Assembly: GCF_010509075.1 (NCBI RefSeq)
Contig: NZ_CP048433.1
Coordinates: 186,001 to 250,000, forward strand
From: Collinsella aerofaciens ATCC 25986
Lineage (GTDB): Bacteria > Actinomycetota > Coriobacteriia > Coriobacteriales > Coriobacteriaceae
Length of the DNA stretch: 64,000 nt
Direction: 5' to 3'
Positions 1 through 64,000 of the stretch are shown in pieces. Below the pieces are notes generated by a model. The model was given only the letters and a program-made list of their open reading frames with translations, was not told where the DNA came from and ran no database searches. The translations under genes and the position numbers were made by a program. The stretch's first letter is position 1; each line of letters begins with the position of its first letter.

Positions 1-446
1 CCGCCCGAAAGGGTGGCGATCTCGCGGTCGCGCAGGTCGCTGATGCCGACGGTCTCGAGCGTTTCGCTCACGCGCTGCTCGATCTGGTCGTGGGGAACGC
101 CAAAGTTCTCGAGGCCAAAGAGCATCTCGTCCTCAACGACCGAGGCGACCATCTGCGTGTCGATATCCTGCAGCACGCTGCCGACGATTTGCGACACGTC
201 GGTGAGCGAGGCTTCGCAGGTGTCGTGGCCGTCAACCATGACGGACCCAAAGAACGTGCCGGTGTAGTGGTGGGGCACGGCACCCGACAGGCAGGCGGCA
301 AGCGTGGACTTGCCGGCGCCCGAGGGCCCGATGATGCCGATGAAATCTCCCTTGTTCACGCTGAGCGAGATGTGGCTGAGCGCCTGCTCGGTCTGCGTGC
401 CATAGGAGAACGAGACATCGTCGACGTTGATGATCGTTTCCATGGA
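1..446 (-). CDS. ECF-type ABC transporter ATP-binding protein (partial, C-terminus beyond window)
   Basis: This ATP-hydrolysing subunit would sit on the inner face of the membrane and energise an energy-coupling-factor importer. Translation from ATG at 446 (preceded by AAAGG) gives a Walker A motif GPSGAGKST at residues 39-47, a Q-loop region (SVLQDIDTQ, about 89-97) and the start of the LSGG signature at residues 146-148, exactly where the window ends. Walker B and the H-loop lie outside. It is downstream of, and co-oriented with, the S-component gene at 658-1233, so the two probably form one import operon. The 211-bp gap between them holds two hairpin repeats, unusual inside an operon. EcfA/CbiO membership is inferred from the neighbour; an ordinary ABC ATPase is the alternative. 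Confidence 0.85.
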
Positions 447-464
447 TACCTTTCATAGTCATTG

Positions 465-505
465 GGGACGTTCTTTAATGACTAGTCGTTTAAGAACGTC
501 CCCAA
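465..505. repeat. Perfect inverted repeat between S component and ATPase genes
   Basis: A 16-nt arm (TTGGGGACGTTCTTAA, with one extra T on the left copy) pairs with its complement across a short loop containing ACTAGT. It lies about 20 bp before the ATPase start codon on the minus strand. It may act as an intra-operon RNA hairpin that partly stops transcription or protects mRNA ends; no clear U-run follows on either strand. Confidence 0.75.
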
Positions 506-549
506 AAGCTAGTCGTTTGGGACAGTCTTTGGTGGTGAAGCACGGAGAC

Positions 550-650
550 GGCTTTACGAGGGGCCCCAGGTTGGCGCAAGAAAGAGGAGCGAAGCGTACT
601 TGGGTACGCGAGCGACGAATGAACGCCAAGATGGGGTGGCTCGTAAAGCC
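550..650. repeat. 101-nt long hairpin element with conserved core (family A)
   Basis: Outer arms GGCTTTACGAG (550-560) and CTCGTAAAGCC (640-650) pair, followed inward by CCCCA/TGGGG and TTGGC/GCCAA. Read on the minus strand, the inner 45 nt closely match the inner part of the element at 6170-6267 (shared TCGTCGCTCGCGTACC and AAGTACGC blocks), whereas the outer arms are unrelated. The element begins 7 nt after the S-component stop codon. Confidence 0.75.
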
Positions 651-657
651 GAGCGGG

Positions 658-1233
658 TTAGTTGAGCCTAAGAGCCTTCTGGATGGGCAGGTAGAGGGCG
701 CCGACCAGAATGGCGTTAAAGACGGCGGTCATGGCAACGACGGGCAGCATGGCGGCGGCGAGCTCGCCTACCACGCCGAGCATGGCCATCTTGATGACCA
801 TGAAGATGACGCCGGAGACAAAGGTGGTCAGGAAGGTTGCAACAATGGCGATGGCGGGCTTGACCTGACCGTTCTTGCCGGCGGCGTTGACGATGCCGGC
901 CATGAGCATGGCGGCGATGCCCTCGGCGGCAAAATCGACGAACGGCGAAGTGGTGGTGATCTGGATCACGGCAGCCGAGATGAGGCCAATGACGAGCGCC
1001 TGACCGATGTTGGGGCGAACGACCAGAATGGTGAGGCAGAAGGCCGAGATGATGAACTCGGGGCTGATCATACCGCCCGAAATGCTCGAGACTGCCTTGC
1101 CGACGGTGAAGTTGAGGATGAAGCCGGCGGCGAGCAGGATGGCGAGCAGGACGAGGGCACGGACATCGAGTTTGCCGCGGTCGGCGGTCTGGACGGTGCG
1201 GGGCTGGGCGGTGGCGGTGGTGTTCTGAGACAT
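658..1233 (-). CDS. ECF transporter S component, probable tryptophan-specific substrate-binding subunit
   Basis: A 191-residue integral membrane protein. After a polar N-terminus of about 25 residues it has around five to six hydrophobic segments (for example ALVLLAILLAAGFIL and the PEFIISAFCLTILVV block), the size and layout of ECF S components. The start at 1233 is preferred over upstream starts because GAAAGGA sits 8 nt before it and the longer reading frame would run through the leader terminator. The upstream leader peptide with three Trp codons implies control by charged tRNA-Trp, so the likely substrate is tryptophan or a precursor; this is inference from regulation, not from binding residues. 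The ATPase downstream completes the transporter, while the shared T component would be elsewhere. Confidence 0.8.
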   Translation of the reverse strand: MSQNTTATAQPRTVQTADRGKLDVRALVLLAILLAAGFILNFTVGKAVSSISGGMISPEFIISAFCLTILVVRPNIGQALVIGLISAAVIQITTTSPFVDFAAEGIAAMLMAGIVNAAGKNGQVKPAIAIVATFLTTFVSGVIFMVIKMAMLGVVGELAAAMLPVVAMTAVFNAILVGALYLPIQKALRLN

Positions 1234-1279
1234 GGTGAAAATCCTTTCAAAAAGGGGAGTGTAAGAGAAAAACGGAGGC

Positions 1280-1300
1280 GCGTGATGCGAATGCGATCGG
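1280..1300. repeat. Downstream arm of a long-range inverted repeat in the trp leader
   Basis: Complementary (20 of 21 positions) to 1389-1409, which lies inside the leader-peptide gene just after the Trp codons. The two arms enclose the leader stop codon and the terminator hairpin, so their pairing would compete with or cage the attenuator. Confidence 0.6.
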
Positions 1301-1311
1301 GCTCGAGATAG

Positions 1312-1342
1312 AAAAAGGCCCCCGGTCGAAACCGGAGGCCTT
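1312..1342 (-). terminator. Attenuator terminator upstream of the S-component gene
   Basis: On the minus strand AAGGCCTCCGGT pairs with ACCGGGGGCCTT across a TTCG tetraloop and is followed by TTTTTC. It lies between the Trp-rich leader peptide and the S-component start, the position expected of a transcription attenuator. Confidence 0.85.
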
Positions 1343-1378
1343 CCAATCACCTAGAGCGCAAAAGCAGGCGTGAGGGAC

Positions 1379-1447
1379 TCACTGTCGACCGATCGTATTC
1401 GCATCACGCCACCACCAGTTGTTGAGAGACTTCATCGTGTTCTTCAT
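1379..1447 (-). CDS. Trp-rich leader peptide (transcription attenuator)
   Basis: A 22-codon reading frame starting ATGAAGAACACG, preceded by AAAGGAGCC, encodes a peptide containing NNWWWRDANTIG: three successive UGG codons at codons 11-13 and a UGA stop at 1379. It is followed 37 nt later by a strong intrinsic terminator. In trp leaders of other bacteria, a ribosome stalled on Trp codons under tryptophan starvation allows an antiterminator to form. A GGCGTGA segment just after the Trp codons can pair with TCACGCC near 1363-1369, a candidate 1:2 helix. The peptide itself is probably only a sensor. Its position before an importer rather than trp biosynthesis genes identifies the regulated function as uptake. 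Confidence 0.85.
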   Translation of the reverse strand: MKNTMKSLNNWWWRDANTIGRQ

Positions 1448-1505
1448 GTCGGTGGCTCCTTTCATGGTGCCGTGGCGCGGTCGCACCTTGTTGCTGTTGC
1501 GCTGC

Positions 1506-1511
1506 ACTATA
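1506..1511 (-). promoter_or_regulatory. Candidate extended -10 of the trp-leader transcript
   Basis: Minus-strand TGCTATAGT, an extended -10 element, lies about 60 bp upstream of the leader peptide start. No good -35 hexamer is visible. Confidence 0.4.
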
Positions 1512-1535
1512 GCACAGCAAAGTGTGTGCGGGGAA

Positions 1536-1572
1536 ATCTTTTTTAAAAAGATTTCAGGCGGGTTTCCCGCCG
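1536..1572 (-). terminator. Terminator after the C69 dipeptidase gene
   Basis: On the minus strand GGCGGG-AAA-CCCGCC is followed by TGAAATCTTTTT. The T-rich stretch is itself part of an inverted repeat (AAATCTTTTT/AAAAAGATTT). A second, longer stem with GCTGAGCGG/CCGCTCAGC arms lies between it and the stop codon. Confidence 0.6.
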
Positions 1573-1634
1573 GTCAAAAGAGCGGGCTGAGCGGGCGAGG
1601 CTGCCATTGCTGCCTTGTCCGCTCAGCTAAGACG

Positions 1635-3563
1635 TTACCCCTTATTGCGACGGTAGAGGAAGTAACCGCCCGCGGAGATGACGGCAACGCCAGCGATGGC
1701 GAATGCGGCCACCATGCGGCCATCAAAACGATCACCGGTGGTGGGCAGGCCGCCCTTGGTGTTCGTCTTGTTGGTGGTTACCGTGGTCGTGGTGTCCGAC
1801 TTGCCAGGCTTCTCGGGCTTGGTGGTGGGCTGCTCGGGCTTAGCGGGCTGCTCGGGGGTACCGGGCTGCTCGGGAGTACCAGGCTGATCCGGGGTTACCG
1901 GGTCGGTGGCAAGAGCGTCCTTGGCGTAGGTGATGGACACCTTGAGGCCGTTGGTCTCGGTGTTCAGGTCGCTCGGGGTGAAGGGCTGGTCGAAGTTTTC
2001 GGCCTTCTGATAGGCGCGCATCTCCTGGAGCAGGGCCTTGCACTTCTTGTAGGTGTTCTCGGTGGCAGCCTTGCCGGCCTTGTTGGCCAGGGCAGTACGG
2101 CCCTCGGTGGTCGTCTCGGCCAGCATGGCGGCGTCAACTTCCTTGTTCTGCTCGATGAGCTCATTCTGGAGGGCGTCAAGATAGGCATGGACGCCAGCAC
2201 CGAGGGTGGCACGATTCTCGAAGGCAAGCGAGCTGATGTCCATAAAGACGTAGTTGATGGAGTTCTCAGGCTCTTCGTTGTTTACGACGTCTGTTTCATC
2301 GCAGTGGTCGAAAGATACGGTCTGGTCGCTGAAGTAGGGGCTGACCTCGGTCATCAGGGCGGAGTACAGCGGGATGGCGATGGAGAATTCAGCTCGAGAG
2401 AGCATCTCCCATTGGATGGTCGCAATTTCAGGGTTGAGGCCGTTGCGAATCTGGAAGAGATGGGCCTCACCGTTGCGCTCGGTGCCGATGCAATAGGCAC
2501 CATCGGTGTTGGCGCTGAGGCCGGGAACGTTTTCGCCACGATTGCCAAAGGCGCGAATAAGTTCAAAAGTATTCCAACCGGACTTTTCGGGTTGGAAGAA
2601 CAGCGGCTGCATTTCATTTACCATGGCGCCAACCTTAGCGCGCGGTTTTTCGCTAGTGTCCTGGACGATTTCATAGTCGGTGCCCTCAGTAAGCGGAGCC
2701 CCAAGGTAATCGCGGCCCTGGACGTAGCGCGACCAAGCGTGAACGGAAGTTTTGTCGATGGGCGAACCGTAGGTCTGGGCAACATCGAACTGTCCGTCGT
2801 CGAAATACTTGGCGAAACCCTTTTCTTCAGGTAGGGACTTAATGCCTTCGGAGTGAATGCAGTTTACGGTGTCATCGAGGTTAACCTTGAAGTTGAGATT
2901 GCTGATATTGGGATTGAGCGACGCGATATCATCGGTCGACTTCATGGCAATCCACTGATGGCCGGAAAGCGCGGCGAACAGCCAGGTCTCATTGTTGTCG
3001 GCAATAATGAGCTGGTCGTTGGCGTTGGCGCCCTGTTCGTTAATGAGCCTGCCGATGAGCTCGACTCCCTCGCGGGCCGTGCCGCTCTCGCCAAGGATGA
3101 CGCCGGCGTAGACGTATTCGCTGATGCCTGTTTTGGTCAGGGGATCTGCGGCCTTTGCTTCGTCATTCATGCTCGTGCTCAGCGTGGCAGAGCAAGAAAC
3201 GCCCTTCTCGTTAATTCCCGCTTCGGAGTAGGCGTCCCAGCGTCCGTGCCACTGCGAAGGGTGGTCACGCACGTAGCTATAACGATATGTGGTCTTGGTC
3301 GAGGTGTATGCGAAGTCGGACTCGTCTGAGCCGTAGATATGGCCGGGACCATGCGAGGGTTCAATGCCATAGTGCTTGAGGTAACGTGTGCCAACGTCCT
3401 CGGTGCGGCCATAATACGTATTGCCATCGGCCGTTAGGTTTTTGCCCATGTAGATCTGCGTGCAGGCGAGCGCAGAGGTCGGCATGGACATGATGGTTGC
3501 AGCTCCAAAGGCGAGGCCTATGCCTAACTTCTTGAGCGCGTTGACGGGGTGAGTTTTCCTCAT
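1635..3563 (-). CDS. Cell-wall-anchored dipeptidase, peptidase family C69
   Basis: A 642-residue secreted Ntn-type dipeptidase. Residues 1-33 form a signal peptide ending in ALA; cleavage or autoprocessing exposes Cys34 (CTQIYMGKN), the N-terminal nucleophile of family C69. The catalytic domain runs to about residue 480 and carries the family's GNTYYGRTED stretch. A helical region, then a Pro/Glu/Gln repeat segment (PGTPEQ units, about 550-590), spans the wall. LPTTG at 606-610, a hydrophobic segment and RRNKG at the C-terminus form a sortase signal. GGGAGG precedes the ATG. It probably hydrolyses dipeptides at the cell surface, feeding amino-acid fermentation. No sortase gene is in the window. 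The terminator at 1536-1572 ends the transcript. Confidence 0.9.
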   Translation of the reverse strand: MRKTHPVNALKKLGIGLAFGAATIMSMPTSALACTQIYMGKNLTADGNTYYGRTEDVGTRYLKHYGIEPSHGPGHIYGSDESDFAYTSTKTTYRYSYVRDHPSQWHGRWDAYSEAGINEKGVSCSATLSTSMNDEAKAADPLTKTGISEYVYAGVILGESGTAREGVELIGRLINEQGANANDQLIIADNNETWLFAALSGHQWIAMKSTDDIASLNPNISNLNFKVNLDDTVNCIHSEGIKSLPEEKGFAKYFDDGQFDVAQTYGSPIDKTSVHAWSRYVQGRDYLGAPLTEGTDYEIVQDTSEKPRAKVGAMVNEMQPLFFQPEKSGWNTFELIRAFGNRGENVPGLSANTDGAYCIGTERNGEAHLFQIRNGLNPEIATIQWEMLSRAEFSIAIPLYSALMTEVSPYFSDQTVSFDHCDETDVVNNEEPENSINYVFMDISSLAFENRATLGAGVHAYLDALQNELIEQNKEVDAAMLAETTTEGRTALANKAGKAATENTYKKCKALLQEMRAYQKAENFDQPFTPSDLNTETNGLKVSITYAKDALATDPVTPDQPGTPEQPGTPEQPAKPEQPTTKPEKPGKSDTTTTVTTNKTNTKGGLPTTGDRFDGRMVAAFAIAGVAVISAGGYFLYRRNKG

Positions 3564-3582
3564 TTTCCCTCCCAGCGTGCGA

Positions 3583-3606
3583 AAGCCCTCTGTCGCCAGA
3601 GGGCTT
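3583..3606. other. Hairpin in the 5' leader of the dipeptidase gene
   Basis: AAGCCCTCTG-tcgc-CAGAGGGCTT, 20 bp before the start codon and just upstream of its GGGAGG. It could stabilise or modulate the mRNA. The rest of the spacer (3607-3790) is AT-rich, contains TATA-like stretches consistent with promoters, and has no reading frame I can support. Confidence 0.5.
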
Positions 3607-3790
3607 CAGCCAATAAAGACACTCCCTTAGCGTAACGAATCGGAAACAATATTCATCTATGAAAAATACTTACTCGATAAGCGTAATGAAATATACGATG
3701 AGCGGTTAATTATACTCAGTCTGTAGCTTTAGCCAAATAAAGACGCCCTGCAATTACTGTATCTGGATAAAGCGTCTGGAAATACCGAAA

Positions 3791-3833
3791 TGAAAAATCC
3801 CCCGCTGTTTGGCAAATGCATAAACAGCGGGGG
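3791..3833 (-). terminator. Terminator after the lipid kinase/small peptide operon
   Basis: Twelve paired bases (CCCCCGCTGTTT with AAACAGCGGGGG) around an 11-nt loop, followed on the minus strand by ATTTTTC. Confidence 0.85.
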
Positions 3834-3869
3834 AGATGATAATCGGATGAATATCATACCAATGTGGAA

Positions 3870-3962
3870 TTACTTCTTCCGGCGGTGGATCACGTTGATC
3901 GCATAGCCGACGAGCATGGCCAAAACGATGACGATAAAGCCGAGCAGGGGATTGTCGTTCAT
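3870..3962 (-). CDS. 30-residue single-pass membrane peptide, unknown function
   Basis: A short gene with a perfect AGGAGG seven nt before its ATG. The product starts MNDNPLLGF, then a single hydrophobic segment (IVIVLAMLVGYAI) and ends in the basic tail HRRKK, predicting one membrane span with the C-terminus inside. It starts 9 nt after the lipid kinase stop, with its ribosome site overlapping that stop, and a strong terminator follows 36 nt later. This supports translation as the last gene of a two-gene operon. I do not recognise a family. A role as a partner or membrane anchor of the lipid kinase is only a guess from position. Confidence 0.65.
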   Translation of the reverse strand: MNDNPLLGFIVIVLAMLVGYAINVIHRRKK

Positions 3963-3971
3963 GAGGTCCTC

Positions 3972-4889
3972 CTATTTTCCGAGCGGTGAGAATTCGTCGA
4001 CGATGAGGTCGAGGCATTGCGGAAGTGCGCGGGCACCAAAGACGCCCGAGTTGCTGGAGATGATCTCGCCATCGAACTGCATGCCCAGCGACGGGGTGCA
4101 GGTGATCTTGGCTTCCTTGGTCTGGATGATCTTGAACTGCGGGCGCCCGAGTACCTTGCCGGCGGGGTCAAGCGCAGCGGTGATCACGGTAGGCAGCAGC
4201 TGCACGGTGCGCACGGGTTCGATGACCGCAATGTCGACCATGCCATCGTTCATGCGGCAGTCGGGGAACAGGTTGATGTCGTTTTGGATGACCGAGGTGT
4301 TGCCGGCCATGCAGCAGATGCCGTCGAGCTCCTCGACAATGCCGTCATGCTCAATCGTAAAGTGCGCTACCGTAGGGTTGGGCGTGGCGAGCGCAGAGAG
4401 GAAGTAGGCGATCTCGCCGATGTCGTTTTTGGTGGGGGCGGCCTTCATCATGATCTCGGCGTCGAAGCCCGAGCCGGCGATGATGATGAAGCCGTGGCGC
4501 TTCTCGTTGCCGTTCTCGTCGAGCCAAAAGAGCTCGCCCATGTCGACTTTGACCGTGCGACCGGCACGGCAGGCCTTGGCGAGCGCCGCCGCCTCGGGGG
4601 CATTGCCGATGTTGTTGAAGAACAGGCAGGCCGTACCGGAGGGGAAGACGAGCGTGGGGACACCGCATCCGCGCATCTGGTCGAGCACGTTGGAGACAGT
4701 GCCGTCGCCGCCCGAAACGACCACGCGGTCAAACTCGCGCACGTCTGCCACGGCGTCCTCGGGTTCCATGCCATCGCCGATAAAGCGCATCACGACCTCG
4801 TCGCCGCCCTGTGCAAGGGCGTGCGTGAATGCGAAGATTTCATCTGAGCTGGGGCCCGATGCCGGGTTGTGGATGATAAGGCAGCGCAT
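3972..4889 (-). CDS. Diacylglycerol/lipid kinase family protein (YegS/DgkB type)
   Basis: A 305-residue cytoplasmic kinase predicted to phosphorylate a membrane lipid such as diacylglycerol. The nucleotide-binding GGDGT is at residues 60-64, and the C-terminal half has the beta-rich domain typical of the family (GSGFDAEIM about 155; QFDGE near 280). One feature is unusual: the loop that normally reads GTANDFAR is here GTACLFFNN (87-95), so substrate or nucleotide contacts may differ. The ATG at 4889 has only a weak upstream ribosome site. It is transcribed away from rnd and followed by the 30-residue membrane peptide. Substrate not determinable from sequence. Confidence 0.8.
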   Translation of the reverse strand: MRCLIIHNPASGPSSDEIFAFTHALAQGGDEVVMRFIGDGMEPEDAVADVREFDRVVVSGGDGTVSNVLDQMRGCGVPTLVFPSGTACLFFNNIGNAPEAAALAKACRAGRTVKVDMGELFWLDENGNEKRHGFIIIAGSGFDAEIMMKAAPTKNDIGEIAYFLSALATPNPTVAHFTIEHDGIVEELDGICCMAGNTSVIQNDINLFPDCRMNDGMVDIAVIEPVRTVQLLPTVITAALDPAGKVLGRPQFKIIQTKEAKITCTPSLGMQFDGEIISSNSGVFGARALPQCLDLIVDEFSPLGK

Positions 4890-4987
4890 ACTTACGTTCC
4901 CGTTCTGTGACTAACCGAGTATAGTTGTAAGGCAATGCCGATATCCTACCCGTGTTTTTCGGGCCTAACCTTATTCGATGGGTTGAT

Positions 4988-6121
4988 ATGTACATTTCCA
5001 CACATCAGGCTCTACTCGACTTTTGCCAGCGCGCCCGTGAGTTCGACGCGATTGCCGTCGATACCGAGTTTTTGCGCGAGCGCACGTTCCATCCGCGTCT
5101 ATGTTTGGTTCAGATTGCCACCCCTGCTGAGAGCGTCGCGGTCGATCCCCTGGTAATCGACGACCTATCGCCGCTGGCCGAGCTTATGGCCGACGAGAGC
5201 GTGACCAAGGTCTTCCACGCGTGCTCGCAGGATATGGAGGTCATGCTCCATACCGTGGGCGTGCTGCCACGACCGATTTTTGACACGCAGGTGGCCGCCG
5301 CCTTTTTGGGCGAGCGCCAGCAGATTTCGTATGGCGCGCTTGTTCAGACGTTCTGCGGTGTATCGCTGCCCAAGACCGAGTCGCTGACTGACTGGTCGCG
5401 CCGCCCGCTGACCGATAAGCAGATTGAGTATGCGATCGACGACGTCAAGTACCTGATCGTCGCCTATACCGAGATGATGAGCCGTCTGCGCGAGCTGGGC
5501 CGTGTGGACTGGGTGCTCGACGAGTTGCGCCCGCTGGCTGACGAGTCGCACTATCGCGCCGATCGCCACGAGGCGTTCCGCAAGGTCAAACGCATCAATT
5601 CGTGTAGCCGTCACCAGTTGGGCATCGCGCGCGAGCTCGCCGCTTGGCGCGAGGATCGCGCCGAGCGCCGTAACATCCCGCGCAAGTGGGTCATGTCCGA
5701 CGACACGCTGCTTGCGCTCGTTAAGCGCAATCCCGTGCGCGTTGAGGAGTTCCGTAGCATTCGCGGTACCGATCAGTTGGGGGAGCGCGACGTGGACGGT
5801 GCGCTCATGGCCATCAAGCGCGGCGCGAGCTGCCCGCACGATCGCCTGCCGCTCATGGTGCGCGGGCACCGTCAGATTTCGCCGGAGTTGGAGAGCGTGA
5901 CGGACCTGATGTATGCGCTCATTCGCCTAGTTGCCGAGCGCTCGGGCGTGGCGACCTCGGTCATTGCCTCGCGCGATGACCTGGCCGACTACATTGAGCA
6001 TCCCGAGCAGAGCCCCCTGCGCGAAGGCTGGCGCTTTGAGCTCGTGGGTTCGCGTCTAGACGATCTGCTTTCCGGCAATATGGGACTCACCGTGAAGGAC
6101 GGCAAAATCGAATTGCTGTAG
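4988..6121 (+). CDS. rnd: Ribonuclease D
   Basis: A 3'-5' exoribonuclease that trims tRNA and other structured RNA precursors. The N-terminal DEDD exonuclease domain has VDTEFLRE (first acidic pair, about residues 24-31), FHACSQDMEV (about 79), FDTQVAAAFLG (about 100) and a Tyr/Asp site around YAIDDVKYL (about 152-160). An HRDC domain follows at about 200-280 (ARELAAWREDRAERRNIPRKW). The ATG at 4988 is chosen because the preceding GTG (4952) adds 12 residues not seen in the family; neither has a strong ribosome site. The gene is divergent from the lipid kinase and is followed by the repeat at 6130-6267. Confidence 0.92.
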   Translation: MYISTHQALLDFCQRAREFDAIAVDTEFLRERTFHPRLCLVQIATPAESVAVDPLVIDDLSPLAELMADESVTKVFHACSQDMEVMLHTVGVLPRPIFDTQVAAAFLGERQQISYGALVQTFCGVSLPKTESLTDWSRRPLTDKQIEYAIDDVKYLIVAYTEMMSRLRELGRVDWVLDELRPLADESHYRADRHEAFRKVKRINSCSRHQLGIARELAAWREDRAERRNIPRKWVMSDDTLLALVKRNPVRVEEFRSIRGTDQLGERDVDGALMAIKRGASCPHDRLPLMVRGHRQISPELESVTDLMYALIRLVAERSGVATSVIASRDDLADYIEHPEQSPLREGWRFELVGSRLDDLLSGNMGLTVKDGKIELL

Positions 6122-6129
6122 GTATATAG

Positions 6130-6267
6130 TTACGCGGTTTTACCAAACCGCGTAACAGCTCGACGCTGCAAACGGCCGAGAGCGGCAATCTGACGTTCAA
6201 TCGTCGCTCGCGTACCAAAGTACGCGTCGCTTCTCTTTCACGTCACCTTGCTCGCTCTCGGCCGTTT
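6130..6267. repeat. 138-nt two-hairpin element (family A) with locus-specific stem
   Basis: Hairpin I (6130-6155) is TTACGCGGTTT-tacc-AAACCGCGTAA. Hairpin II (6170-6267) has perfect 15-bp outer arms AAACGGCCGAGAGCG and their complement, enclosing a core with CGCGTAC-caaa-GTACGCG. The element at 41709-41846 has the same two-hairpin plan, the same total length and the same GGTTTTACCAA and TCGACGCT blocks, but unrelated 15-bp outer arms. The core sequence also recurs at 550-650. Confidence 0.8.
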
Positions 6268-6359
6268 TCGCTGACATTGCCAAAACATTGATGTTGATTT
6301 GCTGGTCAGTCGAATGGGTAAAATGCCTCCAACGTGTAACTCGATTCGGAGGAATTCGC

Positions 6360-7064
6360 ATGCCTTATTACTATGGATACGGCTTTGGCATCGACCCGCT
6401 GTACCTGCTGGTTGTTCTTGTCTGCACGGTGCTTGGCCTTGCCGCACAGAACTATATCAACTCGACGTACAAAACCTGGTCCAAGGTTCGCTCGGACGGC
6501 GATACGGGTGCCACAGTCGCTCGCCGCATGCTCGATGCCAACGGTTGTAGCGCCGTGGGTATCAAGGGTGTCGCTGGCGAGCTCACCGACCATTACAACC
6601 CGCAGGACAACAACCTGTATCTGTCGGATGCCAACCGTTCGGGCGGTTCGGTCGCAAGCGTTGCCGTCGCCTGCCACGAGGCGGGCCATGCCGCCCAGCG
6701 TCAAAGCGGCTATGCCATGATGAAAGTGCGTACCGCCCTCGTGCCGGTCGTCAACTTTACCCAGAACACCTGGACCATCGTGTTACTCTTGGGCCTGTTT
6801 ATGAACATTGCCGGGCTCACGACCCTCGCGTTGATCTTCTTCTCGTTTAGTGTGCTGTTCCAACTCGTTACGTTGCCTGTCGAGATTGACGCCAGCCGAC
6901 GTGCTGTGGCGTACATCGAGCAGTCGGGCATGAGCTCCAAGCAGGTCAACGGCGCCAAGAAGGTACTGACGGCAGCCGCGCTTACCTATGTGGCCGCAGC
7001 GCTCACTTCGATTATTCAGCTGCTCTACCTTATGGCTCGCTACAACAGAAACTCCAACCGATAA
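6360..7064 (+). CDS. Membrane zinc metallopeptidase (YugP family)
   Basis: A 234-residue protein with an N-terminal membrane segment (about 12-30), a zinc site HEAGHA at 106-111 in a family-typical context (VAVACHEAGHAAQ), and two further hydrophobic regions (about 130-180 and 210-228). This matches the neutral zinc metallopeptidase family exemplified by Bacillus YugP (Pfam Zn_peptidase_2), thought to act on membrane proteins but without a defined substrate. The ATG at 6360 follows a strong GGAGG (ATTCGGAGGAATTCGC), which rules out the longer upstream reading frame. It stands alone between the repeat element and xseA. Confidence 0.88.
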   Translation: MPYYYGYGFGIDPLYLLVVLVCTVLGLAAQNYINSTYKTWSKVRSDGDTGATVARRMLDANGCSAVGIKGVAGELTDHYNPQDNNLYLSDANRSGGSVASVAVACHEAGHAAQRQSGYAMMKVRTALVPVVNFTQNTWTIVLLLGLFMNIAGLTTLALIFFSFSVLFQLVTLPVEIDASRRAVAYIEQSGMSSKQVNGAKKVLTAAALTYVAAALTSIIQLLYLMARYNRNSNR

Positions 7065-7080
7065 CAAATTGGGTCACTGG

Positions 7081-7110
7081 GCGCCGCGGGGATTCGTGTC
7101 CCCGCGGCGC
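7081..7110 (+). terminator. GC-rich hairpin after the metallopeptidase gene
   Basis: A 12-bp stem GCGCCGCGGGGA/TCCCCGCGGCGC around a short loop, 16 bp after the stop codon. There is no U-run, so termination would be inefficient or Rho-assisted. Confidence 0.5.
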
Positions 7111-7179
7111 TGTACTATGTGTTGGACTTAATTTCGCACGGGGCCGGAGCCTCTGTGCTCGATAACGAAAGGAGGCTGC

Positions 7180-8631
7180 GTGGCAGGCTGGAACCTAACC
7201 GGCAATGCTGTTTCCGCCGAGTTTGACGGCTCGGACGATCAGGAGCGCAAGGAGCTCAGCGTGAGCCAGGCGGTGGAGATCGCCGCCGGTGCGCTCGATG
7301 CCATTCCGCAGCTGAGCGTTCTGGGCGAGGTCACAGGTTTTCGTGGTCCTAACGCCCGAAGCGGTCACTGCTATTTCCAGATCAAGGACGATTCGGCCGC
7401 CGTTGACTGCATCATTTGGAAGGGCGCCTATCTCAAGCGCACGTTCGATCTGCGCGACGGCATGCAGGTGAGCTTTAAGGGCAGCTTCAATCTCTATAAG
7501 GCCACGGGCCGCATGAGCTTTGTCGCTCGCTCGTTTTCGCTGGCGGGGGAGGGTTTGCTGCGTCAACAAGTGGCGCAACTGGCCGAAAAGCTACGCCGCG
7601 AGGGCCTGATGGACGAAGCGCGCAAGCGCCGCATCCCGGTGTTCTGCTCCCGCGTGGCGGTCGTCACCTCGCTTTCGGGCGCCGTAATCGACGACGTCAA
7701 GCGCACGTTGCGTCGTCGCAACCCTCTCGTCGAGCTCGTCTGCGTGGGCGCCAAGGTCCAGGGCGAGGGCGCACCGGCAGAGCTAATCGAGGGGCTGCAC
7801 CGTGCCGCCGCCATTACGCCGGCGCCGGATTGCATTTTGCTGGTGCGCGGCGGCGGCTCCTTTGAGGACCTCATGACCTTCAACGACGAGGAGCTTGCCC
7901 GCGCGGTGGCGGCTTGTCCTGTGCCCGTGGTGACCGGCATTGGCCATGAGCCCGATACCTCGATTTGCGATATGGTGAGCGACCGTCGCGCCTCCACGCC
8001 AACGGCAGCGGCGGAATCGGTGGCACCGGCTATGACGGAGTTGGCCGACGTGCTCGAGACGCGCCATCAGCGTCTGGGCGCCGCGATGGCTTCGATGATC
8101 GGGTCGGATCAGGTCGATCTGGAAATGCTCGACCAGCGCGGTCGTCGTGCCTGGGACACCTATACGGCTCGTCTGGGCGACGCGCTCGATGCGGCCGCGT
8201 GCCGCCCGTGCCTCAACGACCCCACATTTATGGTCGAGCGCCGCGAGTCTGAGCTTGCCCTGACGGCCGATCGTCTGTCCGGCGCCATAACGCGTTCGGT
8301 TGGGGCCTTCCGCTCCAACTTCGAGCGTCTGCCCGAGCGCTTGGTCGCAAGCACTTCAGGGCTCGATGGTAAACGCCATGCGCTCACGCTTGCGAGTTCC
8401 CGCCTGGAGCATCAGGGGCGCACGATGCTCAGCAAACCTGCGTCCGATCTGGGCCGAGCTGCCGCGTCGCTCGATGCCCTGTCGCCGCTCAAGGTGCTTG
8501 CCCGTGGCTATTCCATCGCGTACAGCGATGATGGGGTGGCTACGAGTGCCAAGACCTTTAAGCCCGGCGACGCCATTCGCGTGCGCATGGCAGACGGCAA
8601 CGTGGCGGCAACGGTCGATACAGTCGAGTAG
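7180..8631 (+). CDS. xseA: Exodeoxyribonuclease VII large subunit
   Basis: Catalytic subunit of exonuclease VII, which degrades single-stranded DNA from both ends. The 483-residue product has an N-terminal OB-fold (LSVLGEVTGFRGPNARSGH, about 45-63; DCIIWKGAY about 88), then the catalytic core with the family signature VRGGGSFEDLMTFNDEEL (about 227-244) and TGIGHEPDTSICD (about 254-266), and a long coiled-coil C-terminal part. GTG at 7180 is chosen because AAAGGAGG lies five nt upstream. xseB follows after 41 bp, so the two subunits are co-transcribed. Confidence 0.95.
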   Translation: MAGWNLTGNAVSAEFDGSDDQERKELSVSQAVEIAAGALDAIPQLSVLGEVTGFRGPNARSGHCYFQIKDDSAAVDCIIWKGAYLKRTFDLRDGMQVSFKGSFNLYKATGRMSFVARSFSLAGEGLLRQQVAQLAEKLRREGLMDEARKRRIPVFCSRVAVVTSLSGAVIDDVKRTLRRRNPLVELVCVGAKVQGEGAPAELIEGLHRAAAITPAPDCILLVRGGGSFEDLMTFNDEELARAVAACPVPVVTGIGHEPDTSICDMVSDRRASTPTAAAESVAPAMTELADVLETRHQRLGAAMASMIGSDQVDLEMLDQRGRRAWDTYTARLGDALDAAACRPCLNDPTFMVERRESELALTADRLSGAITRSVGAFRSNFERLPERLVASTSGLDGKRHALTLASSRLEHQGRTMLSKPASDLGRAAASLDALSPLKVLARGYSIAYSDDGVATSAKTFKPGDAIRVRMADGNVAATVDTVE

Positions 8632-8672
8632 TCCGCGTTTCATAGCGAAAACCTTTAGGAAAGGAAACAGAT

Positions 8673-8939
8673 ATGGCAGAGAAGACCCCGGTCGAGCAGC
8701 TTACGTACAAGCAGGCCTCGCAGGAACTGGAGCTCATCATCCGCAGCTTGGAGTCGGGCGATATGGAGCTCGAGGAGTCGCTCGAGAGCTATACCCGCGG
8801 CGTTGAGCTTCTAAAAAGCCTGCGCACCCGCCTGTCCGATGCCGAGCAGAAGGTCTCGGTGCTCCTTAAGGATGTCGACGGCAACGACGTGCTCGCCGAC
8901 GGCGAGGCCGCCAACACCGACGACAACCTCTCGTTCTAA
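8673..8939 (+). CDS. xseB: Exodeoxyribonuclease VII small subunit
   Basis: An 88-residue helical protein with the family pattern TYKQASQELELIIRSLESGD followed by MELEESLESYTRGVELLK and an acidic C-terminal tail. Several copies bind the coiled coil of XseA and are needed for activity. AGGAAAGG lies upstream of the ATG. It directly follows xseA. Confidence 0.95.
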   Translation: MAEKTPVEQLTYKQASQELELIIRSLESGDMELEESLESYTRGVELLKSLRTRLSDAEQKVSVLLKDVDGNDVLADGEAANTDDNLSF

Positions 8940-8988
8940 CCATCCCGACCAAATATAATTACCTTGGTCTGTGAGAAAGGAACCAACC

Positions 8989-9324
8989 ATGTGTGATTGC
9001 ATCTTCTGCAAAATTGCCAACCACGAGATCCCCTCGACCGTTGTCTATGAGGACGATCAGGTCATCGCGTTCGACGACCTCAACCCCCAGGCGCCGGTCC
9101 ACACGCTCGTGATCCCCAAGAAGCACTACAGCGACATCGCCGACAACGTGCCTGCCGAGACCATGGGCGCCATGGCTCACGCCATCCAGGAGGTCGCCAA
9201 GGCCAAGGGCCTAGAGGACGGTTTCCGCGTCATTTCCAACAAGGGCGTCAATGCCGGTCAGACCGTCATGCACTTCCACATGCACATCCTCGGCGGCAAG
9301 AACCTGGGCGAGAACCTCATCTGA
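8989..9324 (+). CDS. HIT family nucleotide-binding protein (Hint-like)
   Basis: A 111-residue cytosolic hydrolase of nucleoside 5'-phosphoramidates and similar adducts. The histidine triad HFHMHI is at residues 95-100, and N-terminal CxxC-like cysteines (CDCIFCKI, 2-9) match zinc-binding members. ATG 8989 is preferred to the upstream one because GAAAGGAACC lies at normal spacing before it. It follows xseB by 49 bp and is probably part of the same transcript. Confidence 0.92.
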   Translation: MCDCIFCKIANHEIPSTVVYEDDQVIAFDDLNPQAPVHTLVIPKKHYSDIADNVPAETMGAMAHAIQEVAKAKGLEDGFRVISNKGVNAGQTVMHFHMHILGGKNLGENLI

Positions 9325-9365
9325 GGGCGCGTAGCCCGTCGACTTGGCTGCCTTTGGAGTAACCT

Positions 9366-10256
9366 ATGCAGCTTTCTCAACTCGAATACCTTCAAGCGGT
9401 AGCGAACCATGGCGGCGTGCGCAAAGCAGCTCGCGCGGTTCATGTGAGTCCGCAGGCCGTTTCGTCGGCAATCAAAAAGTTGGAATCTGAGTATCAGATT
9501 GTTTTGCTCGACCGATCGGCGGGGGAGGCTGTTTTGTCTCCGGCGGGCAGAGAATTTGCGCGTCGTGCACGCGTGATCCTGGCACAAGTCGACGATCTCA
9601 AAAAGTACGCCCAATCGAGGGACGACGGCGTTTCGCCCGACGGCCACTTCCGTCTTTACGCCCCCTGCCTTCATGGGCGGGGGCGTCTTTTTGCCGAAAA
9701 CTGGTATGACTCGTTTGAAAGCTCGCACCCTCAGATTCACCTTGATGTTTGGCATCAGCCAACGGCCACATGCTTTGAATCACTTGTGCTTGGCATTTCG
9801 GATGCGGCCATCTCATTTGAGGAACCAAGGGATAGTGTCCTTTCTTCGAAATACTTGGGTGAAAAGGAGCTCAAGGTTCTTTCATGCCCAGCTGGTCATC
9901 AATCTGTTGACGCTATGACCATTCGTGAGTTACTGGGCGGCAGGCTCGCTGTTCCCATTAATTTGTCACCCTGTCTCAATGCAATCAATCAATGCCCTGA
10001 AGCCCAGCTCGTCAATTTTCGCTTCCGCGACGTCGAATACGGAAACAGAGCGCAGGCTGAGTTTCTTCAAGCCGGGGGATTGATATTGGGTTTTTCTGGC
10101 TCTTCTCTCGCATCAGATGGGTCGGAAGTGAGCGAGTACTCTATTGAAGGTTCGCATGACGTAGCCTTGCCCATCTACTTTTGCTATCGACAAAATGCCT
10201 GGACCGATCGACACCAGACGGTATTTCTTCACCTATTGCGTCATCTTGCTTCGTGA
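9366..10256 (+). CDS. LysR-family transcriptional regulator
   Basis: A 296-residue regulator. The N-terminal winged helix (residues 1-60, QLEYLQAVANHGGVRKAARA with recognition segment SPQAVSSAIKKLE) is LysR-like, and the rest is a degenerate substrate-binding domain of two alpha/beta lobes. GC content drops and codon use changes from around 9.6 kb compared with xseA-HIT, suggesting a recent acquisition or relaxed region shared with the MFS gene at 11746. Before the IS256 element landed between them, regulator and transporter were probably neighbours in one direction, so this protein likely controls that transporter. The ligand cannot be told. Confidence 0.8.
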   Translation: MQLSQLEYLQAVANHGGVRKAARAVHVSPQAVSSAIKKLESEYQIVLLDRSAGEAVLSPAGREFARRARVILAQVDDLKKYAQSRDDGVSPDGHFRLYAPCLHGRGRLFAENWYDSFESSHPQIHLDVWHQPTATCFESLVLGISDAAISFEEPRDSVLSSKYLGEKELKVLSCPAGHQSVDAMTIRELLGGRLAVPINLSPCLNAINQCPEAQLVNFRFRDVEYGNRAQAEFLQAGGLILGFSGSSLASDGSEVSEYSIEGSHDVALPIYFCYRQNAWTDRHQTVFLHLLRHLAS

Positions 10257-10353
10257 GGCCATTTGGCCTCGTGTCGTCAAGTGAATGTTGACGCCTTGTA
10301 ACACATGACTGACGGCTTTGCCCTCATGCTTTTCCAAGATTCCGATTTAGATT

Positions 10354-10385
10354 GTTGACTCTTGGAGGGCGGGGTGACGCATAAT
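10354..10385 (+). promoter_or_regulatory. Candidate promoter of the MFS gene, cut off by the IS
   Basis: TTGACT (10354-10359) and CATAAT (10380-10385) resemble -35 and -10 hexamers but are 20 bp apart, long for sigma-70. The IS begins at the next base (10386), so transcription from here would have to cross the whole element to reach the MFS gene. Confidence 0.3.
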
Positions 10386-11721
10386 TTCTTTCGCAAATTG
10401 ACAACCGCATAGCGGAACACGGCCCGCGCCCCGTCATATGATTTCTAGCGACTAAACAACAAATCACCGACGAAGGGGGCACGGGCCGTGTCTGCGAACA
10501 TCGTATCAGTCGACGAGGAGTCGCTGCGCAACGACATAAAGAATCTGGTGAGGAAGACCGTCGAGGAGACGCTCAACGCACTGCTCGACGAGGAGGCGTC
10601 CGAGCTCGTCGGGGCCGAGCGCTACGAGAGGACGGCGGGCCGGGAGGCCTACCGCAGCGGCCACTACACGAGGAGGCTCGTCACGGGCGCCGGGGAAGTC
10701 GAGCTCAGCGTGCCGAAGCTCCGCGGGGCGACCTTCCAGACGGCCGTCATCGAGCGCTACCGCAGGCGCGAGACCTCGGTCGAGGAGGCCATCGTCGAGA
10801 TGTACCTGGCGGGCGTCTCCACCAGGAGGATCGAGGACGTCTCCGAGCTCCTGTGGGGAGCGCCGGTGTCCTCCGGCACCGTCTCCAACCTCAACGAGAG
10901 GGCCTTCGCGTCCATCGAGACATGGCGGCAGAGGCCGCTCGAGGGCGGCTACCCCTACGTCTTCGTCGACGGTATCTACCTCAAGCGCAGCTGGGGAGGG
11001 TCCTACGAGAACGTGGCCGTGCTGGTCGCCATCGGCGTCAACTCCGCCGGCGACCGGGAGGTCATCGGCTGCTCCGAGGGGTACACCGAGTCCGCGGAGT
11101 CCTGGCGCGAATTCTTCTCCTGGCTCAAGGGACGCGGGCTCTCCGGCGTACGGCTCGTCACCGGCGACAAGTGCGCGGGGATGCTCGGTGCGCTCGAGGA
11201 GGTGTTCCCCGGGGCCCGCTACCAGCGCTGCACGGTGCATTTCTACCGCAACGTGCTGGGAAGGGTTCCCGTGACCAGGCGGAAGGCCGCGGCGCGCATG
11301 CTGAAGGCGATCCACGCGCAGGAATCGCGCGAGGCATGCGCCAGAAAAGCCGAGGAGGTGGCGGAGGAGCTGGAATCGATGAGGCTCGGGGCGGCCGCGA
11401 GGACGGTGCGCGACGGGTTCGCCGAGACGCTTGCCTACACGGAATTCCCACCGGAGCACTGGCGCCGGATCAGGACGAACAACGGGATCGAGCGCATCAA
11501 CCGCGAGATCAGGAGGAGGACGAGGGTCGTCGGGACCTTCCCAGACGGCAATTCGGCTCTGATGTTGGTGACGGCGAGGCTGAAGTACATAGTGGAGCAC
11601 GAGTGGGGCAAGAGGAGGTACTTGGACATGTCGAAGCTGGAGGAGATGGACGAGCTGAGGGGAAAGGCGGAGGGCTAGAAGAGGACGGGGCCGGAGACGG
11701 CTAAATCAATTTGCGAAAGAA
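10386..11721 (+). mobile_element. IS256-family insertion sequence, intact
   Basis: A 1336-bp element bounded by perfect 16-bp inverted repeats, TTCTTTCGCAAATTGA at 10386-10401 and its complement at 11706-11721, with one full transposase gene. IS256 elements normally duplicate 8-9 bp of target; the flanks here (CGCATAAT and TCTTGACG) do not match, so the duplication was lost or an adjacent rearrangement occurred. Codons are strongly GC-ending, unlike the AT-richer genes on both sides. Confidence 0.92.
10488..11678 (+). CDS. IS256-family transposase
   Basis: A 396-residue DDE transposase of the mutator type. Candidate catalytic residues lie in YVFVDGIYLK (first Asp), RLVTGDKCAGM (second Asp) and NNGIERINREIRRRTRVVG (Glu), with the HFYRN motif typical of the family between them. 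The GTG at 10488 follows GAAGGGGGC. The full length and intact motifs suggest that the element can still move. Confidence 0.95.
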   Translation: MSANIVSVDEESLRNDIKNLVRKTVEETLNALLDEEASELVGAERYERTAGREAYRSGHYTRRLVTGAGEVELSVPKLRGATFQTAVIERYRRRETSVEEAIVEMYLAGVSTRRIEDVSELLWGAPVSSGTVSNLNERAFASIETWRQRPLEGGYPYVFVDGIYLKRSWGGSYENVAVLVAIGVNSAGDREVIGCSEGYTESAESWREFFSWLKGRGLSGVRLVTGDKCAGMLGALEEVFPGARYQRCTVHFYRNVLGRVPVTRRKAAARMLKAIHAQESREACARKAEEVAEELESMRLGAAARTVRDGFAETLAYTEFPPEHWRRIRTNNGIERINREIRRRTRVVGTFPDGNSALMLVTARLKYIVEHEWGKRRYLDMSKLEEMDELRGKAEG

Positions 11722-11745
11722 TCTTGACGGTACCGAGGGCGGAGC

Positions 11746-12906
11746 ATGAAAAACCGTACGGTTTTGCTTTATATGACGTTTGTTTTTCTGTCGAACTTCA
11801 GCACCATTTTGTATTTTCTGACGGTTTACCTTGAATTCGTCGGATTCTCGATGGTGGCGATTTCTAGCATGATGATTGCATATCAAGTGAGCAAGTTCAT
11901 CCTTGAAGTTCCCACTGGCTATATTGCCGATAGGTTTGGACGAAAGACAAGTGGTCTCGTTGGCGTCGTGGGGATGCTTGGATACTACGCCGCCCTGCTT
12001 CTCGTCCGTTCTCCTCTGCTTTTAATCGGCGCGTTTGCTCTCAAAGGTTTTGCCGCTGCATGTATGAGCGGGTCCATGGAAGCGATTTACATTGACAGCG
12101 TCTCTCTGGACCAGCTCGTAAGGCTTAATGTCGTTGAGCGATTTGTTTTCTATGCCTCTTATGCCCTCTCCGCTTGTGTGGGCGGTTTCATTTCGTCCGC
12201 TGGCGCGTATCTCATTGGTCTTTTGGCAGATATCATCGCAATGGTGTTGACGTTGGTTGTCGTTGTCTGCATTCCTGAGATGCGAAGAGGGGACACTACA
12301 GCGACACCTAAGCGTGGAATTAGCCCGAAGATGATCGGTGCCGCTATTGCGCGTAACGGCATTCTTCGTTCAGCGTTCATCATGGACTGCTCTCAGGCAT
12401 TTGCTTTTGTCGCCCTGGAAGACTTTTTCTCACTGTTGCTTGCGGGTCGCGGAATGAATGCCGTCGCTTCGGGTGTGATCATTGCGGTCCAGCTTCTTGC
12501 CTCGGCCTCCATGGGGCTTATTGTGCCCAGTGTGATTGCTCATGTCGACAAGGGCCGTTTTGCGCGTATTTGCGGCATCGTGCGCCTTTCCCTGGCTGCT
12601 CTGTTTTTGATTCCCTTTACTCCGGTCTATTTGCTGCCCGTGTTCTATGTACTGCAGACGGTCGCGTACTCGTTATTTGCTCCAATTAAATACTCAATTT
12701 TTCAAAATGCTGTCGATTCTTCGATGCGCTGTTCACTGATTTCGGTCCAAAGCCAGATGGTGGCGGTGGGTGCCATCCTTTTCTATCTGTTCAATGCTGC
12801 GTTGAGCAGCATCGCGGGCATTCGAGTCGTATTGCTTGTTGCGCTCGGGATTTCTTCCCTGGTGTATATCCCCGCGCTATTTCGTCTTACAAGTCAAAGG
12901 CCATGA
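11746..12906 (+). CDS. Major facilitator superfamily transporter
   Basis: A 386-residue protein with about 12 hydrophobic segments. The loop between segments 2 and 3 contains GYIADRFGRKTSG (about 58-70), the MFS motif A, and PTGYIADRFGRK resembles drug-exporter and sugar-exporter members. The central loop is PEMRRGDTTATPKRG. GAGGGCGGAGC lies just upstream of the ATG, only 24 bp from the right end of the IS256 element. The native promoter is therefore displaced by 1.3 kb and expression now depends on read-through or on outward transcription from the IS. Lower GC content, shared with the LysR gene, points to common ancestry of the pair. Substrate unknown. Confidence 0.85.
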   Translation: MKNRTVLLYMTFVFLSNFSTILYFLTVYLEFVGFSMVAISSMMIAYQVSKFILEVPTGYIADRFGRKTSGLVGVVGMLGYYAALLLVRSPLLLIGAFALKGFAAACMSGSMEAIYIDSVSLDQLVRLNVVERFVFYASYALSACVGGFISSAGAYLIGLLADIIAMVLTLVVVVCIPEMRRGDTTATPKRGISPKMIGAAIARNGILRSAFIMDCSQAFAFVALEDFFSLLLAGRGMNAVASGVIIAVQLLASASMGLIVPSVIAHVDKGRFARICGIVRLSLAALFLIPFTPVYLLPVFYVLQTVAYSLFAPIKYSIFQNAVDSSMRCSLISVQSQMVAVGAILFYLFNAALSSIAGIRVVLLVALGISSLVYIPALFRLTSQRP

Positions 12907-12939
12907 GTATTTAGGCACCGATAACTTATATATCAACGC

Positions 12940-12978
12940 AATAAACCCGAGCGCGAGGGCGTTTGGGTTTATTATTGA
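12940..12978 (+). terminator. Terminator after the MFS gene
   Basis: AATAAACCC pairs with GGGTTTATT around a 16-nt loop, followed by a T/A-rich tail. Confidence 0.65.
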
Positions 12979-13026
12979 AGCGTATGTAACCTGGCGGCGC
13001 CACACCGCCTGTTAGTAGGGAGACAC

Positions 13027-14205
13027 ATGAACGTTCTGGTCGTCAACGCGGGATCTTCGACCCTTAAGTATCAGGTCATCGACACCAAGTCCCATAAGGT
13101 GTCCGCAAAGGGCTCCTGCGAGCGCGTCTGCTTTACCGGTGGTACCTTCACCCATGCTGCCAATGGCTCCAAGAAGGTGACCGAGAACATCGAGTTCCCC
13201 GACCACAAGGTCGCCATCGAGGTCGTCCTGAAGGACCTTGAGGCCAACGGCGTCAAGATCGAGGGCATCGGCCACCGTATCGTTCAGGGCGGTTGGTACT
13301 TTGGTGATTCCTCCCTCGTCGACGAGGACGTCCTCGCCAAGATTCGCGAGGTCGCCCCGCTGGCGCCGCTGCACAACAACCCCGAGGCCAACGTTATCGA
13401 GTACTGCCTGGAGCAGTATCCCGATCTGCCCAACGTCACGGTCTACGACACCGCTTTCCACTTCAACATGCCCGAGGTCGCCAAGACCTACGCCCTTCCC
13501 AAGGATGTTTGCGACAAGCTGCACATCCGTAAGTACGGCGCCCACGGCACCAGCTATCGCTACATCTCCAAGAAGGTCGCCGAGATGACCAACGGCGAGG
13601 CCCGCAAGGTCGTCGTGTGCCATATCGGCTCCGGCGCTTCCCTGTGCGCCATCGAGGACGGCAAGTGCATGGACACCACCATGGGCTTGACGCCGCTCGA
13701 CGGCGTCATGATGGGCACCCGCTGCGGCTCCATCGACCCGGCTACCGTGTGCTACCTGCAGCGCGAGGGTGGCTACACCTTCGACGAGGTCGACGAGATG
13801 ATGAACAAGAAGTCTGGCCTTTTGGCTGTGACCGGTGGCAAGACCAACGACTGCCGCAACGTTGAGGAGCTCGCCGCTGCTGGTGACCCCGAGGCTCAGC
13901 TCGCCTTCGATATGTTCGTCTACAAGATTGCCGCTAAGGCCGCCGAGATGGCCACCTCCATGTGCGGCATGGACACCCTGGTCTTTACCGCCGGCATCGG
14001 CGAGCACGCTCCGGCCGTTCGCGCTGGCGTGGCCGATCGTCTGGCCTTTATGGGCGTCAAGATGGATCACGCCCGTAATGCCCTGCGTGGCGACGGCGCT
14101 TGGTGCCTGTCCGCCAAGGATTCCAAGGTCAAGATTTTCGTCATCCCTACGGACGAGGAGTTCATGATCGCTTCCGACGTCGAGCGCATCGTCAACGGCA
14201 AGTAA
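13027..14205 (+). CDS. Acetate kinase paralogue 1, with altered active-site residues
   Basis: A 392-residue member of the acetate kinase family (ASKHA fold), which makes ATP from acetyl phosphate and ADP. It has NAGSSTLKYQ at 7-16, GHRIVQGG at 82-89 and GTRCGSIDPA near 238. Compared with its tandem partner it departs at three positions that are near-invariant in the family: Thr12 instead of Ser, Tyr177 (HGTSYRY) instead of the His equivalent to His180 of the Methanosarcina enzyme, and Ser202 (HIGSGAS) instead of the Asn equivalent to Asn211. These line the phosphate/nucleotide site, so activity or phosphoryl donor may differ. GGGAG precedes the ATG. It is separated from paralogue 2 by a terminator and promoter region. 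Confidence 0.88.
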   Translation: MNVLVVNAGSSTLKYQVIDTKSHKVSAKGSCERVCFTGGTFTHAANGSKKVTENIEFPDHKVAIEVVLKDLEANGVKIEGIGHRIVQGGWYFGDSSLVDEDVLAKIREVAPLAPLHNNPEANVIEYCLEQYPDLPNVTVYDTAFHFNMPEVAKTYALPKDVCDKLHIRKYGAHGTSYRYISKKVAEMTNGEARKVVVCHIGSGASLCAIEDGKCMDTTMGLTPLDGVMMGTRCGSIDPATVCYLQREGGYTFDEVDEMMNKKSGLLAVTGGKTNDCRNVEELAAAGDPEAQLAFDMFVYKIAAKAAEMATSMCGMDTLVFTAGIGEHAPAVRAGVADRLAFMGVKMDHARNALRGDGAWCLSAKDSKVKIFVIPTDEEFMIASDVERIVNGK

Positions 14206-14210
14206 TTGCA

Positions 14211-14255
14211 AGAGGGGAGGGGCTGGACGACCGAGCGCCGTTCGGCCCCTCTTTT
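14211..14255 (+). terminator. Terminator between the two acetate kinase genes
   Basis: GAGGGGC pairs with GCCCCTC (an alternative register uses AGAGGGG/CCCCTCT) and is followed by TTTTG, six bases after the stop codon. Confidence 0.75.
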
Positions 14256-14285
14256 GCGCTCGTTGGGCGATATGCTGATAGCTAT

Positions 14286-14302
14286 TTATCAAGATATGAT
14301 AA
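14286..14302. promoter_or_regulatory. Palindrome upstream of acetate kinase 2 (possible operator)
   Basis: TTATCA-agata-TGATAA, 66 bp before the start codon in an AT-rich stretch that also contains -10-like sequences. Its position suggests repressor or activator binding specific to the second kinase gene. Confidence 0.4.
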
Positions 14303-14368
14303 CTTCTTATTAAAATGCGGCCGCCTTAAGAGGTCTGCGTCGACCGTATTGCACTGCAAAGGAGTCTC

Positions 14369-15547
14369 ATGAACGTACTTGTTGTCAACGCCGGCAGCTC
14401 AAGCCTTAAATATCAGCTTTTGGATACCGATACCCGAGAGGTTTTCGCCAAGGGCAACTGCGAACGTATCGGTTCGGACATGGGCATCTTTGGCCACTCC
14501 GAGAACGGTGGCGCCAAGCAGACCGAGGAGGTCCCTTTCCCCGATCATCGCTCTGCTATCGCTCGCGTGCTCGAGGAGCTCGAGAAGACCGACTTTACGA
14601 TTGATGGCATTGGGCATCGCATCGTTCAGGGCGGCTGGCACTTCGATGATTCCGCGGTCGTCGACGATGAGGTCATGGCTGAGATCCTTGAGGTGGCCCC
14701 GCTCGCTCCGCTGCACAATTACGGCGAGGCCGCGGCAATCGAATATTGCCGCGAGAAGTATCCGGAGCTGCCCAACGTGGCCGTCTTTGACACCTCGTTC
14801 CACATGACCATGCCCGAGGTCGCCTATACCTACGCGCTGCCCAAGGACGTGTGCGACAAGTACCACGTGCGCAAGTACGGCGCTCACGGCACGAGCCACC
14901 GCTATGAGTGGATGATGGCCAAGGAGATCCTGGGTTCGCGCTGCCACCGTCTGCTTTCGTGCCATTTGGGTAACGGTGCTTCGCTTGCTGCTATCGAGGA
15001 CGGCGTGTGCCGCGACACCACGATGGGCCTCACGCCGCTTGACGGTCTGATGATGGGCACCCGCTGCGGTTCCATTGACCCGGCTACCGTATGCTACCTG
15101 CAGCGCGAGGGCGGTTACAGCTACCAGGAAGTCGACGACATGATGAACAAGCAGTCCGGCCTGCTTGCCATCTCGGGCATCTCCAACGACGCCCGCGACA
15201 TCCGTACACGCGCCTCCGAGGGCGACGAGCGCTGCCTGCTCGCCTTCGATATGTTCGCCTACAAGGCCATGCAGCAGGCTGGCTCCATGATCGCTTCCAT
15301 GGCGGGCGTGGACACCATCACCTTTACCGCCGGCATCGGCGAGAACGACTGGTCGATCCGCAAGGCCTTCTGCGACTGCTTTGAGTGGCTGGGCGTACGC
15401 ATCGACAACAATAAGAACCGCGAGGCCGTGGGCAACGGCCCGCAGGTCATCAGCGCCGCCGGTTCCGCCGTCACTGTCATGGTCATCCCCACCGACGAGG
15501 AATACATGATCGCCCACGACGTCGAGCGTCTGACCAAGAACAACTAA
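14369..15547 (+). CDS. ackA: Acetate kinase (canonical paralogue)
   Basis: A 392-residue acetate kinase with all family residues in place: NAGSSSLKYQ (7-16), GHRIVQGG (82-89), HGTSHRY with His177, HLGNGAS with Asn202, GTRCGSIDPA and the C-terminal PTDEEYM. With pta (18673-19653) it forms the acetyl-CoA to acetate route that yields ATP in fermentation. AAAGGAGTCTC precedes the ATG. It has its own promoter region, since a terminator closes the preceding paralogue. The tandem arrangement and similar length indicate gene duplication, after which the first copy diverged in the active site. Confidence 0.95.
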   Translation: MNVLVVNAGSSSLKYQLLDTDTREVFAKGNCERIGSDMGIFGHSENGGAKQTEEVPFPDHRSAIARVLEELEKTDFTIDGIGHRIVQGGWHFDDSAVVDDEVMAEILEVAPLAPLHNYGEAAAIEYCREKYPELPNVAVFDTSFHMTMPEVAYTYALPKDVCDKYHVRKYGAHGTSHRYEWMMAKEILGSRCHRLLSCHLGNGASLAAIEDGVCRDTTMGLTPLDGLMMGTRCGSIDPATVCYLQREGGYSYQEVDDMMNKQSGLLAISGISNDARDIRTRASEGDERCLLAFDMFAYKAMQQAGSMIASMAGVDTITFTAGIGENDWSIRKAFCDCFEWLGVRIDNNKNREAVGNGPQVISAAGSAVTVMVIPTDEEYMIAHDVERLTKNN

Positions 15548-15570
15548 CGTGCGCATTTGCAAGTAAACGA

Positions 15571-15606
15571 AAGGCCTCCAGAGCAGCAGCTCCGGAGGCC
15601 TTTTTG
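15571..15606 (+). terminator. Terminator after ackA
   Basis: GGCCTCC-a-GAGC-agca-GCTC-c-GGAGGCC followed by TTTTTG. Confidence 0.9.
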
Positions 15607-15620
15607 CTAGCAGGCGGACG

Positions 15621-15794
15621 GCGGAAACCCCATCCCATTTCGAGCGCAAATACTGGGACACGCTTTCCGGTTGAGGCACGTTGCGGAAAGTGCGACCCAC
15701 AATAAAGCAAAATTCCGTCCCAAAGTTTCCCAAACAGGCCCCAAGCGGAAGCCACATCCCACAATCCGCCTCCAAACTGGGATGTAGTTTCCGG
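15621..15794. repeat. Three tandem 62-bp imperfect hairpin units
   Basis: Units begin at 15621, 15683 and 15745, exactly 62 bp apart. Each starts GCGGAA, then a CCCA block about 14 nt in, and closes with a complementary GGGA...TTTCC stretch (for example CATCCCA with TGGGATG in unit 3). Unit 2 is the most degenerate. The right ends of units 1 and 3 read TTTCCGG. No reading frame fits. They lie between the ackA terminator and the mobile-element nest. Confidence 0.7.
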
Positions 15795-15955
15795 CACAAC
15801 AACCGCCGAAGCCCATCGGCCTTTCAATCTCCAAAGTGATCATCATCAGCAACGCCTGTGCTCCCAGCAACGGCACCCATCCATTCAGATTTTCAGCTCC
15901 AGCTCGTAGCCAAGCCGCCGTCCACTCCAGATGCCCCGATTGCCACGTGGCGGCA

Positions 15956-15984
15956 GGGACCCTACAGGGTAAAGCTCTGAAAAC
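15956..15984 (+). repeat. Left arm of a 29-bp perfect inverted repeat enclosing the IS nest
   Basis: Begins GGGACCCTACAGGGT and ends CTCTGAAAAC; its exact complement is at 18629-18657. The first part (ACCCTACAGGGT) is itself palindromic. The outer arms of other intergenic hairpins in this window are of similar length (15-29 bp), so this may be a hairpin repeat split by insertion. Confidence 0.85.
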
Positions 15985-16272
15985 TTTCCGCACTGATATT
16001 TTCTGTATTGAAGACGTCGATGGTGCACCCGTATACCATTGACGTCGACACCATCAGATGCGGACCGCGCGGTGACCCCACATTCCGCTGGCGCCCATGG
16101 GGCTGCCCTCGTTTCCTGACATGTCCCGCGCGGGCCGCGGCGAGCCGAGACCGCCGCATGACCTAATAGGAGCATGGAGCGATACCGCGGACCCGAACAA
16201 CCGCATTCTATCGCGCCCCGTCAGTGTGCCGTCTGCCCGGTCCAGGCGAGCACGGAAAGAACGGAGCGAGAC
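15985..16272 (+). other. Structured non-coding region upstream of the IS110 transposase
   Basis: No credible reading frame. Contains a stem GACGTC-g-ATGGT with ACCAT-t-GACGTC (about 16012-16047) and a GC-rich stretch before the transposase start. In IS110-group elements the long non-coding left end encodes the bridge RNA that pairs with target and donor DNA. This region has the right position and size for one, but I could not identify the two binding loops. Confidence 0.35.
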
Positions 16273-17183
16273 ATGCAAAACGAATCGGCACCCGGCGCCC
16301 GCGGGCCGGTCTTCTGCGGGGTCGACACCCACGCCGACTCGCACTGGCTGTGCGTCCTGGACTGGAGGGGCCGCAAGGTCCTGTCCCGCCAGTTCCCCGC
16401 CGACGCGGCGGGCTACGAGGCGCTCGCCGGGGCGATCGCGGCGGCCGGGGAGCCGGCCTGCGTCGCGATGGAGGGGACGTCGTCCTACGGGGCGGGCCTC
16501 ACCAGGCACCTCGCGTCGCTTGGGATGCCCGTGCGCGAGGCGCTCTCCCCGGCGAGGACGCAGAGGAGGCGCCCGGGGCAGGGGAAGTGCGACGAGTCGG
16601 ACGCGGAGAGGGCGGCCCGCGCGGCGATGTCCGGCTCAAGGCTCGGGACCCCCAAGAGCCAGGACGGGTGGGTCGACGGGGTGCGCTGCATGCTCGCGGC
16701 GCGCTCCGGGGCGGTGAAGGCGCGGACCTCGGCGATCAACACCGCGAGGTCGCTGCTCACCACCGCGCCGGAAGGGCTCAGGTCGAGGTTCCGCGGCATG
16801 GGAGGGCCGAGGCTGATGGAGGAGCTCCCCTCCGTGCGCGCCGAGGGCGCGCTGGGCGCCGCGCTCGGCGCGCTGGCGGACCTGTGGGCGGCGGCGCGCG
16901 ACGCGGCGCTCGACATGGAGCGCGCGATCGAGGCGTCCCTGGAGGAGAACTGCCCCGCGCTGCTGGCGATGTACGGGTGCGGGCCCGTGAGCGCGGCCAA
17001 GCTCGCGGTCGCGGCCGGGGACAACCCGGGCAGGCTGCGCTCCGAGGCGTCGTTCGCGGCGATATGCGGCGCCTGCCCCATCCCCGCCTCGAGCGGCAAG
17101 ACCGTGAGGCACAGGCTCAACAGGGGCGGCGACCGGCAGGCGAACAGCGCTCTGCACGAGATCGCGAGGCAGAGGGTCATGCG
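16273..17183 (+). pseudogene. IS110-family transposase, truncated
   Basis: RNA-guided DEDD recombinase of IS110 elements. The ATG at 16273 gives an N-terminal RuvC-like domain with VDTHADSHWL (Asp18), then a helical middle and the transposase_20 (IS116/IS110/IS902) domain (GCGPVSAAKLAVAAG, AICGACPIPASSGK). The reading frame is intact to RQRVMR (about residue 302), where the family would continue for about 40 more residues; there the inverted repeat of the IS3-type element begins and supplies an artificial C-terminus. The catalytic Ser expected around the PASSGK region is retained. The loss of the C-terminal tail and of the element's right end makes movement unlikely. Confidence 0.85.
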
Positions 17184-17197
17184 TGGATTGGCAACAC

Positions 17198-18088
17198 CTA
17201 TTTGGACGATTCCGGGAGGGACAGCCCCGCCTCCCTGAACTCGACCGGAGACATGTAGCCCAGCGTCGAGTGGATCCTGAAGTTGTTGTACCAGTGCACG
17301 TAGTCCGAGAGCTTGGCCCGGAGCTCGCGCGTCGTGCCGAACGTCTCGCGGTGGACGAGCTCGGCCTTCAGTATCCTGTTGGTCGACTCGTCGACGGCGT
17401 TGTCGTAGGGGCAGCCCTTGGCCGACAGCGACCTCTCAATGCCGAAGGCCTCGAGCATCAGGTCGATCTCGGCGTTGTCGAACTCGCTGCCGCGGTCCGT
17501 GTGGAAGACCTCGATGTCCGAGATGGGGAAGGAGAGCGTCGCGAACGCCGACTTGACCAGCCGGGCGTCCTTCCTGGGCCCGGCGGAGTGGCCGACGATC
17601 TCCCTGTTGTAGAGGTCGACGAGCAGGCAGACGTAGTTCCACGAGGCCCCGACGCGCACGTAGGTCAGGTCGCTGCATATATGGGTGCGCGGCGCCCTGC
17701 CGCCGAAGCCGCGCGCGACGACGTTGGGCACGTCGGCCTCGTTGACCGCCCCGGGGTGCACCTTGAACCTCTTCCTGCCGTATGCGCTGACCAGGCCGTT
17801 CTCCCTCATGATGCGGCAGACCCGGCGCCGGCTGACGGTGACGCCCGACCTCTCGAGCGACGCCTTTATCTTGCGCGAGCCGTACCGGCCCTTGCTGGCG
17901 GCGTGGGCCGCGACCACGGCCGGCGCGGCGGGGTCCGGCGCGGCGGGCCGGTCGGCCCGCGAGCGCATGGAGTAGTACGTCGACCTCGCGACGCCGAGGA
18001 GCCTGCACTGCGCTGATATGGGGTAGCGGCCCTCGTTGGCCGCTATGGCCCTCACTTTCGAGCGTATATCAGCGCCGCTTGTTTTAAG
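17198..18088 (-). CDS. IS3-family transposase OrfB (made by -1 frameshift from OrfA)
   Basis: The catalytic part of the transposase, given from the putative slip site. An HTH_21-type region (GRYGSRKIKASLERSGVTVS) is followed by the integrase core: Asp in CSDLTYVRVG, Asp in VFHTDRGSEF and Glu in YDNAVDESTNRILKAEL. It ends RIHSTLGYMSPVEFREAG. The frame is -1 relative to OrfA. The minus-strand heptamer CTTAAAA (18088-18082), where OrfA reads TTA AAA, allows both tRNAs to re-pair as CTT AAA, giving an OrfAB fusion. No convincing independent start with a ribosome site is seen. Confidence 0.88.
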   Translation of the reverse strand, partial: LKTSGADIRSKVRAIAANEGRYPISAQCRLLGVARSTYYSMRSRADRPAAPDPAAPAVVAAHAASKGRYGSRKIKASLERSGVTVSRRRVCRIMRENGLVSAYGRKRFKVHPGAVNEADVPNVVARGFGGRAPRTHICSDLTYVRVGASWNYVCLLVDLYNREIVGHSAGPRKDARLVKSAFATLSFPISDIEVFHTDRGSEFDNAEIDLMLEAFGIERSLSAKGCPYDNAVDESTNRILKAELVHRETFGTTRELRAKLSDYVHWYNNFRIHSTLGYMSPVEFREAGLSLPESSK

Positions 18089-18339
18089 ACGTCGACCTCC
18101 ATCCGGAGCCTGCGGTTCTCGCGCTCGAGCTCCAGGATCCGGTTCTGCTCGGGCGTGCGGTTGCACGCGGCGCGCGGCGAGCCGGTCGCGTTTATCGACT
18201 TGATCCACCTCTCCACGGTGCTCTTGCCGAGGTCGTACTCGTCCATGATCTCGCGCTTGGGCTTGCCGGCGTTGTAGAGGTCGACTATCTGCCTCTTGAA
18301 CTCGTCGGTGAAATGCCTCGGGTGCCTGGGGTCCCTCAT
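18052..18339 (-). CDS. IS3-family OrfA (DNA-binding helix-turn-helix protein)
   Basis: A 95-residue protein with an IS3-type HTH (FKRQIVDLYNAGKPKREIMD, then GKSTVERWIKS) and a C-terminal leucine-zipper-like coiled coil (RILELERENRRLRMEVDVLK). It binds the element ends and provides the N-terminal half of the OrfAB transposase. The ATG at 18339 is chosen because it begins the conserved RHFTDEFK region; the longer reading frame runs into the element's right end. It overlaps orfB by 37 nt. Confidence 0.85.
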   Translation of the reverse strand: MRDPRHPRHFTDEFKRQIVDLYNAGKPKREIMDEYDLGKSTVERWIKSINATGSPRAACNRTPEQNRILELERENRRLRMEVDVLKQAALIYARK

Positions 18340-18400
18340 ATACGGCCCTCCCGTCTCCTGCGCCCCTCCCGGAACTGTCCACATCAGTGTAGCCAATCCA

Positions 18401-18559
18401 GAGAAGTACATCTCGATGCTGGAGAGGGGCCAAAGGGAGCTCAAGCCCATAAGGAGGGCCTACGAGGCATGGGTCGAGGCCGGACTTCCGCTCGATTGGG
18501 ACAGGCAAGCCTTCGAGGCCGAGCGCAAAATGGATTCTAAAAAACACCTTGCCAAATAG
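18401..18559 (+). pseudogene. 3' fragment of an unrecognised gene
   Basis: Directly after the right end of the IS3-type element, an open frame encodes the last 52 residues of a protein (EKYISMLERGQREL at the start, ending KMDSKKHLAK) with GC-rich, coding-like codons. It does not resemble the missing IS110 C-terminus, and no start codon with a ribosome site is present. It is probably the tail of a gene or another mobile element destroyed when the IS3-type element arrived or deleted its neighbour. Family unknown. Confidence 0.45.
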
Positions 18560-18574
18560 GAGCGTCAGGACGGA

Positions 18575-18613
18575 GGAAGCCCCCGCCGCACGTAGTGCGC
18601 AGCGGGGGCTTCC
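18575..18613. terminator. Strong hairpin inside the 29-bp repeat region
   Basis: GGAAGCCCCCGC pairs with GCGGGGGCTTCC, with an inner GCAC/GTGC stem. It follows the gene fragment by 15 nt and lacks a U-run on the plus strand. It may end the fragment's transcript or be the core of the disrupted hairpin repeat. Confidence 0.45.
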
Positions 18614-18628
18614 GACATGTCCGAGGAC

Positions 18629-18657
18629 GTTTTCAGAGCTTTACCCTGTAGGGTCCC
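18629..18657 (-). repeat. Right arm of the 29-bp perfect inverted repeat
   Basis: Exact complement of 15956-15984. It lies 15 bp beyond the pta stop codon on the minus strand, so in an uninterrupted ancestor it would have formed a hairpin between the convergent ackA and pta genes. Confidence 0.85.
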
Positions 18658-18672
18658 GAGGGGATACGTCAG

Positions 18673-19653
18673 CTACTCAGCCATCTGAGCCTGGACGGCG
18701 GTGATGGCTACGACACCCACGATGTCGTCGGCAGAGCAGCCGCGCGACAGGTCGTTGACCGGCTTGGCGATGCCCTGCAGGATGGGGCCGTAAGCGTCGG
18801 CGCCGGCGAAGCGCTGGACCAGCTTGTAGCCGATGTTGCCTGCCTCGAGGTCGGGGAACACGAGCACGTTGGCCTTACCGGCGACGGAGGAGCCGGGAGC
18901 CTTGAGCTGGGCGACGGTGGGGACGATAGCGGCGTCGAGCTGCAGGTCGCCGTCGATGGCGAGCTCGGGAGCCTTCTCCTTGCAGAACTTCACGGCCTCC
19001 TGGACCTTCTTGGCGACCTCGCCGCCAGCGGAGCCCATGGTGGAGTAGGAGAGCATGGCCACGTGCGGCTCAACGTTGCCCATGAAGGTGGACCAGGAGT
19101 GAGCGGAGGCGATGGCGATCTCGGAGAGCTCGTCGGAGGACGGGTTGATGTTGAGGCCGCAGTCGGCGAAGATCAGCGTGCCGTCAGTGCCGAACTGCGG
19201 GGTGTCGGTGCACATCACGAAGAAGGCCGAGACCAGCTTGGTGCCCGGGGCGGTCTTGAGGATCTGAAGCGCGGGGCGCAGGGTGTCGGCGGTGGAGTGG
19301 CAGGCGCCGGAGACCAGGCCGTCGGCATCGCCCATCTTGACCATCATGGTGCCAAAGTAGGTGGCGTCCATCACCTGGGCGCGAGCCTGCTCGATGGTAA
19401 CGCCCTTCTTGGCGCGGAGCTCGGCAAACTTCTGCGCGTACTCCTCGTGCTTCTCGGCATTGCGCGGGTCGATGACGGTAGCGCCGGGAACGTTGATCTC
19501 GTCGGGGTTGCCCAGGATGACGATCTTTGCCAGGCCCTCCTCGATGATTTTGGTGGCCGCGACGATAGTGCGCGGATCCTCGCCCTCGGGCAGGACGATC
19601 GTCTTAAGGTCGGCCTTGGCGGCAGACTTCATACGGTTTAGGAAATCGCTCAT
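18673..19653 (-). CDS. pta: Phosphate acetyltransferase
   Basis: Converts acetyl-CoA and phosphate into acetyl phosphate, the substrate of acetate kinase. The 326-residue length is that of the short form, consisting of the PTA_PTB catalytic domain only, without the N-terminal DRTGG regulatory domain. Visible motifs are LPEGEDPRTI at the N-terminus, the GMVSGA-like stretch DADGLVSGACHSTADT (about 108-124) and YSTMGSAGG (about 204-212). AAGGAG precedes the ATG. It faces ackA across the mobile-element nest, so the pathway genes are neighbours but not one operon. Confidence 0.95.
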   Translation of the reverse strand: MSDFLNRMKSAAKADLKTIVLPEGEDPRTIVAATKIIEEGLAKIVILGNPDEINVPGATVIDPRNAEKHEEYAQKFAELRAKKGVTIEQARAQVMDATYFGTMMVKMGDADGLVSGACHSTADTLRPALQILKTAPGTKLVSAFFVMCTDTPQFGTDGTLIFADCGLNINPSSDELSEIAIASAHSWSTFMGNVEPHVAMLSYSTMGSAGGEVAKKVQEAVKFCKEKAPELAIDGDLQLDAAIVPTVAQLKAPGSSVAGKANVLVFPDLEAGNIGYKLVQRFAGADAYGPILQGIAKPVNDLSRGCSADDIVGVVAITAVQAQMAE

Positions 19654-19705
19654 GTTACTCCTTACAAGCGTTTCGCTAAGCTCCAGGCACCCGGCTGTTC
19701 ACGAA

Positions 19706-19728
19706 TAAACCCGCTGCTAGCGGGTTTA
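19706..19728. other. Hairpin in the pta leader
   Basis: TAAACCCGCT-gc-TAGCGGGTTTA, about 55 bp upstream of the pta start codon, between it and the divergent promoter region. Confidence 0.5.
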
Positions 19729-19780
19729 CCTTTCAATTATGTACGCCGCGGTGCTTGAGCTTTCCTTGTGTGGCAAGCTC

Positions 19781-19806
19781 ATTATAGGACGCATTAGCGC
19801 TATAAT
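19781..19806. promoter_or_regulatory. Divergent -10 elements for pta and glf
   Basis: TATAAT on the minus strand (19786-19781) points toward pta and TATAAT on the plus strand (19801-19806) toward glf, 14 bp apart. Matching -35 hexamers are weak, so the two promoters may compete or need activators. Confidence 0.45.
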
Positions 19807-19884
19807 CGCTCTGATAAATATGTCTCGAAGAATGTTCGAGAAAAGCCCAGCTAACGAGCCCGTGGCTTTTGACAAGGAGTATCG

Positions 19885-21087
19885 ATGCAGATTACCTCAG
19901 GCCTGCCTGAAGGCTTTAACGCCGGCGCGTACGACATGATTGTCGTCGGTGCTGGATATGCCGGTGCCGTTTGCGCCCGCCGTCTTGCCGAGACCATCGG
20001 CTATCGTGTTGCCGTTTTGGAGCGCCGTAGCCACATTGCGGGCAATGCCTATGACTGCACTGACGAGGCCGGAATCCTGATCCACGAGTACGGTCCGCAT
20101 ATCTATCACACTTTTAACGAGCGCGTGCACAATTTCCTGTCGCGCTTTACCAAGTGGACGGATTATCAGCACAAGGTGCTCGCCAACATCAACGGTACCC
20201 TTATGCCCGTGCCCTTCAACCATGCGAGTCTCAAGCTCGCCTTTGGTGACGAGCGCGGTGAGGAGCTGTATCAGAAGCTCGTGGAGACCTTTGGCAAGGA
20301 TGTCAAGGTGCCCATTATGGAGCTGCGTAAGAAGAACGACCCGGATCTTGCCGAGGTCGCCGATTACGTCTACGAGAACGTCTTTTTGCATTACACCATG
20401 AAGCAGTGGGGCCAGACGCCCGATCAGATCGATCCCTCGATCACCGGCCGCGTTCCCGTCTTTGTGGGCGATGATGACCGCTACTTCCCGCAAGCTCCCT
20501 TCCAGGGCATGCCGCAGGAGGGCTACACGGCGCTCTTTGAGCACATGCTCGACCACGACCTGATCGACGTGTTCTGCGACGTGGACGCCCGTGACCTCTT
20601 TGAAATCGACGAGACTACCGTCAAGATCGACGGCAAGGTCTATGGTGGCGAGATCGTCTACACCGGTCCGCTCGATGAGCTGTTCAATCTCGATCTGGGC
20701 GCGCTACCGTACCGCACGCTCGACATGAAGTTCGAGACGCTCGATATGGACCAGTTCCAGCCCGTGGGCACCGTCAACTACACCACGAGCGAGGACTACA
20801 CGCGCATTACCGAGTTCAAGAACATGACCGGTCAGATCCTGCCCGGCAAGACCACCATCATGAAGGAGTATTCCAAGGCCTATACGCCCGGCTCGGGCGA
20901 GACGCCGTACTACGCCATTCTTGAGCCCGAGAACCGTGAGCTCTATGAGCGCTATCTTGAGCGCGTCCAGAACCTGACGAACTTCCACCCGGTGGGTCGT
21001 CTGGCCGAGTATCGTTACTACGATATGGACGCTGTGACCAATTCCGCCCTCGATCTTTCGGATGAGATTATCGCCTGCCATGCATAA
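19885..21087 (+). CDS. glf: UDP-galactopyranose mutase
   Basis: An FAD enzyme that interconverts UDP-galactopyranose and UDP-galactofuranose, the donor for galactofuranose-containing surface glycans. The 400-residue protein has the dinucleotide-binding VGAGYAGAVCARRL (21-34), HEYGPHIYHT (about 71-80), and family-typical NHASLKLAFG and GRVPVFVGDDDRYFPQ. AAGGAG lies before the ATG. The glycosyltransferase gene starts within its last codons (8-bp overlap), so translation is coupled. Confidence 0.95.
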   Translation: MQITSGLPEGFNAGAYDMIVVGAGYAGAVCARRLAETIGYRVAVLERRSHIAGNAYDCTDEAGILIHEYGPHIYHTFNERVHNFLSRFTKWTDYQHKVLANINGTLMPVPFNHASLKLAFGDERGEELYQKLVETFGKDVKVPIMELRKKNDPDLAEVADYVYENVFLHYTMKQWGQTPDQIDPSITGRVPVFVGDDDRYFPQAPFQGMPQEGYTALFEHMLDHDLIDVFCDVDARDLFEIDETTVKIDGKVYGGEIVYTGPLDELFNLDLGALPYRTLDMKFETLDMDQFQPVGTVNYTTSEDYTRITEFKNMTGQILPGKTTIMKEYSKAYTPGSGETPYYAILEPENRELYERYLERVQNLTNFHPVGRLAEYRYYDMDAVTNSALDLSDEIIACHA

Positions 21088-22111
21088 AGTCATAACATTC
21101 GGTATTCCCTCGTATAACGCCGCCAAGGACATGGACCATTGCATCACCTCCATCTTGGAGGGGAGCAATTACGCCACCGATATCGAGATTATCGTAGTGG
21201 ACGACGGCTCCAAGGACGAGACGGCCGATAAGGCCGACGAGTGGGAGGCACGTTATCCCGGTATCATTCGCGCGGTGCACCAGGAGAACGGCGGCCACGG
21301 TATTGCCGTCCTTTCGGGTCTGCGCGAAGCACAGGGCACCTACTACAAGGTCGTCGACTCGGATGACTGGCTCGATGCTGCGGCTCTTTCGACTATGCTG
21401 TCGATTCTGCGTGGCTTTGAAGAGCGTGACCAGCGCGTTGACCTGTTTATCTCGAACTACGTGTACGAGAAGGTTTACGAGGGCACGCATACCGCTATTG
21501 GCTACAAATTTGCCCTGCCGCGCAAAAAGATCTTTTCCTGGGATCAGATCGGTCATTTCCGCTTGGACCAGAACCTACTCATGCACAGCCTGTGCTATCG
21601 CACGGATGTGCTGCGCGAGTCCAACCTTCCCATGCCGCCGCACACGTTCTATGTGGACAACATCTACGCCTACGTGCCGCTGCCGCGTTGCAAGACCATG
21701 TACTACGCCGACATCGACCTCTATCGCTACTTTATCGGTCGCGAGGGCCAGAGTGTCAACGAGGCCACGATGGTCAAGCGTCTGGACCAGCAGTTCCGTG
21801 TGACGCGCATCATGATGGAGTCGTACCACCTGTACAGCGATGTTGAGTCGTCGCGTCTGCGCTCGTACATGATGGGCTATTTCACCATGATGATGGCGAT
21901 CTGCTCGGTGCTCACCAAGCTTTCCGAGGAAGATTGCGCCGACGAGCGCCTAAAGACGCTGTGGAATGATTTGAAGGCCTACGACGAGCGCATGTATCGT
22001 CGTGCCCGCTACGGCGTGGTCGGGTTCTTCACCAATCTGCGCGGACGGGCCGGAGACAAAACCACACTCGGCCTATACCGTCTTGCCTCAAAGATCTTCA
22101 AATTCAACTAG
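21080..22111 (+). CDS. Family 2 glycosyltransferase
   Basis: A 343-residue GT-A fold transferase. It has the N-terminal nucleotide-sugar signature FGIPSYN at 7-13, VVDDGSKDET at 39-48 and the metal-binding DXD-like VDSDDWLD near 93-100. The start at 21080 lies inside the glf stop region (ATGCATAA), the usual form of translational coupling. It very likely uses a sugar nucleotide linked to the Glf pathway, perhaps as a galactofuranosyltransferase, but acceptor and donor are not visible in sequence. Other capsule or teichoic acid genes are absent nearby, so this two-gene unit stands alone. Confidence 0.85.
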   Translation: MHKVITFGIPSYNAAKDMDHCITSILEGSNYATDIEIIVVDDGSKDETADKADEWEARYPGIIRAVHQENGGHGIAVLSGLREAQGTYYKVVDSDDWLDAAALSTMLSILRGFEERDQRVDLFISNYVYEKVYEGTHTAIGYKFALPRKKIFSWDQIGHFRLDQNLLMHSLCYRTDVLRESNLPMPPHTFYVDNIYAYVPLPRCKTMYYADIDLYRYFIGREGQSVNEATMVKRLDQQFRVTRIMMESYHLYSDVESSRLRSYMMGYFTMMMAICSVLTKLSEEDCADERLKTLWNDLKAYDERMYRRARYGVVGFFTNLRGRAGDKTTLGLYRLASKIFKFN

Positions 22112-22144
22112 CTGCCGAGTAATCGCTGCTGATAGGTTGACTGG

Positions 22145-22252
22145 GCCCCTTGGCCTTTAGTTTGCTACTGCGAACAGTCCTGCTCGCACGGAAAGCACAT
22201 TAAGTGCTTTCCGGCTCGTGCGGAACTTGTATCAAACTAAAGGCCAAGGGGC
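22145..22252. repeat. 108-nt long hairpin element (family B), copy 1
   Basis: Perfect 20-bp outer arms (22145-22164 and 22233-22252) specific to this locus. The inner part reads ACAGTCCTG, CTCGCACG, then a stem GGAAAGCAC-attaa-GTGCTTTCC, then GGCTCGTGCGGAACT. The same inner plan appears inverted at 22347-22471 with paired changes in the stem. It sits after the glycosyltransferase stop. Confidence 0.8.
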
Positions 22253-22346
22253 TTCTGCTATAAGAATCGATTGTCAGGCTGCCTGAATTTGAAGATCTTA
22301 GACGCGCGGTACACAGGGGCCTGGGCTGAAAAGAATCTGGTTGGTA

Positions 22347-22471
22347 GGTTGCCCGGTGGAGCTTGGTTATGTTTGTCGCGAGTTCCGCACGAGCCGAAGA
22401 GCACTTAATGTGTTCTTCGTGCGAGCCAGGACTGTAGAGCAGCAAACATAACCAAGCCCCACCGGGCAACC
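22347..22471. repeat. 125-nt long hairpin element (family B), copy 2
   Basis: 29-bp outer arms (22347-22375 and 22443-22471, one mismatch) unrelated to those of copy 1. Read on the minus strand, the inner part matches copy 1: ACAGTCCTG, GCTCGCACG, a stem GAAGAACAC-attaa-GTGCTCTTC, then GGCTCGTGCGGAACT. It ends 12 bp from the P1 peptidase stop codon, so the two copies each flank one of two converging genes. Confidence 0.8.
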
Positions 22472-22483
22472 GGTCAGGTTAGG

Positions 22484-23485
22484 CTACTTCGCGGCGCCGG
22501 GGATGCCGTGGGAGGTTTTGGCGGTTTTGGCTCCGTTTACGATGGCGGTCTGTAGGGCCCTTACGGCGAGCATGCCCAGTAGGTCTAGGGGAACGGCGGC
22601 GCTTGTCTGAGCGTCTAGTTTGCCGCTGGCGAGGGTGTAGATAGTGTCGCCGTCGTTGGTGGTGTGCGTGGGACGGATGGCGTGTGCGTAGGCGTCTGCG
22701 GCCATCTGGGAGACCTTGGTGGCTTGTGCCTTAGTGAGTTCCACGTTGGTGACGATGCAGCTGATGGTGGTGTTGGTGCGGTCGAGCGGCATCTGCATGG
22801 ATCCGGCGGCGGCAAAGGCTGCGAGTTCCATGTCGACGATTTGGTCGCTATCGGCTGCGGCGCGCATGCCGGCGACCCACTCGCCGGTGAAGGGGTCGAC
22901 AACGTTGCCGCAGGCGTTGACCGAGACCACGGCGCCCACCTTGATGGGGCCGAGTGCCACGGCGGCAGCTCCAAGGCCGGCCTTCATGCAGGTAGCGGGG
23001 CCCATGAGCTTACCCACGGTAGCGCCCGTGCCGGCGCCTACGTTGCCCTGTTCGAGCTTGGTGGGGGTGTTGTCGAGTGCTTCGCGCACGGCGGCGATGC
23101 CGGCCTCAATGTCGGGGCGAACGGTGGGGTTACCAAAGGCGAGGTCGAAGATACAGCTCGAGCACACGATAGGCACCTGCGTGGGGCCGACGGGAAGGCC
23201 GATGCCGCGGCTCTCAAGCTCGCGAGCGACGCCGCTTGCAGCCTCGAGGCCAAAGGCCGATCCGCCCGAAAGGCAGACGGCGTGGACCTTGTCGACGGTG
23301 TTCTCGGGTCGCAGCAGGTCGGTCTCGCGCGAAGCGGGAGCACCGCCGCGAACGTCAACGCCGCCGGTGGCGCCCTCGGGTGCCACGATTACGGTGCAAC
23401 CGGTGCCGGCCTCCTCGTCCGTATAGTTGCCATAGCAAAAGCCATCGACATCGCAGACGTCAATGGCCTCGAGCAGTGTATCCAT
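22484..23485 (-). CDS. P1 family (S58) aminopeptidase, DmpA-like
   Basis: A 333-residue member of the autoprocessing Ntn-hydrolase family that includes the L-aminopeptidase/D-esterase DmpA. The family glycine-rich stretch GNVGAGTGATVGK lies at 148-160. TNTTIS (237-242) aligns with the site where family members cleave themselves to expose the catalytic Thr/Ser, and is followed by the conserved KAQATKVSQMA and RPTHTTNDGDTIYTLASG segments. GGAGTTAAAC precedes the ATG. Many homologues have uncertain substrates, and peptide turnover is the most likely role. It converges on the glycosyltransferase gene. Confidence 0.88.
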   Translation of the reverse strand: MDTLLEAIDVCDVDGFCYGNYTDEEAGTGCTVIVAPEGATGGVDVRGGAPASRETDLLRPENTVDKVHAVCLSGGSAFGLEAASGVARELESRGIGLPVGPTQVPIVCSSCIFDLAFGNPTVRPDIEAGIAAVREALDNTPTKLEQGNVGAGTGATVGKLMGPATCMKAGLGAAAVALGPIKVGAVVSVNACGNVVDPFTGEWVAGMRAAADSDQIVDMELAAFAAAGSMQMPLDRTNTTISCIVTNVELTKAQATKVSQMAADAYAHAIRPTHTTNDGDTIYTLASGKLDAQTSAAVPLDLLGMLAVRALQTAIVNGAKTAKTSHGIPGAAK

Positions 23486-23555
23486 GTTTAACTCCTATCG
23501 GTTTTCCGCCGCGCCTTGTGCCCGGTCGGGATCCGTACGGTACGCCAAAATTGTA

Positions 23556-23578
23556 GGCGCTGGGGGATACCCAGCGCC
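23556..23578 (-). terminator. Terminator after maf
   Basis: GGCGCTGGG/CCCAGCGCC stem just downstream of the maf stop, followed on the minus strand by TACAATTTT. Confidence 0.65.
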
Positions 23579-23586
23579 AGATGCAA

Positions 23587-24168
23587 TTACGAGAGTTTTT
23601 GAATCGCGCGCGCGACGCGGGCGATGGGTAGGCCCACCACGTTATAGAAGTCGCCCGAAATATCGTGCACGAGCATGCGGCCGCCTGTGCCCTGGATGCC
23701 GTAGGCGCCTGCCTTATCCATGGGCTCACCCGAGGCAACGTAGTGCTCGATCTGCTCGTCGGTGAGCTCGTAGAATGTCACGTCGGTCATATCGACAAAC
23801 GACAGGCTCTCGGCGGCATGCGGGGCGGCCGTATCGCCTGCCTTAACGATGCAGACGCCGGTTGCGACCTGGTGCGTGCGGCCCGAAAGCTCACGGAGCA
23901 TGGTGCGCGCCTCGCCCTCGGTTGCCGGCTTGCCCAAAATCTTGCCGTCGAAGGTGACGATGGTGTCGGCCGCGACCGTCAGCTCATTGGGCTCGGCATA
24001 CTCGGCAGCAACGGCAGCCGCCTTGGCGCGTGCCAAGCGCTCGACAAGCGTGAGCGGGGCCTCGCCATCAAAGGGCGTTTCGTCGATATCCGCGGGAATC
24101 ACGCGAATGTTGTAGCCTGCCTCGCGCATCAGCTCTATGCGGCGCGGTGATTGCGAAGCCAAAATCAT
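23587..24168 (-). CDS. maf: Maf-like nucleoside triphosphate pyrophosphatase
   Basis: A 193-residue house-cleaning pyrophosphatase that hydrolyses dTTP/UTP or modified nucleotides. It has the N-terminal MILASQSPRRIELMREAG signature, DETPFDGE (about 29-36), AADTIVTFDGKILGKP (about 66-81) and the substrate-loop TDEQIEHYVASGEPMDKAGAY with GIQG (about 145-170). Its ATG overlaps the stop of the upstream DJ-1 gene (ATGA), so the two are translationally coupled. Confidence 0.93.
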   Translation of the reverse strand: MILASQSPRRIELMREAGYNIRVIPADIDETPFDGEAPLTLVERLARAKAAAVAAEYAEPNELTVAADTIVTFDGKILGKPATEGEARTMLRELSGRTHQVATGVCIVKAGDTAAPHAAESLSFVDMTDVTFYELTDEQIEHYVASGEPMDKAGAYGIQGTGGRMLVHDISGDFYNVVGLPIARVARAIQKLS

Positions 24169-24707
24169 AGTTGGATGCCCTCGGCGACCTTCTCGACAGC
24201 CTTGTCGCCGGCGATCGTGCGCAGCAGCTCAAGCGCAAAGGGGAGCGACTGGGCCATGCCGCTGGCGGTGATGATGTTGCCGTCTTGCGTAACCTTCTCG
24301 CCGGTATAGGCACCCTCGGGGAAGCTTTTCTCAAAGCCAGGGAAGCACGTGGCGTGGCGCCCCTCGAGCAGGTCGAGCTCGCCCAGGATAAACGGGGCGG
24401 CGCAGATGGCGGCGACGTGCTTGGTCGCGGCGAACTCGCAGACCACGTCGCAGACGCGCTGATCGGCGCGCAGGTTGGTGGCACCGGGCAGGCCGCCGGG
24501 CAGCACGACGCAGTCGTACTCGTCAAAGTTGATCTCATCAAAGAGCGCATCGCAGGTCACGGGGATCTGCAGCGAGCTTACGACCTCGCGCGTGGGCATA
24601 ATCGAGACGAGCGTGGCGCGCACGCCGCCGCGACGCATGACATCGACCATGGTCAGGCATTCAATCGTTTCAAAGCCATCGGCGGCAAGAACGGCAACGC
24701 TGGGCAT
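24165..24707 (-). CDS. DJ-1/PfpI family protein
   Basis: A 180-residue protein of the DJ-1/PfpI class I glutamine-amidotransferase-like superfamily. The nucleophile-elbow Cys102 is in AAICAAPFIL, and GFETIECLTMVDVMRRGG at 11-28 and VLPGGLPGA at 68-76 match the YajL/ThiJ subgroup (deglycase or chaperone activities have been proposed). The ATG at 24707 follows AAAGGAACCC; a longer reading frame upstream has no ribosome site. It is the first gene of an operon with maf. Confidence 0.88.
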   Translation of the reverse strand: MPSVAVLAADGFETIECLTMVDVMRRGGVRATLVSIMPTREVVSSLQIPVTCDALFDEINFDEYDCVVLPGGLPGATNLRADQRVCDVVCEFAATKHVAAICAAPFILGELDLLEGRHATCFPGFEKSFPEGAYTGEKVTQDGNIITASGMAQSLPFALELLRTIAGDKAVEKVAEGIQL

Positions 24708-24842
24708 AAGGGTTCCTTTCATAGGGCGGCATACAATTAGCCGTCTTATACCCCGAAGACCCCCGCTTGCCACGCTCGATTTCCCAATGTTTAAAATAGC
24801 CCCGTCTGAATTAGCTACCCTCACCCATCCTCAACAATCTCA

Positions 24843-24968
24843 ATCTGTAACATCTAGACCCACTTTTGACCCCCAACTGTTACAGATCAAGACAAACGGA
24901 AACCGCCCCGACAAAACGTCTAAATCTGTAACATCTATGGACCAAAACCGGGTCTTACTGTTACAGAT
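24843..24968. repeat. Two direct copies of an ATCTGTAACA...TGTTACAGAT unit
   Basis: Each unit is 45 bp with 10-bp inverted arms (24843-24887 and 24924-24968); the units start 81 bp apart. Both continue ATCTGTAACATCTA and end ACTGTTACAGATC, while the middles differ. They lie 5' of both the DJ-1 and EamA genes. They are too few and too symmetric for a CRISPR; they may be regulator-binding sites or a dispersed repeat. Confidence 0.7.
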
Positions 24969-25058
24969 CGAGACAGTCCCCAACGGCACCGCCCCGTTCG
25001 GGGAAACGACCGCCACAGGTGCGGCGGGCAGAGGCTCACTTTTTTCCTCGGTTTTTTC

Positions 25059-25087
25059 TTGACGGAATCTCACCTGTTGTAGTACTT
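25059..25087 (+). promoter_or_regulatory. Candidate promoter of the EamA-bgl leader transcript
   Basis: TTGACG (-35-like) at 25059, then TGTAGTACT near 25077-25086 as a weak -10. Transcription from here would start just before the attenuator-like hairpins. Confidence 0.4.
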
Positions 25088-25104
25088 TGTCCCAGTCTAA
25101 AAAC

Positions 25105-25173
25105 GCGTGGACTTTTCTGGGCGCTAGCCACCTTTTTGCCACGCAACCGAGCAGTCGGTTGCGTGGCTTTTTT
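25105..25173 (+). promoter_or_regulatory. Leader attenuator: terminator with competing upstream pairing
   Basis: A strong intrinsic terminator (25138-25173: GCCACGCAACCGA-gcag-TCGGTTGCGTGGC plus TTTTTT) lies inside the 5' leader of the EamA gene, with no gene upstream on this strand. GCGTGG at 25105-25110 can pair with CCACGC (25139-25144) in the terminator's left arm, or with CCAC at 25128, giving mutually exclusive folds as in riboswitches and attenuators. I do not recognise a known riboswitch class or an antiterminator-protein site. Confidence 0.55.
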
Positions 25174-25223
25174 CGTCTTGGCAGCAGGTACCACATGTAC
25201 CGCCAGAAGACCGCACGAGCCCA

Positions 25224-25283
25224 CCTTCCGACTGCAGGGAGCAGACGCACGAGACGTGCATCTGCAAGACAGCAGACGGAAGG
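25224..25283 (+). promoter_or_regulatory. RBS-adjacent stem-loop in the same leader
   Basis: CCTTCCG pairs with CGGAAGG and encloses CTGC/GCAG and a GCAGACGCAC/GTGCaTCTGC hairpin. The right arm abuts the ribosome site GGGAGCC of the EamA gene, so folding could affect translation initiation. Confidence 0.45.
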
Positions 25284-25290
25284 GAGCCTA

Positions 25291-26271
25291 ATGGCAGGAA
25301 CAAACACAATCAAGCAACAGGCCGCCGGGGCAGGAGCCACGGGCGCGGGACAGGCCAAGGCGGCGCTCCAGGTCTTTGCGGGCGGCGCCTGCTACGGCGC
25401 GATGGCCACGACCTACAAGCTCGCCTACGCCGCGGGCTTCACCTCGGCGCAGGTGGTGGCGAGCCAGGCGTGGTTCGGCTGCCTCTTCTTTGCCCTCGCC
25501 ACACTCGCGGGCCACGCACTCGGGCACCGCTGGCAGCGCGTGGGCTGGAAGCTCGCCCTTAAGCTCATGGGCCTGGGGGCCCTCACCTGCCTCACCTCAA
25601 TCCTCTACTGCTACGCCATGAGCGTGCTGCCCGCCCCGGTGGCGCTCACGCTCCTCTTCCAGTTCACGTGGCTGGGGCTCCTGTGGCAGACCGTCATGAC
25701 GCGCCGACCGCCGAGGGTCCTCCAAGTGGTCTCCGCCCTGGTCATCGTCTTCGGAACGGTGTTCGCCAGCGGCGTTTACAAGACCGGCATCACCGGGTAC
25801 GACCCCGTGGCCCTGCTCTGCGCGCTGGGGGCGGCCGTGTCCTGCTCCCTCTTTGTCACCCTCTCCGGCAAGGTCGAGGCCCCGTGCTCGTCCGAGCAGC
25901 GTGGCGTCATCGTATGCGCGGGCTCCGTGGTCATGTCGCTCACGGTATGCCCGGACTACGTCGTCTCGGGCGTCCTCGCCCAGGGCATCCTGCCCTTTGC
26001 CGTCATCGCCGGCTTCTTTGGCATGCTCTGCCCGGTCCTGCTCTTCGGCATGGGCTCTCCGCACCTGCCCGCAGGCCTCTCCACTGTCATGGCCGCCGCG
26101 GAACTCCCCGCCGGCCTGCTCATCGCCATGATCGTCCTCGGCGAGCCGCTCGGCGTCGTCGAGTGGCTGGGCGTCGCCATCATCCTCGCCGGCGTGTGCC
26201 TGGCACAGGTCCCCTCTCTGCTTGGAGGCCGGGAGGCACGTCGCGCCGCCGCAGGACAAGCCGTCAGCTAG
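25291..26271 (+). CDS. EamA/DMT-superfamily transporter
   Basis: A 326-residue membrane protein with about ten hydrophobic segments in two EamA repeats; the second repeat ends with the family-typical LGEPLGVVEWLGVAIILAG (about 288-306). The first 20 residues are polar (MAGTNTIKQQAAG). The ATG at 25291 follows GGAAGGGAGCC; the frame is open further upstream only across the leader hairpins. It probably exports or imports a small metabolite. Being upstream of the phospho-beta-glucosidase and PTS genes in the same direction, and behind a regulated leader, it may be part of that sugar regulon, but the 122-bp gap allows independent control. Confidence 0.8.
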   Translation: MAGTNTIKQQAAGAGATGAGQAKAALQVFAGGACYGAMATTYKLAYAAGFTSAQVVASQAWFGCLFFALATLAGHALGHRWQRVGWKLALKLMGLGALTCLTSILYCYAMSVLPAPVALTLLFQFTWLGLLWQTVMTRRPPRVLQVVSALVIVFGTVFASGVYKTGITGYDPVALLCALGAAVSCSLFVTLSGKVEAPCSSEQRGVIVCAGSVVMSLTVCPDYVVSGVLAQGILPFAVIAGFFGMLCPVLLFGMGSPHLPAGLSTVMAAAELPAGLLIAMIVLGEPLGVVEWLGVAIILAGVCLAQVPSLLGGREARRAAAGQAVS

Positions 26272-26330
26272 TCACCCCTTCACAGGCGGCCCGCGCGCAT
26301 CAGGGAAAGGGCCACGGGCCCGGCGCGTGA

Positions 26331-27824
<1,494 letters not shown>

Positions 27825-27855
27825 CCGCCCGGGCAATATCACTAAGGAGATAATA

Positions 27856-29304
27856 ATGGCTGAAAAATACGACGATCTGGCCAGATCCATACTCGAGAAC
27901 GTAGGCGGCGCCGAGAACGTCGCCAGCGTCGCGCACTGCATCACGCGCGTGCGCTTCAAGCTCAAGGACGAGTCCCGCGCCAACACGGCCAAGATTGAGA
28001 CCCTCAAGGGCGTCATCCAGGTCATCCAGGCCAACGGCCAGTACCAGGTGGTCGTGGGTAACATCGTCGAAGACGTCTACGACGCGGTCATGGAGGCCGG
28101 CAACTTCTCGGGCGGCGCAAGCGCCGACGACGAGCCCCAGGGCGATAAGACCGTTGCCTCCGTCATCATCGACCTCATCTCTGGCATCTTCCAGCCCATC
28201 CTGGGACCGCTTGCCGCCGCAGGCATCATGAAGGGACTGCTTGCCCTCATCACCTACTTCGTCCCGGCCTTTGCAAACGACGGCCTCTACACGCTGCTCT
28301 ACACCGTGGCTGACGGCTTCTTCTACTTCCTTCCCGTCGCCCTGGCGTTCAGTGCCGCGCGCAAGTTCCGCATGAACGAGTTCACTGGCGTGGCAATCGG
28401 CGTGGCGCTCCTCTACCCGACGATGGTCGCCCTGACTTCGGGCGAGGCGCTCGGCAGCATCGACCTCGGCGTGGCCGGCACGTTCTCGTGGTACGCCACC
28501 GCCCTCGGGGTCCCCATCATCATGCCCGTGTCCGGCTACGTGAGCTCGGTGATCCCCGTCCTTCTCATGGTGTGGTTCGGCTCTATCCTTGAGCGCTGGC
28601 TCAAGAGCTGGATGCCGACTGCGCTCAAGATGTTCCTCGTACCGCTCGCCACGATGACGGTCTCCATCGTCTTGGGCTACCTCGTCATCGGCCCGGTGGC
28701 AACCCTCATCACCAACCTGCTGAGCGCGGCGTTCTCGTTCATCTTCCAGCTTCCCGTGGTTGGTTCCGTCCTGGGCAGCGCCCTGGTCGGCGGACTGTGG
28801 ATGTGCCTCGTCAGCTTTGGCTTCCACTGGAGCCTCATCCCCATCTCCATCATGAACCTAAACACCCTCGGCCACGACAGCGTGCTCGCCGCCACCATCG
28901 GCCACGGGTTCGCGCTCGGAGCGGTCATCTTTGCCATGTACCTCAGAAACAAGGACGAGCGCTTCCGCGGCATCGCCCTTCTCGCGATGATCTCCGCCTT
29001 CTTCTTCGGCGTCACCGAGCCGGGCATCTACGGCATCGCCCTGCCCAACAAGCGCGCATTCGTCGTGGCATGCCTGAGTTCCGCCGTTGGCGGCGCCATC
29101 GTGGGAATGACGGGCGCCCTCATGTACATCTCGGGCGGCCTCGGCGTCTTCAACCTGCTCAACTTCATCGACGGGACCCCTGGTGGCGCCGGGATCTCTC
29201 ACATGATCTTCGCGATCATCGCCTCGCTCGTCTCTGCCGTCCTGGCCTTTGTTATCGAGTTCATCACCTACCGGCCCAACGACGAAGAGGAAGGCGCCCG
29301 CTAG
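27856..29304 (+). CDS. PTS beta-glucoside transporter subunit EIIBC (no EIIA domain)
   Basis: Imports and phosphorylates beta-glucosides at the membrane. The EIIB domain (1-90) has the phosphorylated Cys28 in VAHCITRVRF. After a linker (about 92-105), the EIIC domain spans 106-475 with about ten hydrophobic segments and the family motif near FGVTEPGIYGIALP (about 385-398). BglF-type proteins are often about 620 residues with a C-terminal EIIA; this one stops at 482, so phosphate must come from a separate EIIA encoded elsewhere. AAGGAG precedes the ATG. It is the last gene of the operon, followed by a terminator. Confidence 0.93.
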   Translation: MAEKYDDLARSILENVGGAENVASVAHCITRVRFKLKDESRANTAKIETLKGVIQVIQANGQYQVVVGNIVEDVYDAVMEAGNFSGGASADDEPQGDKTVASVIIDLISGIFQPILGPLAAAGIMKGLLALITYFVPAFANDGLYTLLYTVADGFFYFLPVALAFSAARKFRMNEFTGVAIGVALLYPTMVALTSGEALGSIDLGVAGTFSWYATALGVPIIMPVSGYVSSVIPVLLMVWFGSILERWLKSWMPTALKMFLVPLATMTVSIVLGYLVIGPVATLITNLLSAAFSFIFQLPVVGSVLGSALVGGLWMCLVSFGFHWSLIPISIMNLNTLGHDSVLAATIGHGFALGAVIFAMYLRNKDERFRGIALLAMISAFFFGVTEPGIYGIALPNKRAFVVACLSSAVGGAIVGMTGALMYISGGLGVFNLLNFIDGTPGGAGISHMIFAIIASLVSAVLAFVIEFITYRPNDEEEGAR

Positions 29305-29359
29305 CTTGCGCCTCTTCTCGACCAGCTCCATGTAATTGAGGAGCAGTTGAGGTGGGTGA

Positions 29360-29394
29360 GGGCCGAGGGCGATCAAGGTGGCCGCCCTCGGCCC
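29360..29394 (+). terminator. Terminator-like stem after the beta-glucoside operon
   Basis: A perfect 12-bp GC stem, GGGCCGAGGGCG with its complement, 56 bp after the stop codon. It has no U-run. Confidence 0.55.
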
Positions 29395-29480
29395 GGGACA
29401 ACCTGCCAGAAGGCGTTTAGCTTTCTCGGGCGGCGCTGAAATGAACTGCGCCCCGATACTTGGACGGGTCAATTAGCGGC

Positions 29481-29837
29481 CTATACCGCACATGGGGACT
29501 GATTTCGGAACTCCTCCGGGGTCAGTCCCTTTTGCTTAACCCGCCTCCTCTTGTTCCAGTGAACGGTATAGGCTTCGAGGTCCCGCTTGAACTCCTCGAA
29601 GCTCCGCCACGTCCGGTTCCTGTAGAATTCGTCCTTCAGGCGCCCGGGCAGCAGCTCCGTCGCATGAGCTTGCCCTCGCACGCCGCCGGCCCCGGCCGGG
29701 TACGGACACCCTTCGGCCTCCCGCCGGCCTTCGGCGCGCTCGTACCCCCTGTCGCAAAGCTCTGCTGCAAGAGTCCTCAGCGTGGCATCGTGCCTGACTC
29801 TCCCGTTCATAAAGAAGCACCCATTTCTAATGTTCAA
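29481..29837 (-). pseudogene. Remnant of an IS3-family transposase
   Basis: The C-terminal end of an IS3 OrfB is recognisable (DEFYRNRTWRSFEEFKRD, then YTVHWNKRRRV and KGLTPEEFRNQS). Upstream, the frame breaks: a GRPKG-type basic stretch lies in another frame and the N-terminal part (ATLRTLAAELCDRGY) resembles an OrfA helix, so an internal deletion has joined parts of both genes. No inverted repeats are evident. AT-rich DNA without features (29838-29948) separates it from rlmD. Confidence 0.7.
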
Positions 29838-29948
29838 GAAATGAGGGGGCGGTTCAATTTCGGGGCGGGGATTAAATAATCATTCGGAGCAAATTTATTT
29901 TTATCCCCGTCTCAGAAAAATCATCGGGCGTGGTTTTGGGCAAACAGT

Positions 29949-31262
29949 CTAGTTGCGCTTGAGGTGGACGACGGTCTCGCAGTGGAAGGTTTGTGGGAAC
30001 AGGTCGACTGGCGTGATCTTTACGGGGGAGAAGGTGCCTTCTTCGACAAAGCGTTTGAGATCGCGCGCCAGGGTGGCCGGGTCGCAGCTCACGTAGGCGA
30101 CATCGTGGGCACTCGTGCTGGCGATAAGGTCGATCGCTTCGGGGGCGAGGCCTGCGCGCGGCGGGTCGACCACCAAGACGTCGGCATCCTGGTCGGGGAA
30201 CTCGCGCACCGCGTCTCCGCCAATGACGTCGACGTTATCAAGCTTGTTGATTTCCAGGTTACGGCGTAGATCGCGCACGGCGGGGCCGTAGGCCTCGACG
30301 GCAGCGACAAAGTCGCAGCGGCGGGCGAGCGGCAGGGTAAAGGTGCCGGCACCGCAGTACAGGTCCACGGCAAGCTCGTCTTCCTGCGGATCGAGCGCCT
30401 CCATAACGAGCTCGATCAAAATCTCGGCGCCCTTGGTGTTGACTTGGAAAAACGATGGGGCGGACAGGCGCATCTGACCCTCGGCGATATTCTCGGTCCA
30501 TGAGCCCTCTCCGGCGAGCATTTCGACCTTGGAAACACGGCGGGCCTTCTTTTCGCCCTTGCTCATCACGCGCACGATGCTCGTGGGATGAGCGGCGTCC
30601 GCCAGCACGCGGGAGACCTGCGAGCGCGGAAAAGAGCCTGTGGGCGTCCAAAGCGCGACCTCGAGTGCCTTGGTGCGACGCGAGGCACGAATGCCCACGC
30701 GCTCCAGACCCAGGTTGTGGCTGCCGCTCAGATAGTTGAGCGCGCCGACGACTGACTTGAGCGCCTTGGGAAAACGCTTATCGAACAGCGGGCACGAATC
30801 GACGGCCACGATCTTGCTGGGGTCGACGCCGTGCATGCCAAGGCGCACGCGACCGTTGACGACGGTCGGTTCGAGCTCGATTTTATTGCGGTAGCCCCAG
30901 TCGTCCTTGGTGTGGCAGATGGGCTGTACCAACTCATCGACCTGCTCAGGAGCGAACTTGCCGATGCGCTCGAGCGTGGAGCGCAGGTTTTGCTCCTTGG
31001 CGGCGAGCTGTGCCGTGCGCGAGAGATTGCCCCACGAGCAGCCGCCGCAGATGCCCACGAAGGGGCAGGGAGGCTGAATGCGATCGAGGCTTGGCTCCAG
31101 AATCTCGGTGGTGCGGGCGCGCATGAACGACTTGCCGTCCTGTACGACCTCGGCCTCGACGGTGTCGCCTGCCACGGCACCCTGCACAAAGACGGCCTTG
31201 CCGTTGTCGGCGTGCGCCAGCCCGTCGGCGCCGTAGGTCATCGATTCTATAGTGAGCTTCAT
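29949..31262 (-). CDS. rlmD: 23S rRNA (uracil-5-)-methyltransferase, RlmD/RumA type
   Basis: An SAM-dependent m5U methyltransferase of the TrmA/RlmCD family. A TRAM domain occupies about 1-60. Iron-sulphur cysteines are Cys66, Cys72 and Cys75 (CPFVGICGGC) plus a later Cys. The SAM site is YCGAGTFTLPLA (about 304-315), followed by DPPRAGL and the catalytic Cys393 in YVSCDPATLARD. The ATG at 31262 (AGGAAT upstream) is chosen because MKLTIESMTYGADG begins the TRAM domain. Members of this family may modify either U747 or U1939, so RlmD versus RlmCD is not resolved here. Confidence 0.9.
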   Translation of the reverse strand: MKLTIESMTYGADGLAHADNGKAVFVQGAVAGDTVEAEVVQDGKSFMRARTTEILEPSLDRIQPPCPFVGICGGCSWGNLSRTAQLAAKEQNLRSTLERIGKFAPEQVDELVQPICHTKDDWGYRNKIELEPTVVNGRVRLGMHGVDPSKIVAVDSCPLFDKRFPKALKSVVGALNYLSGSHNLGLERVGIRASRRTKALEVALWTPTGSFPRSQVSRVLADAAHPTSIVRVMSKGEKKARRVSKVEMLAGEGSWTENIAEGQMRLSAPSFFQVNTKGAEILIELVMEALDPQEDELAVDLYCGAGTFTLPLARRCDFVAAVEAYGPAVRDLRRNLEINKLDNVDVIGGDAVREFPDQDADVLVVDPPRAGLAPEAIDLIASTSAHDVAYVSCDPATLARDLKRFVEEGTFSPVKITPVDLFPQTFHCETVVHLKRN

Positions 31263-31312
31263 ATTCCTGCCTGTCATTCGCGTTGTTGCTCGCACCATGG
31301 TAGCAGGGAAAA

Positions 31313-31352
31313 GCGCCCCGCATCCGAGGCTTTCCTCAAATGCGGGGCGCTT
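31313..31352 (-). terminator. Terminator after ppk
   Basis: GCGCCCCGCAT pairs with ATGCGGGGCGC and is followed on the minus strand by TTTTCCC. Confidence 0.8.
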
Positions 31353-31375
31353 CTACAAACTGCTTCTACAAACGA

Positions 31376-33955
31376 CTATTTCGTCTTGCCGGTAATGAGC
31401 GTCTTAAGACCCAGGCCGATCAGGCCCAGGCCCATGCGCACGCGACCGGGGCGATGGCGCTCGATGGCCTTGGTCTTGCCGGCGGGCTTATCGCGACGGG
31501 TGCTCGTCTCGGATACGGGCTTGGTGACCTGCGGCTCGGGCTGAGGTGCAGGTGCGGGCTCGGGCTCAATGACAGTCGCCTGGACCTTCTGAACCTCGGG
31601 TGTGGTCGGCTGCGGCTTAGGAGCAGGGGTGGGCTTTGCCTCGGCGGCGGGCTCCGGAGTCGCGGTAGCGGGCTCGGGCGCTTTCTCCACGGCGGTCTCT
31701 GCGGCAGCCTCGGGCTCATTCACCGGGGGAGCTGCAACCGCTTCCGGTTTGGCAGCTGCCCCGTGTTCAACCTCGGCCTGAATGGCCTCCTCGGCCACAC
31801 GTTCCTTCTCCTGCGCACGCTGCTGCGCGGCGGCCTCGGCGTTGCGATAGGCACGCTCCAGTAGAGCTTCCTGCGAGTTGAAGGGTTTCTCACCCTCTGC
31901 ACGCTCCACAGGGACCCAGGTGCCGTCGCTCGTGAGGCTGCGGGCCTTCACGTTGTCCCGCAGCTGCATGCCCATGTACTCGTGTACCAGGGCGCGGCAG
32001 GTGGGGTCGAGCACAGGGAAGGCGATTTCCACGCGGTGCTCGGTGTTGCGTGTCATCATGTCTGCCGAGCTCAGGTAAATCATGTCCGAGTCCACGCCAA
32101 AAGCGTAAACACGGGCGTGCTCCAAAAAGCGCCCGACGATGGAGCGGACATGCACGTTCTCGGTCTTGCCCGGAACACCGGGCTTGAGGCACGAGATGCC
32201 GCGGATGATCATGTCTACGCGCACGCCGGCACACGATGCCTCGGCGATCTTGTCGATAACCTCGCGGTCGGTCAGCGAGTTGAGCTTAAAGAACACGCGG
32301 GCGGGCTCGCCGGCAAGGGCGCGCTGGATCTCGCGGTCAAGCCCGCGCATGATGAGCGGTTTCAGTCCGACGGGCGCCACACCCAGGAAGCGGTAGTCGC
32401 CGCGCAGGTTGCCCAGCGACAGATTGCGGAAGAACAGGTTGGCGTCCTCGCCGATGCCGGGATGGGCTGTCATGAGCATAAAGTCGCTGTAGAGTTTGGC
32501 CGTCTTCTCGTTAAAGTTGCCGGTGCCCAAAAGCGTGAGGCGCGTTAGCGCCATGCCCTCGCGATAGGTGAGCTGGCAGATCTTTGAGTGGCATTTAAAG
32601 CCCTCGGAACCATAGATGACGGTGCAGCCGGCCTCTTCCAGGCGCTCGGCCCACTCGATGTTGTTCTGCTCGTCAAAGCGGGCACGAAGTTCCATGAGCA
32701 CCGTGACCTCTTTGCCGTTCTCGGCAGCATCGATCAGCGACTCGCACAGGCGGCTCTGCTTGGCCACGCGGTAGAGCGTGATGCGCAGCGAGATGCACTC
32801 GGGGTCGTAGGCGGCCTCGTGCACCAGATCCAGGAAGGGGTTCATGGCCTCGTAGGGATAAAAGAGCAGCTTGTCGTGCTGCAGCACCTGCTCGCGGATG
32901 GAGCGGGTCATGTCGATGGTGGGATTGGGCTGCGGCCTAAACGGCGTAAAGAGCAGCTCGTTGCGCAGGTGCTCGGGAATCTTGCCCTCAATGCCAAAGA
33001 CGTAGCCCAGGTCGAGCGGGATATCGCAGGTAAAGACAGAGCGGCGCGAAAGCTCGAGCGCCTTGCGGATGGTCTTGAGCGTTGCCTTCTCGAGCGACCC
33101 CGAGACCGCGAGCACTACCGGCTGCAGACGCAGGCGCTTCTTGAGGATGCGCTTCATGTGCTGGCGGTAGTCCTCTTCCTCTTCGACGCCCTCGCCGTCC
33201 GGATCGATGTCGGCGTTGCGGGTGACGCGGATCAGCGCACGATCCAGCGGCTTATAGGAGCCAAAGCAGCTGTCCAGGCAGGCGAGGATGACGTCCTCGA
33301 GCAAGATGTAGGAGTAGGTGCCGGTGGGCGAGGGGATCTCGACCACGCGGTTCATCGAGGCGGGAATCTCGATAAGGCCCAGTAGGCTCTCCTCGTCGGT
33401 GGCGCCGTCCAGACCACAGGCCAGATAGAGCGCGCCGTTGCGCAGGTTGGGGAAGGGGTGGCGAGGATCGATGACCAGCGGCGAGATGACCGGCGACACG
33501 TAGGCCTGGAAGTAGCGGGTTACAAAGGTACGCTCCTCGGGCGTAAGCGAATCGATGTGGGCGCGGTGAACGCCCAAGGTGTCGAGCTTGCCCTCGATGC
33601 TCTTAAAGATGGACTCCCAACGGGTAAGGAGCCCGGGCATTTCGGCCATGACAGCATCGACCTGTTCGGAGGCGGTCATATTGCTCTTGTTGTCGACAGG
33701 TTGTTTTTTGAGCTCCGCCAGATCGGACAGGCCGCCCACGCGCACCATGAGGAACTCATCGAGGTTGGACTCGAAGATCGAGACGAACTTTAGTCGCTCG
33801 AATAACGGAACGGTTTCGTCGAAGGCTTCGTCGAGCACGCGGTTGTCAAAGCGTAGCCAGCTGAGCTCTCGGTTTTGCGTGTATGAGAAGTCGCGCGGCG
33901 GTTTGCGCAGCTTTGCGGCGGCTTGCTTCTTTTCGATTTTGCTCGGCATATGCAT
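31376..33955 (-). CDS. ppk1: Polyphosphate kinase 1 with a long Ala/Pro/Glu C-terminal tail
   Basis: Makes polyphosphate from ATP, reversibly. Family regions are visible: N domain NRELSWLRFDNRVLDEA, PFRPQPNPTIDMTR, DLVHEAAYDPECISLRITLYR, and the phosphorylated His456 in GFKCHSKI. The second active-site region lies near HVRSIVGRFLEHARVYAF. PPK1 usually ends at about 690 residues; here about 160 more follow. These are a helical Gln/Ala/Glu stretch, then repeats rich in Pro, Ala and Glu, then a basic segment (RRDKPAGK, RHRPGRVR) and a short hydrophobic end (MGLGLIGLGLKTLI). The start is uncertain: ATG 33955 or 33949, both with weak ribosome sites. Confidence 0.92.
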   Translation of the reverse strand: MHMPSKIEKKQAAAKLRKPPRDFSYTQNRELSWLRFDNRVLDEAFDETVPLFERLKFVSIFESNLDEFLMVRVGGLSDLAELKKQPVDNKSNMTASEQVDAVMAEMPGLLTRWESIFKSIEGKLDTLGVHRAHIDSLTPEERTFVTRYFQAYVSPVISPLVIDPRHPFPNLRNGALYLACGLDGATDEESLLGLIEIPASMNRVVEIPSPTGTYSYILLEDVILACLDSCFGSYKPLDRALIRVTRNADIDPDGEGVEEEEDYRQHMKRILKKRLRLQPVVLAVSGSLEKATLKTIRKALELSRRSVFTCDIPLDLGYVFGIEGKIPEHLRNELLFTPFRPQPNPTIDMTRSIREQVLQHDKLLFYPYEAMNPFLDLVHEAAYDPECISLRITLYRVAKQSRLCESLIDAAENGKEVTVLMELRARFDEQNNIEWAERLEEAGCTVIYGSEGFKCHSKICQLTYREGMALTRLTLLGTGNFNEKTAKLYSDFMLMTAHPGIGEDANLFFRNLSLGNLRGDYRFLGVAPVGLKPLIMRGLDREIQRALAGEPARVFFKLNSLTDREVIDKIAEASCAGVRVDMIIRGISCLKPGVPGKTENVHVRSIVGRFLEHARVYAFGVDSDMIYLSSADMMTRNTEHRVEIAFPVLDPTCRALVHEYMGMQLRDNVKARSLTSDGTWVPVERAEGEKPFNSQEALLERAYRNAEAAAQQRAQEKERVAEEAIQAEVEHGAAAKPEAVAAPPVNEPEAAAETAVEKAPEPATATPEPAAEAKPTPAPKPQPTTPEVQKVQATVIEPEPAPAPQPEPQVTKPVSETSTRRDKPAGKTKAIERHRPGRVRMGLGLIGLGLKTLITGKTK

Positions 33956-34343
33956 CTGTCCGTTCAGTCCCCACAGGGGACGGTAGCCTAACACTATTCA
34001 CTATTGTCTCAATTTAGTCGACCTGTGGCACGGACGTATTGCGTGAACGGTATCTTTACCTACTTCTTACGCTGCCAAGGCATGCAACTAACTGCCCAAC
34101 TCGTTTAGAAACAATCTATATCCATACTCAATTGGTGAGGATGTATGAATAAGAATGATTGCGAGCTGAATATAATCGAATCCAAATTGAATCATGAACA
34201 AACGACATATATATGCAGAAAACCGTTTTAGCTATGCAATTCCTAAACATGAAAATATTTGTGCAATCTAGCTTAATTCCTTAGAAAAAAGAACATTTAC
34301 CTTTGAAAACCTGCTTTAGAGAACCGAAGTGCATCATGGGGGA
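33956..34343. other. AT-rich intergenic region between ppk and arcA1
   Basis: About 390 bp without a supportable gene. It contains a GTCCCC-aca-GGGGAC hairpin (33967-33981) in the ppk leader and a TGAACGGTATC motif (34044-34054) that recurs upstream of arcA2 (37191-37201). Otherwise it is AT-rich and unstructured. Confidence 0.6.
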
Positions 34344-34356
34344 ATCATATGAGATA

Positions 34357-34424
34357 TACCGTTCATCGCACTTTGCTGACCGTTCGGGGGCGAGGTGGAA
34401 TTGCAGGTGGTTTTTGGATATAAC
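34357..34424 (+). promoter_or_regulatory. arcA1 promoter with paired ACCGTTC repeats
   Basis: TACCGTTCA (34357) and ACCGTTCGG (34379) are direct repeats 22 bp apart, two helical turns. A -10-like TATAAC lies at 34419-34424 and no -35 consensus is visible, which fits activator binding just upstream of RNA polymerase. arcA2 has the same pair, with the same 22-bp spacing and the same 128 bp from second repeat to ATG. Confidence 0.6.
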
Positions 34425-34506
34425 TAGAGCTGTCAGCAAGCAGCGTCCCATACGGAGGGGCGCTGATACATTCGGCCAGTAAGGCCCGAAAGAAAGGTAG
34501 GAGGCC

Positions 34507-35748
34507 ATGACGAAAGGTCTGCACGTGCCTTCCGAGATCGGCAAGCTCAGGAAGGTCTGCCTGCACCGTCCCGGCGACGAGCTCCTCAACCTGCCGCCCG
34601 ACGAGCTCGAGCGACTCCTGTTCGACGACGTCCCGTTCCTGGAGGTCGCGCAGCAGGAGCACGACACCTTCGCCCAGATCCTGAGGGACCAGGGCGTGGA
34701 GGTCCTCTACCTCGAGAACCTCGTCGCCGAGGTGTTCGACCAGGTCCCCGGCGCCCGCGCCGAGTTCACCGACCAGTACATCGCCGAGGCCGGCATCCGC
34801 GGCCAGCACATGCCGCAGATCGTCCGCGAGAAGCTGGACTCCATCGAGGACAACCTCGAGTTCGTCAAGAAGACCATGGCCGGCATGACCAAGTCCGAGA
34901 TCGACATGCCCCTCACGGCGTCCACGACCCTCGACTCCCTGGTCAACTCCGAGTCCGAGTCCGACCTGATCATCGACCCGATGCCCAACCTCTACTTCAC
35001 CCGCGACCCGTTCGCGGTCGTCGGCGAGGGCGTCAACCTCAACCGCATGTACTCGGTCACCCGCAACCGCGAGACCCTGTACGGCAAGTACGTCTTCAAG
35101 TACCACCCCGACTACAAGGACGTCTCCCTGTACTTCCGCCGCGACTGCCAGTTCCACACCGAGGGCGGCGACGTGCTGAACATCAACGAGAAGACCCTCG
35201 CCGTCGGCATCTCCCAGCGCACCCAGGCCGCCGCGATCGACGTCATGGCCCAGAACATCTTCTGGAACTCCGACTCCAAGGTCGAGCGCATCCTGGCCTT
35301 CGACATCCCGGTCTCGCGCGCCTTCATGCACCTCGACACGGTCTTCACCCAGATCGACGTCGATAAGTTCACGATCCACCCCGCCATCATGGGCACCCTG
35401 CGCGTCTACGAGCTGACCGCCGGCAAGAACCCGGGCGACGTGAACATCCGCCTGATCGAGGACACCCTCGAGCACGTCCTGGAGGACGCCACCGGCGTCG
35501 ACCAGGTCAAGCTGATCCCCTGCGGCGGCGGCGACCCGATCGCGGCCTCCCGCGAGCAGTGGAACGACGGCTCCAACACCCTGTGCGTCGAGCCCGGCAA
35601 GATCTGCGTCTACGCCCGCAACACCGTCACCAACGACGTGCTGTACAAGGAGGGCCTGGACCTTCTCGTCGTGCCCTCCGCCGAGCTCTCCCGCGGCCGC
35701 GGCGGCCCGCGCTGCATGAGCATGCCCTTCTGGCGCGAGGACCTCTAA
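34507..35748 (+). CDS. arcA: Arginine deiminase, copy 1
   Basis: Hydrolyses L-arginine to L-citrulline and ammonia, the first step of the arginine deiminase pathway. The 413-residue protein has the guanidine-modifying-enzyme motifs FTRDPF (about 164-169), the His/Glu region FHTEGGDVLN (about 209-218), FMHLDTVFT and the catalytic Cys403 in RGGPRCMSMPF. GGTAGGAGG precedes the ATG. The DNA is almost identical to copy 2 (one difference noticed, a silent G/A at 34650/37739), while the upstream regions have diverged. Codons end almost only in C or G, suggesting very high expression. Confidence 0.97.
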   Translation: MTKGLHVPSEIGKLRKVCLHRPGDELLNLPPDELERLLFDDVPFLEVAQQEHDTFAQILRDQGVEVLYLENLVAEVFDQVPGARAEFTDQYIAEAGIRGQHMPQIVREKLDSIEDNLEFVKKTMAGMTKSEIDMPLTASTTLDSLVNSESESDLIIDPMPNLYFTRDPFAVVGEGVNLNRMYSVTRNRETLYGKYVFKYHPDYKDVSLYFRRDCQFHTEGGDVLNINEKTLAVGISQRTQAAAIDVMAQNIFWNSDSKVERILAFDIPVSRAFMHLDTVFTQIDVDKFTIHPAIMGTLRVYELTAGKNPGDVNIRLIEDTLEHVLEDATGVDQVKLIPCGGGDPIAASREQWNDGSNTLCVEPGKICVYARNTVTNDVLYKEGLDLLVVPSAELSRGRGGPRCMSMPFWREDL

Positions 35749-35808
35749 GGTCTTTCAGGACCCGTACAGGTCATAATACATACATCTAGCTGCCATTAGA
35801 TGTCTCCC

Positions 35809-35847
35809 ATTGGGGCGGTGCGGGTTTTCGCACCGCCCCAATCTTGT
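35809..35847 (+). terminator. Terminator after arcA1
   Basis: ATTGGGGCGGTGCG pairs with CGCACCGCCCCAAT, followed by CTTGT. Transcription of copy 1 is therefore largely monocistronic. Confidence 0.85.
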
Positions 35848-35897
35848 ATGAGGGACGTCAACACGATTGGATGACTGCTTTTGTAAGGAGCTTGGCC

Positions 35898-37022
35898 ATG
35901 GACATCAAGACGATTGGCGTTGAGGAATGGCTCAACGTTTGGGAGAAAAGTGCCACGTGGGACATCGCCCAGTCGACGATCTCGTCGCTCACCATGGGCG
36001 AGCTGCGCGCGCTCGATGAGCAGGACGGCGCCACGTTCTACGAGCGCTTGGACCGCGAGAAGATGAACTACGGCTGGATCGAGGGCTCGCCGGAGTTTAA
36101 GGCCGTGGTTGCCAAGCTGTATCGTCGGGAGGTCAATCCCGACCACATTCTGCAGACCAATGGCTGCACGGGTGCGAACCTCAACGCCATCATGGCCGTG
36201 GTCGAGCCCGGCGACCACGTTATCGCCGAGTGGCCCACCTACGCGCCGCTCTACGAGATTCCGCGCACGCTGGGCGCCGAGGTCGAGTATTGGGAGCTTT
36301 GCGAGGAACTCGGCTGGAAGCCCGATATCGAGGAACTCAAGCGCTTGGTGCGCCCCAACACCAAGCTTATCTGCATAAACAACGCATCGAACCCCATCGG
36401 TACGGTGCTCGATACCGATATGCTCGGCCAGATTGCCGAGATCGCCCGTTCGGTGGGCGCCTACGTGCTGTGCGACGAGGTGTATCTGCCGCTCGAAAAC
36501 ACTGAGTCCTTTATGTCGATGGTCGACGTGTACGAGAGGGCCATTGTCACCAACTCGTTGTCGAAGACCTATTCGACGCCTGCGGCCCGCGTGGGCTGGG
36601 TCGTGGCCGACGAAGAGGTGTCCAACCGCATCCGTACCTATCGCGATTACACCATGATCTGCGGCGGCGTGTTCAACGATGCTCTGGCGACCTATGTGCT
36701 TGAGCACAAGGATAAGATTCTCGAGCGCAATCGCAAGATCGTGTTTGGCAACCGCGATATCGCGCAGGCTTGGATCGATACGCAGCATCGCGTTTCCTGG
36801 ACGGCCCCGCAGGGCGTGTCCACCTCGTTTATCCAGCTGGATATTCCCGAGGATGACGAGGAGTTCTGCAGGCGCCTGCTGTCCGAGAGGGGAGTGCTGC
36901 TGGTCCCCGGTAGCCGTTTTGAGCTTCCCTGCGGCGCACGCCTGGGCTACTGCGCGAGCGAGGACGTTCTGCGCGAGGGCCTGAGGCTTTTGGGCGAGGC
37001 ACTGGCGGAGTTCGATCGCTAG
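35898..37022 (+). CDS. PLP-dependent aminotransferase, class I/II (ArcT-like)
   Basis: A 374-residue fold-type I enzyme. PLP contacts are NASNPIG (162-168), CDEVYLPLE (192-200) and the Schiff-base Lys223 in NSLSKTYSTPAARVGW. The ATG at 35898 follows AAGGAGCTTGGCC, and upstream starts fall within the arcA1 terminator. Aminotransferases of this general kind (arcT) are found in arginine deiminase operons of lactic acid bacteria; the NGCTGANLNAI stretch also resembles capreomycidine-synthase-like enzymes that act on arginine derivatives. A role on arginine, ornithine or citrulline is inferred from its place between two arcA genes. It has its own terminator. Confidence 0.82.
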   Translation: MDIKTIGVEEWLNVWEKSATWDIAQSTISSLTMGELRALDEQDGATFYERLDREKMNYGWIEGSPEFKAVVAKLYRREVNPDHILQTNGCTGANLNAIMAVVEPGDHVIAEWPTYAPLYEIPRTLGAEVEYWELCEELGWKPDIEELKRLVRPNTKLICINNASNPIGTVLDTDMLGQIAEIARSVGAYVLCDEVYLPLENTESFMSMVDVYERAIVTNSLSKTYSTPAARVGWVVADEEVSNRIRTYRDYTMICGGVFNDALATYVLEHKDKILERNRKIVFGNRDIAQAWIDTQHRVSWTAPQGVSTSFIQLDIPEDDEEFCRRLLSERGVLLVPGSRFELPCGARLGYCASEDVLREGLRLLGEALAEFDR

Positions 37023-37072
37023 GATTCCGATGGTCTTCGGGGGCCTTATCCAAATTAGCCGAAGATAATCGA

Positions 37073-37114
37073 AAACGGACCCGTTTCCCTAGGGGAAGCG
37101 GGTCCGTTTTTCTA
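37073..37114 (+). terminator. Terminator after the ArcT-like gene
   Basis: AAACGGACCCG pairs with CGGGTCCGTTT around an inner TTCCC/GGGAA stem, followed by TTC. Confidence 0.9.
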
Positions 37115-37440
37115 TACCGAGAAGTCAAGTTGTTACAAATGGGGCCGTAAAGCGAGGCGGTATCCGCTGGGCCTTATACTGAGTTTCCGGTGAACGGTAT
37201 CAAGCGTCTGGTAAACGGTAATTTATTTATCAGAAATGAATAGGACAAACTTTTTTCTGAATAAAAATGAAAATGGTTGAGACGCGGTGTGAACCGCTAA
37301 TTCTATTCATAGCTTTATTGGAAATATGCAATTTGAGGATGGTTTAACAAAGTTTAGTTCCATTTGATTTTAGGATTAAAACGCGTTTAAGCACGTAAAT
37401 ACGCTTTATTAAGATGAAGTGTGCCATGCGTGAAGTATAT
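37115..37440. other. AT-rich region upstream of arcA2
   Basis: Contains no gene. It holds TGAACGGTATC at 37191-37201 and a related TAAACGGTAA at 37212-37221, followed by about 210 bp of AT-rich DNA of low complexity that could bend. Confidence 0.55.
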
Positions 37441-37445
37441 GTGTA

Positions 37446-37522
37446 TGCCGTTCACCCCCTATAAAAAACCGTTCGGGGGCAAGGTGGAAGTATGAGCTGA
37501 TTTTGGATATAAATATGTCGTC
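37446..37522 (+). promoter_or_regulatory. arcA2 promoter with paired ACCGTTC repeats
   Basis: TGCCGTTCA (37446) and ACCGTTCGG (37468) lie 22 bp apart, with TTTTGGATATAAATA supplying a -10-like element near 37506-37513. Positions relative to the ATG match those at arcA1 exactly, although intervening bases have drifted. Confidence 0.6.
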
Positions 37523-37595
37523 AGCAATAACGCCTCACACGGAGGGGCGCTAACGAATCGGCCCTGACAAGGGCCCGAAAGAAAGGTAGGAGGCC

Positions 37596-38837
37596 ATGAC
37601 GAAAGGTCTGCACGTGCCTTCCGAGATCGGCAAGCTCAGGAAGGTCTGCCTGCACCGTCCCGGCGACGAGCTCCTCAACCTGCCGCCCGACGAGCTCGAG
37701 CGACTCCTGTTCGACGACGTCCCGTTCCTGGAGGTCGCACAGCAGGAGCACGACACCTTCGCCCAGATCCTGAGGGACCAGGGCGTGGAGGTCCTCTACC
37801 TCGAGAACCTCGTCGCCGAGGTGTTCGACCAGGTCCCCGGCGCCCGCGCCGAGTTCACCGACCAGTACATCGCCGAGGCCGGCATCCGCGGCCAGCACAT
37901 GCCGCAGATCGTCCGCGAGAAGCTGGACTCCATCGAGGACAACCTCGAGTTCGTCAAGAAGACCATGGCCGGCATGACCAAGTCCGAGATCGACATGCCC
38001 CTCACGGCGTCCACGACCCTCGACTCCCTGGTCAACTCCGAGTCCGAGTCCGACCTGATCATCGACCCGATGCCCAACCTCTACTTCACCCGCGACCCGT
38101 TCGCGGTCGTCGGCGAGGGCGTCAACCTCAACCGCATGTACTCGGTCACCCGCAACCGCGAGACCCTGTACGGCAAGTACGTCTTCAAGTACCACCCCGA
38201 CTACAAGGACGTCTCCCTGTACTTCCGCCGCGACTGCCAGTTCCACACCGAGGGCGGCGACGTGCTGAACATCAACGAGAAGACCCTCGCCGTCGGCATC
38301 TCCCAGCGCACCCAGGCCGCCGCGATCGACGTCATGGCCCAGAACATCTTCTGGAACTCCGACTCCAAGGTCGAGCGCATCCTGGCCTTCGACATCCCGG
38401 TCTCGCGCGCCTTCATGCACCTCGACACGGTCTTCACCCAGATCGACGTCGATAAGTTCACGATCCACCCCGCCATCATGGGCACCCTGCGCGTCTACGA
38501 GCTGACCGCCGGCAAGAACCCGGGCGACGTGAACATCCGCCTGATCGAGGACACCCTCGAGCACGTCCTGGAGGACGCCACCGGCGTCGACCAGGTCAAG
38601 CTGATCCCCTGCGGCGGCGGCGACCCGATCGCGGCCTCCCGCGAGCAGTGGAACGACGGCTCCAACACCCTGTGCGTCGAGCCCGGCAAGATCTGCGTCT
38701 ACGCCCGCAACACCGTCACCAACGACGTGCTGTACAAGGAGGGCCTGGACCTTCTCGTCGTGCCCTCCGCCGAGCTCTCCCGCGGCCGCGGCGGCCCGCG
38801 CTGCATGAGCATGCCCTTCTGGCGCGAGGACCTCTAA
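37596..38837 (+). CDS. arcA: Arginine deiminase, copy 2
   Basis: Same 413-residue product as copy 1, with catalytic Cys403 and all family motifs. The near-perfect identity starts about 20 bp before the ATG (CCCGAAAGAAAGGTAGGAGG) and stops right after the stop codon, so the coding unit alone is conserved, as expected from gene conversion or a very recent duplication. No strong terminator follows; two GC hairpins separate it from the ornithine carbamoyltransferase gene 105 bp downstream, so this copy probably heads the arcA2-arcB transcript. Confidence 0.97.
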   Translation: MTKGLHVPSEIGKLRKVCLHRPGDELLNLPPDELERLLFDDVPFLEVAQQEHDTFAQILRDQGVEVLYLENLVAEVFDQVPGARAEFTDQYIAEAGIRGQHMPQIVREKLDSIEDNLEFVKKTMAGMTKSEIDMPLTASTTLDSLVNSESESDLIIDPMPNLYFTRDPFAVVGEGVNLNRMYSVTRNRETLYGKYVFKYHPDYKDVSLYFRRDCQFHTEGGDVLNINEKTLAVGISQRTQAAAIDVMAQNIFWNSDSKVERILAFDIPVSRAFMHLDTVFTQIDVDKFTIHPAIMGTLRVYELTAGKNPGDVNIRLIEDTLEHVLEDATGVDQVKLIPCGGGDPIAASREQWNDGSNTLCVEPGKICVYARNTVTNDVLYKEGLDLLVVPSAELSRGRGGPRCMSMPFWREDL

Positions 38838-38849
38838 GTCTTTCCGTTT

Positions 38850-38897
38850 CCGGTGCGGTCCCCCTACAACCGCACCGGCTTCGCCCGTTAAACGGGC
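38850..38897 (+). other. Two consecutive hairpins between arcA2 and arcB
   Basis: CCGGTGCGGT/ACCGCACCGG (38850-38878) and GCCCG-ttaaa-CGGGC (about 38883-38897). Neither has a U-run; they may mark an mRNA processing site or a partial terminator that adjusts the arcA:arcB ratio. Confidence 0.5.
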
Positions 38898-38942
38898 ACC
38901 ACTAATACTTACGTAATTCATTTCTTCGAAAGGAATCAAACC

Positions 38943-39938
38943 ATGGGTGTTAACCTTTCCGGCCGTAGCTTCCTCAAGCTTCTCGACCTCACCACCGAGG
39001 AGATCGAGTACCTGCTCAAGCTCTCCAAGAACTTCAAGGATATGAAGCGCGCTGGCGTTCCGCACCGCTATCTCGAGGGCAAGAACATCGTTCTGCTCTT
39101 CCAGAAGACCTCTACTCGTACCCGCTGCGCCTTCGAGGTCGGCGGCATGGATCTGGGCATGGGCGTCACCTACCTCGATCCGGGTTCGTCGCAGATGGGC
39201 AAGAAGGAGTCCATCGAGGACACTGCCCGCGTTCTCGGCCGCATGTATGACGGCATCGAGTTCCGTGGCTTTGCTCAGGACGACGTCGAGGAGCTCGCTG
39301 CTAAGTCCGGCGTGCCCGTGTGGAACGGCCTGACCACCGAGTGGCACCCCACCCAGATGCTCGCCGACATCCTGACCGTCCAGGAGAACTTCAACTACGA
39401 CATCAAGGGCAAGACCCTCGTCTTCATGGGCGACTGCAAGAACAATGTCGCTCGCTCCCTCATGGTCGTCTGCTCCAAGCTCGGCATGAACTTCGTGGCC
39501 TGCGGCCCCGAGGAGTGCATGCCCGCTGACGACGTCATCGAGGCCTGCAAGCCCATCGCCGAGGCTAACGGCTGCACCATCAAGCTGACCACAGACGTCA
39601 AGGACGGCGTCACCGGTGCCGACGTTATCTACACCGACGTGTGGGTCTCCATGGGCGAGCCCGACGAGGTCTGGGCCGAGCGCATCGCTCAGCTCACCCC
39701 GTATCGTGTCACCTCCGAGGTCATGGCTATGGCCAACCCGGGTGCCATCTTCCTGCACTGCCTGCCCAGCTTCCACGACACCAACACCACCATTGGCGCC
39801 GAGAAGTGCGAGCAGTTCGGCATCACCGAGCAGGAGGTCACCGACGAGGTCTTCGAGAGCCCCGCTTCCAAGGTCTTCGACGAGGCCGAGAACCGCATGC
39901 ACACCATCAAGGCTGTCATGTACGCCACGCTCAAGTAA
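38943..39938 (+). CDS. arcB: Ornithine carbamoyltransferase (catabolic)
   Basis: Splits citrulline with phosphate into ornithine and carbamoyl phosphate in the deiminase pathway. The 331-residue protein has the carbamoyl-phosphate site STRTR (57-61), WHPTQ (about 137-141), [11 protein letters not shown], and the ornithine-site Cys in [10 protein letters not shown] (about 274). GAAAGGAATC lies before the ATG. The catabolic assignment rests on its neighbours (arcA2 upstream, transporter downstream), since anabolic ArgF is similar in sequence. Confidence 0.93.
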
Positions 39939-39953
39939 GAGCATCTAGCATCT

Positions 39954-39991
39954 CGCTCGGGGTGTATTGCTGCACACCCCGAGCGGTTTTA
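39954..39991 (+). terminator. Terminator after arcB
   Basis: CGCTCGGGGTGT pairs with ACACCCCGAGCG, followed by GTTTTA. Confidence 0.88.
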
Positions 39992-40085
39992 TCTGGTAAT
40001 AATCTCGCATCAAGCGGCAGGCACGGCACGGAAGAGCCGCTTCTGGCGAGATCAGTAAATGATTTATGAAGGGGGGATGAGAACT

Positions 40086-41564
40086 ATGACTGAGACCGCT
40101 AAGAAAAAGCGCGGTATGCCTTCATCGTTCACCATTCTTCTTGCTCTGCTGGCAATTGTCGCAGTGATTACCGTTATCGTCTCCGGCACGTCCGGCGGCG
40201 CGGTTACTGCCGCCCGTCTGAGCGATTTCTGCACCGCCCCGATTAAGGGCTTCGCTGACGCTCTGCCCGTCTGCCTCTTCGTTATGATCCTGGGCGGCTT
40301 CCTCGGTATGATGACCGAGACCGGCGCCCTGGACAACGGCATCGCCGTTCTGGTGCAGAAGCTTAAGGGCAACGAGATTATGCTCATTCCCGTGCTGATG
40401 CTCATCTTCTCCCTCGGTGGTACCACCTATGGTATGTGCGAGGAGACCGTTCCCTTCTACGCCCTGCTCGCCGCTACCATGATGGCTGCTGGCTTCGACC
40501 CCATGGTCGGTGCCGCTACCGTCCTGCTCGGCGCTGGCTGCGGCTGCCTGGGCTCCACGGTTAACCCGTTCGCCGTCGGCGCTGCCGTCGACGCTCTGAC
40601 CGGCGTTGGCATTGAGGTCAACCAGTCCATCATCATCGGCCTCGGTGCCGTCCTGTGGATTGTCACTACCGCTATGTCCATCTTCTTCGTGATGAACTAT
40701 GCCAAGAAGGTCAAGGCTGACAAGGGTTCCACCATCCTGTCGATGCAGGAGCTCAAGGACGCCGAAGAGGCTCACGGCAAGGCTGCTTCCGAGGTCCACA
40801 AGGAGGTCAAGCTCACCGGTCGTCAGAAGGGTGTTCTGATCGCCTTCGCCTTCACCTTCGTCGTCATGATCGTCGGCTTCATTCCGCTGGCCGACCTCAA
40901 CGAGGGCGTCGCCAACTTCTTCGACGCTGGCGCTGTCTACGACGCCGACGGTAACGCCGTCGTCCAGGGCTGGTCTGCCCTGATCACCGGCCTGCCCATT
41001 GGCCAGTGGTACTTCGACGAGGCTTCCACCTGGTTCTTCCTCATGGCCGTCCTGATCGGTATCATCGGTGGCCTGTCCGAGAAGCAGATCGTTAACACCT
41101 TCATCACCGGCGCTGCCGACATGATGTCCGTTGTTCTCGTCATCGCCCTCGCCCGTGGTATCTCCGTCCTCATGGCTAACACCGGCCTCGATGTCTTCGT
41201 CCTCGACGCTGCCGCCAATGCCCTGGCTGGCCTGTCCGGCGTGATCTTCGCTCCCATGAGCTTCCTGGTCTACTTCGGCCTGTCCTTCCTGATCCCCTCG
41301 ACCTCCGGTATGGCCACCGTCTCCATGCCCATCATGGGACCGCTGGCTGTTAAGCTCGGCTTCTCGCCTGAGGTCATGGTCATGATCTTCTCCGCCGCCA
41401 TCGGTGTCGTGAACCTATTCACCCCGACCTCCGGCGCCATCATGGGCGGTCTCGCCCTGGCCAAGATCGAGTGGACGACCTGGCTCAAGTTTGCCCTTAA
41501 GCTCATCGTCGCGCTCTCCGTCGTCTGCGCCATCATCCTGACCGTCGCCTGCGTGTTGATCTAA
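40086..41564 (+). CDS. YfcC/DcuC-family transporter, probable arginine/ornithine exchanger
   Basis: A 492-residue membrane protein with about 12 hydrophobic segments and the glycine-rich GGTTYGMCEETVPFY (about 112-126) and GCGCLGSTVNPFAVG stretches typical of the YfcC family (Pfam DcuC). Members of this family sit in arginine deiminase operons of streptococci as ArcD-like arginine/ornithine antiporters, and the position directly after arcB supports the same role here. The ATG at 40086 is chosen because GAAGGGGGG lies at proper spacing; the ATG at 40077 would touch the ribosome site. It has its own terminator on each side. Confidence 0.85.
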   Translation: MTETAKKKRGMPSSFTILLALLAIVAVITVIVSGTSGGAVTAARLSDFCTAPIKGFADALPVCLFVMILGGFLGMMTETGALDNGIAVLVQKLKGNEIMLIPVLMLIFSLGGTTYGMCEETVPFYALLAATMMAAGFDPMVGAATVLLGAGCGCLGSTVNPFAVGAAVDALTGVGIEVNQSIIIGLGAVLWIVTTAMSIFFVMNYAKKVKADKGSTILSMQELKDAEEAHGKAASEVHKEVKLTGRQKGVLIAFAFTFVVMIVGFIPLADLNEGVANFFDAGAVYDADGNAVVQGWSALITGLPIGQWYFDEASTWFFLMAVLIGIIGGLSEKQIVNTFITGAADMMSVVLVIALARGISVLMANTGLDVFVLDAAANALAGLSGVIFAPMSFLVYFGLSFLIPSTSGMATVSMPIMGPLAVKLGFSPEVMVMIFSAAIGVVNLFTPTSGAIMGGLALAKIEWTTWLKFALKLIVALSVVCAIILTVACVLI

Positions 41565-41666
41565 GTACCCAACGGGTACCCCACGGAAACCTTGACGATC
41601 CTGTAGAGGATCACCTGGTCATCGTCTGTCCGGCGGGGTAAACCCACCGGTAGACTCCTACCTTTA

Positions 41667-41705
41667 GCCCCCTTCCGTTCCGTGCGCGGGAGGGGGCGAC
41701 TTTTT
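41667..41705 (+). terminator. Terminator after the YfcC-family gene
   Basis: GCCCCCTTCC pairs with GGGAGGGGGC, followed by GACTTTTTG. Confidence 0.8.
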
Positions 41706-41708
41706 GTT

Positions 41709-41846
41709 CCGCGGTTTTACCAAGCCGCGGAACCGGTCGACGCTACGCGCCGTCCAGAACGACAATTTGTCATTCAAAAGGCAAGGCATGACCAAAAGGT
41801 CTATGCCTCGCCTTTTTCATGCCAACTTGTACGTTCTGGACGGCGC
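41709..41846. repeat. 138-nt two-hairpin element (family A), second copy
   Basis: Hairpin I (41709-41730) is CCGCGGTTTTACCAAGCCGCGG. Hairpin II (41747-41846) has perfect 15-bp outer arms GCGCCGTCCAGAACG and complement, and an inner stem AAAAGGC-a-AGGCAT with ATGCC-t-CGCCTTTT. Total length and the order of blocks equal those at 6130-6267. The core sequence has changed on both sides of its stem, so the fold is preserved. Confidence 0.8.
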
Positions 41847-41993
41847 TCGCTGTCCGTCCTCTGCCTGCGGCGCTTTCCATTGTTGGTGCAGAGGGCGCTT
41901 TGCCTACTCTGGCGGGCTTTCGCTGGCTTATGCTCAACCTGCGACGTATCCATTATTGATACAAAGGCCAGGTTTGTTTGAACCAAAAAGGGG

Positions 41994-42062
41994 AAGTTGC
42001 GGTGGAATAGTTCCTGTTTGGCCGTCTTGAGGGGTTAAACGGGAACTATTTCACCGCAACTT
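41994..42062. repeat. 69-nt hairpin with 26-bp arms
   Basis: AAGTTGCGGTG...AATAGTTCC (41994-42019) pairs with 42037-42062 with two mismatches around a 17-nt loop. No U-run follows. It is the third structured element in the 600-bp spacer between the transporter and the DUF1846 gene; between the repeats (41847-41993) I see no gene. Confidence 0.7.
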
Positions 42063-42124
42063 ATCGATGGCGTGTTTGGTTGGTGCCAGTTGATTGCTTG
42101 GGCGTTGGGGAGGGTCTGCTCCGT

Positions 42125-42130
42125 TATAAT
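42125..42130 (+). promoter_or_regulatory. -10 element upstream of the DUF1846 gene
   Basis: A perfect TATAAT 39 bp before the ATG; the -35 is unclear. Confidence 0.5.
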
Positions 42131-42169
42131 CGCCTAGAACATTAATTGGAAACGGGACGGGAGCCATAT

Positions 42170-43651
42170 ATGCGCCAGGGTTTCGACAACGCGAAGTATA
42201 TCGAGCTGCAGGCTGCTCACATTAAGGAGCGCATCTCGCAGTTTGGCGGCAAGCTCTATTTGGAGTTTGGCGGTAAGCTATTCGATGACTATCATGCGAG
42301 CCGCGTGCTACCGGGTTTTGAACCGGACAGCAAGTTCCGCATGCTCAAGAGCATCGCCGACGATGTCGAGGTTATCATCGCGATCAACGCGAACCACATC
42401 GAGAAAAACAAGGCTCGTGGTGACCTGGGCATTACCTATGACGAGGATGTGCTGCGCCTGGTTGACCTGTTCCGCGGCAACGGCTTTGCCGTCGCGGCTG
42501 TGGTCATCACCCAGTACGCTGGCCAGCCTGCTGCTGATGTGTTCCGCAACCGCCTGAACGCGCTCGGTATTCCCGCCAAGCTGCACTATCCCATCGAGGG
42601 GTATCCGCACGATGTCGATCTGATCGTGTCCGACGATGGCTACGGCAAGAACGAGTTTGTCGAGACCACGCGTCCGCTCGTCGTGGTCACCGCTCCCGGC
42701 CCCGGCTCAGGCAAGCTCGCCACTTGCCTCTCGCAGCTCTATCACGAGCACAAGCACGGCACCGCCGCCGGCTACGCCAAGTTCGAGACTTTCCCGGTCT
42801 GGAATCTGCCCCTCACGCATCCGGTCAACATCGCCTATGAGGCAGCAACGGCCGATCTCGACGATGCCAATATCATCGACTCCTTCCACTTGGAGGCCTA
42901 CAACAAGACCACGGTCAACTACAACCGCGACGTCGAGGCCTTCCCGGTGGTCCGTGCTCTGATGGAAAAGATCCTGGGCAAGAGCCCCTATCAGAGTCCT
43001 ACGGACATGGGCGTCAATATGGTCGGCTTTGCCATCACCGATGACGATGCCTGCCGCGACGCTTCCAAGATGGAGATCGTCCGCCGCTACTTTACCGCGG
43101 TCGAAAATGTGCGCCGTACCGGCGTGGGCGATGAGCAAGTCGACCGTCTCAAGATTATTATGAAGAAAGCCGGCATCGATAAGAACTACTCACCGGCGCG
43201 CTCGGCGGCCCTCACCAGGGAGCAGCTGACGGGTGGTCCCGTGGGTGCCATGGTCATGCCCGATGGCTCCGTGGTGACCGGTAAGACCTCCACGCGCCTG
43301 GGCGCCGCAAGTTCGCTCATTATGAACGCCCTCAAGCATGTCTCGGGCGTCGACCTTGAGCTCGAGGTCATTAGCGATGAGGCGATCGAGCCCATCAGCA
43401 AGCTCAAGACGCATTTCCTGGGCAGCAAAAACCCTCGCCTCCACACCGACGAGACGCTTATGGCGCTGTCGATCACCTCGGCCACGAGTGAGACGGCCGC
43501 TCGCGTCCTTTCGGGCCTGGAGCAGCTGCGCGGTTGCGATGCCTTCTTTAGCGTGATTATCTCGCCGACGGACGAGACGGTACTGCGCAAACTGGGTATC
43601 AACGTGTGCTGCGAGCCCAAGTTTGAGCGCCGCGGTTTCTTCCACCGCTAA
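42170..43651 (+). CDS. DUF1846 family protein
   Basis: A 493-residue cytosolic protein of the DUF1846 family, which is widespread in Firmicutes and Actinobacteria and has no firmly established function. It shows the family's regions LYLEFGGKLFDDYHASRVLPGF near the N-terminus and the nucleotide-loop-like VVVTAPGPGSGKLATCLSQLY (about 165-185), suggesting ATP binding, followed by GPVGAMVMPDGSVVTGKTS. The ATG at 42170 follows GGGAGCC. It is monocistronic, with a promoter hexamer upstream and a terminator downstream. Confidence 0.85.
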   Translation: MRQGFDNAKYIELQAAHIKERISQFGGKLYLEFGGKLFDDYHASRVLPGFEPDSKFRMLKSIADDVEVIIAINANHIEKNKARGDLGITYDEDVLRLVDLFRGNGFAVAAVVITQYAGQPAADVFRNRLNALGIPAKLHYPIEGYPHDVDLIVSDDGYGKNEFVETTRPLVVVTAPGPGSGKLATCLSQLYHEHKHGTAAGYAKFETFPVWNLPLTHPVNIAYEAATADLDDANIIDSFHLEAYNKTTVNYNRDVEAFPVVRALMEKILGKSPYQSPTDMGVNMVGFAITDDDACRDASKMEIVRRYFTAVENVRRTGVGDEQVDRLKIIMKKAGIDKNYSPARSAALTREQLTGGPVGAMVMPDGSVVTGKTSTRLGAASSLIMNALKHVSGVDLELEVISDEAIEPISKLKTHFLGSKNPRLHTDETLMALSITSATSETAARVLSGLEQLRGCDAFFSVIISPTDETVLRKLGINVCCEPKFERRGFFHR

Positions 43652-43685
43652 GTTTGAAGCACCGCGGTAATTGCATTGCATTTTG

Positions 43686-43720
43686 GCCGTATCGGGTTGG
43701 CGCCCGGTACGGCTTTTTGA
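43686..43720 (+). terminator. Terminator after the DUF1846 gene
   Basis: GCCGTATCGGG pairs with CCCGGTACGGC, followed by TTTTTGA. Confidence 0.88.
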
Positions 43721-43907
43721 TCAATAAAGCGCCTATTTCGGCGAAAAATAGCCGTTTACCTGCCTAGAAACAATTTGAGCGGTATACAATAACCGTAACT
43801 GTTTCATCCTTAGCGGGATGCCGCATGATGGATATTACCTGCCATCGTGAGGTGTGTCGGTCGCGCACGGCGCGTTAGATGCTCGTGCTCGGTTTGAGGA
43901 GGCTGCT

Positions 43908-44246
43908 ATGGCGGGCAAGGGTCGTGCGAGTGTCAACGATATGAAGCGTGTTGAGGTGCTGGTGTTGATGGAAATCGACCAGCAAACCGAAGACAATGGC
44001 GGGCCGTATGGTTTCTCGCGCAAAACGCTTGCCGAGCGCGTGGGGGTTTCGCCGTATCGTGCCCGCGCCGCAATCGATCGCTTGGATTCCGAAGGCATGA
44101 TTGATGTCGTCTCGCGTTATAGCGACGACGGCGGTCAGCTTGCAAATGGCATTTGCCTCACCGAACGTGGCGAGTGGTATCTTGAGGGCGTCCGTACCGG
44201 CATGCTCGTTCAAGAAATGCTTGAGGACGAGGTTGCTGATCGATAG
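43908..44246 (+). CDS. Small winged-helix DNA-binding protein
   Basis: A 112-residue protein. Residues 15-90 form a winged helix-turn-helix: GFSRKTLAERVGVSPYRARAAIDRL is the HTH with a clear recognition helix, and the wing lies around SRYSDDGGQLANGICLTERG. It resembles MarR/PadR-type regulators but is shorter, without obvious ligand domain or Cys sensor. GAGGAGGC lies before the ATG at 43908; the longer frame upstream lacks a ribosome site. It is a single gene with its own terminator. Targets unknown. Confidence 0.75.
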   Translation: MAGKGRASVNDMKRVEVLVLMEIDQQTEDNGGPYGFSRKTLAERVGVSPYRARAAIDRLDSEGMIDVVSRYSDDGGQLANGICLTERGEWYLEGVRTGMLVQEMLEDEVADR

Positions 44247-44270
44247 CAGCATGTAACCCTTGCCATAGCG

Positions 44271-44302
44271 ACGCCGCCTGGGAAACCGGGCGGCGTTTTG
44301 TT
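44271..44302 (+). terminator. Terminator after the winged-helix gene
   Basis: ACGCCGCC-t-GG-gaaa-CC-g-GGCGGCGT followed by TTTGTTTC. Confidence 0.88.
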
Positions 44303-44418
44303 TCAAGATTGAGAAATGCAATCGCACGCGAGAAAAATTGCGAACGGTCCGCGGCGCGAGTATTACAATGAAGACCCGTAAGATGTGGATAAACAACTTC
44401 TACGGGAAGCGCAGGTAA

Positions 44419-46086
<1,668 letters not shown>

Positions 46087-46088
46087 GG

Positions 46089-47030
46089 GTGCCGGCGAAT
46101 AAGGAACATACCGAAGCTACTCCCTCGTCGCTCGCCGTGGCGGCGGGGGAGTATCTCGATTACCTCGCGGTCGAGCGGGGTTTGGCGCGCAACACGATTG
46201 CGGCCTATCGTCGTGACCTGACGACGTACTGCGCCTATCTGGAGCGGGCGGGTATTGTGTCTTTTGAAGAGGTGACTCGTCAGGTCGTGGAGGGCTTTGT
46301 CGCCGACCGTCGCGATGGGGGCTATTCCGATGCCTCGGTGGAGCGTGCGCTTGCAGCCGTGAAGGGCCTGCATGCCTTTTTGGTGCGCGATGGGGCTGTA
46401 GCCCAAAATCCAACGGCGGCGTTGCGCCTGCCTAAAAAGGCTGAGCGTTTGCCGGAGTATCTATCGGTGGAGGATGTCTCGGCTCTGCTCGATCAAGACT
46501 TCCCCGAGGGCGAGATGGGCTTGCGCGACCATGCCATCTTGGAAGTGCTCTACGGATGCGGTTTGCGTGTGAGCGAGTTGGTGGGGCTCGATGTGGGCGA
46601 TATCCATATTGACGATGGCTTTGTACTCGTTCGCGGTAAGGGCTCAAAGGAACGCCTGTCCCCGCTGGTGGGAAGCGCGGCGCGAGCTCTGATGCTCTAT
46701 GTAACTGAGGGACGTTCTCGCTTGGCGGCCCATGCCCGCGGAACCGAGACCTCGGCGGTCTTTTTAAATAAGAACGGACGTCGCCTGTCGCGCCAGGCCG
46801 TGCATGCGATATGCGAGCGGTATGGGCGTCAGGTGGGGCTGGTGGGGCTCCATCCCCATACCTTGCGCCACTCCTTTGCCACCCACATGCTCGCGGGCGG
46901 TGCCGACCTGCGTGTGCTGCAGGAGATTTTGGGCCATGCCGATATTTCGACCACGCAGGTCTACACGCATGTCGACCGCACGCAACTGACCGAGGTCTAT
47001 CTGGCGGCGCATCCGCTGGCGCATCGTTAA
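46089..47030 (+). CDS. xerD: Tyrosine recombinase, XerD type
   Basis: Resolves chromosome dimers at dif together with a partner recombinase. The 313-residue product has an N-terminal SAM-like core-binding domain (about 15-105, YLAVERGLARNTIAAYRRDL) and a catalytic domain with Arg160 (GCGLRVSEL), His257/Arg260 (HPHTLRHSFATHM), His283 (LGHADISTTQ) and the nucleophile Tyr292 (VYTHV). The start is GTG at 46089, 2 bp after the pyrG stop, so it is probably translationally coupled. XerC is the alternative name; the single-recombinase question needs the rest of the genome. Confidence 0.88.
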   Translation: MPANKEHTEATPSSLAVAAGEYLDYLAVERGLARNTIAAYRRDLTTYCAYLERAGIVSFEEVTRQVVEGFVADRRDGGYSDASVERALAAVKGLHAFLVRDGAVAQNPTAALRLPKKAERLPEYLSVEDVSALLDQDFPEGEMGLRDHAILEVLYGCGLRVSELVGLDVGDIHIDDGFVLVRGKGSKERLSPLVGSAARALMLYVTEGRSRLAAHARGTETSAVFLNKNGRRLSRQAVHAICERYGRQVGLVGLHPHTLRHSFATHMLAGGADLRVLQEILGHADISTTQVYTHVDRTQLTEVYLAAHPLAHR

Positions 47031-47063
47031 CACATCGCTGGCCTGCATATTTATAGGTATTTG

Positions 47064-47134
47064 GGGACGGGCCCCAGATTGCTGCGGCGTGCTTTTGCGC
47101 GCGCATGGGCAATCTGGGGCCCGTCCCATTTTTC
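47064..47134 (+). terminator. Long-arm hairpin and U-run after pyrG-xerD
   Basis: A perfect 19-bp stem (GGGACGGGCCCCAGATTGC with its complement at 47109-47127) around a 26-nt loop, followed by ATTTTTCG. The arms are as long as those of the locus-specific hairpin repeats, but here a U-run makes terminator function clear. Confidence 0.8.
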
Positions 47135-47233
47135 GCCACTTGTCGTCGCGGTGGTGGGCCGCACGTGCCTTGGGTGGGGGAGTTTGGGGGCGATGTGAAC
47201 GCCATGTAAAAGGACGCAAAAATCGCCTCAAGG

Positions 47234-47249
47234 TCAACTTGAAGGTTGA
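47234..47249. promoter_or_regulatory. TCAACTTGAAGGTTGA motif upstream of mraZ
   Basis: Matches TCAACCTGAAGGTTAA at 61758-61773, upstream of ftsZ, in 14 of 16 positions. The core is an imperfect palindrome (AAC...GTT). It is a candidate operator shared by both ends of the dcw cluster. Confidence 0.45.
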
Positions 47250-47254
47250 GGTTG

Positions 47255-47288
47255 AAAGGCGGGGTGCCACAGGTGGCATCCCGCCTTT
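47255..47288. other. Hairpin in the mraZ upstream region
   Basis: AAAGGCGGG-GTGCCA-cagg-TGGCAt-CCCGCCTTT, 205 bp before mraZ. It could be a bidirectional terminator insulating the dcw cluster. After it come two ACAACATATTG copies (47298-47308 and 47339-47349), the first within the inverted repeat AACACAA-cata-TTGTGTT. Confidence 0.5.
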
Positions 47289-47360
47289 GCTGTAAACACA
47301 ACATATTGTGTTTTCGAACATATGCTCGGGGGTGTTTTACAACATATTGGGGGTGGAATG

Positions 47361-47388
47361 GTGGGGCTGGGTGGGGGAAGGGGTGGGG
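47361..47388 (+). promoter_or_regulatory. Probable MraZ box
   Basis: GTGGGG at 47361, GTGGGGG at 47371 and GTGGGG at 47383, i.e. TGGG repeats with 10- and 12-bp periods. MraZ of other bacteria binds three to four TGGGN direct repeats with a 10-bp period in its own promoter. The site is 105 bp upstream of mraZ. Confidence 0.6.
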
Positions 47389-47492
47389 AAAGGTGTTGAA
47401 AAATGGGGCGGTTCCCCATATTATTGATGACGTCGACAGGCGGGGTGGTTCCCCGCGTACGTGCCATCTGAGTAACCGAGGGGAGGGCGCAC

Positions 47493-47927
47493 ATGGGAAT
47501 GACTGGTGCATACGAGCGCAATCTCGATGCAAAAGGTCGTCTATCCCTGCCTGCACCCCTTCGCGAGGAGCTTGGAGAGCACGTTCGCGTGTTTAAAGCC
47601 CTGGATGTCGATGCTCTGTACGTGTTCTCTGCCGAGGCCTTCGATAAGTGGGTCGAAGGACTCTTCGCGGGTCGTGAGGGCCACGAGGGTTTTAACCCGC
47701 GTGACATTAATGACCAGAAGCTCATGAGGGCGATCAACAAGCGCACCACGTCGATGGACGTGGACAGCGCCGGTCGTATCGGTCTTTCCGAGTCTCTCCG
47801 CAAGCAGGCGAACCTCGACCGCGAGGTCACGGTTGTGGGCAACTACGACCACCTTGAGGTTTGGGATCGCGCCGCGGCCGATGAGGACGATGACGATGAG
47901 GCCCTGCTGGACCTCTTCTTCTCGTAA
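47493..47927 (+). CDS. mraZ: Transcriptional regulator MraZ
   Basis: A 144-residue dodecamer-forming DNA-binding protein with two SpoVT/AbrB-like repeats (YERNLDAKGRLSLPAPLREEL at 7-27; SMDVDSAGRIGLSESLRKQ at 87-105) and an acidic tail. It usually represses its own dcw operon through the TGGGN box. AGGGGAGGGCGCAC precedes the ATG. First gene of the cluster. Confidence 0.96.
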   Translation: MGMTGAYERNLDAKGRLSLPAPLREELGEHVRVFKALDVDALYVFSAEAFDKWVEGLFAGREGHEGFNPRDINDQKLMRAINKRTTSMDVDSAGRIGLSESLRKQANLDREVTVVGNYDHLEVWDRAAADEDDDDEALLDLFFS

Positions 47928-47947
47928 GGGCAAGGCACGGGTAACGG

Positions 47948-48913
47948 ATGGAGCGTGGGATCTTGACACAAGAATATCGGCATGAACCTGTCATGCTCGG
48001 CGAAGTGCTTGAGTCGCTGCGGCTAAAGAGCGGCTCCGTTGTCTGCGATTGCACCCTTGGCGGTGCCGGCCATTCGGTAAAGATGGCCGCGCAGGTGGGG
48101 GAGACGGGCCTTTTGCTCGGCGTCGATCAGGACGACATGGCCCTCGAGGCCGCTGGCGCCCGTCTGGACCGCGAGGTTCCCGGAGTTCCGCACCAGCTGC
48201 TGAAGGGCAACTTCGGCGACTTGGACGAGCTGCTTTGCTCGGCCGAGGTGCCCGGGGTCGATGGCTTCCTGTTCGATTTGGGCGTTTCGTCACCGCAACT
48301 CGATATCCCTGGCAGGGGCTTTTCGTATAACGAGGACGCCCCATTGGACATGCGGATGGATCCGGGTAATAACACCTTAAACGCAGCTGAGGTCATCAAC
48401 ACCTATAACGAACACGACCTCGCCCGGATTCTACGCGTCTACGGCGAAGAGAAGTTTGCCTCGCAGATCGCGCGCGAGATCGTGCGCCGCCGCGAGCAAG
48501 AACCGATCGAAACCACCGGCCAATTTGTCGAGATCATCAAGGCGGGTATCCCGGCTGCCGCTCGTCGGCATGGCGGACACCCGGCCAAGAAAAGTTTCCA
48601 GGCCATTCGCATCGAGGTCAATCACGAGCTCGATGTGCTCGAACGAGGGCTTGATGCCGCCACCAGGTGGCTCAACCCGGGCGGACGTATCTGCGTCATC
48701 TCGTATCACTCGCTCGAGGACCGTATCGTAAAGAACCACTTTAAGGAGATGAGCCAGGGGTGCACGTGTCCGCCGGAGATTCCGGTGTGCGTGTGCGGCA
48801 ACGTGCCGATACTCAAGGTCATCACCCGCAAACCCTTGGTTGCCCAGCCTGATGAGGTTGAGCGCAACCCTCGGGCGAGATCAGCCAAAATCCGCGTGGC
48901 GCAGCGTCTGTAG
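47948..48913 (+). CDS. rsmH: 16S rRNA (cytosine-1402-N4)-methyltransferase
   Basis: SAM-dependent methyltransferase of the ribosomal P-site. Visible motifs: HEPVMLGEVLESL, CDCTLGGAGHS (SAM site, about 33-43), FLFDLGVSSPQLD and the C-terminal GGRICVISYHSLEDRIVKNHF. The ATG at 47948 has a weak ribosome site; a TTG at 47963, with GGAG 10 bp upstream, begins the conserved region (TQEYRHEP) and is a plausible alternative start. Confidence 0.95.
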   Translation: MERGILTQEYRHEPVMLGEVLESLRLKSGSVVCDCTLGGAGHSVKMAAQVGETGLLLGVDQDDMALEAAGARLDREVPGVPHQLLKGNFGDLDELLCSAEVPGVDGFLFDLGVSSPQLDIPGRGFSYNEDAPLDMRMDPGNNTLNAAEVINTYNEHDLARILRVYGEEKFASQIAREIVRRREQEPIETTGQFVEIIKAGIPAAARRHGGHPAKKSFQAIRIEVNHELDVLERGLDAATRWLNPGGRICVISYHSLEDRIVKNHFKEMSQGCTCPPEIPVCVCGNVPILKVITRKPLVAQPDEVERNPRARSAKIRVAQRL

Positions 48914-49003
48914 GCGCGACCGCGCGATATTGGACCTCCCGCTCGCACCATAAACGAAGCTTAAACACACTACCAACGTACTCGGGATGGGAGGCGGCAT
49001 ATC

Positions 49004-49474
49004 ATGGGCTACAACACTTCAAGCGCAGCACTTGCCTATGATATGAACGCCATGCCCGCCTATCGTGAGACGCCGCAGGCCCCCGTTGCTCCCCGTGAGC
49101 AGCGCACGCCGCGCTTTGATGTCTACACGGGCGCGGGCCGTCAGGCAAACCAGGCGGTAAGCCCGGTTTTCATGAGCGTTCTTAAAACGTTTTGCATCAT
49201 TGCGGCTATCTTCATGACGATCGGCATCGCCCGCGTGGCACTCGCCGGCGTTACGGCCCAGGTGCTCAACAGCAACGCCGAGCTTACCAACACGCTCGAA
49301 AAGGCGACCGATGAGAGCTCCGACCTGGAGGTCATGCATTCGGTCTATGGCGCCGACACGCGCATTCGCGACCTTGCGGGCGCTTATGGCATGGTGGAGC
49401 CCAGCGAGAGCGTTACACTTGACTTTTCGCAGGATGCAGCCGCGGGCGCCAACGCGACCGCGACCGCTCAGTAG
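49004..49474 (+). CDS. FtsL-like septum protein
   Basis: A 156-residue bitopic protein: a cytoplasmic part of about 55 residues rich in Pro and Arg, one transmembrane segment (57-82) and an extracellular region with a short heptad-like stretch (VLNSNAELTNTLEKATDES). Position between rsmH and ftsI, size and topology are those of FtsL, which recruits FtsW-FtsI to the septum, although sequence similarity in this family is too low to prove it. GGGAGGCGG precedes the ATG. The low-complexity Ala/Thr C-terminus is unusual. Confidence 0.65.
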   Translation: MGYNTSSAALAYDMNAMPAYRETPQAPVAPREQRTPRFDVYTGAGRQANQAVSPVFMSVLKTFCIIAAIFMTIGIARVALAGVTAQVLNSNAELTNTLEKATDESSDLEVMHSVYGADTRIRDLAGAYGMVEPSESVTLDFSQDAAAGANATATAQ

Positions 49475-49491
49475 CAAGACGGTAGCTGAGT

Positions 49492-51357
49492 ATGACAAAT
49501 GACTATCGCCGCGGTTCCGATGGGGGCCGCGGTTCTGGACGTCCCTCGTCGCGGGGACGTTCTGGTTATCAAGGAACGGGTCGGCAATCTTACAACGCCG
49601 GGCAGTCCCGTGGCAACGACCCGGCGTCGCGACTTCGCGGCTCGGACGGCCCTCAAATGCATAACACCAGGTCGCGCAAGAGTTCGTCGACCGAATGGCT
49701 CACAGGCACGCCTCTGCCTCGCCGCAAAGCCATCATGGGCTTCATCGGGCTTGGTTTGGGCTTGGGCGTCTTTCGCCTTGCCGACTATCAAATTGTCGAA
49801 GCCGATAAACTGCGCGAGCGTGCCGATGCGCGCCGCCTGCTTGCACAGACCCTCTATGCCAAACGCGGCACCATCTACGACCGCAACGGTAACGTGCTGG
49901 CGTCGTCGGTCGAATGTCGCAACATCGCCGTGAACCCGCAGCTTGTCGAGGATGTTGACAAGACGGTGTCGGCGCTGGTCAAGGCAACTGGAATCGATAA
50001 AAAGACCTGCCGCAAGCTCGTCGAGTCCGATGGCACCTGGGTGTATATCAAGCGCCAGGTGGACGAAGACGATGCTGCGGCGCTGGAGAAGAAAAACCTG
50101 CCCGGCGTGCTTTTTGAGCAGGCCATGAAGCGCGTATATCCATACGGCAATCTGGCATCGCAGGTGCTGGGTGTAGTGAATGTAGACAACGACGGCTTGA
50201 CGGGTCTCGAAAAGCAATACAACAAGCTTCTGACCGGCACGAATGGTACCCTCGTGCGCGAGCGCGCGAGGGACGGCAGCTATATCGCGGGCGGTGCCTA
50301 TAAAAAGGTGGCTGCGGTCGACGGCGTTGACATCGTGACGACGCTCGACGTCAATATGCAGCGAGCGGCTGAGGATGCTTTGGCGGAGGCTGTCGAGAAG
50401 ACAAAGGCCAAGAACGGCTCGGCTTTGGTCACCGACCCCACGACTGGTGAAATTCTCGCCGCCTGCTCGTACCCGACCTACGACCAGACCGATCTGGAAA
50501 ACGCCAAGACCGAGGATATGAACTTGCGCCTGGTCACCGACGCCTACGAGCCCGGCTCGGTCTTTAAGACGCTCGTGGCGGGCGCCGGCTTCGACTTGGG
50601 CGTCGTGCGATCGAGTACGTCGTTTGAGGTGCCGGCGAGCATCAAGGTGGGTGACGATACCGTCACCGATGCCGACAAGCGCGACTATGCCATGACCATG
50701 GATGTGCGCGAGATGATGCGCCGTTCGTCCAACGTGGGCTTTGTCCTGGTGGGGCGCAAGATCGGTGCGGATGACTTTGCCGCCTATGTGGACAAGTGGG
50801 GCATAGGTCACAGCTCCGGTGTCGATTTTCCGGGCGAGAGCCTGGGCATCGTCAAGGAGCGTGACCAGTATGACGGCGCCACGCTGGGTTCGATGAGCTT
50901 TGGACAGGCGCTGTCCGTCTCGCCGATTGAGATCGCACGTGCCGTGGGCGGCATCGCCAACGGCGGCGTGATGATGACCCCGCACTTCTATAAGTCCAGC
51001 AAAGGCGACGAGAAGGACTGGGGCGAAGGCGAGCGCGCGATTTCGGAGGACGCCGCATCCCAGGTGACATCGTGCATGCAGACGGTCGTGTCCGAGGGAA
51101 CGGGCGTTGGCGGCGCGGTTGACGGCTATGACGTGGCGGGTAAGACCGGTACGGCCGAACGAGCCGACGAGAACGGCGGCTACCTCAAGGAGAACTACAT
51201 GTCGTCCTTTATGGGCTTTGCACCGGCACAATCGCCCAAGGTGCTGTGCTATATCACGCTCGACGGAACGCCGAGCGGCTCAGATGCCGCTGCGGTGCCG
51301 TTCCAGTCCATTATGGCCAACGCGCTCGACGTGCTGGGTATCCCGCACACGAAGTAG
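49492..51357 (+). CDS. ftsI: Septal peptidoglycan transpeptidase (class B PBP)
   Basis: Cross-links septal peptidoglycan with FtsW. A basic, Gly/Arg-rich cytoplasmic tail of about 70 residues precedes the transmembrane segment (80-97). The dimerisation domain starts at KRGTIYDRNGNVLASS, and the penicillin-binding domain has SVFK (Ser356-Lys359), SSN (412-414) and KTG (552-554). There are no PASTA domains. The start lies 17 bp after the FtsL-like gene. murE, normally next, is absent; murF follows after 127 bp. Confidence 0.94.
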   Translation: MTNDYRRGSDGGRGSGRPSSRGRSGYQGTGRQSYNAGQSRGNDPASRLRGSDGPQMHNTRSRKSSSTEWLTGTPLPRRKAIMGFIGLGLGLGVFRLADYQIVEADKLRERADARRLLAQTLYAKRGTIYDRNGNVLASSVECRNIAVNPQLVEDVDKTVSALVKATGIDKKTCRKLVESDGTWVYIKRQVDEDDAAALEKKNLPGVLFEQAMKRVYPYGNLASQVLGVVNVDNDGLTGLEKQYNKLLTGTNGTLVRERARDGSYIAGGAYKKVAAVDGVDIVTTLDVNMQRAAEDALAEAVEKTKAKNGSALVTDPTTGEILAACSYPTYDQTDLENAKTEDMNLRLVTDAYEPGSVFKTLVAGAGFDLGVVRSSTSFEVPASIKVGDDTVTDADKRDYAMTMDVREMMRRSSNVGFVLVGRKIGADDFAAYVDKWGIGHSSGVDFPGESLGIVKERDQYDGATLGSMSFGQALSVSPIEIARAVGGIANGGVMMTPHFYKSSKGDEKDWGEGERAISEDAASQVTSCMQTVVSEGTGVGGAVDGYDVAGKTGTAERADENGGYLKENYMSSFMGFAPAQSPKVLCYITLDGTPSGSDAAAVPFQSIMANALDVLGIPHTK

Positions 51358-51484
51358 GGGGTTACAATCTTTGGGGCGTGGTTTGTTGTCCCATATGAGG
51401 GGTGTTCACATGCCCTGCACCACGCATGCGCGGCGCTGGGATACAATACGCCGATAGCATTATTAGGTTTACAGGGGAGCTGCA

Positions 51485-52909
51485 ATGATAGAGATCGCCG
51501 TCAACAACCTCGCGGCCGCAACAGGGGCCCGAACCGTGACGGGAGAAGCCGATCAGGTATGCCGCGGGTGCGTTATCGACTCGCGCCAGGTCGAGGAAGG
51601 GACGATTTTCGTCGCCTTTCCCGGTGAAAACGTCGACGGCAATGATTTTGCTTCCCGTGCCGTCCAGTCGGGTGCCGGCGCCGTAGTGATGACGCGTGAG
51701 CCCGAGGCCGAGCTGGTCTCGCTGGCGCAGGACAAGGGCTGTGCCATCTTGCTGACCGATGATCCCGAGGAGTTTCTGCTGCGTTTGGCGCACACGTACC
51801 GTCTGGAGCTTGGCTGCCTGGTCGTTGGTATTACCGGTTCCATCGGCAAGACGACGACCAAGGACGTGCTCGCCGCTGTGCTCGCCAAGCGCTATCGTGT
51901 CTGGGCCACCAAGGGCAATTTCAATAACCTGATCGGCATGCCACTCACGGTGCTTTCCGCTCCGGCCGATACCGAGGTCCTGGTGCTCGAGATGGGCATG
52001 AACCATTTCCACGAGATCGAGCGCCTGTCCCAGTCCGCCAATCCCAACCTTGCCATCGTGAGCAAGATTGGTACCTCTCATATCGGCATTTTGGGTAGCC
52101 GCGAGAACATCGCCCGCGCTAAGGCCGAGATTGTCCAGGGTATGTGCGCCGCTGGCGACTTCTTGCCGCTGCTGGTTTTGGGCGGCGAGGACGACTTTAC
52201 GCCGTTCATTCGCGATACGTTCGCCCAGCCTGCTGGTATCGACGTGATGCTGGCCGGCGTCTCGGACGATGATGAGGTCCGTGCCCGCGACGTTCGAGTT
52301 GATGACGAGGGCCGTCCGGTCTTTACGCTCGATTTTGGTCAGGGCGAGACAATCGATACCATGCTTGCCATCCCCGGCGTGCAGTCCGTCCCAAATGCCG
52401 TTAAGGCCGCCGCGGTTGCCTATCGCCTGGGCGTGACGCCCGAGCAGATCGATGCTGCCTTTAGGGGCCTCACGATCACCGGTCACCGCCAAGAGATCAA
52501 GCGCGCCAAGAGCGGTGCCCGCGTCATCGACGATTCCTATAACGCCAGTGCCGAATCCATGGCTGCTGGCCTCGATCTGCTGTGCTCGCTTTCGTGCACG
52601 GGGTCTCGCATGGCGATCCTGGGCGAGATGGGCGAGATGGGCGATGAGGCTCCTCGCATGCATGAGCTCGTGGGCGCCTATGCCGCCGCCAAGAAGCTCG
52701 ACATGCTGGCGTGCGTGGGTGGTGAGCTGGCCCAGCTTATGGCCGATGCCGCGCGCATGATGGGCATGGACGAGGACCGCATCCAGGTGTTCTCCGATTA
52801 TCAGCAGGTGCTCGACCGCATGGGCGGCGCGCTTGAAAAACATGATGTTGCACTGGTCAAGGGTTCCCGTTTTGTTGAGCTCGACCGCTTTGTGGAAGGT
52901 GTGTGCTAG
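51485..52909 (+). CDS. murF: UDP-N-acetylmuramoyl-tripeptide:D-alanyl-D-alanine ligase
   Basis: Adds D-Ala-D-Ala to the UDP-MurNAc-tripeptide. The 474-residue Mur ligase has the substrate domain (IDSRQVEEGTIFVAFPGENVDG, 31-52), the ATP loop GITGSIGKTTTK (115-126), VLEMGMNHFHEI, and RVIDDSYNASAESM, which distinguishes MurF from MurE. AGGGGAGC lies before the ATG. The 127-bp gap upstream, where murE would be expected, could hold a secondary promoter (TACAATACGCC near 51440). Confidence 0.95.
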   Translation: MIEIAVNNLAAATGARTVTGEADQVCRGCVIDSRQVEEGTIFVAFPGENVDGNDFASRAVQSGAGAVVMTREPEAELVSLAQDKGCAILLTDDPEEFLLRLAHTYRLELGCLVVGITGSIGKTTTKDVLAAVLAKRYRVWATKGNFNNLIGMPLTVLSAPADTEVLVLEMGMNHFHEIERLSQSANPNLAIVSKIGTSHIGILGSRENIARAKAEIVQGMCAAGDFLPLLVLGGEDDFTPFIRDTFAQPAGIDVMLAGVSDDDEVRARDVRVDDEGRPVFTLDFGQGETIDTMLAIPGVQSVPNAVKAAAVAYRLGVTPEQIDAAFRGLTITGHRQEIKRAKSGARVIDDSYNASAESMAAGLDLLCSLSCTGSRMAILGEMGEMGDEAPRMHELVGAYAAAKKLDMLACVGGELAQLMADAARMMGMDEDRIQVFSDYQQVLDRMGGALEKHDVALVKGSRFVELDRFVEGVC

Positions 52910-52912
52910 CCC

Positions 52913-53932
52913 ATGTTCGGCAATCCCTCGTATCCAACGTATCAGGCTTTTTTGGGGCTTGGCATCGCCGCTGCCATTGCGCTGCTGCTCATGCCGTGGT
53001 GGATCAAGCTGCTCAAGGTCGAGGGTATCGGTCAGCAGGTTCGTGCCGACGGCCCCAAGCGTCATTTGGTTAAGCAGGGAACGCCCACCATGGGTGGCGT
53101 TGTCATTCTCGTCGCGATTTCGCTGACCTGCCTGCTGATGGGCAAGCTCACCACCGAGCTCGTGCTCGTGCTGCTCGCCACGCTGGCGACCGGCGTGCTG
53201 GGCCTGATCGACGACCTGACCTCCGTTACGCATGGGCGCTCGCTCGGTCTGACGCCTCATGCCAAGATGATCGGCCTAACCATTATCTGTGTCACCTTTA
53301 CGGTACTTGCCGTTAACTGGTGCGGCGTCGCCCCCGAGATTCGTTTTCCCGGCGGCCTGACGATTGACCTTGGCGTGCTTTCGACCACCATCTGCGGCCT
53401 TTCGTTCCCGTGGCTCTACATTGTCTTTTGCTGGCTGATGATCGCCGGTCTTTCTAATGCCGTGAACCTGACCGATGGCCTTGACGGTCTTGCTGGCGGC
53501 ACCTCCATGATTGCCATGCTCGCCATGGCTGCCATGGCGTTTTTGCACGGAGACGTGAACCTGTCCATCTTCTGCACCGCGTGTGCCGGTGCCTGCTTGG
53601 GCTTTCTGTGGTTCAACTGCTATCCGGCGAGCATCTTTATGGGCGATACCGGCTCGCTTGCCCTGGGCGCCGCGTTTGCCTGCACGTCCATCATGACCAA
53701 CACCGAGGTCGTCTCCCTCATCATCGGCGGCCTGTTTATCGTTGAGACCCTGTCGGTCATGATTCAGGTTGTCTACTTCCACTTTACGCACAAGCGCGTC
53801 TTCCTTATGGCGCCCATCCATCATCATTTCGAAAAGAAGGGCTGGGCCGAGACCAAGGTCGTCATCCGTTTTTGGATTATCGCTGCGGCCTTTGGTGCCG
53901 TTGGCCTTGCCCTGTTCTTCCAGTTGGGATAG
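52913..53932 (+). CDS. mraY: Phospho-N-acetylmuramoyl-pentapeptide transferase
   Basis: Attaches phospho-MurNAc-pentapeptide to undecaprenyl phosphate, giving lipid I. A 339-residue protein with about ten transmembrane segments and family motifs GTPTMGGVVI (about 62-71), DDLTSVTHGRS (about 102-112), NLTDGLDGLAGG (about 184-195) and the histidine motif APIHHHFEKKGW (about 301-312). It starts 3 bp after murF. Confidence 0.96.
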   Translation: MFGNPSYPTYQAFLGLGIAAAIALLLMPWWIKLLKVEGIGQQVRADGPKRHLVKQGTPTMGGVVILVAISLTCLLMGKLTTELVLVLLATLATGVLGLIDDLTSVTHGRSLGLTPHAKMIGLTIICVTFTVLAVNWCGVAPEIRFPGGLTIDLGVLSTTICGLSFPWLYIVFCWLMIAGLSNAVNLTDGLDGLAGGTSMIAMLAMAAMAFLHGDVNLSIFCTACAGACLGFLWFNCYPASIFMGDTGSLALGAAFACTSIMTNTEVVSLIIGGLFIVETLSVMIQVVYFHFTHKRVFLMAPIHHHFEKKGWAETKVVIRFWIIAAAFGAVGLALFFQLG

Positions 53933-53941
53933 TGGTCTTTC

Positions 53942-55348
53942 ATGCCTCTTGCTGATGTCTTTAGCCTGCTCGTTTTGGGTCAGGGCAAATCCGGTCTCGA
54001 TGTCGCCCGCTGGGCGCTGGCACATCCCGAGCGCGTAAGCGCCGTTACCGTGTATGGCGGCGGCACCTCTGAGCCCAATGACGCCACGCGTGCGCTCGAG
54101 GCTGCTGGTGCGTCGTTTGTCTATGGGACCGAACAGGTCGAGGGCGCCTATGACGTATGCGTGACGTGCCCGGGCATCTCGGAGTTCTCGGGCTTCTTTA
54201 AGGCCGGGCGCGAGCATGCCGCCCAGATTATGGGTGAGCCCGAGTTTGCCTATCGCCTGTCGCCCGATAACTGGATTGCCATCACGGGCACCAACGGCAA
54301 GACGACCACCACGTCGCTGACTGATTTTCTGCTTAAGGCTGCCGGCGAGGCCAGCGTTGCTGTCGGCAACATCGGCGAGCCGCCGGTCAACGAGATTGAC
54401 GGCCGAGCCCACAACGAGTGGTTTGTGGCTGAGCTCTCGAGCTATCAGATTGCTACGACAACCGAGCTCCACCCCCGCGTGGCGGTGCTGCTCAACATCA
54501 CTCCCGACCACTTGGGCTGGCATAAGAGCCATAAGAACTATGCGCTTGCCAAGATCAAACTGTTTGACAATATGGTCGATGACGATCTGGTGGTTGTCGA
54601 CGTCGAAGACGCCGGCATTCACGAGTTCGATGAGTACATCTACACGCCGGGTCGTCGCATCTGCAAGGTTGCCTTTGACGAGCCTGAGGGCGAGGATGCC
54701 GCCTTTGTGCGCGATGGCAAGATGATCGTGCGTCTGAAGGGTGTCGAGACCCCGCTCATCGCTACATCCGAGCTCAAGATCTCGGGCCATCACAATGTTA
54801 TCAATGCCCTGTGCGCTGCCACGGCTGCCTTGGCAGTCGGTGCCGATGTCGATGGTGTCTGCCGCGGTCTTGCCTCGTTCCAGCCGCTCGAGCACCGCGT
54901 GGAGCCGTGTGGCGAGATTGACGGCGTGCGCTACGTCAACGATTCCAAGGCGACCAACACCGATGCGGTCGAGAAGGCACTGACGGCATTTCCCGATGAC
55001 GACGTGATCTTGCTGCTCGGCGGCCACGATAAGGGCACGCCGCTCACGGACTTCGCGCGCGTCGTTATGGACAACGTGCGCTCGGTCGTCTGCTTTGGCG
55101 ATGCGCGCGAGCGCTTCACCGCCGCTATGGACGAGGCCGATGTCGATGGCGATGTGGATATCGCCCAGGCGGATGACCTGCGCGACGCCGTGGACGTTGC
55201 CCGTTCGCTTTCGAGCCGTGGTGACGTGATCTTACTTTCTCCTGCCTGCTCTTCGTTCGATGAGTTCTCGGGCTATGAGGAGCGCGGCCGCGTGTTTAAG
55301 GACTACGTGGCTCAGCTTGCCGCTACAGCGAAATCACAAATGGAATAG
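53942..55348 (+). CDS. murD: UDP-N-acetylmuramoylalanine-D-glutamate ligase
   Basis: Adds D-glutamate to UDP-MurNAc-L-Ala. The 468-residue ligase has an N-terminal Rossmann domain (LLVLGQGKSGLDVARW), the ATP loop GTNGKTTT (116-123), AELSSYQIATT, NITPDHLGWHKSH and VRYVNDSKATNTDAVEKAL. It starts 9 bp after mraY. Confidence 0.96.
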   Translation: MPLADVFSLLVLGQGKSGLDVARWALAHPERVSAVTVYGGGTSEPNDATRALEAAGASFVYGTEQVEGAYDVCVTCPGISEFSGFFKAGREHAAQIMGEPEFAYRLSPDNWIAITGTNGKTTTTSLTDFLLKAAGEASVAVGNIGEPPVNEIDGRAHNEWFVAELSSYQIATTTELHPRVAVLLNITPDHLGWHKSHKNYALAKIKLFDNMVDDDLVVVDVEDAGIHEFDEYIYTPGRRICKVAFDEPEGEDAAFVRDGKMIVRLKGVETPLIATSELKISGHHNVINALCAATAALAVGADVDGVCRGLASFQPLEHRVEPCGEIDGVRYVNDSKATNTDAVEKALTAFPDDDVILLLGGHDKGTPLTDFARVVMDNVRSVVCFGDARERFTAAMDEADVDGDVDIAQADDLRDAVDVARSLSSRGDVILLSPACSSFDEFSGYEERGRVFKDYVAQLAATAKSQME

Positions 55349-55356
55349 GGGTTGCG

Positions 55357-56877
55357 GTGAGAGAGGAGAGCCCCCGACAAGGTATGAGGAGGCCCGACTC
55401 GGACCGTGCTTCCTCACGTCGCACCACACCGCGTTCCAGCCGCGGCGGGCAGTCGTTTAGCGAACGCTATATTGCCGGCGTTCCCGCCCGTATCATGCGC
55501 CCCCGTTTGATATTCATGGCCTGCTTGTTTACCTTGGTATGCTTTGGCCTGCTGATGGTGTACTCGGCGTCTTCGGTCGAGGCGCTGCACGAGAATGGCT
55601 CGGCGACGTTTTTTCTGGGTCGACAGGCCGCGTTTGCCGTGGTCGGTGTTCTGGCGCTGATTGCCATCGTGCGCGTTTTGCCGGACAGCTGGTTTGGGGA
55701 GGATGTGCTCAGGATCTTCCTTATCGGCATGATAGGGCTACTGCTTCTGGTGTTCTTGGTGGGCAGCGGCAGCCGCGGCGCCACGCGCTGGCTCAACATC
55801 GCCGGTATTCAGTTCCAGCCTTCCGAGTTTTTAAAGCCATTTGCCATTGCGTATTCGGCCATCATGCTTGATCGCTTCTTTTCGCCCGGTGGCAACATCA
55901 ACGAATTCCTTCGCAAGATGGGCATCTACCTGGGCATTTCGCTCTTTCTGATTTTTATCCAGCCCGATTTCGGTACTGTCCTGATCATCCTGTTGACCCT
56001 CATGTGCATGGCGTTGTTTGCGGGTCTCGACCCCAGATTTATCATCGGCGTGCTAATCTTCGGCATTCTCGTGATCGTGATTGCGCTTGTCGCAGAGCCG
56101 TACCGTATGGTGCGTATTCAGGTTGCCTTGAACCCTTGGGCCGACGAGTATGGTGACGGCTATCAGGCCACGCTTGCCATCATGGCCTTTGCCTCGGGCG
56201 GTCTGTTCGGCCGTGGCATCGGCAACTCAACCATGAAGTACTCGTATCTGCCCGAGGCACACAACGACTACATCTTGGCCATCATTGGCGAGGAAGTCGG
56301 TTTTGTCGGAACCGTGCTGTTCTTCTTGGTGTTTGCGATGCTGATCTACTCGGCGTTTCGCATTGCCGAGCAGGCGACCGATCGTCGGGGCGCGCTCATG
56401 GCGTCTGGCTCCGCGGTCATTCTCGCGGTGCAGTTTTTGATTAACGCGCTGGGCATCCTCAACGTGTTTCCCATGACGGGCAAACCGTTGCCGTTTATTA
56501 GCTACGGCGGTTCGTCGATTATTGTGTCGCTCATGCTTGCCGGGTTGATCCTGCGCGTTTCGTACGAGAGCGCCCGCCGCGATGAGTATGACCGCCGCCG
56601 TGAGAGCTTTGCCGTTATGGATGAGAGTACCGCCGGCTTGCCCCACGTGCGCGGCGAGCGATCTTCGCGTAACGGTTTTACCGTCCTGGATGGCTCTGCG
56701 ACCGAGCCGGCAGCCCGCCCGCGTCAGCGAACGGTGCCGCAAGGTCGTCCTCAGCGCCCCACTCCTCGCAATGCGGGCGGCGGATATAATCGAATCGATT
56801 TGAACTCGGACCCGTCGGCGCGTCTGCGTACCGACGACCAGGGACCGCGTGTACGAAGGGACTACCATGACCGATAA
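55357..56877 (+). CDS. ftsW: Septal peptidoglycan glycosyltransferase FtsW (SEDS family)
   Basis: Polymerises lipid II at the division site. A 506-residue protein with a basic N-terminal tail (about 45 residues), ten hydrophobic segments, FSPGGNINEF, and GNSTMKYSYLPEAHNDYILAIIGEE followed by PFISYGGSSI, both SEDS signatures. A 110-residue Arg/Pro-rich C-terminal tail (from about residue 400) is longer than usual and probably binds partner division proteins. GTG start at 55357 with AGGGG upstream, 8 bp after murD. Confidence 0.93.
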   Translation: MREESPRQGMRRPDSDRASSRRTTPRSSRGGQSFSERYIAGVPARIMRPRLIFMACLFTLVCFGLLMVYSASSVEALHENGSATFFLGRQAAFAVVGVLALIAIVRVLPDSWFGEDVLRIFLIGMIGLLLLVFLVGSGSRGATRWLNIAGIQFQPSEFLKPFAIAYSAIMLDRFFSPGGNINEFLRKMGIYLGISLFLIFIQPDFGTVLIILLTLMCMALFAGLDPRFIIGVLIFGILVIVIALVAEPYRMVRIQVALNPWADEYGDGYQATLAIMAFASGGLFGRGIGNSTMKYSYLPEAHNDYILAIIGEEVGFVGTVLFFLVFAMLIYSAFRIAEQATDRRGALMASGSAVILAVQFLINALGILNVFPMTGKPLPFISYGGSSIIVSLMLAGLILRVSYESARRDEYDRRRESFAVMDESTAGLPHVRGERSSRNGFTVLDGSATEPAARPRQRTVPQGRPQRPTPRNAGGGYNRIDLNSDPSARLRTDDQGPRVRRDYHDR

Positions 56878-57982
56878 AATGACCGTTGCTATTGCAGCCG
56901 GCGGCACGGCAGGACACATCAACCCCGCGCTCGCCTTGGCCGAAGAGCTGCGTGACCGTGGCCACCACGTTGTGTTCGTGGGCCAGTCGCGCAAGCTCGA
57001 GGGTCGTCTGGTCCCCGAGGCTGGGTTTGATTTTGTGCCCATTACGGTCACGGGCTTCGACCGCTCCCGTCCTTGGACGGCGCTGACCTCGCTGTGGCGT
57101 GTCAACAAGGCCAAGCGTGCGCTCGCCAGTCATTTCTCAAAGGTCGGCAAGCCCGATGCCGCCATCGGTTTTGGTGCCTATGTCGAGGTTCCACTGCTGG
57201 GGTGGTGCAAGGGCGCAGGCGTCCCGTATCTGCTGCATGAGCAGAACTCTGTTCCGGGCCTGGCCAACAAGATGATGAACTCCCACGCCGCCCGCGTGTG
57301 CATCTCGGTGCCGGCAGCGCGTTCGGTCTTTGAGCGCGAAGGTGACCCTGGCCACGTGCTCATGACCGGCAACCCCGTACGTCGCTCGGTAATCGAGGGC
57401 GATCGCGCTCGCGGCCGCAAGGCACTTGGCGTTCCCGAGGACGCTACGCTGCTGCTCGTCTTTGGCGGTTCACTTGGCGCCCAGCACCTCAACGAGCGCG
57501 TGGCTTCGCTCAAAAACGAGCTGCTTTCGCGCAAGAACCTCTATGTGTTGCATTCGACGGGTGCCGACGGCTTTGAGGAGACCGAGCGCGCTTTGGCGCT
57601 GACGCCCGAGGAGGCGAAGCGTTACCGCGTCCAGCCTTACATCGACAACATGGGCGATATGCTGGCTGCTGCCGATTTGGTGCTCTCGCGTTCGGGCGCA
57701 TCGAGCGTGGCCGAGATCGCTGCACTCGCCGTGCCTTCGGTGCTCGTGCCGTACCCGCACGCCACGGCCGATCACCAAACCACCAATGCCCGTTATCTGG
57801 TCGACGCCGGGGCCGGCGTGCTCTGCGCCGATGCCGATATCGACGGTTCTGCCTTTGCCGATGAGCTGCTGCACCTGGTCGATGACGCGGCGGCGCGCGA
57901 CGCCATGCGTCAGGCGGCGCGTGGTCTGGCTCAGGATAGGGCCGCCGCTCTTCTGGCGGATGCGGTAGAGGGTTTGCGTTAG
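56867..57982 (+). CDS. murG: UDP-N-acetylglucosamine-N-acetylmuramyl-pentapeptide transferase
   Basis: Adds GlcNAc to lipid I, giving lipid II. The 371-residue GT-B enzyme has AAGGTAGHINPALALAEEL (about 9-27), HEQNSVPGLANK, FGGSLGAQHLNE and SRSGASSVAEIAALAVPSVLVPYPHA with DHQTTNA. The ATG at 56867 overlaps the last 11 bp of ftsW and follows GAAGGGAC. Confidence 0.96.
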   Translation: MTDKMTVAIAAGGTAGHINPALALAEELRDRGHHVVFVGQSRKLEGRLVPEAGFDFVPITVTGFDRSRPWTALTSLWRVNKAKRALASHFSKVGKPDAAIGFGAYVEVPLLGWCKGAGVPYLLHEQNSVPGLANKMMNSHAARVCISVPAARSVFEREGDPGHVLMTGNPVRRSVIEGDRARGRKALGVPEDATLLLVFGGSLGAQHLNERVASLKNELLSRKNLYVLHSTGADGFEETERALALTPEEAKRYRVQPYIDNMGDMLAAADLVLSRSGASSVAEIAALAVPSVLVPYPHATADHQTTNARYLVDAGAGVLCADADIDGSAFADELLHLVDDAAARDAMRQAARGLAQDRAAALLADAVEGLR

Positions 57983-58079
57983 TTAGACGGGATATCGTCG
58001 GTCGCCCTCGCGCTGATGCGGTTGGTGCGGTACAGTTAACGGGTTACAGGCAGTGTTTACGCAAGGAGTACACGAGCAC

Positions 58080-59498
58080 ATGGCTGATTCCCAGACTGCA
58101 ACCTCCGCGCCCGAGTTTAAGAGCGCCCACTTTATCGGTATCGGCGGCGCCGGCATGAGCGGCATCGCCCTCGTTCTGCACGAGCGCGGTTATGCCGTTA
58201 CCGGCTCCGACCTTAAGACGTCACGTTATATCCGCCAGCTTACCCGCGCTGGTGTGAAGGTGCATGTGGGCCATGAGGCCGCCACGATCGACGAGGTCAA
58301 GCCCGACGTGGTTGTTGTCTCTACCGCTATTCCGGAGTCCAACCCTGAACTCGTGCGCGCTCGCGAGCTTGGTATTCCCGTGTGGCCCCGTGCCAAGATG
58401 CTCTCTGCTTTGGGCCACGGCTACACCACCGTCGCTGTTGCCGGCACGCATGGCAAGACCACCACGTCTTCGATGTGCGCCACCATGCTCGACCGCATGG
58501 GCCTGGATCCGAGCTTCTTGATCGGCGGCATTGTCGAGGGCTATGACACGAACGGCAAGAACGGCTCGGGCGACTACTTTGTCGCCGAGGCCGACGAGTC
58601 CGACAGCTCCTTCCTGTTCCTGAACCCCAACGTGGTCATCGTGACCAACGTCGAGGCCGACCACCTCGATCACTACTCGGGTATCGAGGAGATCGAGGCA
58701 ACTTTCGCCAAATTCATGAGCCTGGTGGGCGAGGACGGCACCGTCATCGTCTGCGGTGAGGACCCGCATCTGGTCGAGCTCGCCAAGTCGACGGGCCGTC
58801 ACGTGCTTTCCTACGGCTTTGCCGAGAGTAACGACATCGTCTGCATGCACCCGGATGTCAAGGGCATCCAGAGTGACTTTATCGTTCGCTTTGAGGACGG
58901 CACTGAGCATGCTGTGGAGATCAAGAGCAATCCCGGTCGCCACAACATGCTCAACGCCACGGCGGTGCTCACCGTCGCCCATGTCCTGGGCTTTGACATC
59001 GACTCCGCCGCCAAGGCGCTCTCGAGCTTTGAGGGCGTCCGCCGTCGCTTTACCCACGTGGGCGATATCGATGGCATCACCGTGGTCGATGATTACGGCC
59101 ATCACCCCACCGAGATCAAGGCGACGCTTGCTGCCGCTTCGTCGCTGGGCTACAAGCATGTCGACGTCGTGTTCCAGCCGCACCGCTATTCGCGCCTGCA
59201 GGCCCTGTGCGACGACTTTGCCGATGCATTTGCCAATGCCGATAAACTGCTGTTGATTGATGTGTTCTCGGCTGGCGAGATGCCCATTCCGGGTGTCACC
59301 TCTAAGATGCTCGCCGATACCGTGCGCGCCAAGCATCCTGGCAAGGAGGTCGTGTACTGCTCCAGCCGTCTTGAGCTTAATCAGGAGCTCGAGCAGATGG
59401 TGGGCGAGGGCGACCTGCTGCTCACTATGGGTGCTGGTGACGTTACGACCGTCGGTCCCGAGTTCATTGAGTATCTGACTGCCAAGAAAGACGCTTAA
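58080..59498 (+). CDS. murC: UDP-N-acetylmuramate-L-alanine ligase
   Basis: Adds L-alanine to UDP-MurNAc. The 472-residue ligase has HFIGIGGAGMSGIALVLHERG (17-37), the ATP loop AGTHGKTTTS (121-130), NVEADHLDHYSG and VDDYGHHPTEIKATL. AAGGAG lies 12 bp before the chosen ATG, a little far; a longer form beginning upstream is less likely. A 97-bp gap follows murG. Confidence 0.95.
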   Translation: MADSQTATSAPEFKSAHFIGIGGAGMSGIALVLHERGYAVTGSDLKTSRYIRQLTRAGVKVHVGHEAATIDEVKPDVVVVSTAIPESNPELVRARELGIPVWPRAKMLSALGHGYTTVAVAGTHGKTTTSSMCATMLDRMGLDPSFLIGGIVEGYDTNGKNGSGDYFVAEADESDSSFLFLNPNVVIVTNVEADHLDHYSGIEEIEATFAKFMSLVGEDGTVIVCGEDPHLVELAKSTGRHVLSYGFAESNDIVCMHPDVKGIQSDFIVRFEDGTEHAVEIKSNPGRHNMLNATAVLTVAHVLGFDIDSAAKALSSFEGVRRRFTHVGDIDGITVVDDYGHHPTEIKATLAAASSLGYKHVDVVFQPHRYSRLQALCDDFADAFANADKLLLIDVFSAGEMPIPGVTSKMLADTVRAKHPGKEVVYCSSRLELNQELEQMVGEGDLLLTMGAGDVTTVGPEFIEYLTAKKDA

Positions 59499-59503
59499 GT
59501 CTA

Positions 59504-60415
59504 ATGGGTCTGTTTAACGCCGTCATGGCGCTCTCGGGCATGATCGACACGGATGTGATCGAGGACGAGCGCCTTGCGCGTCATACGAGCTATCGTATCG
59601 GCGGCAAGGCCGACCTCTTTGTGACGTGCCATAGCTATCATGCCCTCCGCCGTGCCGTGGCGGTGCTCGATCGCGAGCAGGTGCCGTGGGTCATCATCGG
59701 CAAGGGCTCCAATCTGCTGGTTGCCGATGGCGGTTATCGCGGTGCCGTCATTTCGCTCGGACGTGAGTTTCAGCGCACGGTTGTTGCCGATGACGGTTGT
59801 ACGCTGACGGTCGGTGCGGGCGTGATGTTTGCGCGCTTGGTCAACGATGCCCTGTCGCGTAGCCTCTCGGGCCTTGAGTTTGCCGTTGGCATCCCTGGTT
59901 CGGTCGGCGGTGCGATATCTATGAATGCCGGCACACGGACCGAGTGGATTGGCTCGCTGGTTGAGGATGTCGTAACGTTTGACCCGGCATCCGGTATCAA
60001 GCATTATGCGGGGTCCGAGATCACTTGGGGCTACCGCGAATGTAGCCTTCCCCGCAATGAGATCATCCTCGAGTGCGTGCTCAAGCTTAAACCGGCGCCC
60101 AAGGCCGACATTCGCGAGCGCATGGAGCGGTACCTTACGAGGCGCAAGCGTACACAGCCCATGGGTCGCGCATCCTGCGGGTCGGTCTTTCGCAATCCGC
60201 CCGATGCGAGCGTGGGCAAGCTTATCGAGGATTGTGGATTAAAGGGTTTTTCGATTGGCGGCGCGGAAGTTTCGCCCGTTCACGCTAATTTTATCGTTAA
60301 TAACGGAACTGCCTCGGCCGATGACGTTGCCGCGGTTATCAGACATGTGCACGGAAAGGTGAGGGAGGCGTATGGCATCGAGCTCAGACCGGAAGTTAAA
60401 TTCCTCGGCTTCTAG
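59504..60415 (+). CDS. murB: UDP-N-acetylenolpyruvoylglucosamine reductase
   Basis: FAD enzyme that reduces the enolpyruvyl group to form UDP-MurNAc. The 303-residue protein has the FAD site IIGKGSNLLVADGGYRG (about 63-79), GIPGSVGGAISMNAGT (about 128-143), the catalytic Ser in SCGSVFRNP (about 225) and the C-terminal HANFIVNNG. It begins 5 bp after murC, an order (murC-murB-ftsQ) common in Gram-positives. Confidence 0.95.
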   Translation: MGLFNAVMALSGMIDTDVIEDERLARHTSYRIGGKADLFVTCHSYHALRRAVAVLDREQVPWVIIGKGSNLLVADGGYRGAVISLGREFQRTVVADDGCTLTVGAGVMFARLVNDALSRSLSGLEFAVGIPGSVGGAISMNAGTRTEWIGSLVEDVVTFDPASGIKHYAGSEITWGYRECSLPRNEIILECVLKLKPAPKADIRERMERYLTRRKRTQPMGRASCGSVFRNPPDASVGKLIEDCGLKGFSIGGAEVSPVHANFIVNNGTASADDVAAVIRHVHGKVREAYGIELRPEVKFLGF

Positions 60416-61628
60416 AGCATCGAAACCCACCTTCCGCCGCGCCGGAGGGCGTTCCGGCGCGCCTGCCAAACCTCAACGCAATACCGTCGCGCACTCTAAG
60501 TCTGTCGGGCATGCTCGACAGACCAGTCGTCCGGTTGTCGGCTCGCAGCTCGGTAATCGTCCGGCCGCAAAAAAGTCCTCGCGTCCCTCGGTGACGTCAA
60601 AGCCTGTTATGGGCGCCAAACCTGCCCGTCCCATGGCAACTCCTAAGCCCTCGACGGGAACTAAGGCGGCGCGTCCGGGTCGCACGCTGGGCGCATCGAA
60701 ACCGCGCTCGCTGACATCGGTGCCGGCTACCGCCAAAAAGCCTTCGGGTAAAAAAGGCGTCAACCCGTTGTCTTCACTTGGGGCGATGGCAAATAAAACG
60801 TCAGACGCCGCTTCTCTCGTTACAGGCAAAGGCAAAATCGTGGGCGGCGTTCTGGCCGTCTTGGCCGTGCTCGTCGTCGTTGCCGTCGTGGTGATCAACT
60901 CTGGATTGTTTACCGCCACTGATATTCAGATTCAAGGCAGCGAGCATGTGACGAAGCACGATGCTATCCAGCTGATCGATTTGCCCGAGGGAACGTCGCT
61001 TTTTAACGTCGATCCTGACCAGATTACCGAGGACCTCAAGCAGAACCCGTGGGTGTCGGGCGTGGATGTCCAGCGTCAGTTCCCGCATACGCTCATCATT
61101 ACGCCGATGGAGCGCAAGGTCATCGCAATTGCCTATATCAGCTCCGATGACCTTGCCTGGGCCATCGGGGATGATGACACCTGGATCGCCCCGCTGTCGA
61201 CGTCGGTCGAAGTGGATGACCAGGGCAACGTCATCACGACGGGGCAGGGCTCAAATACCCTGACCGGCATTGATGCCGCGCTGGCGCTCGCTAAGCACTA
61301 TGGCGCGGTGTTGTTGACTGATGTCTCGGCGGATGTCGCTCCGGTTTCCGGCCAGGCGGTGAGCTCCAAGGCCGTTAAGGCTGGCTTGGATTATGTGCGT
61401 GGTTTTTCGAGCGAGTTCTTGGGACAAGTCAAGGATATTTCCACGCCTTCGGTCGAAGCCATCTCGGCAAACCTCAATAACGGCATTGAGGTGTCGCTGG
61501 GTGATTCGAACGATATCGTCAAGAAGGAGCGCGTAGTCACCAAGCTGCTTTCGCAGGTAGAGGGCGTAACGTATATCAATGTGCGCTCTCCGGGTAACTA
61601 TACATTTAGGAACGCTCCGACCTCGTAG
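60372..61628 (+). CDS. ftsQ: Cell division protein FtsQ/DivIB
   Basis: Bitopic divisome scaffold. A very basic cytoplasmic domain of about 155 residues (rich in Ser, Arg, Lys, Pro) precedes the transmembrane segment (157-176), then the POTRA domain (SGLFTATDIQIQGSEHVTK, about 177-195 on) and the FtsQ beta domain (NPWVSGVDVQRQFPHTLIIT). The gene starts inside murB (44-bp overlap) with GGGAGGC before the ATG. The long cytoplasmic tail, like those of FtsI and FtsW here, is a feature of actinobacterial division proteins. Confidence 0.9.
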   Translation: MASSSDRKLNSSASRASKPTFRRAGGRSGAPAKPQRNTVAHSKSVGHARQTSRPVVGSQLGNRPAAKKSSRPSVTSKPVMGAKPARPMATPKPSTGTKAARPGRTLGASKPRSLTSVPATAKKPSGKKGVNPLSSLGAMANKTSDAASLVTGKGKIVGGVLAVLAVLVVVAVVVINSGLFTATDIQIQGSEHVTKHDAIQLIDLPEGTSLFNVDPDQITEDLKQNPWVSGVDVQRQFPHTLIITPMERKVIAIAYISSDDLAWAIGDDDTWIAPLSTSVEVDDQGNVITTGQGSNTLTGIDAALALAKHYGAVLLTDVSADVAPVSGQAVSSKAVKAGLDYVRGFSSEFLGQVKDISTPSVEAISANLNNGIEVSLGDSNDIVKKERVVTKLLSQVEGVTYINVRSPGNYTFRNAPTS

Positions 61629-61757
61629 CGCTGGTTGATGCTTTGTTGAGGGGTCATACCACGCCGTTTATCTGGTTTGTTTGGTTTTCACGGTCAATTA
61701 TTTGACTGATACGTTCATAATGTGCAACCATAATACGGTTTACCTTTGCATTTACTT

Positions 61758-61773
61758 TCAACCTGAAGGTTAA
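61758..61773. promoter_or_regulatory. TCAACCTGAAGGTTAA motif upstream of ftsZ
   Basis: A palindrome-like site 54 bp before the ftsZ ATG, close to AT-rich promoter-like sequence (TTGACT near 61702; CATAAT near 61730). Its counterpart lies upstream of mraZ at 47234-47249. The spacer from ftsQ to ftsZ (198 bp) therefore probably carries a separate, regulated ftsZ promoter. Confidence 0.5.
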
Positions 61774-61826
61774 TGTGCGCGGGGTCGACCCATGCTATGG
61801 CTATAACCTTTGTTCGGAGGACCGAC

Positions 61827-62981
61827 ATGCACGAGACAGAGATCAACAACTACCTTGCCGTCATTAAGGTGGTCGGCGTCGGCGGCGGCGGTACCAACGC
61901 GGTCAATCGAATGATCGAAGAGGGCATCCGCGGCGTCGAGTTTGTTGCCATCAACACCGATGCTCAGGCACTCGCGATCTCTGATGCCGATATCAAGGTG
62001 CACATCGGCACCGACCTTACCCGCGGCCTGGGCGCCGGCGCCAACCCCGAGGTTGGCCGCAAGGCTGCCGATGAGTCCCGCGACGACATTGCCGAGGCGC
62101 TCGCTGGCGCTGACATGGTGTTCATCACCTGCGGCGAGGGCGGTGGCACCGGTACCGGCGCTGCTCCCATCGTTGCCGATATCGCGATGAACGAGGTCGG
62201 TGCGCTGACCGTCGCCGTCGTGACCAAGCCCTTCACCTTCGAGGGCCGCAAGCGCAAGAAGAGCGCCGAGGAGGGCATTAAGACCCTCTCCGATTGCGTC
62301 GACACCATGATCGTCATCCCTAACGATAAGCTGCTCGACATCGCCGAGAAGAAGACCACCATGCTCGAGGCCTTCGCGATTGCCGATGGCGTCCTTTCCC
62401 AGGGCACCCAGGGCATCACCGACCTCATCACCGTCCCCGGTATCATCAACTTGGACTTCGCCGATGTTAAGACCATCATGAAGCAGGCCGGTACCGCCAT
62501 GATGGGTATCGGTACCTTTTCTGGGGATACCCGTGCCGTCGACGCTGCCCAGCAGGCCATCTCCAGCCCGCTGCTCGAGAGCTCCATCGATGGCGCCACG
62601 CGCGTGCTGCTCTCCATCGCCGGTTCCAAGGACCTGGGCATCCAGGAGATCAGCGACGCCGCCGACGTTGTCGCCAACGCCGTCGACCCCGAGGCCAACA
62701 TCATCTTCGGTACCGTTGTCGACGAGTCCCTGGGCGATCAGGTGCGTATCACCGTCATCGCTACGGGCTTCTCCGACTCCAACGTCAACCGTCAGGACGA
62801 GCTCTTTGCTGCTCAGCAGTCTCAGAGCAAGGCCGCTGCCTCCGCTGAGCCGCAGCGCACCGCTCCTGCCACGAGCCCGGCTCAGGCCGCTCCGACCCGC
62901 AACGTCGGTGGCACCGAGCTTCCTAACTTCGGCAACGATCAGTTCGAGCTTCCCGACTTCCTGAAGCGCGGCAGCTTCTAG
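61827..62981 (+). CDS. ftsZ: Cell division protein FtsZ
   Basis: The tubulin-like GTPase that forms the division ring. The 384-residue protein has [15 protein letters not shown] (15-29), the GTP-binding GGGTGTG (105-111), [12 protein letters not shown] (T7 loop region is about 205), and a variable linker ending in the conserved C-terminal peptide [12 protein letters not shown], the docking site for partner proteins. GGAGGACC precedes the ATG at 61827; an upstream in-frame start is not supported. A terminator follows. Confidence 0.98.
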
Positions 62982-63003
62982 TTCGTTTTTCTCAACGACT
63001 TGC

Positions 63004-63039
63004 AAGGGGGTGCGTCCGATTGGGCGCGCCCCTTTTTTT
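63004..63039 (+). terminator. Terminator after ftsZ
   Basis: AAGGGG..TGCG..CC-gatt-GG..CGCG.CCCCTT followed by TTTTTTG. Confidence 0.88.
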
Positions 63040-63199
63040 GTTGTGTTTCGCCTTTGTAAACGAAAGCCTCCAATCTCCTTACGTTCCCTTTACGTTTGCT
63101 CCTTACCGCTGCGGGTATCCTTTTTGATGAAGTGTGCAGCCGTATGGCACGGACTGCTGCGGCGTCGCCGCAATACTGGTGTTATTAGGAGGCTTTAGT

Positions 63200-64000
63200 A
63201 TGGCAGCACGTGCGGACAACGTTTCGCGTGTCGACCATGATGGAGTTACGTTGGTGGAGGGCGCGACATCCGATGTTCGCTTTGCCTTCACCGAACGCGC
63301 CGGTGGTGTTTCCGAAGATGCGTACTCCTCACTCAACTTGGGCTCGCATGTTGGCGATGACCCCTTTGCTGTTCAAGAAAATCGTCGTCGCGCGCTCGAG
63401 GCTATGGGTGCCGCCGAGTGCGAGCACAACCTGCTCGTTCCCAATCAGGTCCATGGTGACCATATCGTTGCGGTGACCTCGAACGGCGCCGATGACCTTG
63501 AGGACGTTCGCGAGCAGATTGCCGAGGGCTGCGATGCCATCGTCTGCACGGCGCATAACGTACCCGTGCTACTCTGCTTTGCCGACTGCGTTCCCGTGGT
63601 GCTGGTGGCCCCTGGCGGATTTGCCGTGGTGCACTCCGGCTGGAAGGGCACGATTGCACGTATTTCCGCCAAGGCGTGCCAGGCGCTTTGCGATGCTGCC
63701 GGCTGCGATGCAAGTGACATCTCGGCCTATATCGGCCCCCATATCTTGGGTGACGAATATGAGGTATCCCAGGAACTCATGGATCGCTTTGCCGCCGAGT
63801 TCTCGTGCATCGATGCGAGCACCTCTCGCATGCTCAATCTTTCCGCTGCCATTTGCGAGGCGCTGGTAGATGTCGGTGTCGACGCGGATAATATCGTGGA
63901 TACCCAGCTTTCGACCGTGCGTCAGAACGACCGCTTTTATTCCTACCGTAACGAGGGCGGCACCTGTGGGCGCCATGCTGCGATCGGCGTGATGCTATGA
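63200..64000 (+). CDS. pgeF: Peptidoglycan editing factor PgeF (YfiH family, laccase-domain)
   Basis: A 266-residue protein of the Cu-oxidase_4 (YfiH/PgeF) family, which has been linked to removing misincorporated amino acids from peptidoglycan precursors and to purine nucleoside chemistry. Metal ligands are visible: His85 (NQVHGDH), Cys130 (CFADCVPVVL) and His145 (VVHSGWKGT). TTAGGAGGC precedes the ATG at 63200. The stop codon is the last three bases of the window, so the gene is complete. Position after ftsZ matches ylmD-type genes of Gram-positives and fits a cell-wall role. Confidence 0.9.
   Translation: MAARADNVSRVDHDGVTLVEGATSDVRFAFTERAGGVSEDAYSSLNLGSHVGDDPFAVQENRRRALEAMGAAECEHNLLVPNQVHGDHIVAVTSNGADDLEDVREQIAEGCDAIVCTAHNVPVLLCFADCVPVVLVAPGGFAVVHSGWKGTIARISAKACQALCDAAGCDASDISAYIGPHILGDEYEVSQELMDRFAAEFSCIDASTSRMLNLSAAICEALVDVGVDADNIVDTQLSTVRQNDRFYSYRNEGGTCGRHAAIGVML

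Follow-up and report, generated by a model that had tools for sequence, protein, structure and literature searches.

An Apparently Unnamed Two-Hairpin Repeat at Gene Ends in Collinsella aerofaciens and Its Order

Copies of the Repeat in the Window

The stretch of DNA analyzed here (64,000 nt from Collinsella aerofaciens ATCC 25986, hereafter the window) contains three copies of a palindromic repeat. The first occupies positions 6129–6273 of the plus strand, behind rnd (ribonuclease D, 4952–6121, plus strand; an open reading frame scoring above the TIGR01388 cut-off, L048), whose stop codon ends 7 nt 5′ of it. It opens with hairpin I (6129–6156, plus strand), read directly from the sequence as 12 bp around a TACC loop (GTTACGCGGTTTTACCAAACCGCGTAAC), continues through a spacer ending in TCGACGCTGC, the linker (6157–6169, plus strand) with the motif YCGACGCTGC, and then enters hairpin II, whose outer stem P1 is formed by perfect 15-bp pairing of 6170–6184 with 6253–6267 (both plus strand). 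The second copy (41706–41852, plus strand) has the same plan, and its P1 arms (41747–41761 and 41832–41846, plus strand) also pair perfectly while being unrelated in sequence to those of the first. Directly 5′ of it, at 41667–41705 of the plus strand, lies a GC hairpin with a T-run that resembles a terminator by eye; this hairpin recurs in four related loci (L072–L074 and L081), which have CTCTTGT in place of the T-run. The third copy (550–651, minus strand) is a relative consisting of hairpin II only and lies 6 nt 3′ of the stop codon of a minus-strand open reading frame (658–1350). Among 20 loci from relatives it is present in 16; L155 and L156, also among the 20, stop short of this position.

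For searches, 19 full copies from this genome (18 distinct) were aligned with MAFFT (alignment A1) and a covariance model, R1, was built from the alignment, so that the copies in A1 match the model by construction. The linker motif corresponds to invariant or nearly invariant columns of A1. The core of the element measures approximately 145 nt. Hairpin I and the linker come first; in hairpin II, which follows, the outer stem P1 leads through a small internal loop to P2 and from there through a further loop to the inner stem P3, and the unit closes with TCGCTG and a variable tail. Full copies are 144–150 nt long. R1 recovered the first copy with 151.3 bits (E = 5.4e-31), the second with 148.9 bits (E = 1.8e-30) and the third with E = 7.3e-5.

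A preliminary description of the window, made from its sequence alone, had reported two copies with a common plan, hairpin I, spacer and perfect 15-bp arms, and these were confirmed letter by letter, both copies also matching R1. Its length of 138 nt is correct up to the end of the outer arms, beyond which the model extends the two copies to 145 and 147 nt. The relationship of their core to 550–650 was borne out by the R1 match there. The arms, described as unique to each locus, do differ between the 6.1- and 41.7-kb copies and yet recur elsewhere: a relative has arms one base from the 41.7-kb type (L231, in the slot called E below), and five copies in the C. aerofaciens genome of the window (L009–L013) have one common arm pair, with a single changed base in L012. 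As a separate observation, a subfamily of hairpin-II-only copies (L024, L026, L029, L034, L036, and L037) has an outer stem of the CGGGTTTTCCAAGTGCC type and lies near stop codons by eye.

Abundance and Range of the Repeat

BLAST of the C. aerofaciens genome with 6126–6290 as query returned 54 matches, some of which represent hairpin I matching itself in reverse. R1 returned 55 matches at E ≤ 0.01, some of the weak ones being reverse-strand echoes of strong ones, and 32 at E ≤ 1e-11, the first window copy among them. The model search of Collinsella and of the class, which the preliminary description had put forward as a check, found many further copies, and not the window's copies alone, the outcome that it had named as refuting. 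Within the genus, 34 of 43 genomes matched R1 at E ≤ 1e-6 (24–38 matches in 21 genomes, 1–12 in 13, and none in nine). In the class, 52 of 197 genomes had matches, all within a single order, which we take from its named members to be Coriobacteriales, the order of Collinsella; of 198 genomes sampled across the phylum, six matched, and these too belong to that order. Stricter filters applied whenever more than 40 genomes were searched (genus, class and phylum), so that the counts given are lower bounds, and they include some reverse-strand echoes. Ten members of the order, picked from those with matches, had 3 to 35 matches each at E ≤ 1e-8. Each species is represented by one genome in these searches, and "relatives" refers throughout to closely related genomes at the species level, of which many carry the name C. 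aerofaciens.

The linker YCGACGCTGC is found in most of the copies inspected from related genomes, and most of the distant copies inspected keep the whole plan, with the linker and the end CTCGCTG; a few distant copies (e.g., L113, L114, and L124) do not have a proper hairpin I. Phage records contained no match to 6129–6273, and the plasmid collection yielded a single matching record, 0.9 Mb long and from C. aerofaciens, in which 14 places matched. No Rfam family matched at its gathering score in the window or in eight loci from related genomes, in line with the earlier suggestion of an undescribed element, and two sub-threshold matches at 6100–6330 were to microRNA families. No such repeat in Coriobacteria was found among the open-access titles and abstract openings listed, a scope outside which subscription papers fall. 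On the basis of Rfam and the open-access literature, the two-hairpin Collinsella repeat of ~145 nt therefore represents a large and apparently unnamed family.

Position at Gene Ends

Hairpin I starts between −1 and +4 nt from a same-strand stop codon in 64 of 86 copies (93 rows, less seven without a nearby open frame of at least 70 codons). At distance −1 the element supplies the G of a TAG stop, and elsewhere it supplies the last four codons and stop of purC (L109) or the last nine codons and stop of fabF (L120 and L121; both genes named by NCBIfam). When every gene end is counted a single time, 81 non-redundant copies remain; 51 of them have a same-strand stop −1 to +10 nt from the hairpin I end, and two have an opposite-strand stop at this distance from the hairpin II end. 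This polarity towards gene ends is greater than simple neutral survival would predict and counts against a plain mobile-repeat reading. Distances of −1, +1 and +3 were commoner than 0, +2 and +4 (37 vs. 12, each gene end once; binomial p = 0.0005), a pattern noted post hoc.

The upstream genes are varied and include lysS, prfA, dapD, queA, an aroF-type gene, pyrE, rnd, hspR, tyrS, larE, ileS, rpoC, and ettA, among others. A scan of 28 upstream proteins (30 rows, with L057 and L064 left out) gave matches for 22, six or so of them translation genes, and none for six, with no evident functional theme. The 41.7-kb copy is exceptional in following its terminator-like hairpin and T-run and not a stop codon. 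Another copy of this genome (L064, 322560–322683), by eye without hairpin I, begins at the 3′ terminus of the gene for RNase P RNA (322203–322564; L293 and L064 together cover 322203–322683), showing that adjacency is not limited to stop codons.

One way to account for this placement would be a mobile element addressed to gene ends, whose machinery would recognize the 3′ ends of functional transcription units (stop codons, the RNase P RNA end, the end of a terminator-like hairpin) and time and again reload the same slots with another two-hairpin module, in one orientation, across the order. We regard such targeting as conceivable and rather unlikely.

Mobility and Turnover at Fixed Slots

The rnd protein of the window is 98–100% identical to that encoded at 20 Collinsella loci, many of them filed as C. 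aerofaciens. Behind rnd in these relatives the element is absent from 15 loci, whole in three, partial in one, and represented in one by an internally deleted remnant. Presence/absence polymorphism of the kind expected of MITEs is therefore seen, with 15 of 20 rnd loci empty. The empty sites are without the element alone, not without gene and element together, and none of the 15 contains a palindrome bearing the arms of the first copy. That the arms are ordinary terminators, an outcome the preliminary description had named as one that would overturn its reading, is rejected for rnd, where no such arms pre-exist at the empty sites. A further insertion was found within a coding sequence: at L101 (1501–1647) a 147-nt element forms 49 codons without a stop, in frame inside an otherwise open recQ (NCBIfam name). 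This insert, which lies in a variable linker, is missing from the three further genomes of the L101 genus that were searched (L176–L178). It is the one clear case of in-frame insertion into a protein gene, as is characteristic of Rickettsia palindromic elements (RPEs). No clean target-site duplication was seen at the two filled/empty comparisons made (rnd, and slot H with L263), where the junctions are blurred by small differences.

Turnover was followed at eight slots in ten genomes each, where 63 of 80 stretches matched with at least 93 bits, one of these 63 being cut by a contig end. P1 arms that differ at no fewer than five of 14 bases occur in six of the eight slots, and two or more P1 classes (single linkage, three mismatches) in five. 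Three hairpin I types, GTTACGCGG, GTTACGGCG and GTTCCGCCG, are each found with at least three P1 classes; the classes in this last count came from clustering at ≤4 mismatches, under which two classes that clearly differ fell together and L230 was misplaced, and the six- and five-slot counts were computed apart from it. Hairpins I and II recombine, their classes reassorting at the same slot. The 41.7-kb slot illustrates the exchange. Four relatives (L072, L073, L074, and L081) are 97.8–98.7% identical to the window over 993 upstream nt and have, at the same base, a hairpin I, arms and an inner stem different from those of the window's copy. The puzzle raised by the preliminary description is thereby answered: the arms differ through replacement of the slot's occupant and were not made on site. 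Arm classes also recur at several of the slots A–G, together with their hairpin II, and the arms follow the element rather than the slot.

These observations alter two proposals of the preliminary description. Creation of arms on insertion is contradicted by the recurring classes and by the empty rnd sites. The contrast it drew with mobile repeats that carry their arms along does not hold either, since recent copies do carry their arms, and several arm classes have diverged with pairing kept.

Composite copies, in which one element sits within the linker or inner loop of another, were recognized by eye among those listed (L186, L188, L191, L192, L194, L249, L250, and L252), and some remnants end within hairpin I. 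L204 and L205 differ by a whole hairpin that was apparently deleted at flanking short direct repeats (CCCC), the outcome that slippage over a hairpin in DNA would give.

Covariation and the Level at Which Pairing Is Kept

All stems of the two-hairpin element covary. In A1, both partners of a pair have changed in 127 cells, compared with a mean of 38 in shuffled alignments and a maximum of 24 when partners were slid. Among 92 distinct rows from across the order, 1106 cells have such double changes, compared with 354 in shuffles and a maximum of 230 with slid partners; 91.5% of the 4232 cells are paired, and both sides have changed in 46 of 47 pairs. The hairpin I helix is paired in 99.5% of cells in A1 and in 97.4% in the 92-row alignment. 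The latter alignment was fitted to the model, which favors the structure; A1, made with MAFFT, leads to the same conclusion. Chance is excluded as the source of arm pairing, and the earlier view that pairing itself is conserved was upheld, double changes standing far above both controls.

When one base of a G-C or A-U pair mutates, G-U and A-C arise about equally often, and selection on RNA keeps G-U and removes A-C. In alignment A2 of two-hairpin elements (88 unique sequences among the first 93 of its 100 rows; 36 of 47 pairs), 2971 cells were Watson-Crick, 40 were G-U, 58 were A-C, and 48 were of another kind. Alignment A3, of close relatives at the eight slots, contained 2029 Watson-Crick, 14 G-U, 34 A-C, and 17 other cells (first 63 of 93 rows, 59 unique; 36 pairs). 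Low-scoring rows and antisense self-matches were left out of both counts, and pairs were kept if at least 85% of cells were Watson-Crick. The RNase P RNA of the same order, used as a control with the same filter and an RNAalifold structure (26 of 30 fetched loci, the others being without full flanks), gave 1793 Watson-Crick, 18 G-U, 8 A-C, and 1 other cell, and at a 70% filter 75 G-U and 34 A-C. The repeat differed from this control by Fisher's test, which ignores relatedness (p = 0.014 for A2 and 0.0013 for A3); the alignments are fitted to the model, and the RNAalifold structure of the control itself prefers G-U-compatible columns. Counted as one-sided types per slot, G-U/A-C were 0/8 at H, 0/2 at D, 0/1 at G, 0/2 at C, and 2/1 at E, and the four sequences at 6130 gave two G-U and no A-C. 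The hairpin-II-only copy at 550 behaved differently, with 10 G-U and 4 A-C types in 17 sequences, some of them in pairs of flanking DNA.

The lack of a G-U excess in the two-hairpin elements, in contrast to RNase P RNA, suggests that their pairing is maintained mainly at the DNA level. RNA-level selection, seen as tolerance of G-U over A-C, is thus not apparent in them, and the "structured RNA" of the preliminary description is disfavored for these elements, whereas the more RNA-like 550 copy possibly is under RNA-level constraint.

A functional 3′-UTR RNA, in which hairpin I behind the stop and hairpin II would end or protect the mRNA or act on terminating ribosomes under RNA-level selection, would fit the sharp sense-strand position (64/86 copies at −1 to +4), the polarity (51/81 vs. 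2/81), the strong covariation, the copy without hairpin I that starts at the RNase P RNA 3′ end, and the preponderance of G-U over A-C in the widely kept 550 copy. A precedent would be the ribosome stalling reported for Escherichia coli REPs that lie no more than 15 nt from a stop codon (PMC12306157). The wobble counts speak against this explanation, as do the lack of the 6.1-kb copy in 15 of 20 relatives, the location of copies inside a gene (L101) or after a hairpin resembling a terminator (41.7 kb), and the variety of upstream genes, for which no common function is evident. We consider it improbable, without dismissing it.

The Candidate Mobilizer and a Second Repeat Family

If the repeat is mobile, one model is the REP/REPIN family spread by a RAYT transposase (TnpA-REP, of the Y1 family of HUH enzymes). 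Within the genus, a Y1_Tnp (PF01797) match was present in all 34 element-bearing genomes and in three of nine element-free genomes (p = 1.4e-5), leaving six of the nine without one. REPs, too, lie near gene 3′ ends and supply TAG stops (PMC3733652). Outside the genus the association disappeared: among 33 genomes hand-picked from earlier match lists, Y1_Tnp matches were found in 12 of 20 element-bearing and six of 13 element-free genomes (p = 0.49), and eight of the bearing genomes had none. Furthermore, none of 20 Y1_Tnp loci in the genus held the two-hairpin element within ~1.2 kb on either side, the single match at E = 0.004 being another palindrome, and several Y1_Tnp genes, among those listed, are flanked by GGGACAG-type palindromes instead. 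Neither a cognate Y1/RAYT gene in all bearing genomes nor a repeat flanking the transposase was therefore found, and the unit is not a 20–40-bp palindrome with a GTAG or CGTC tag but a 145-nt two-hairpin unit with YCGACGCTGC. The bearing genomes without Y1_Tnp and the absence of the element from Y1_Tnp loci make RAYT unlikely, and with co-occurrence confined to the genus RAYT/IS200 was rejected as the mobilizer; spread by RAYT is largely refuted, and we give it very little credence. No autonomous version of the element and no mobilizing enzyme were found, Y1_Tnp being the one candidate searched for.

Repeats with GGGGACG/GGGACAG tags form a second family (window positions 462–530 and 47061; L135–L154). 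They are partly arranged in inverted pairs, REPIN-like by eye. Several Y1_Tnp genes of RAYT-like type have them as neighbors, and many two-hairpin elements are followed by them downstream. Within the window, repeats of the GGGGACG type offer only four sites for stop distance, and a comparison on this point was not used.

A site for site-specific recombination resembling the integron attC, with a folded single strand, variable arms and a place directly behind a stop codon, would share with the repeat its stop-adjacent position, variable paired arms and DNA-level pairing, and the slight excess of A-C over G-U corresponds to G-T on the bottom strand. Empty rnd sites that miss the element and not gene plus element, and the dispersal of copies in the C. 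aerofaciens genome, make this reading highly implausible. The hairpin ends of the element are GTT…AAC, the reverse of the attC core boxes, which also counts against it. Least credible of all is the manufacture of arms at each insertion, into the loop of a target palindrome or terminator or by fold-back copying of the target, a notion that the unrelated perfect arms of the first two copies encouraged and that the 15 empty rnd sites and the arm classes traveling across slots A–G with their own hairpin II leave next to no room for.

A Proposed Mobile Repeat Dependent on Hairpin DNA

The findings are probably best explained by a family of non-autonomous palindromic mobile repeats of the REP/BOX/RPE kind, whose copies spread and replace one another by a hairpin-dependent DNA process. 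We suggest that this process would need hairpins on single-stranded DNA and might consist of transposition by some enzyme, of ectopic gene conversion in which copies exchange through the linker they have in common, or of both. Pairing of the arms may be kept because only copies that fold get copied, or because one arm serves to repair mismatches in the other within a cruciform or hairpin. Surviving insertions would lie for the most part directly 3′ of stop codons, presumably because nothing is broken there. Less easily fitted to this explanation are the absence of a clean target-site duplication at the two sites compared, the failure to find a mobilizing enzyme or an autonomous version, and the opposite wobble bias of the widely kept 550 copy.

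Several known systems offer partial parallels. REPs are 20–40 bp long, lie mostly within 20 bp of the 3′ ends of open reading frames in the species analyzed, can supply a TAG stop, and are occasionally found inside coding genes, DNA repair genes included (PMC3733652). The Collinsella repeat is likewise palindromic, dispersed, near gene 3′ ends, able to provide TAG and at times inside genes. However, REPs carry a GTAG/CGTC tag and depend on a Y1 transposase, whereas the 145-nt Collinsella repeat has other motifs and also occurs in genomes without a Y1_Tnp match. RPEs are 105–146 bp long, form a long stem-loop, lie in frame in protein genes and also occur in the gene for M1 (RNase P) RNA (PMC2229807), features paralleled by the recQ insertion of L101 and by the copy at the RNase P RNA 3′ end. 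In a comparison made by description only, RPEs differ in being known for insertion inside genes, whereas most Collinsella copies abut stops with fixed polarity. Pneumococcal BOX elements are built of modules, would be structured as transcripts and provide 36 coding sequences with their stop codon (PMC3049150), and the Collinsella repeat similarly exchanges hairpin modules and supplies stops; again compared by description only, BOX elements belong to another host group and range from 67 to 637 bp, in contrast to units of 144–150 nt with two hairpins and covarying arms. Intrinsic terminators and stabilizing 3′-UTR hairpins share GC-rich hairpins, gene ends and sense orientation with the repeat, which differs from them in being without a T-run of its own, in varying in presence among relatives and in its ability to follow a terminator-like hairpin (41.7 kb). 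The element thus resembles REP, BOX and RPE in its working but fails the tests for REPs, and is best called a two-hairpin, stop-abutting, module-exchanging repeat of one order.

As a natural system, the family comprises hundreds of gene-end hairpins exchanged with their pairing kept, in common human gut bacteria. It makes testable by comparison whether the stop proximity of palindromic repeats reflects targeting or selection, and whether perfect arms arise through RNA selection, copying dependent on DNA hairpins, or arm-to-arm correction. In practical terms, the ends of genes and the DNA between genes differ among close relatives through these repeats, and their annotation in Collinsella and related genomes is advisable.
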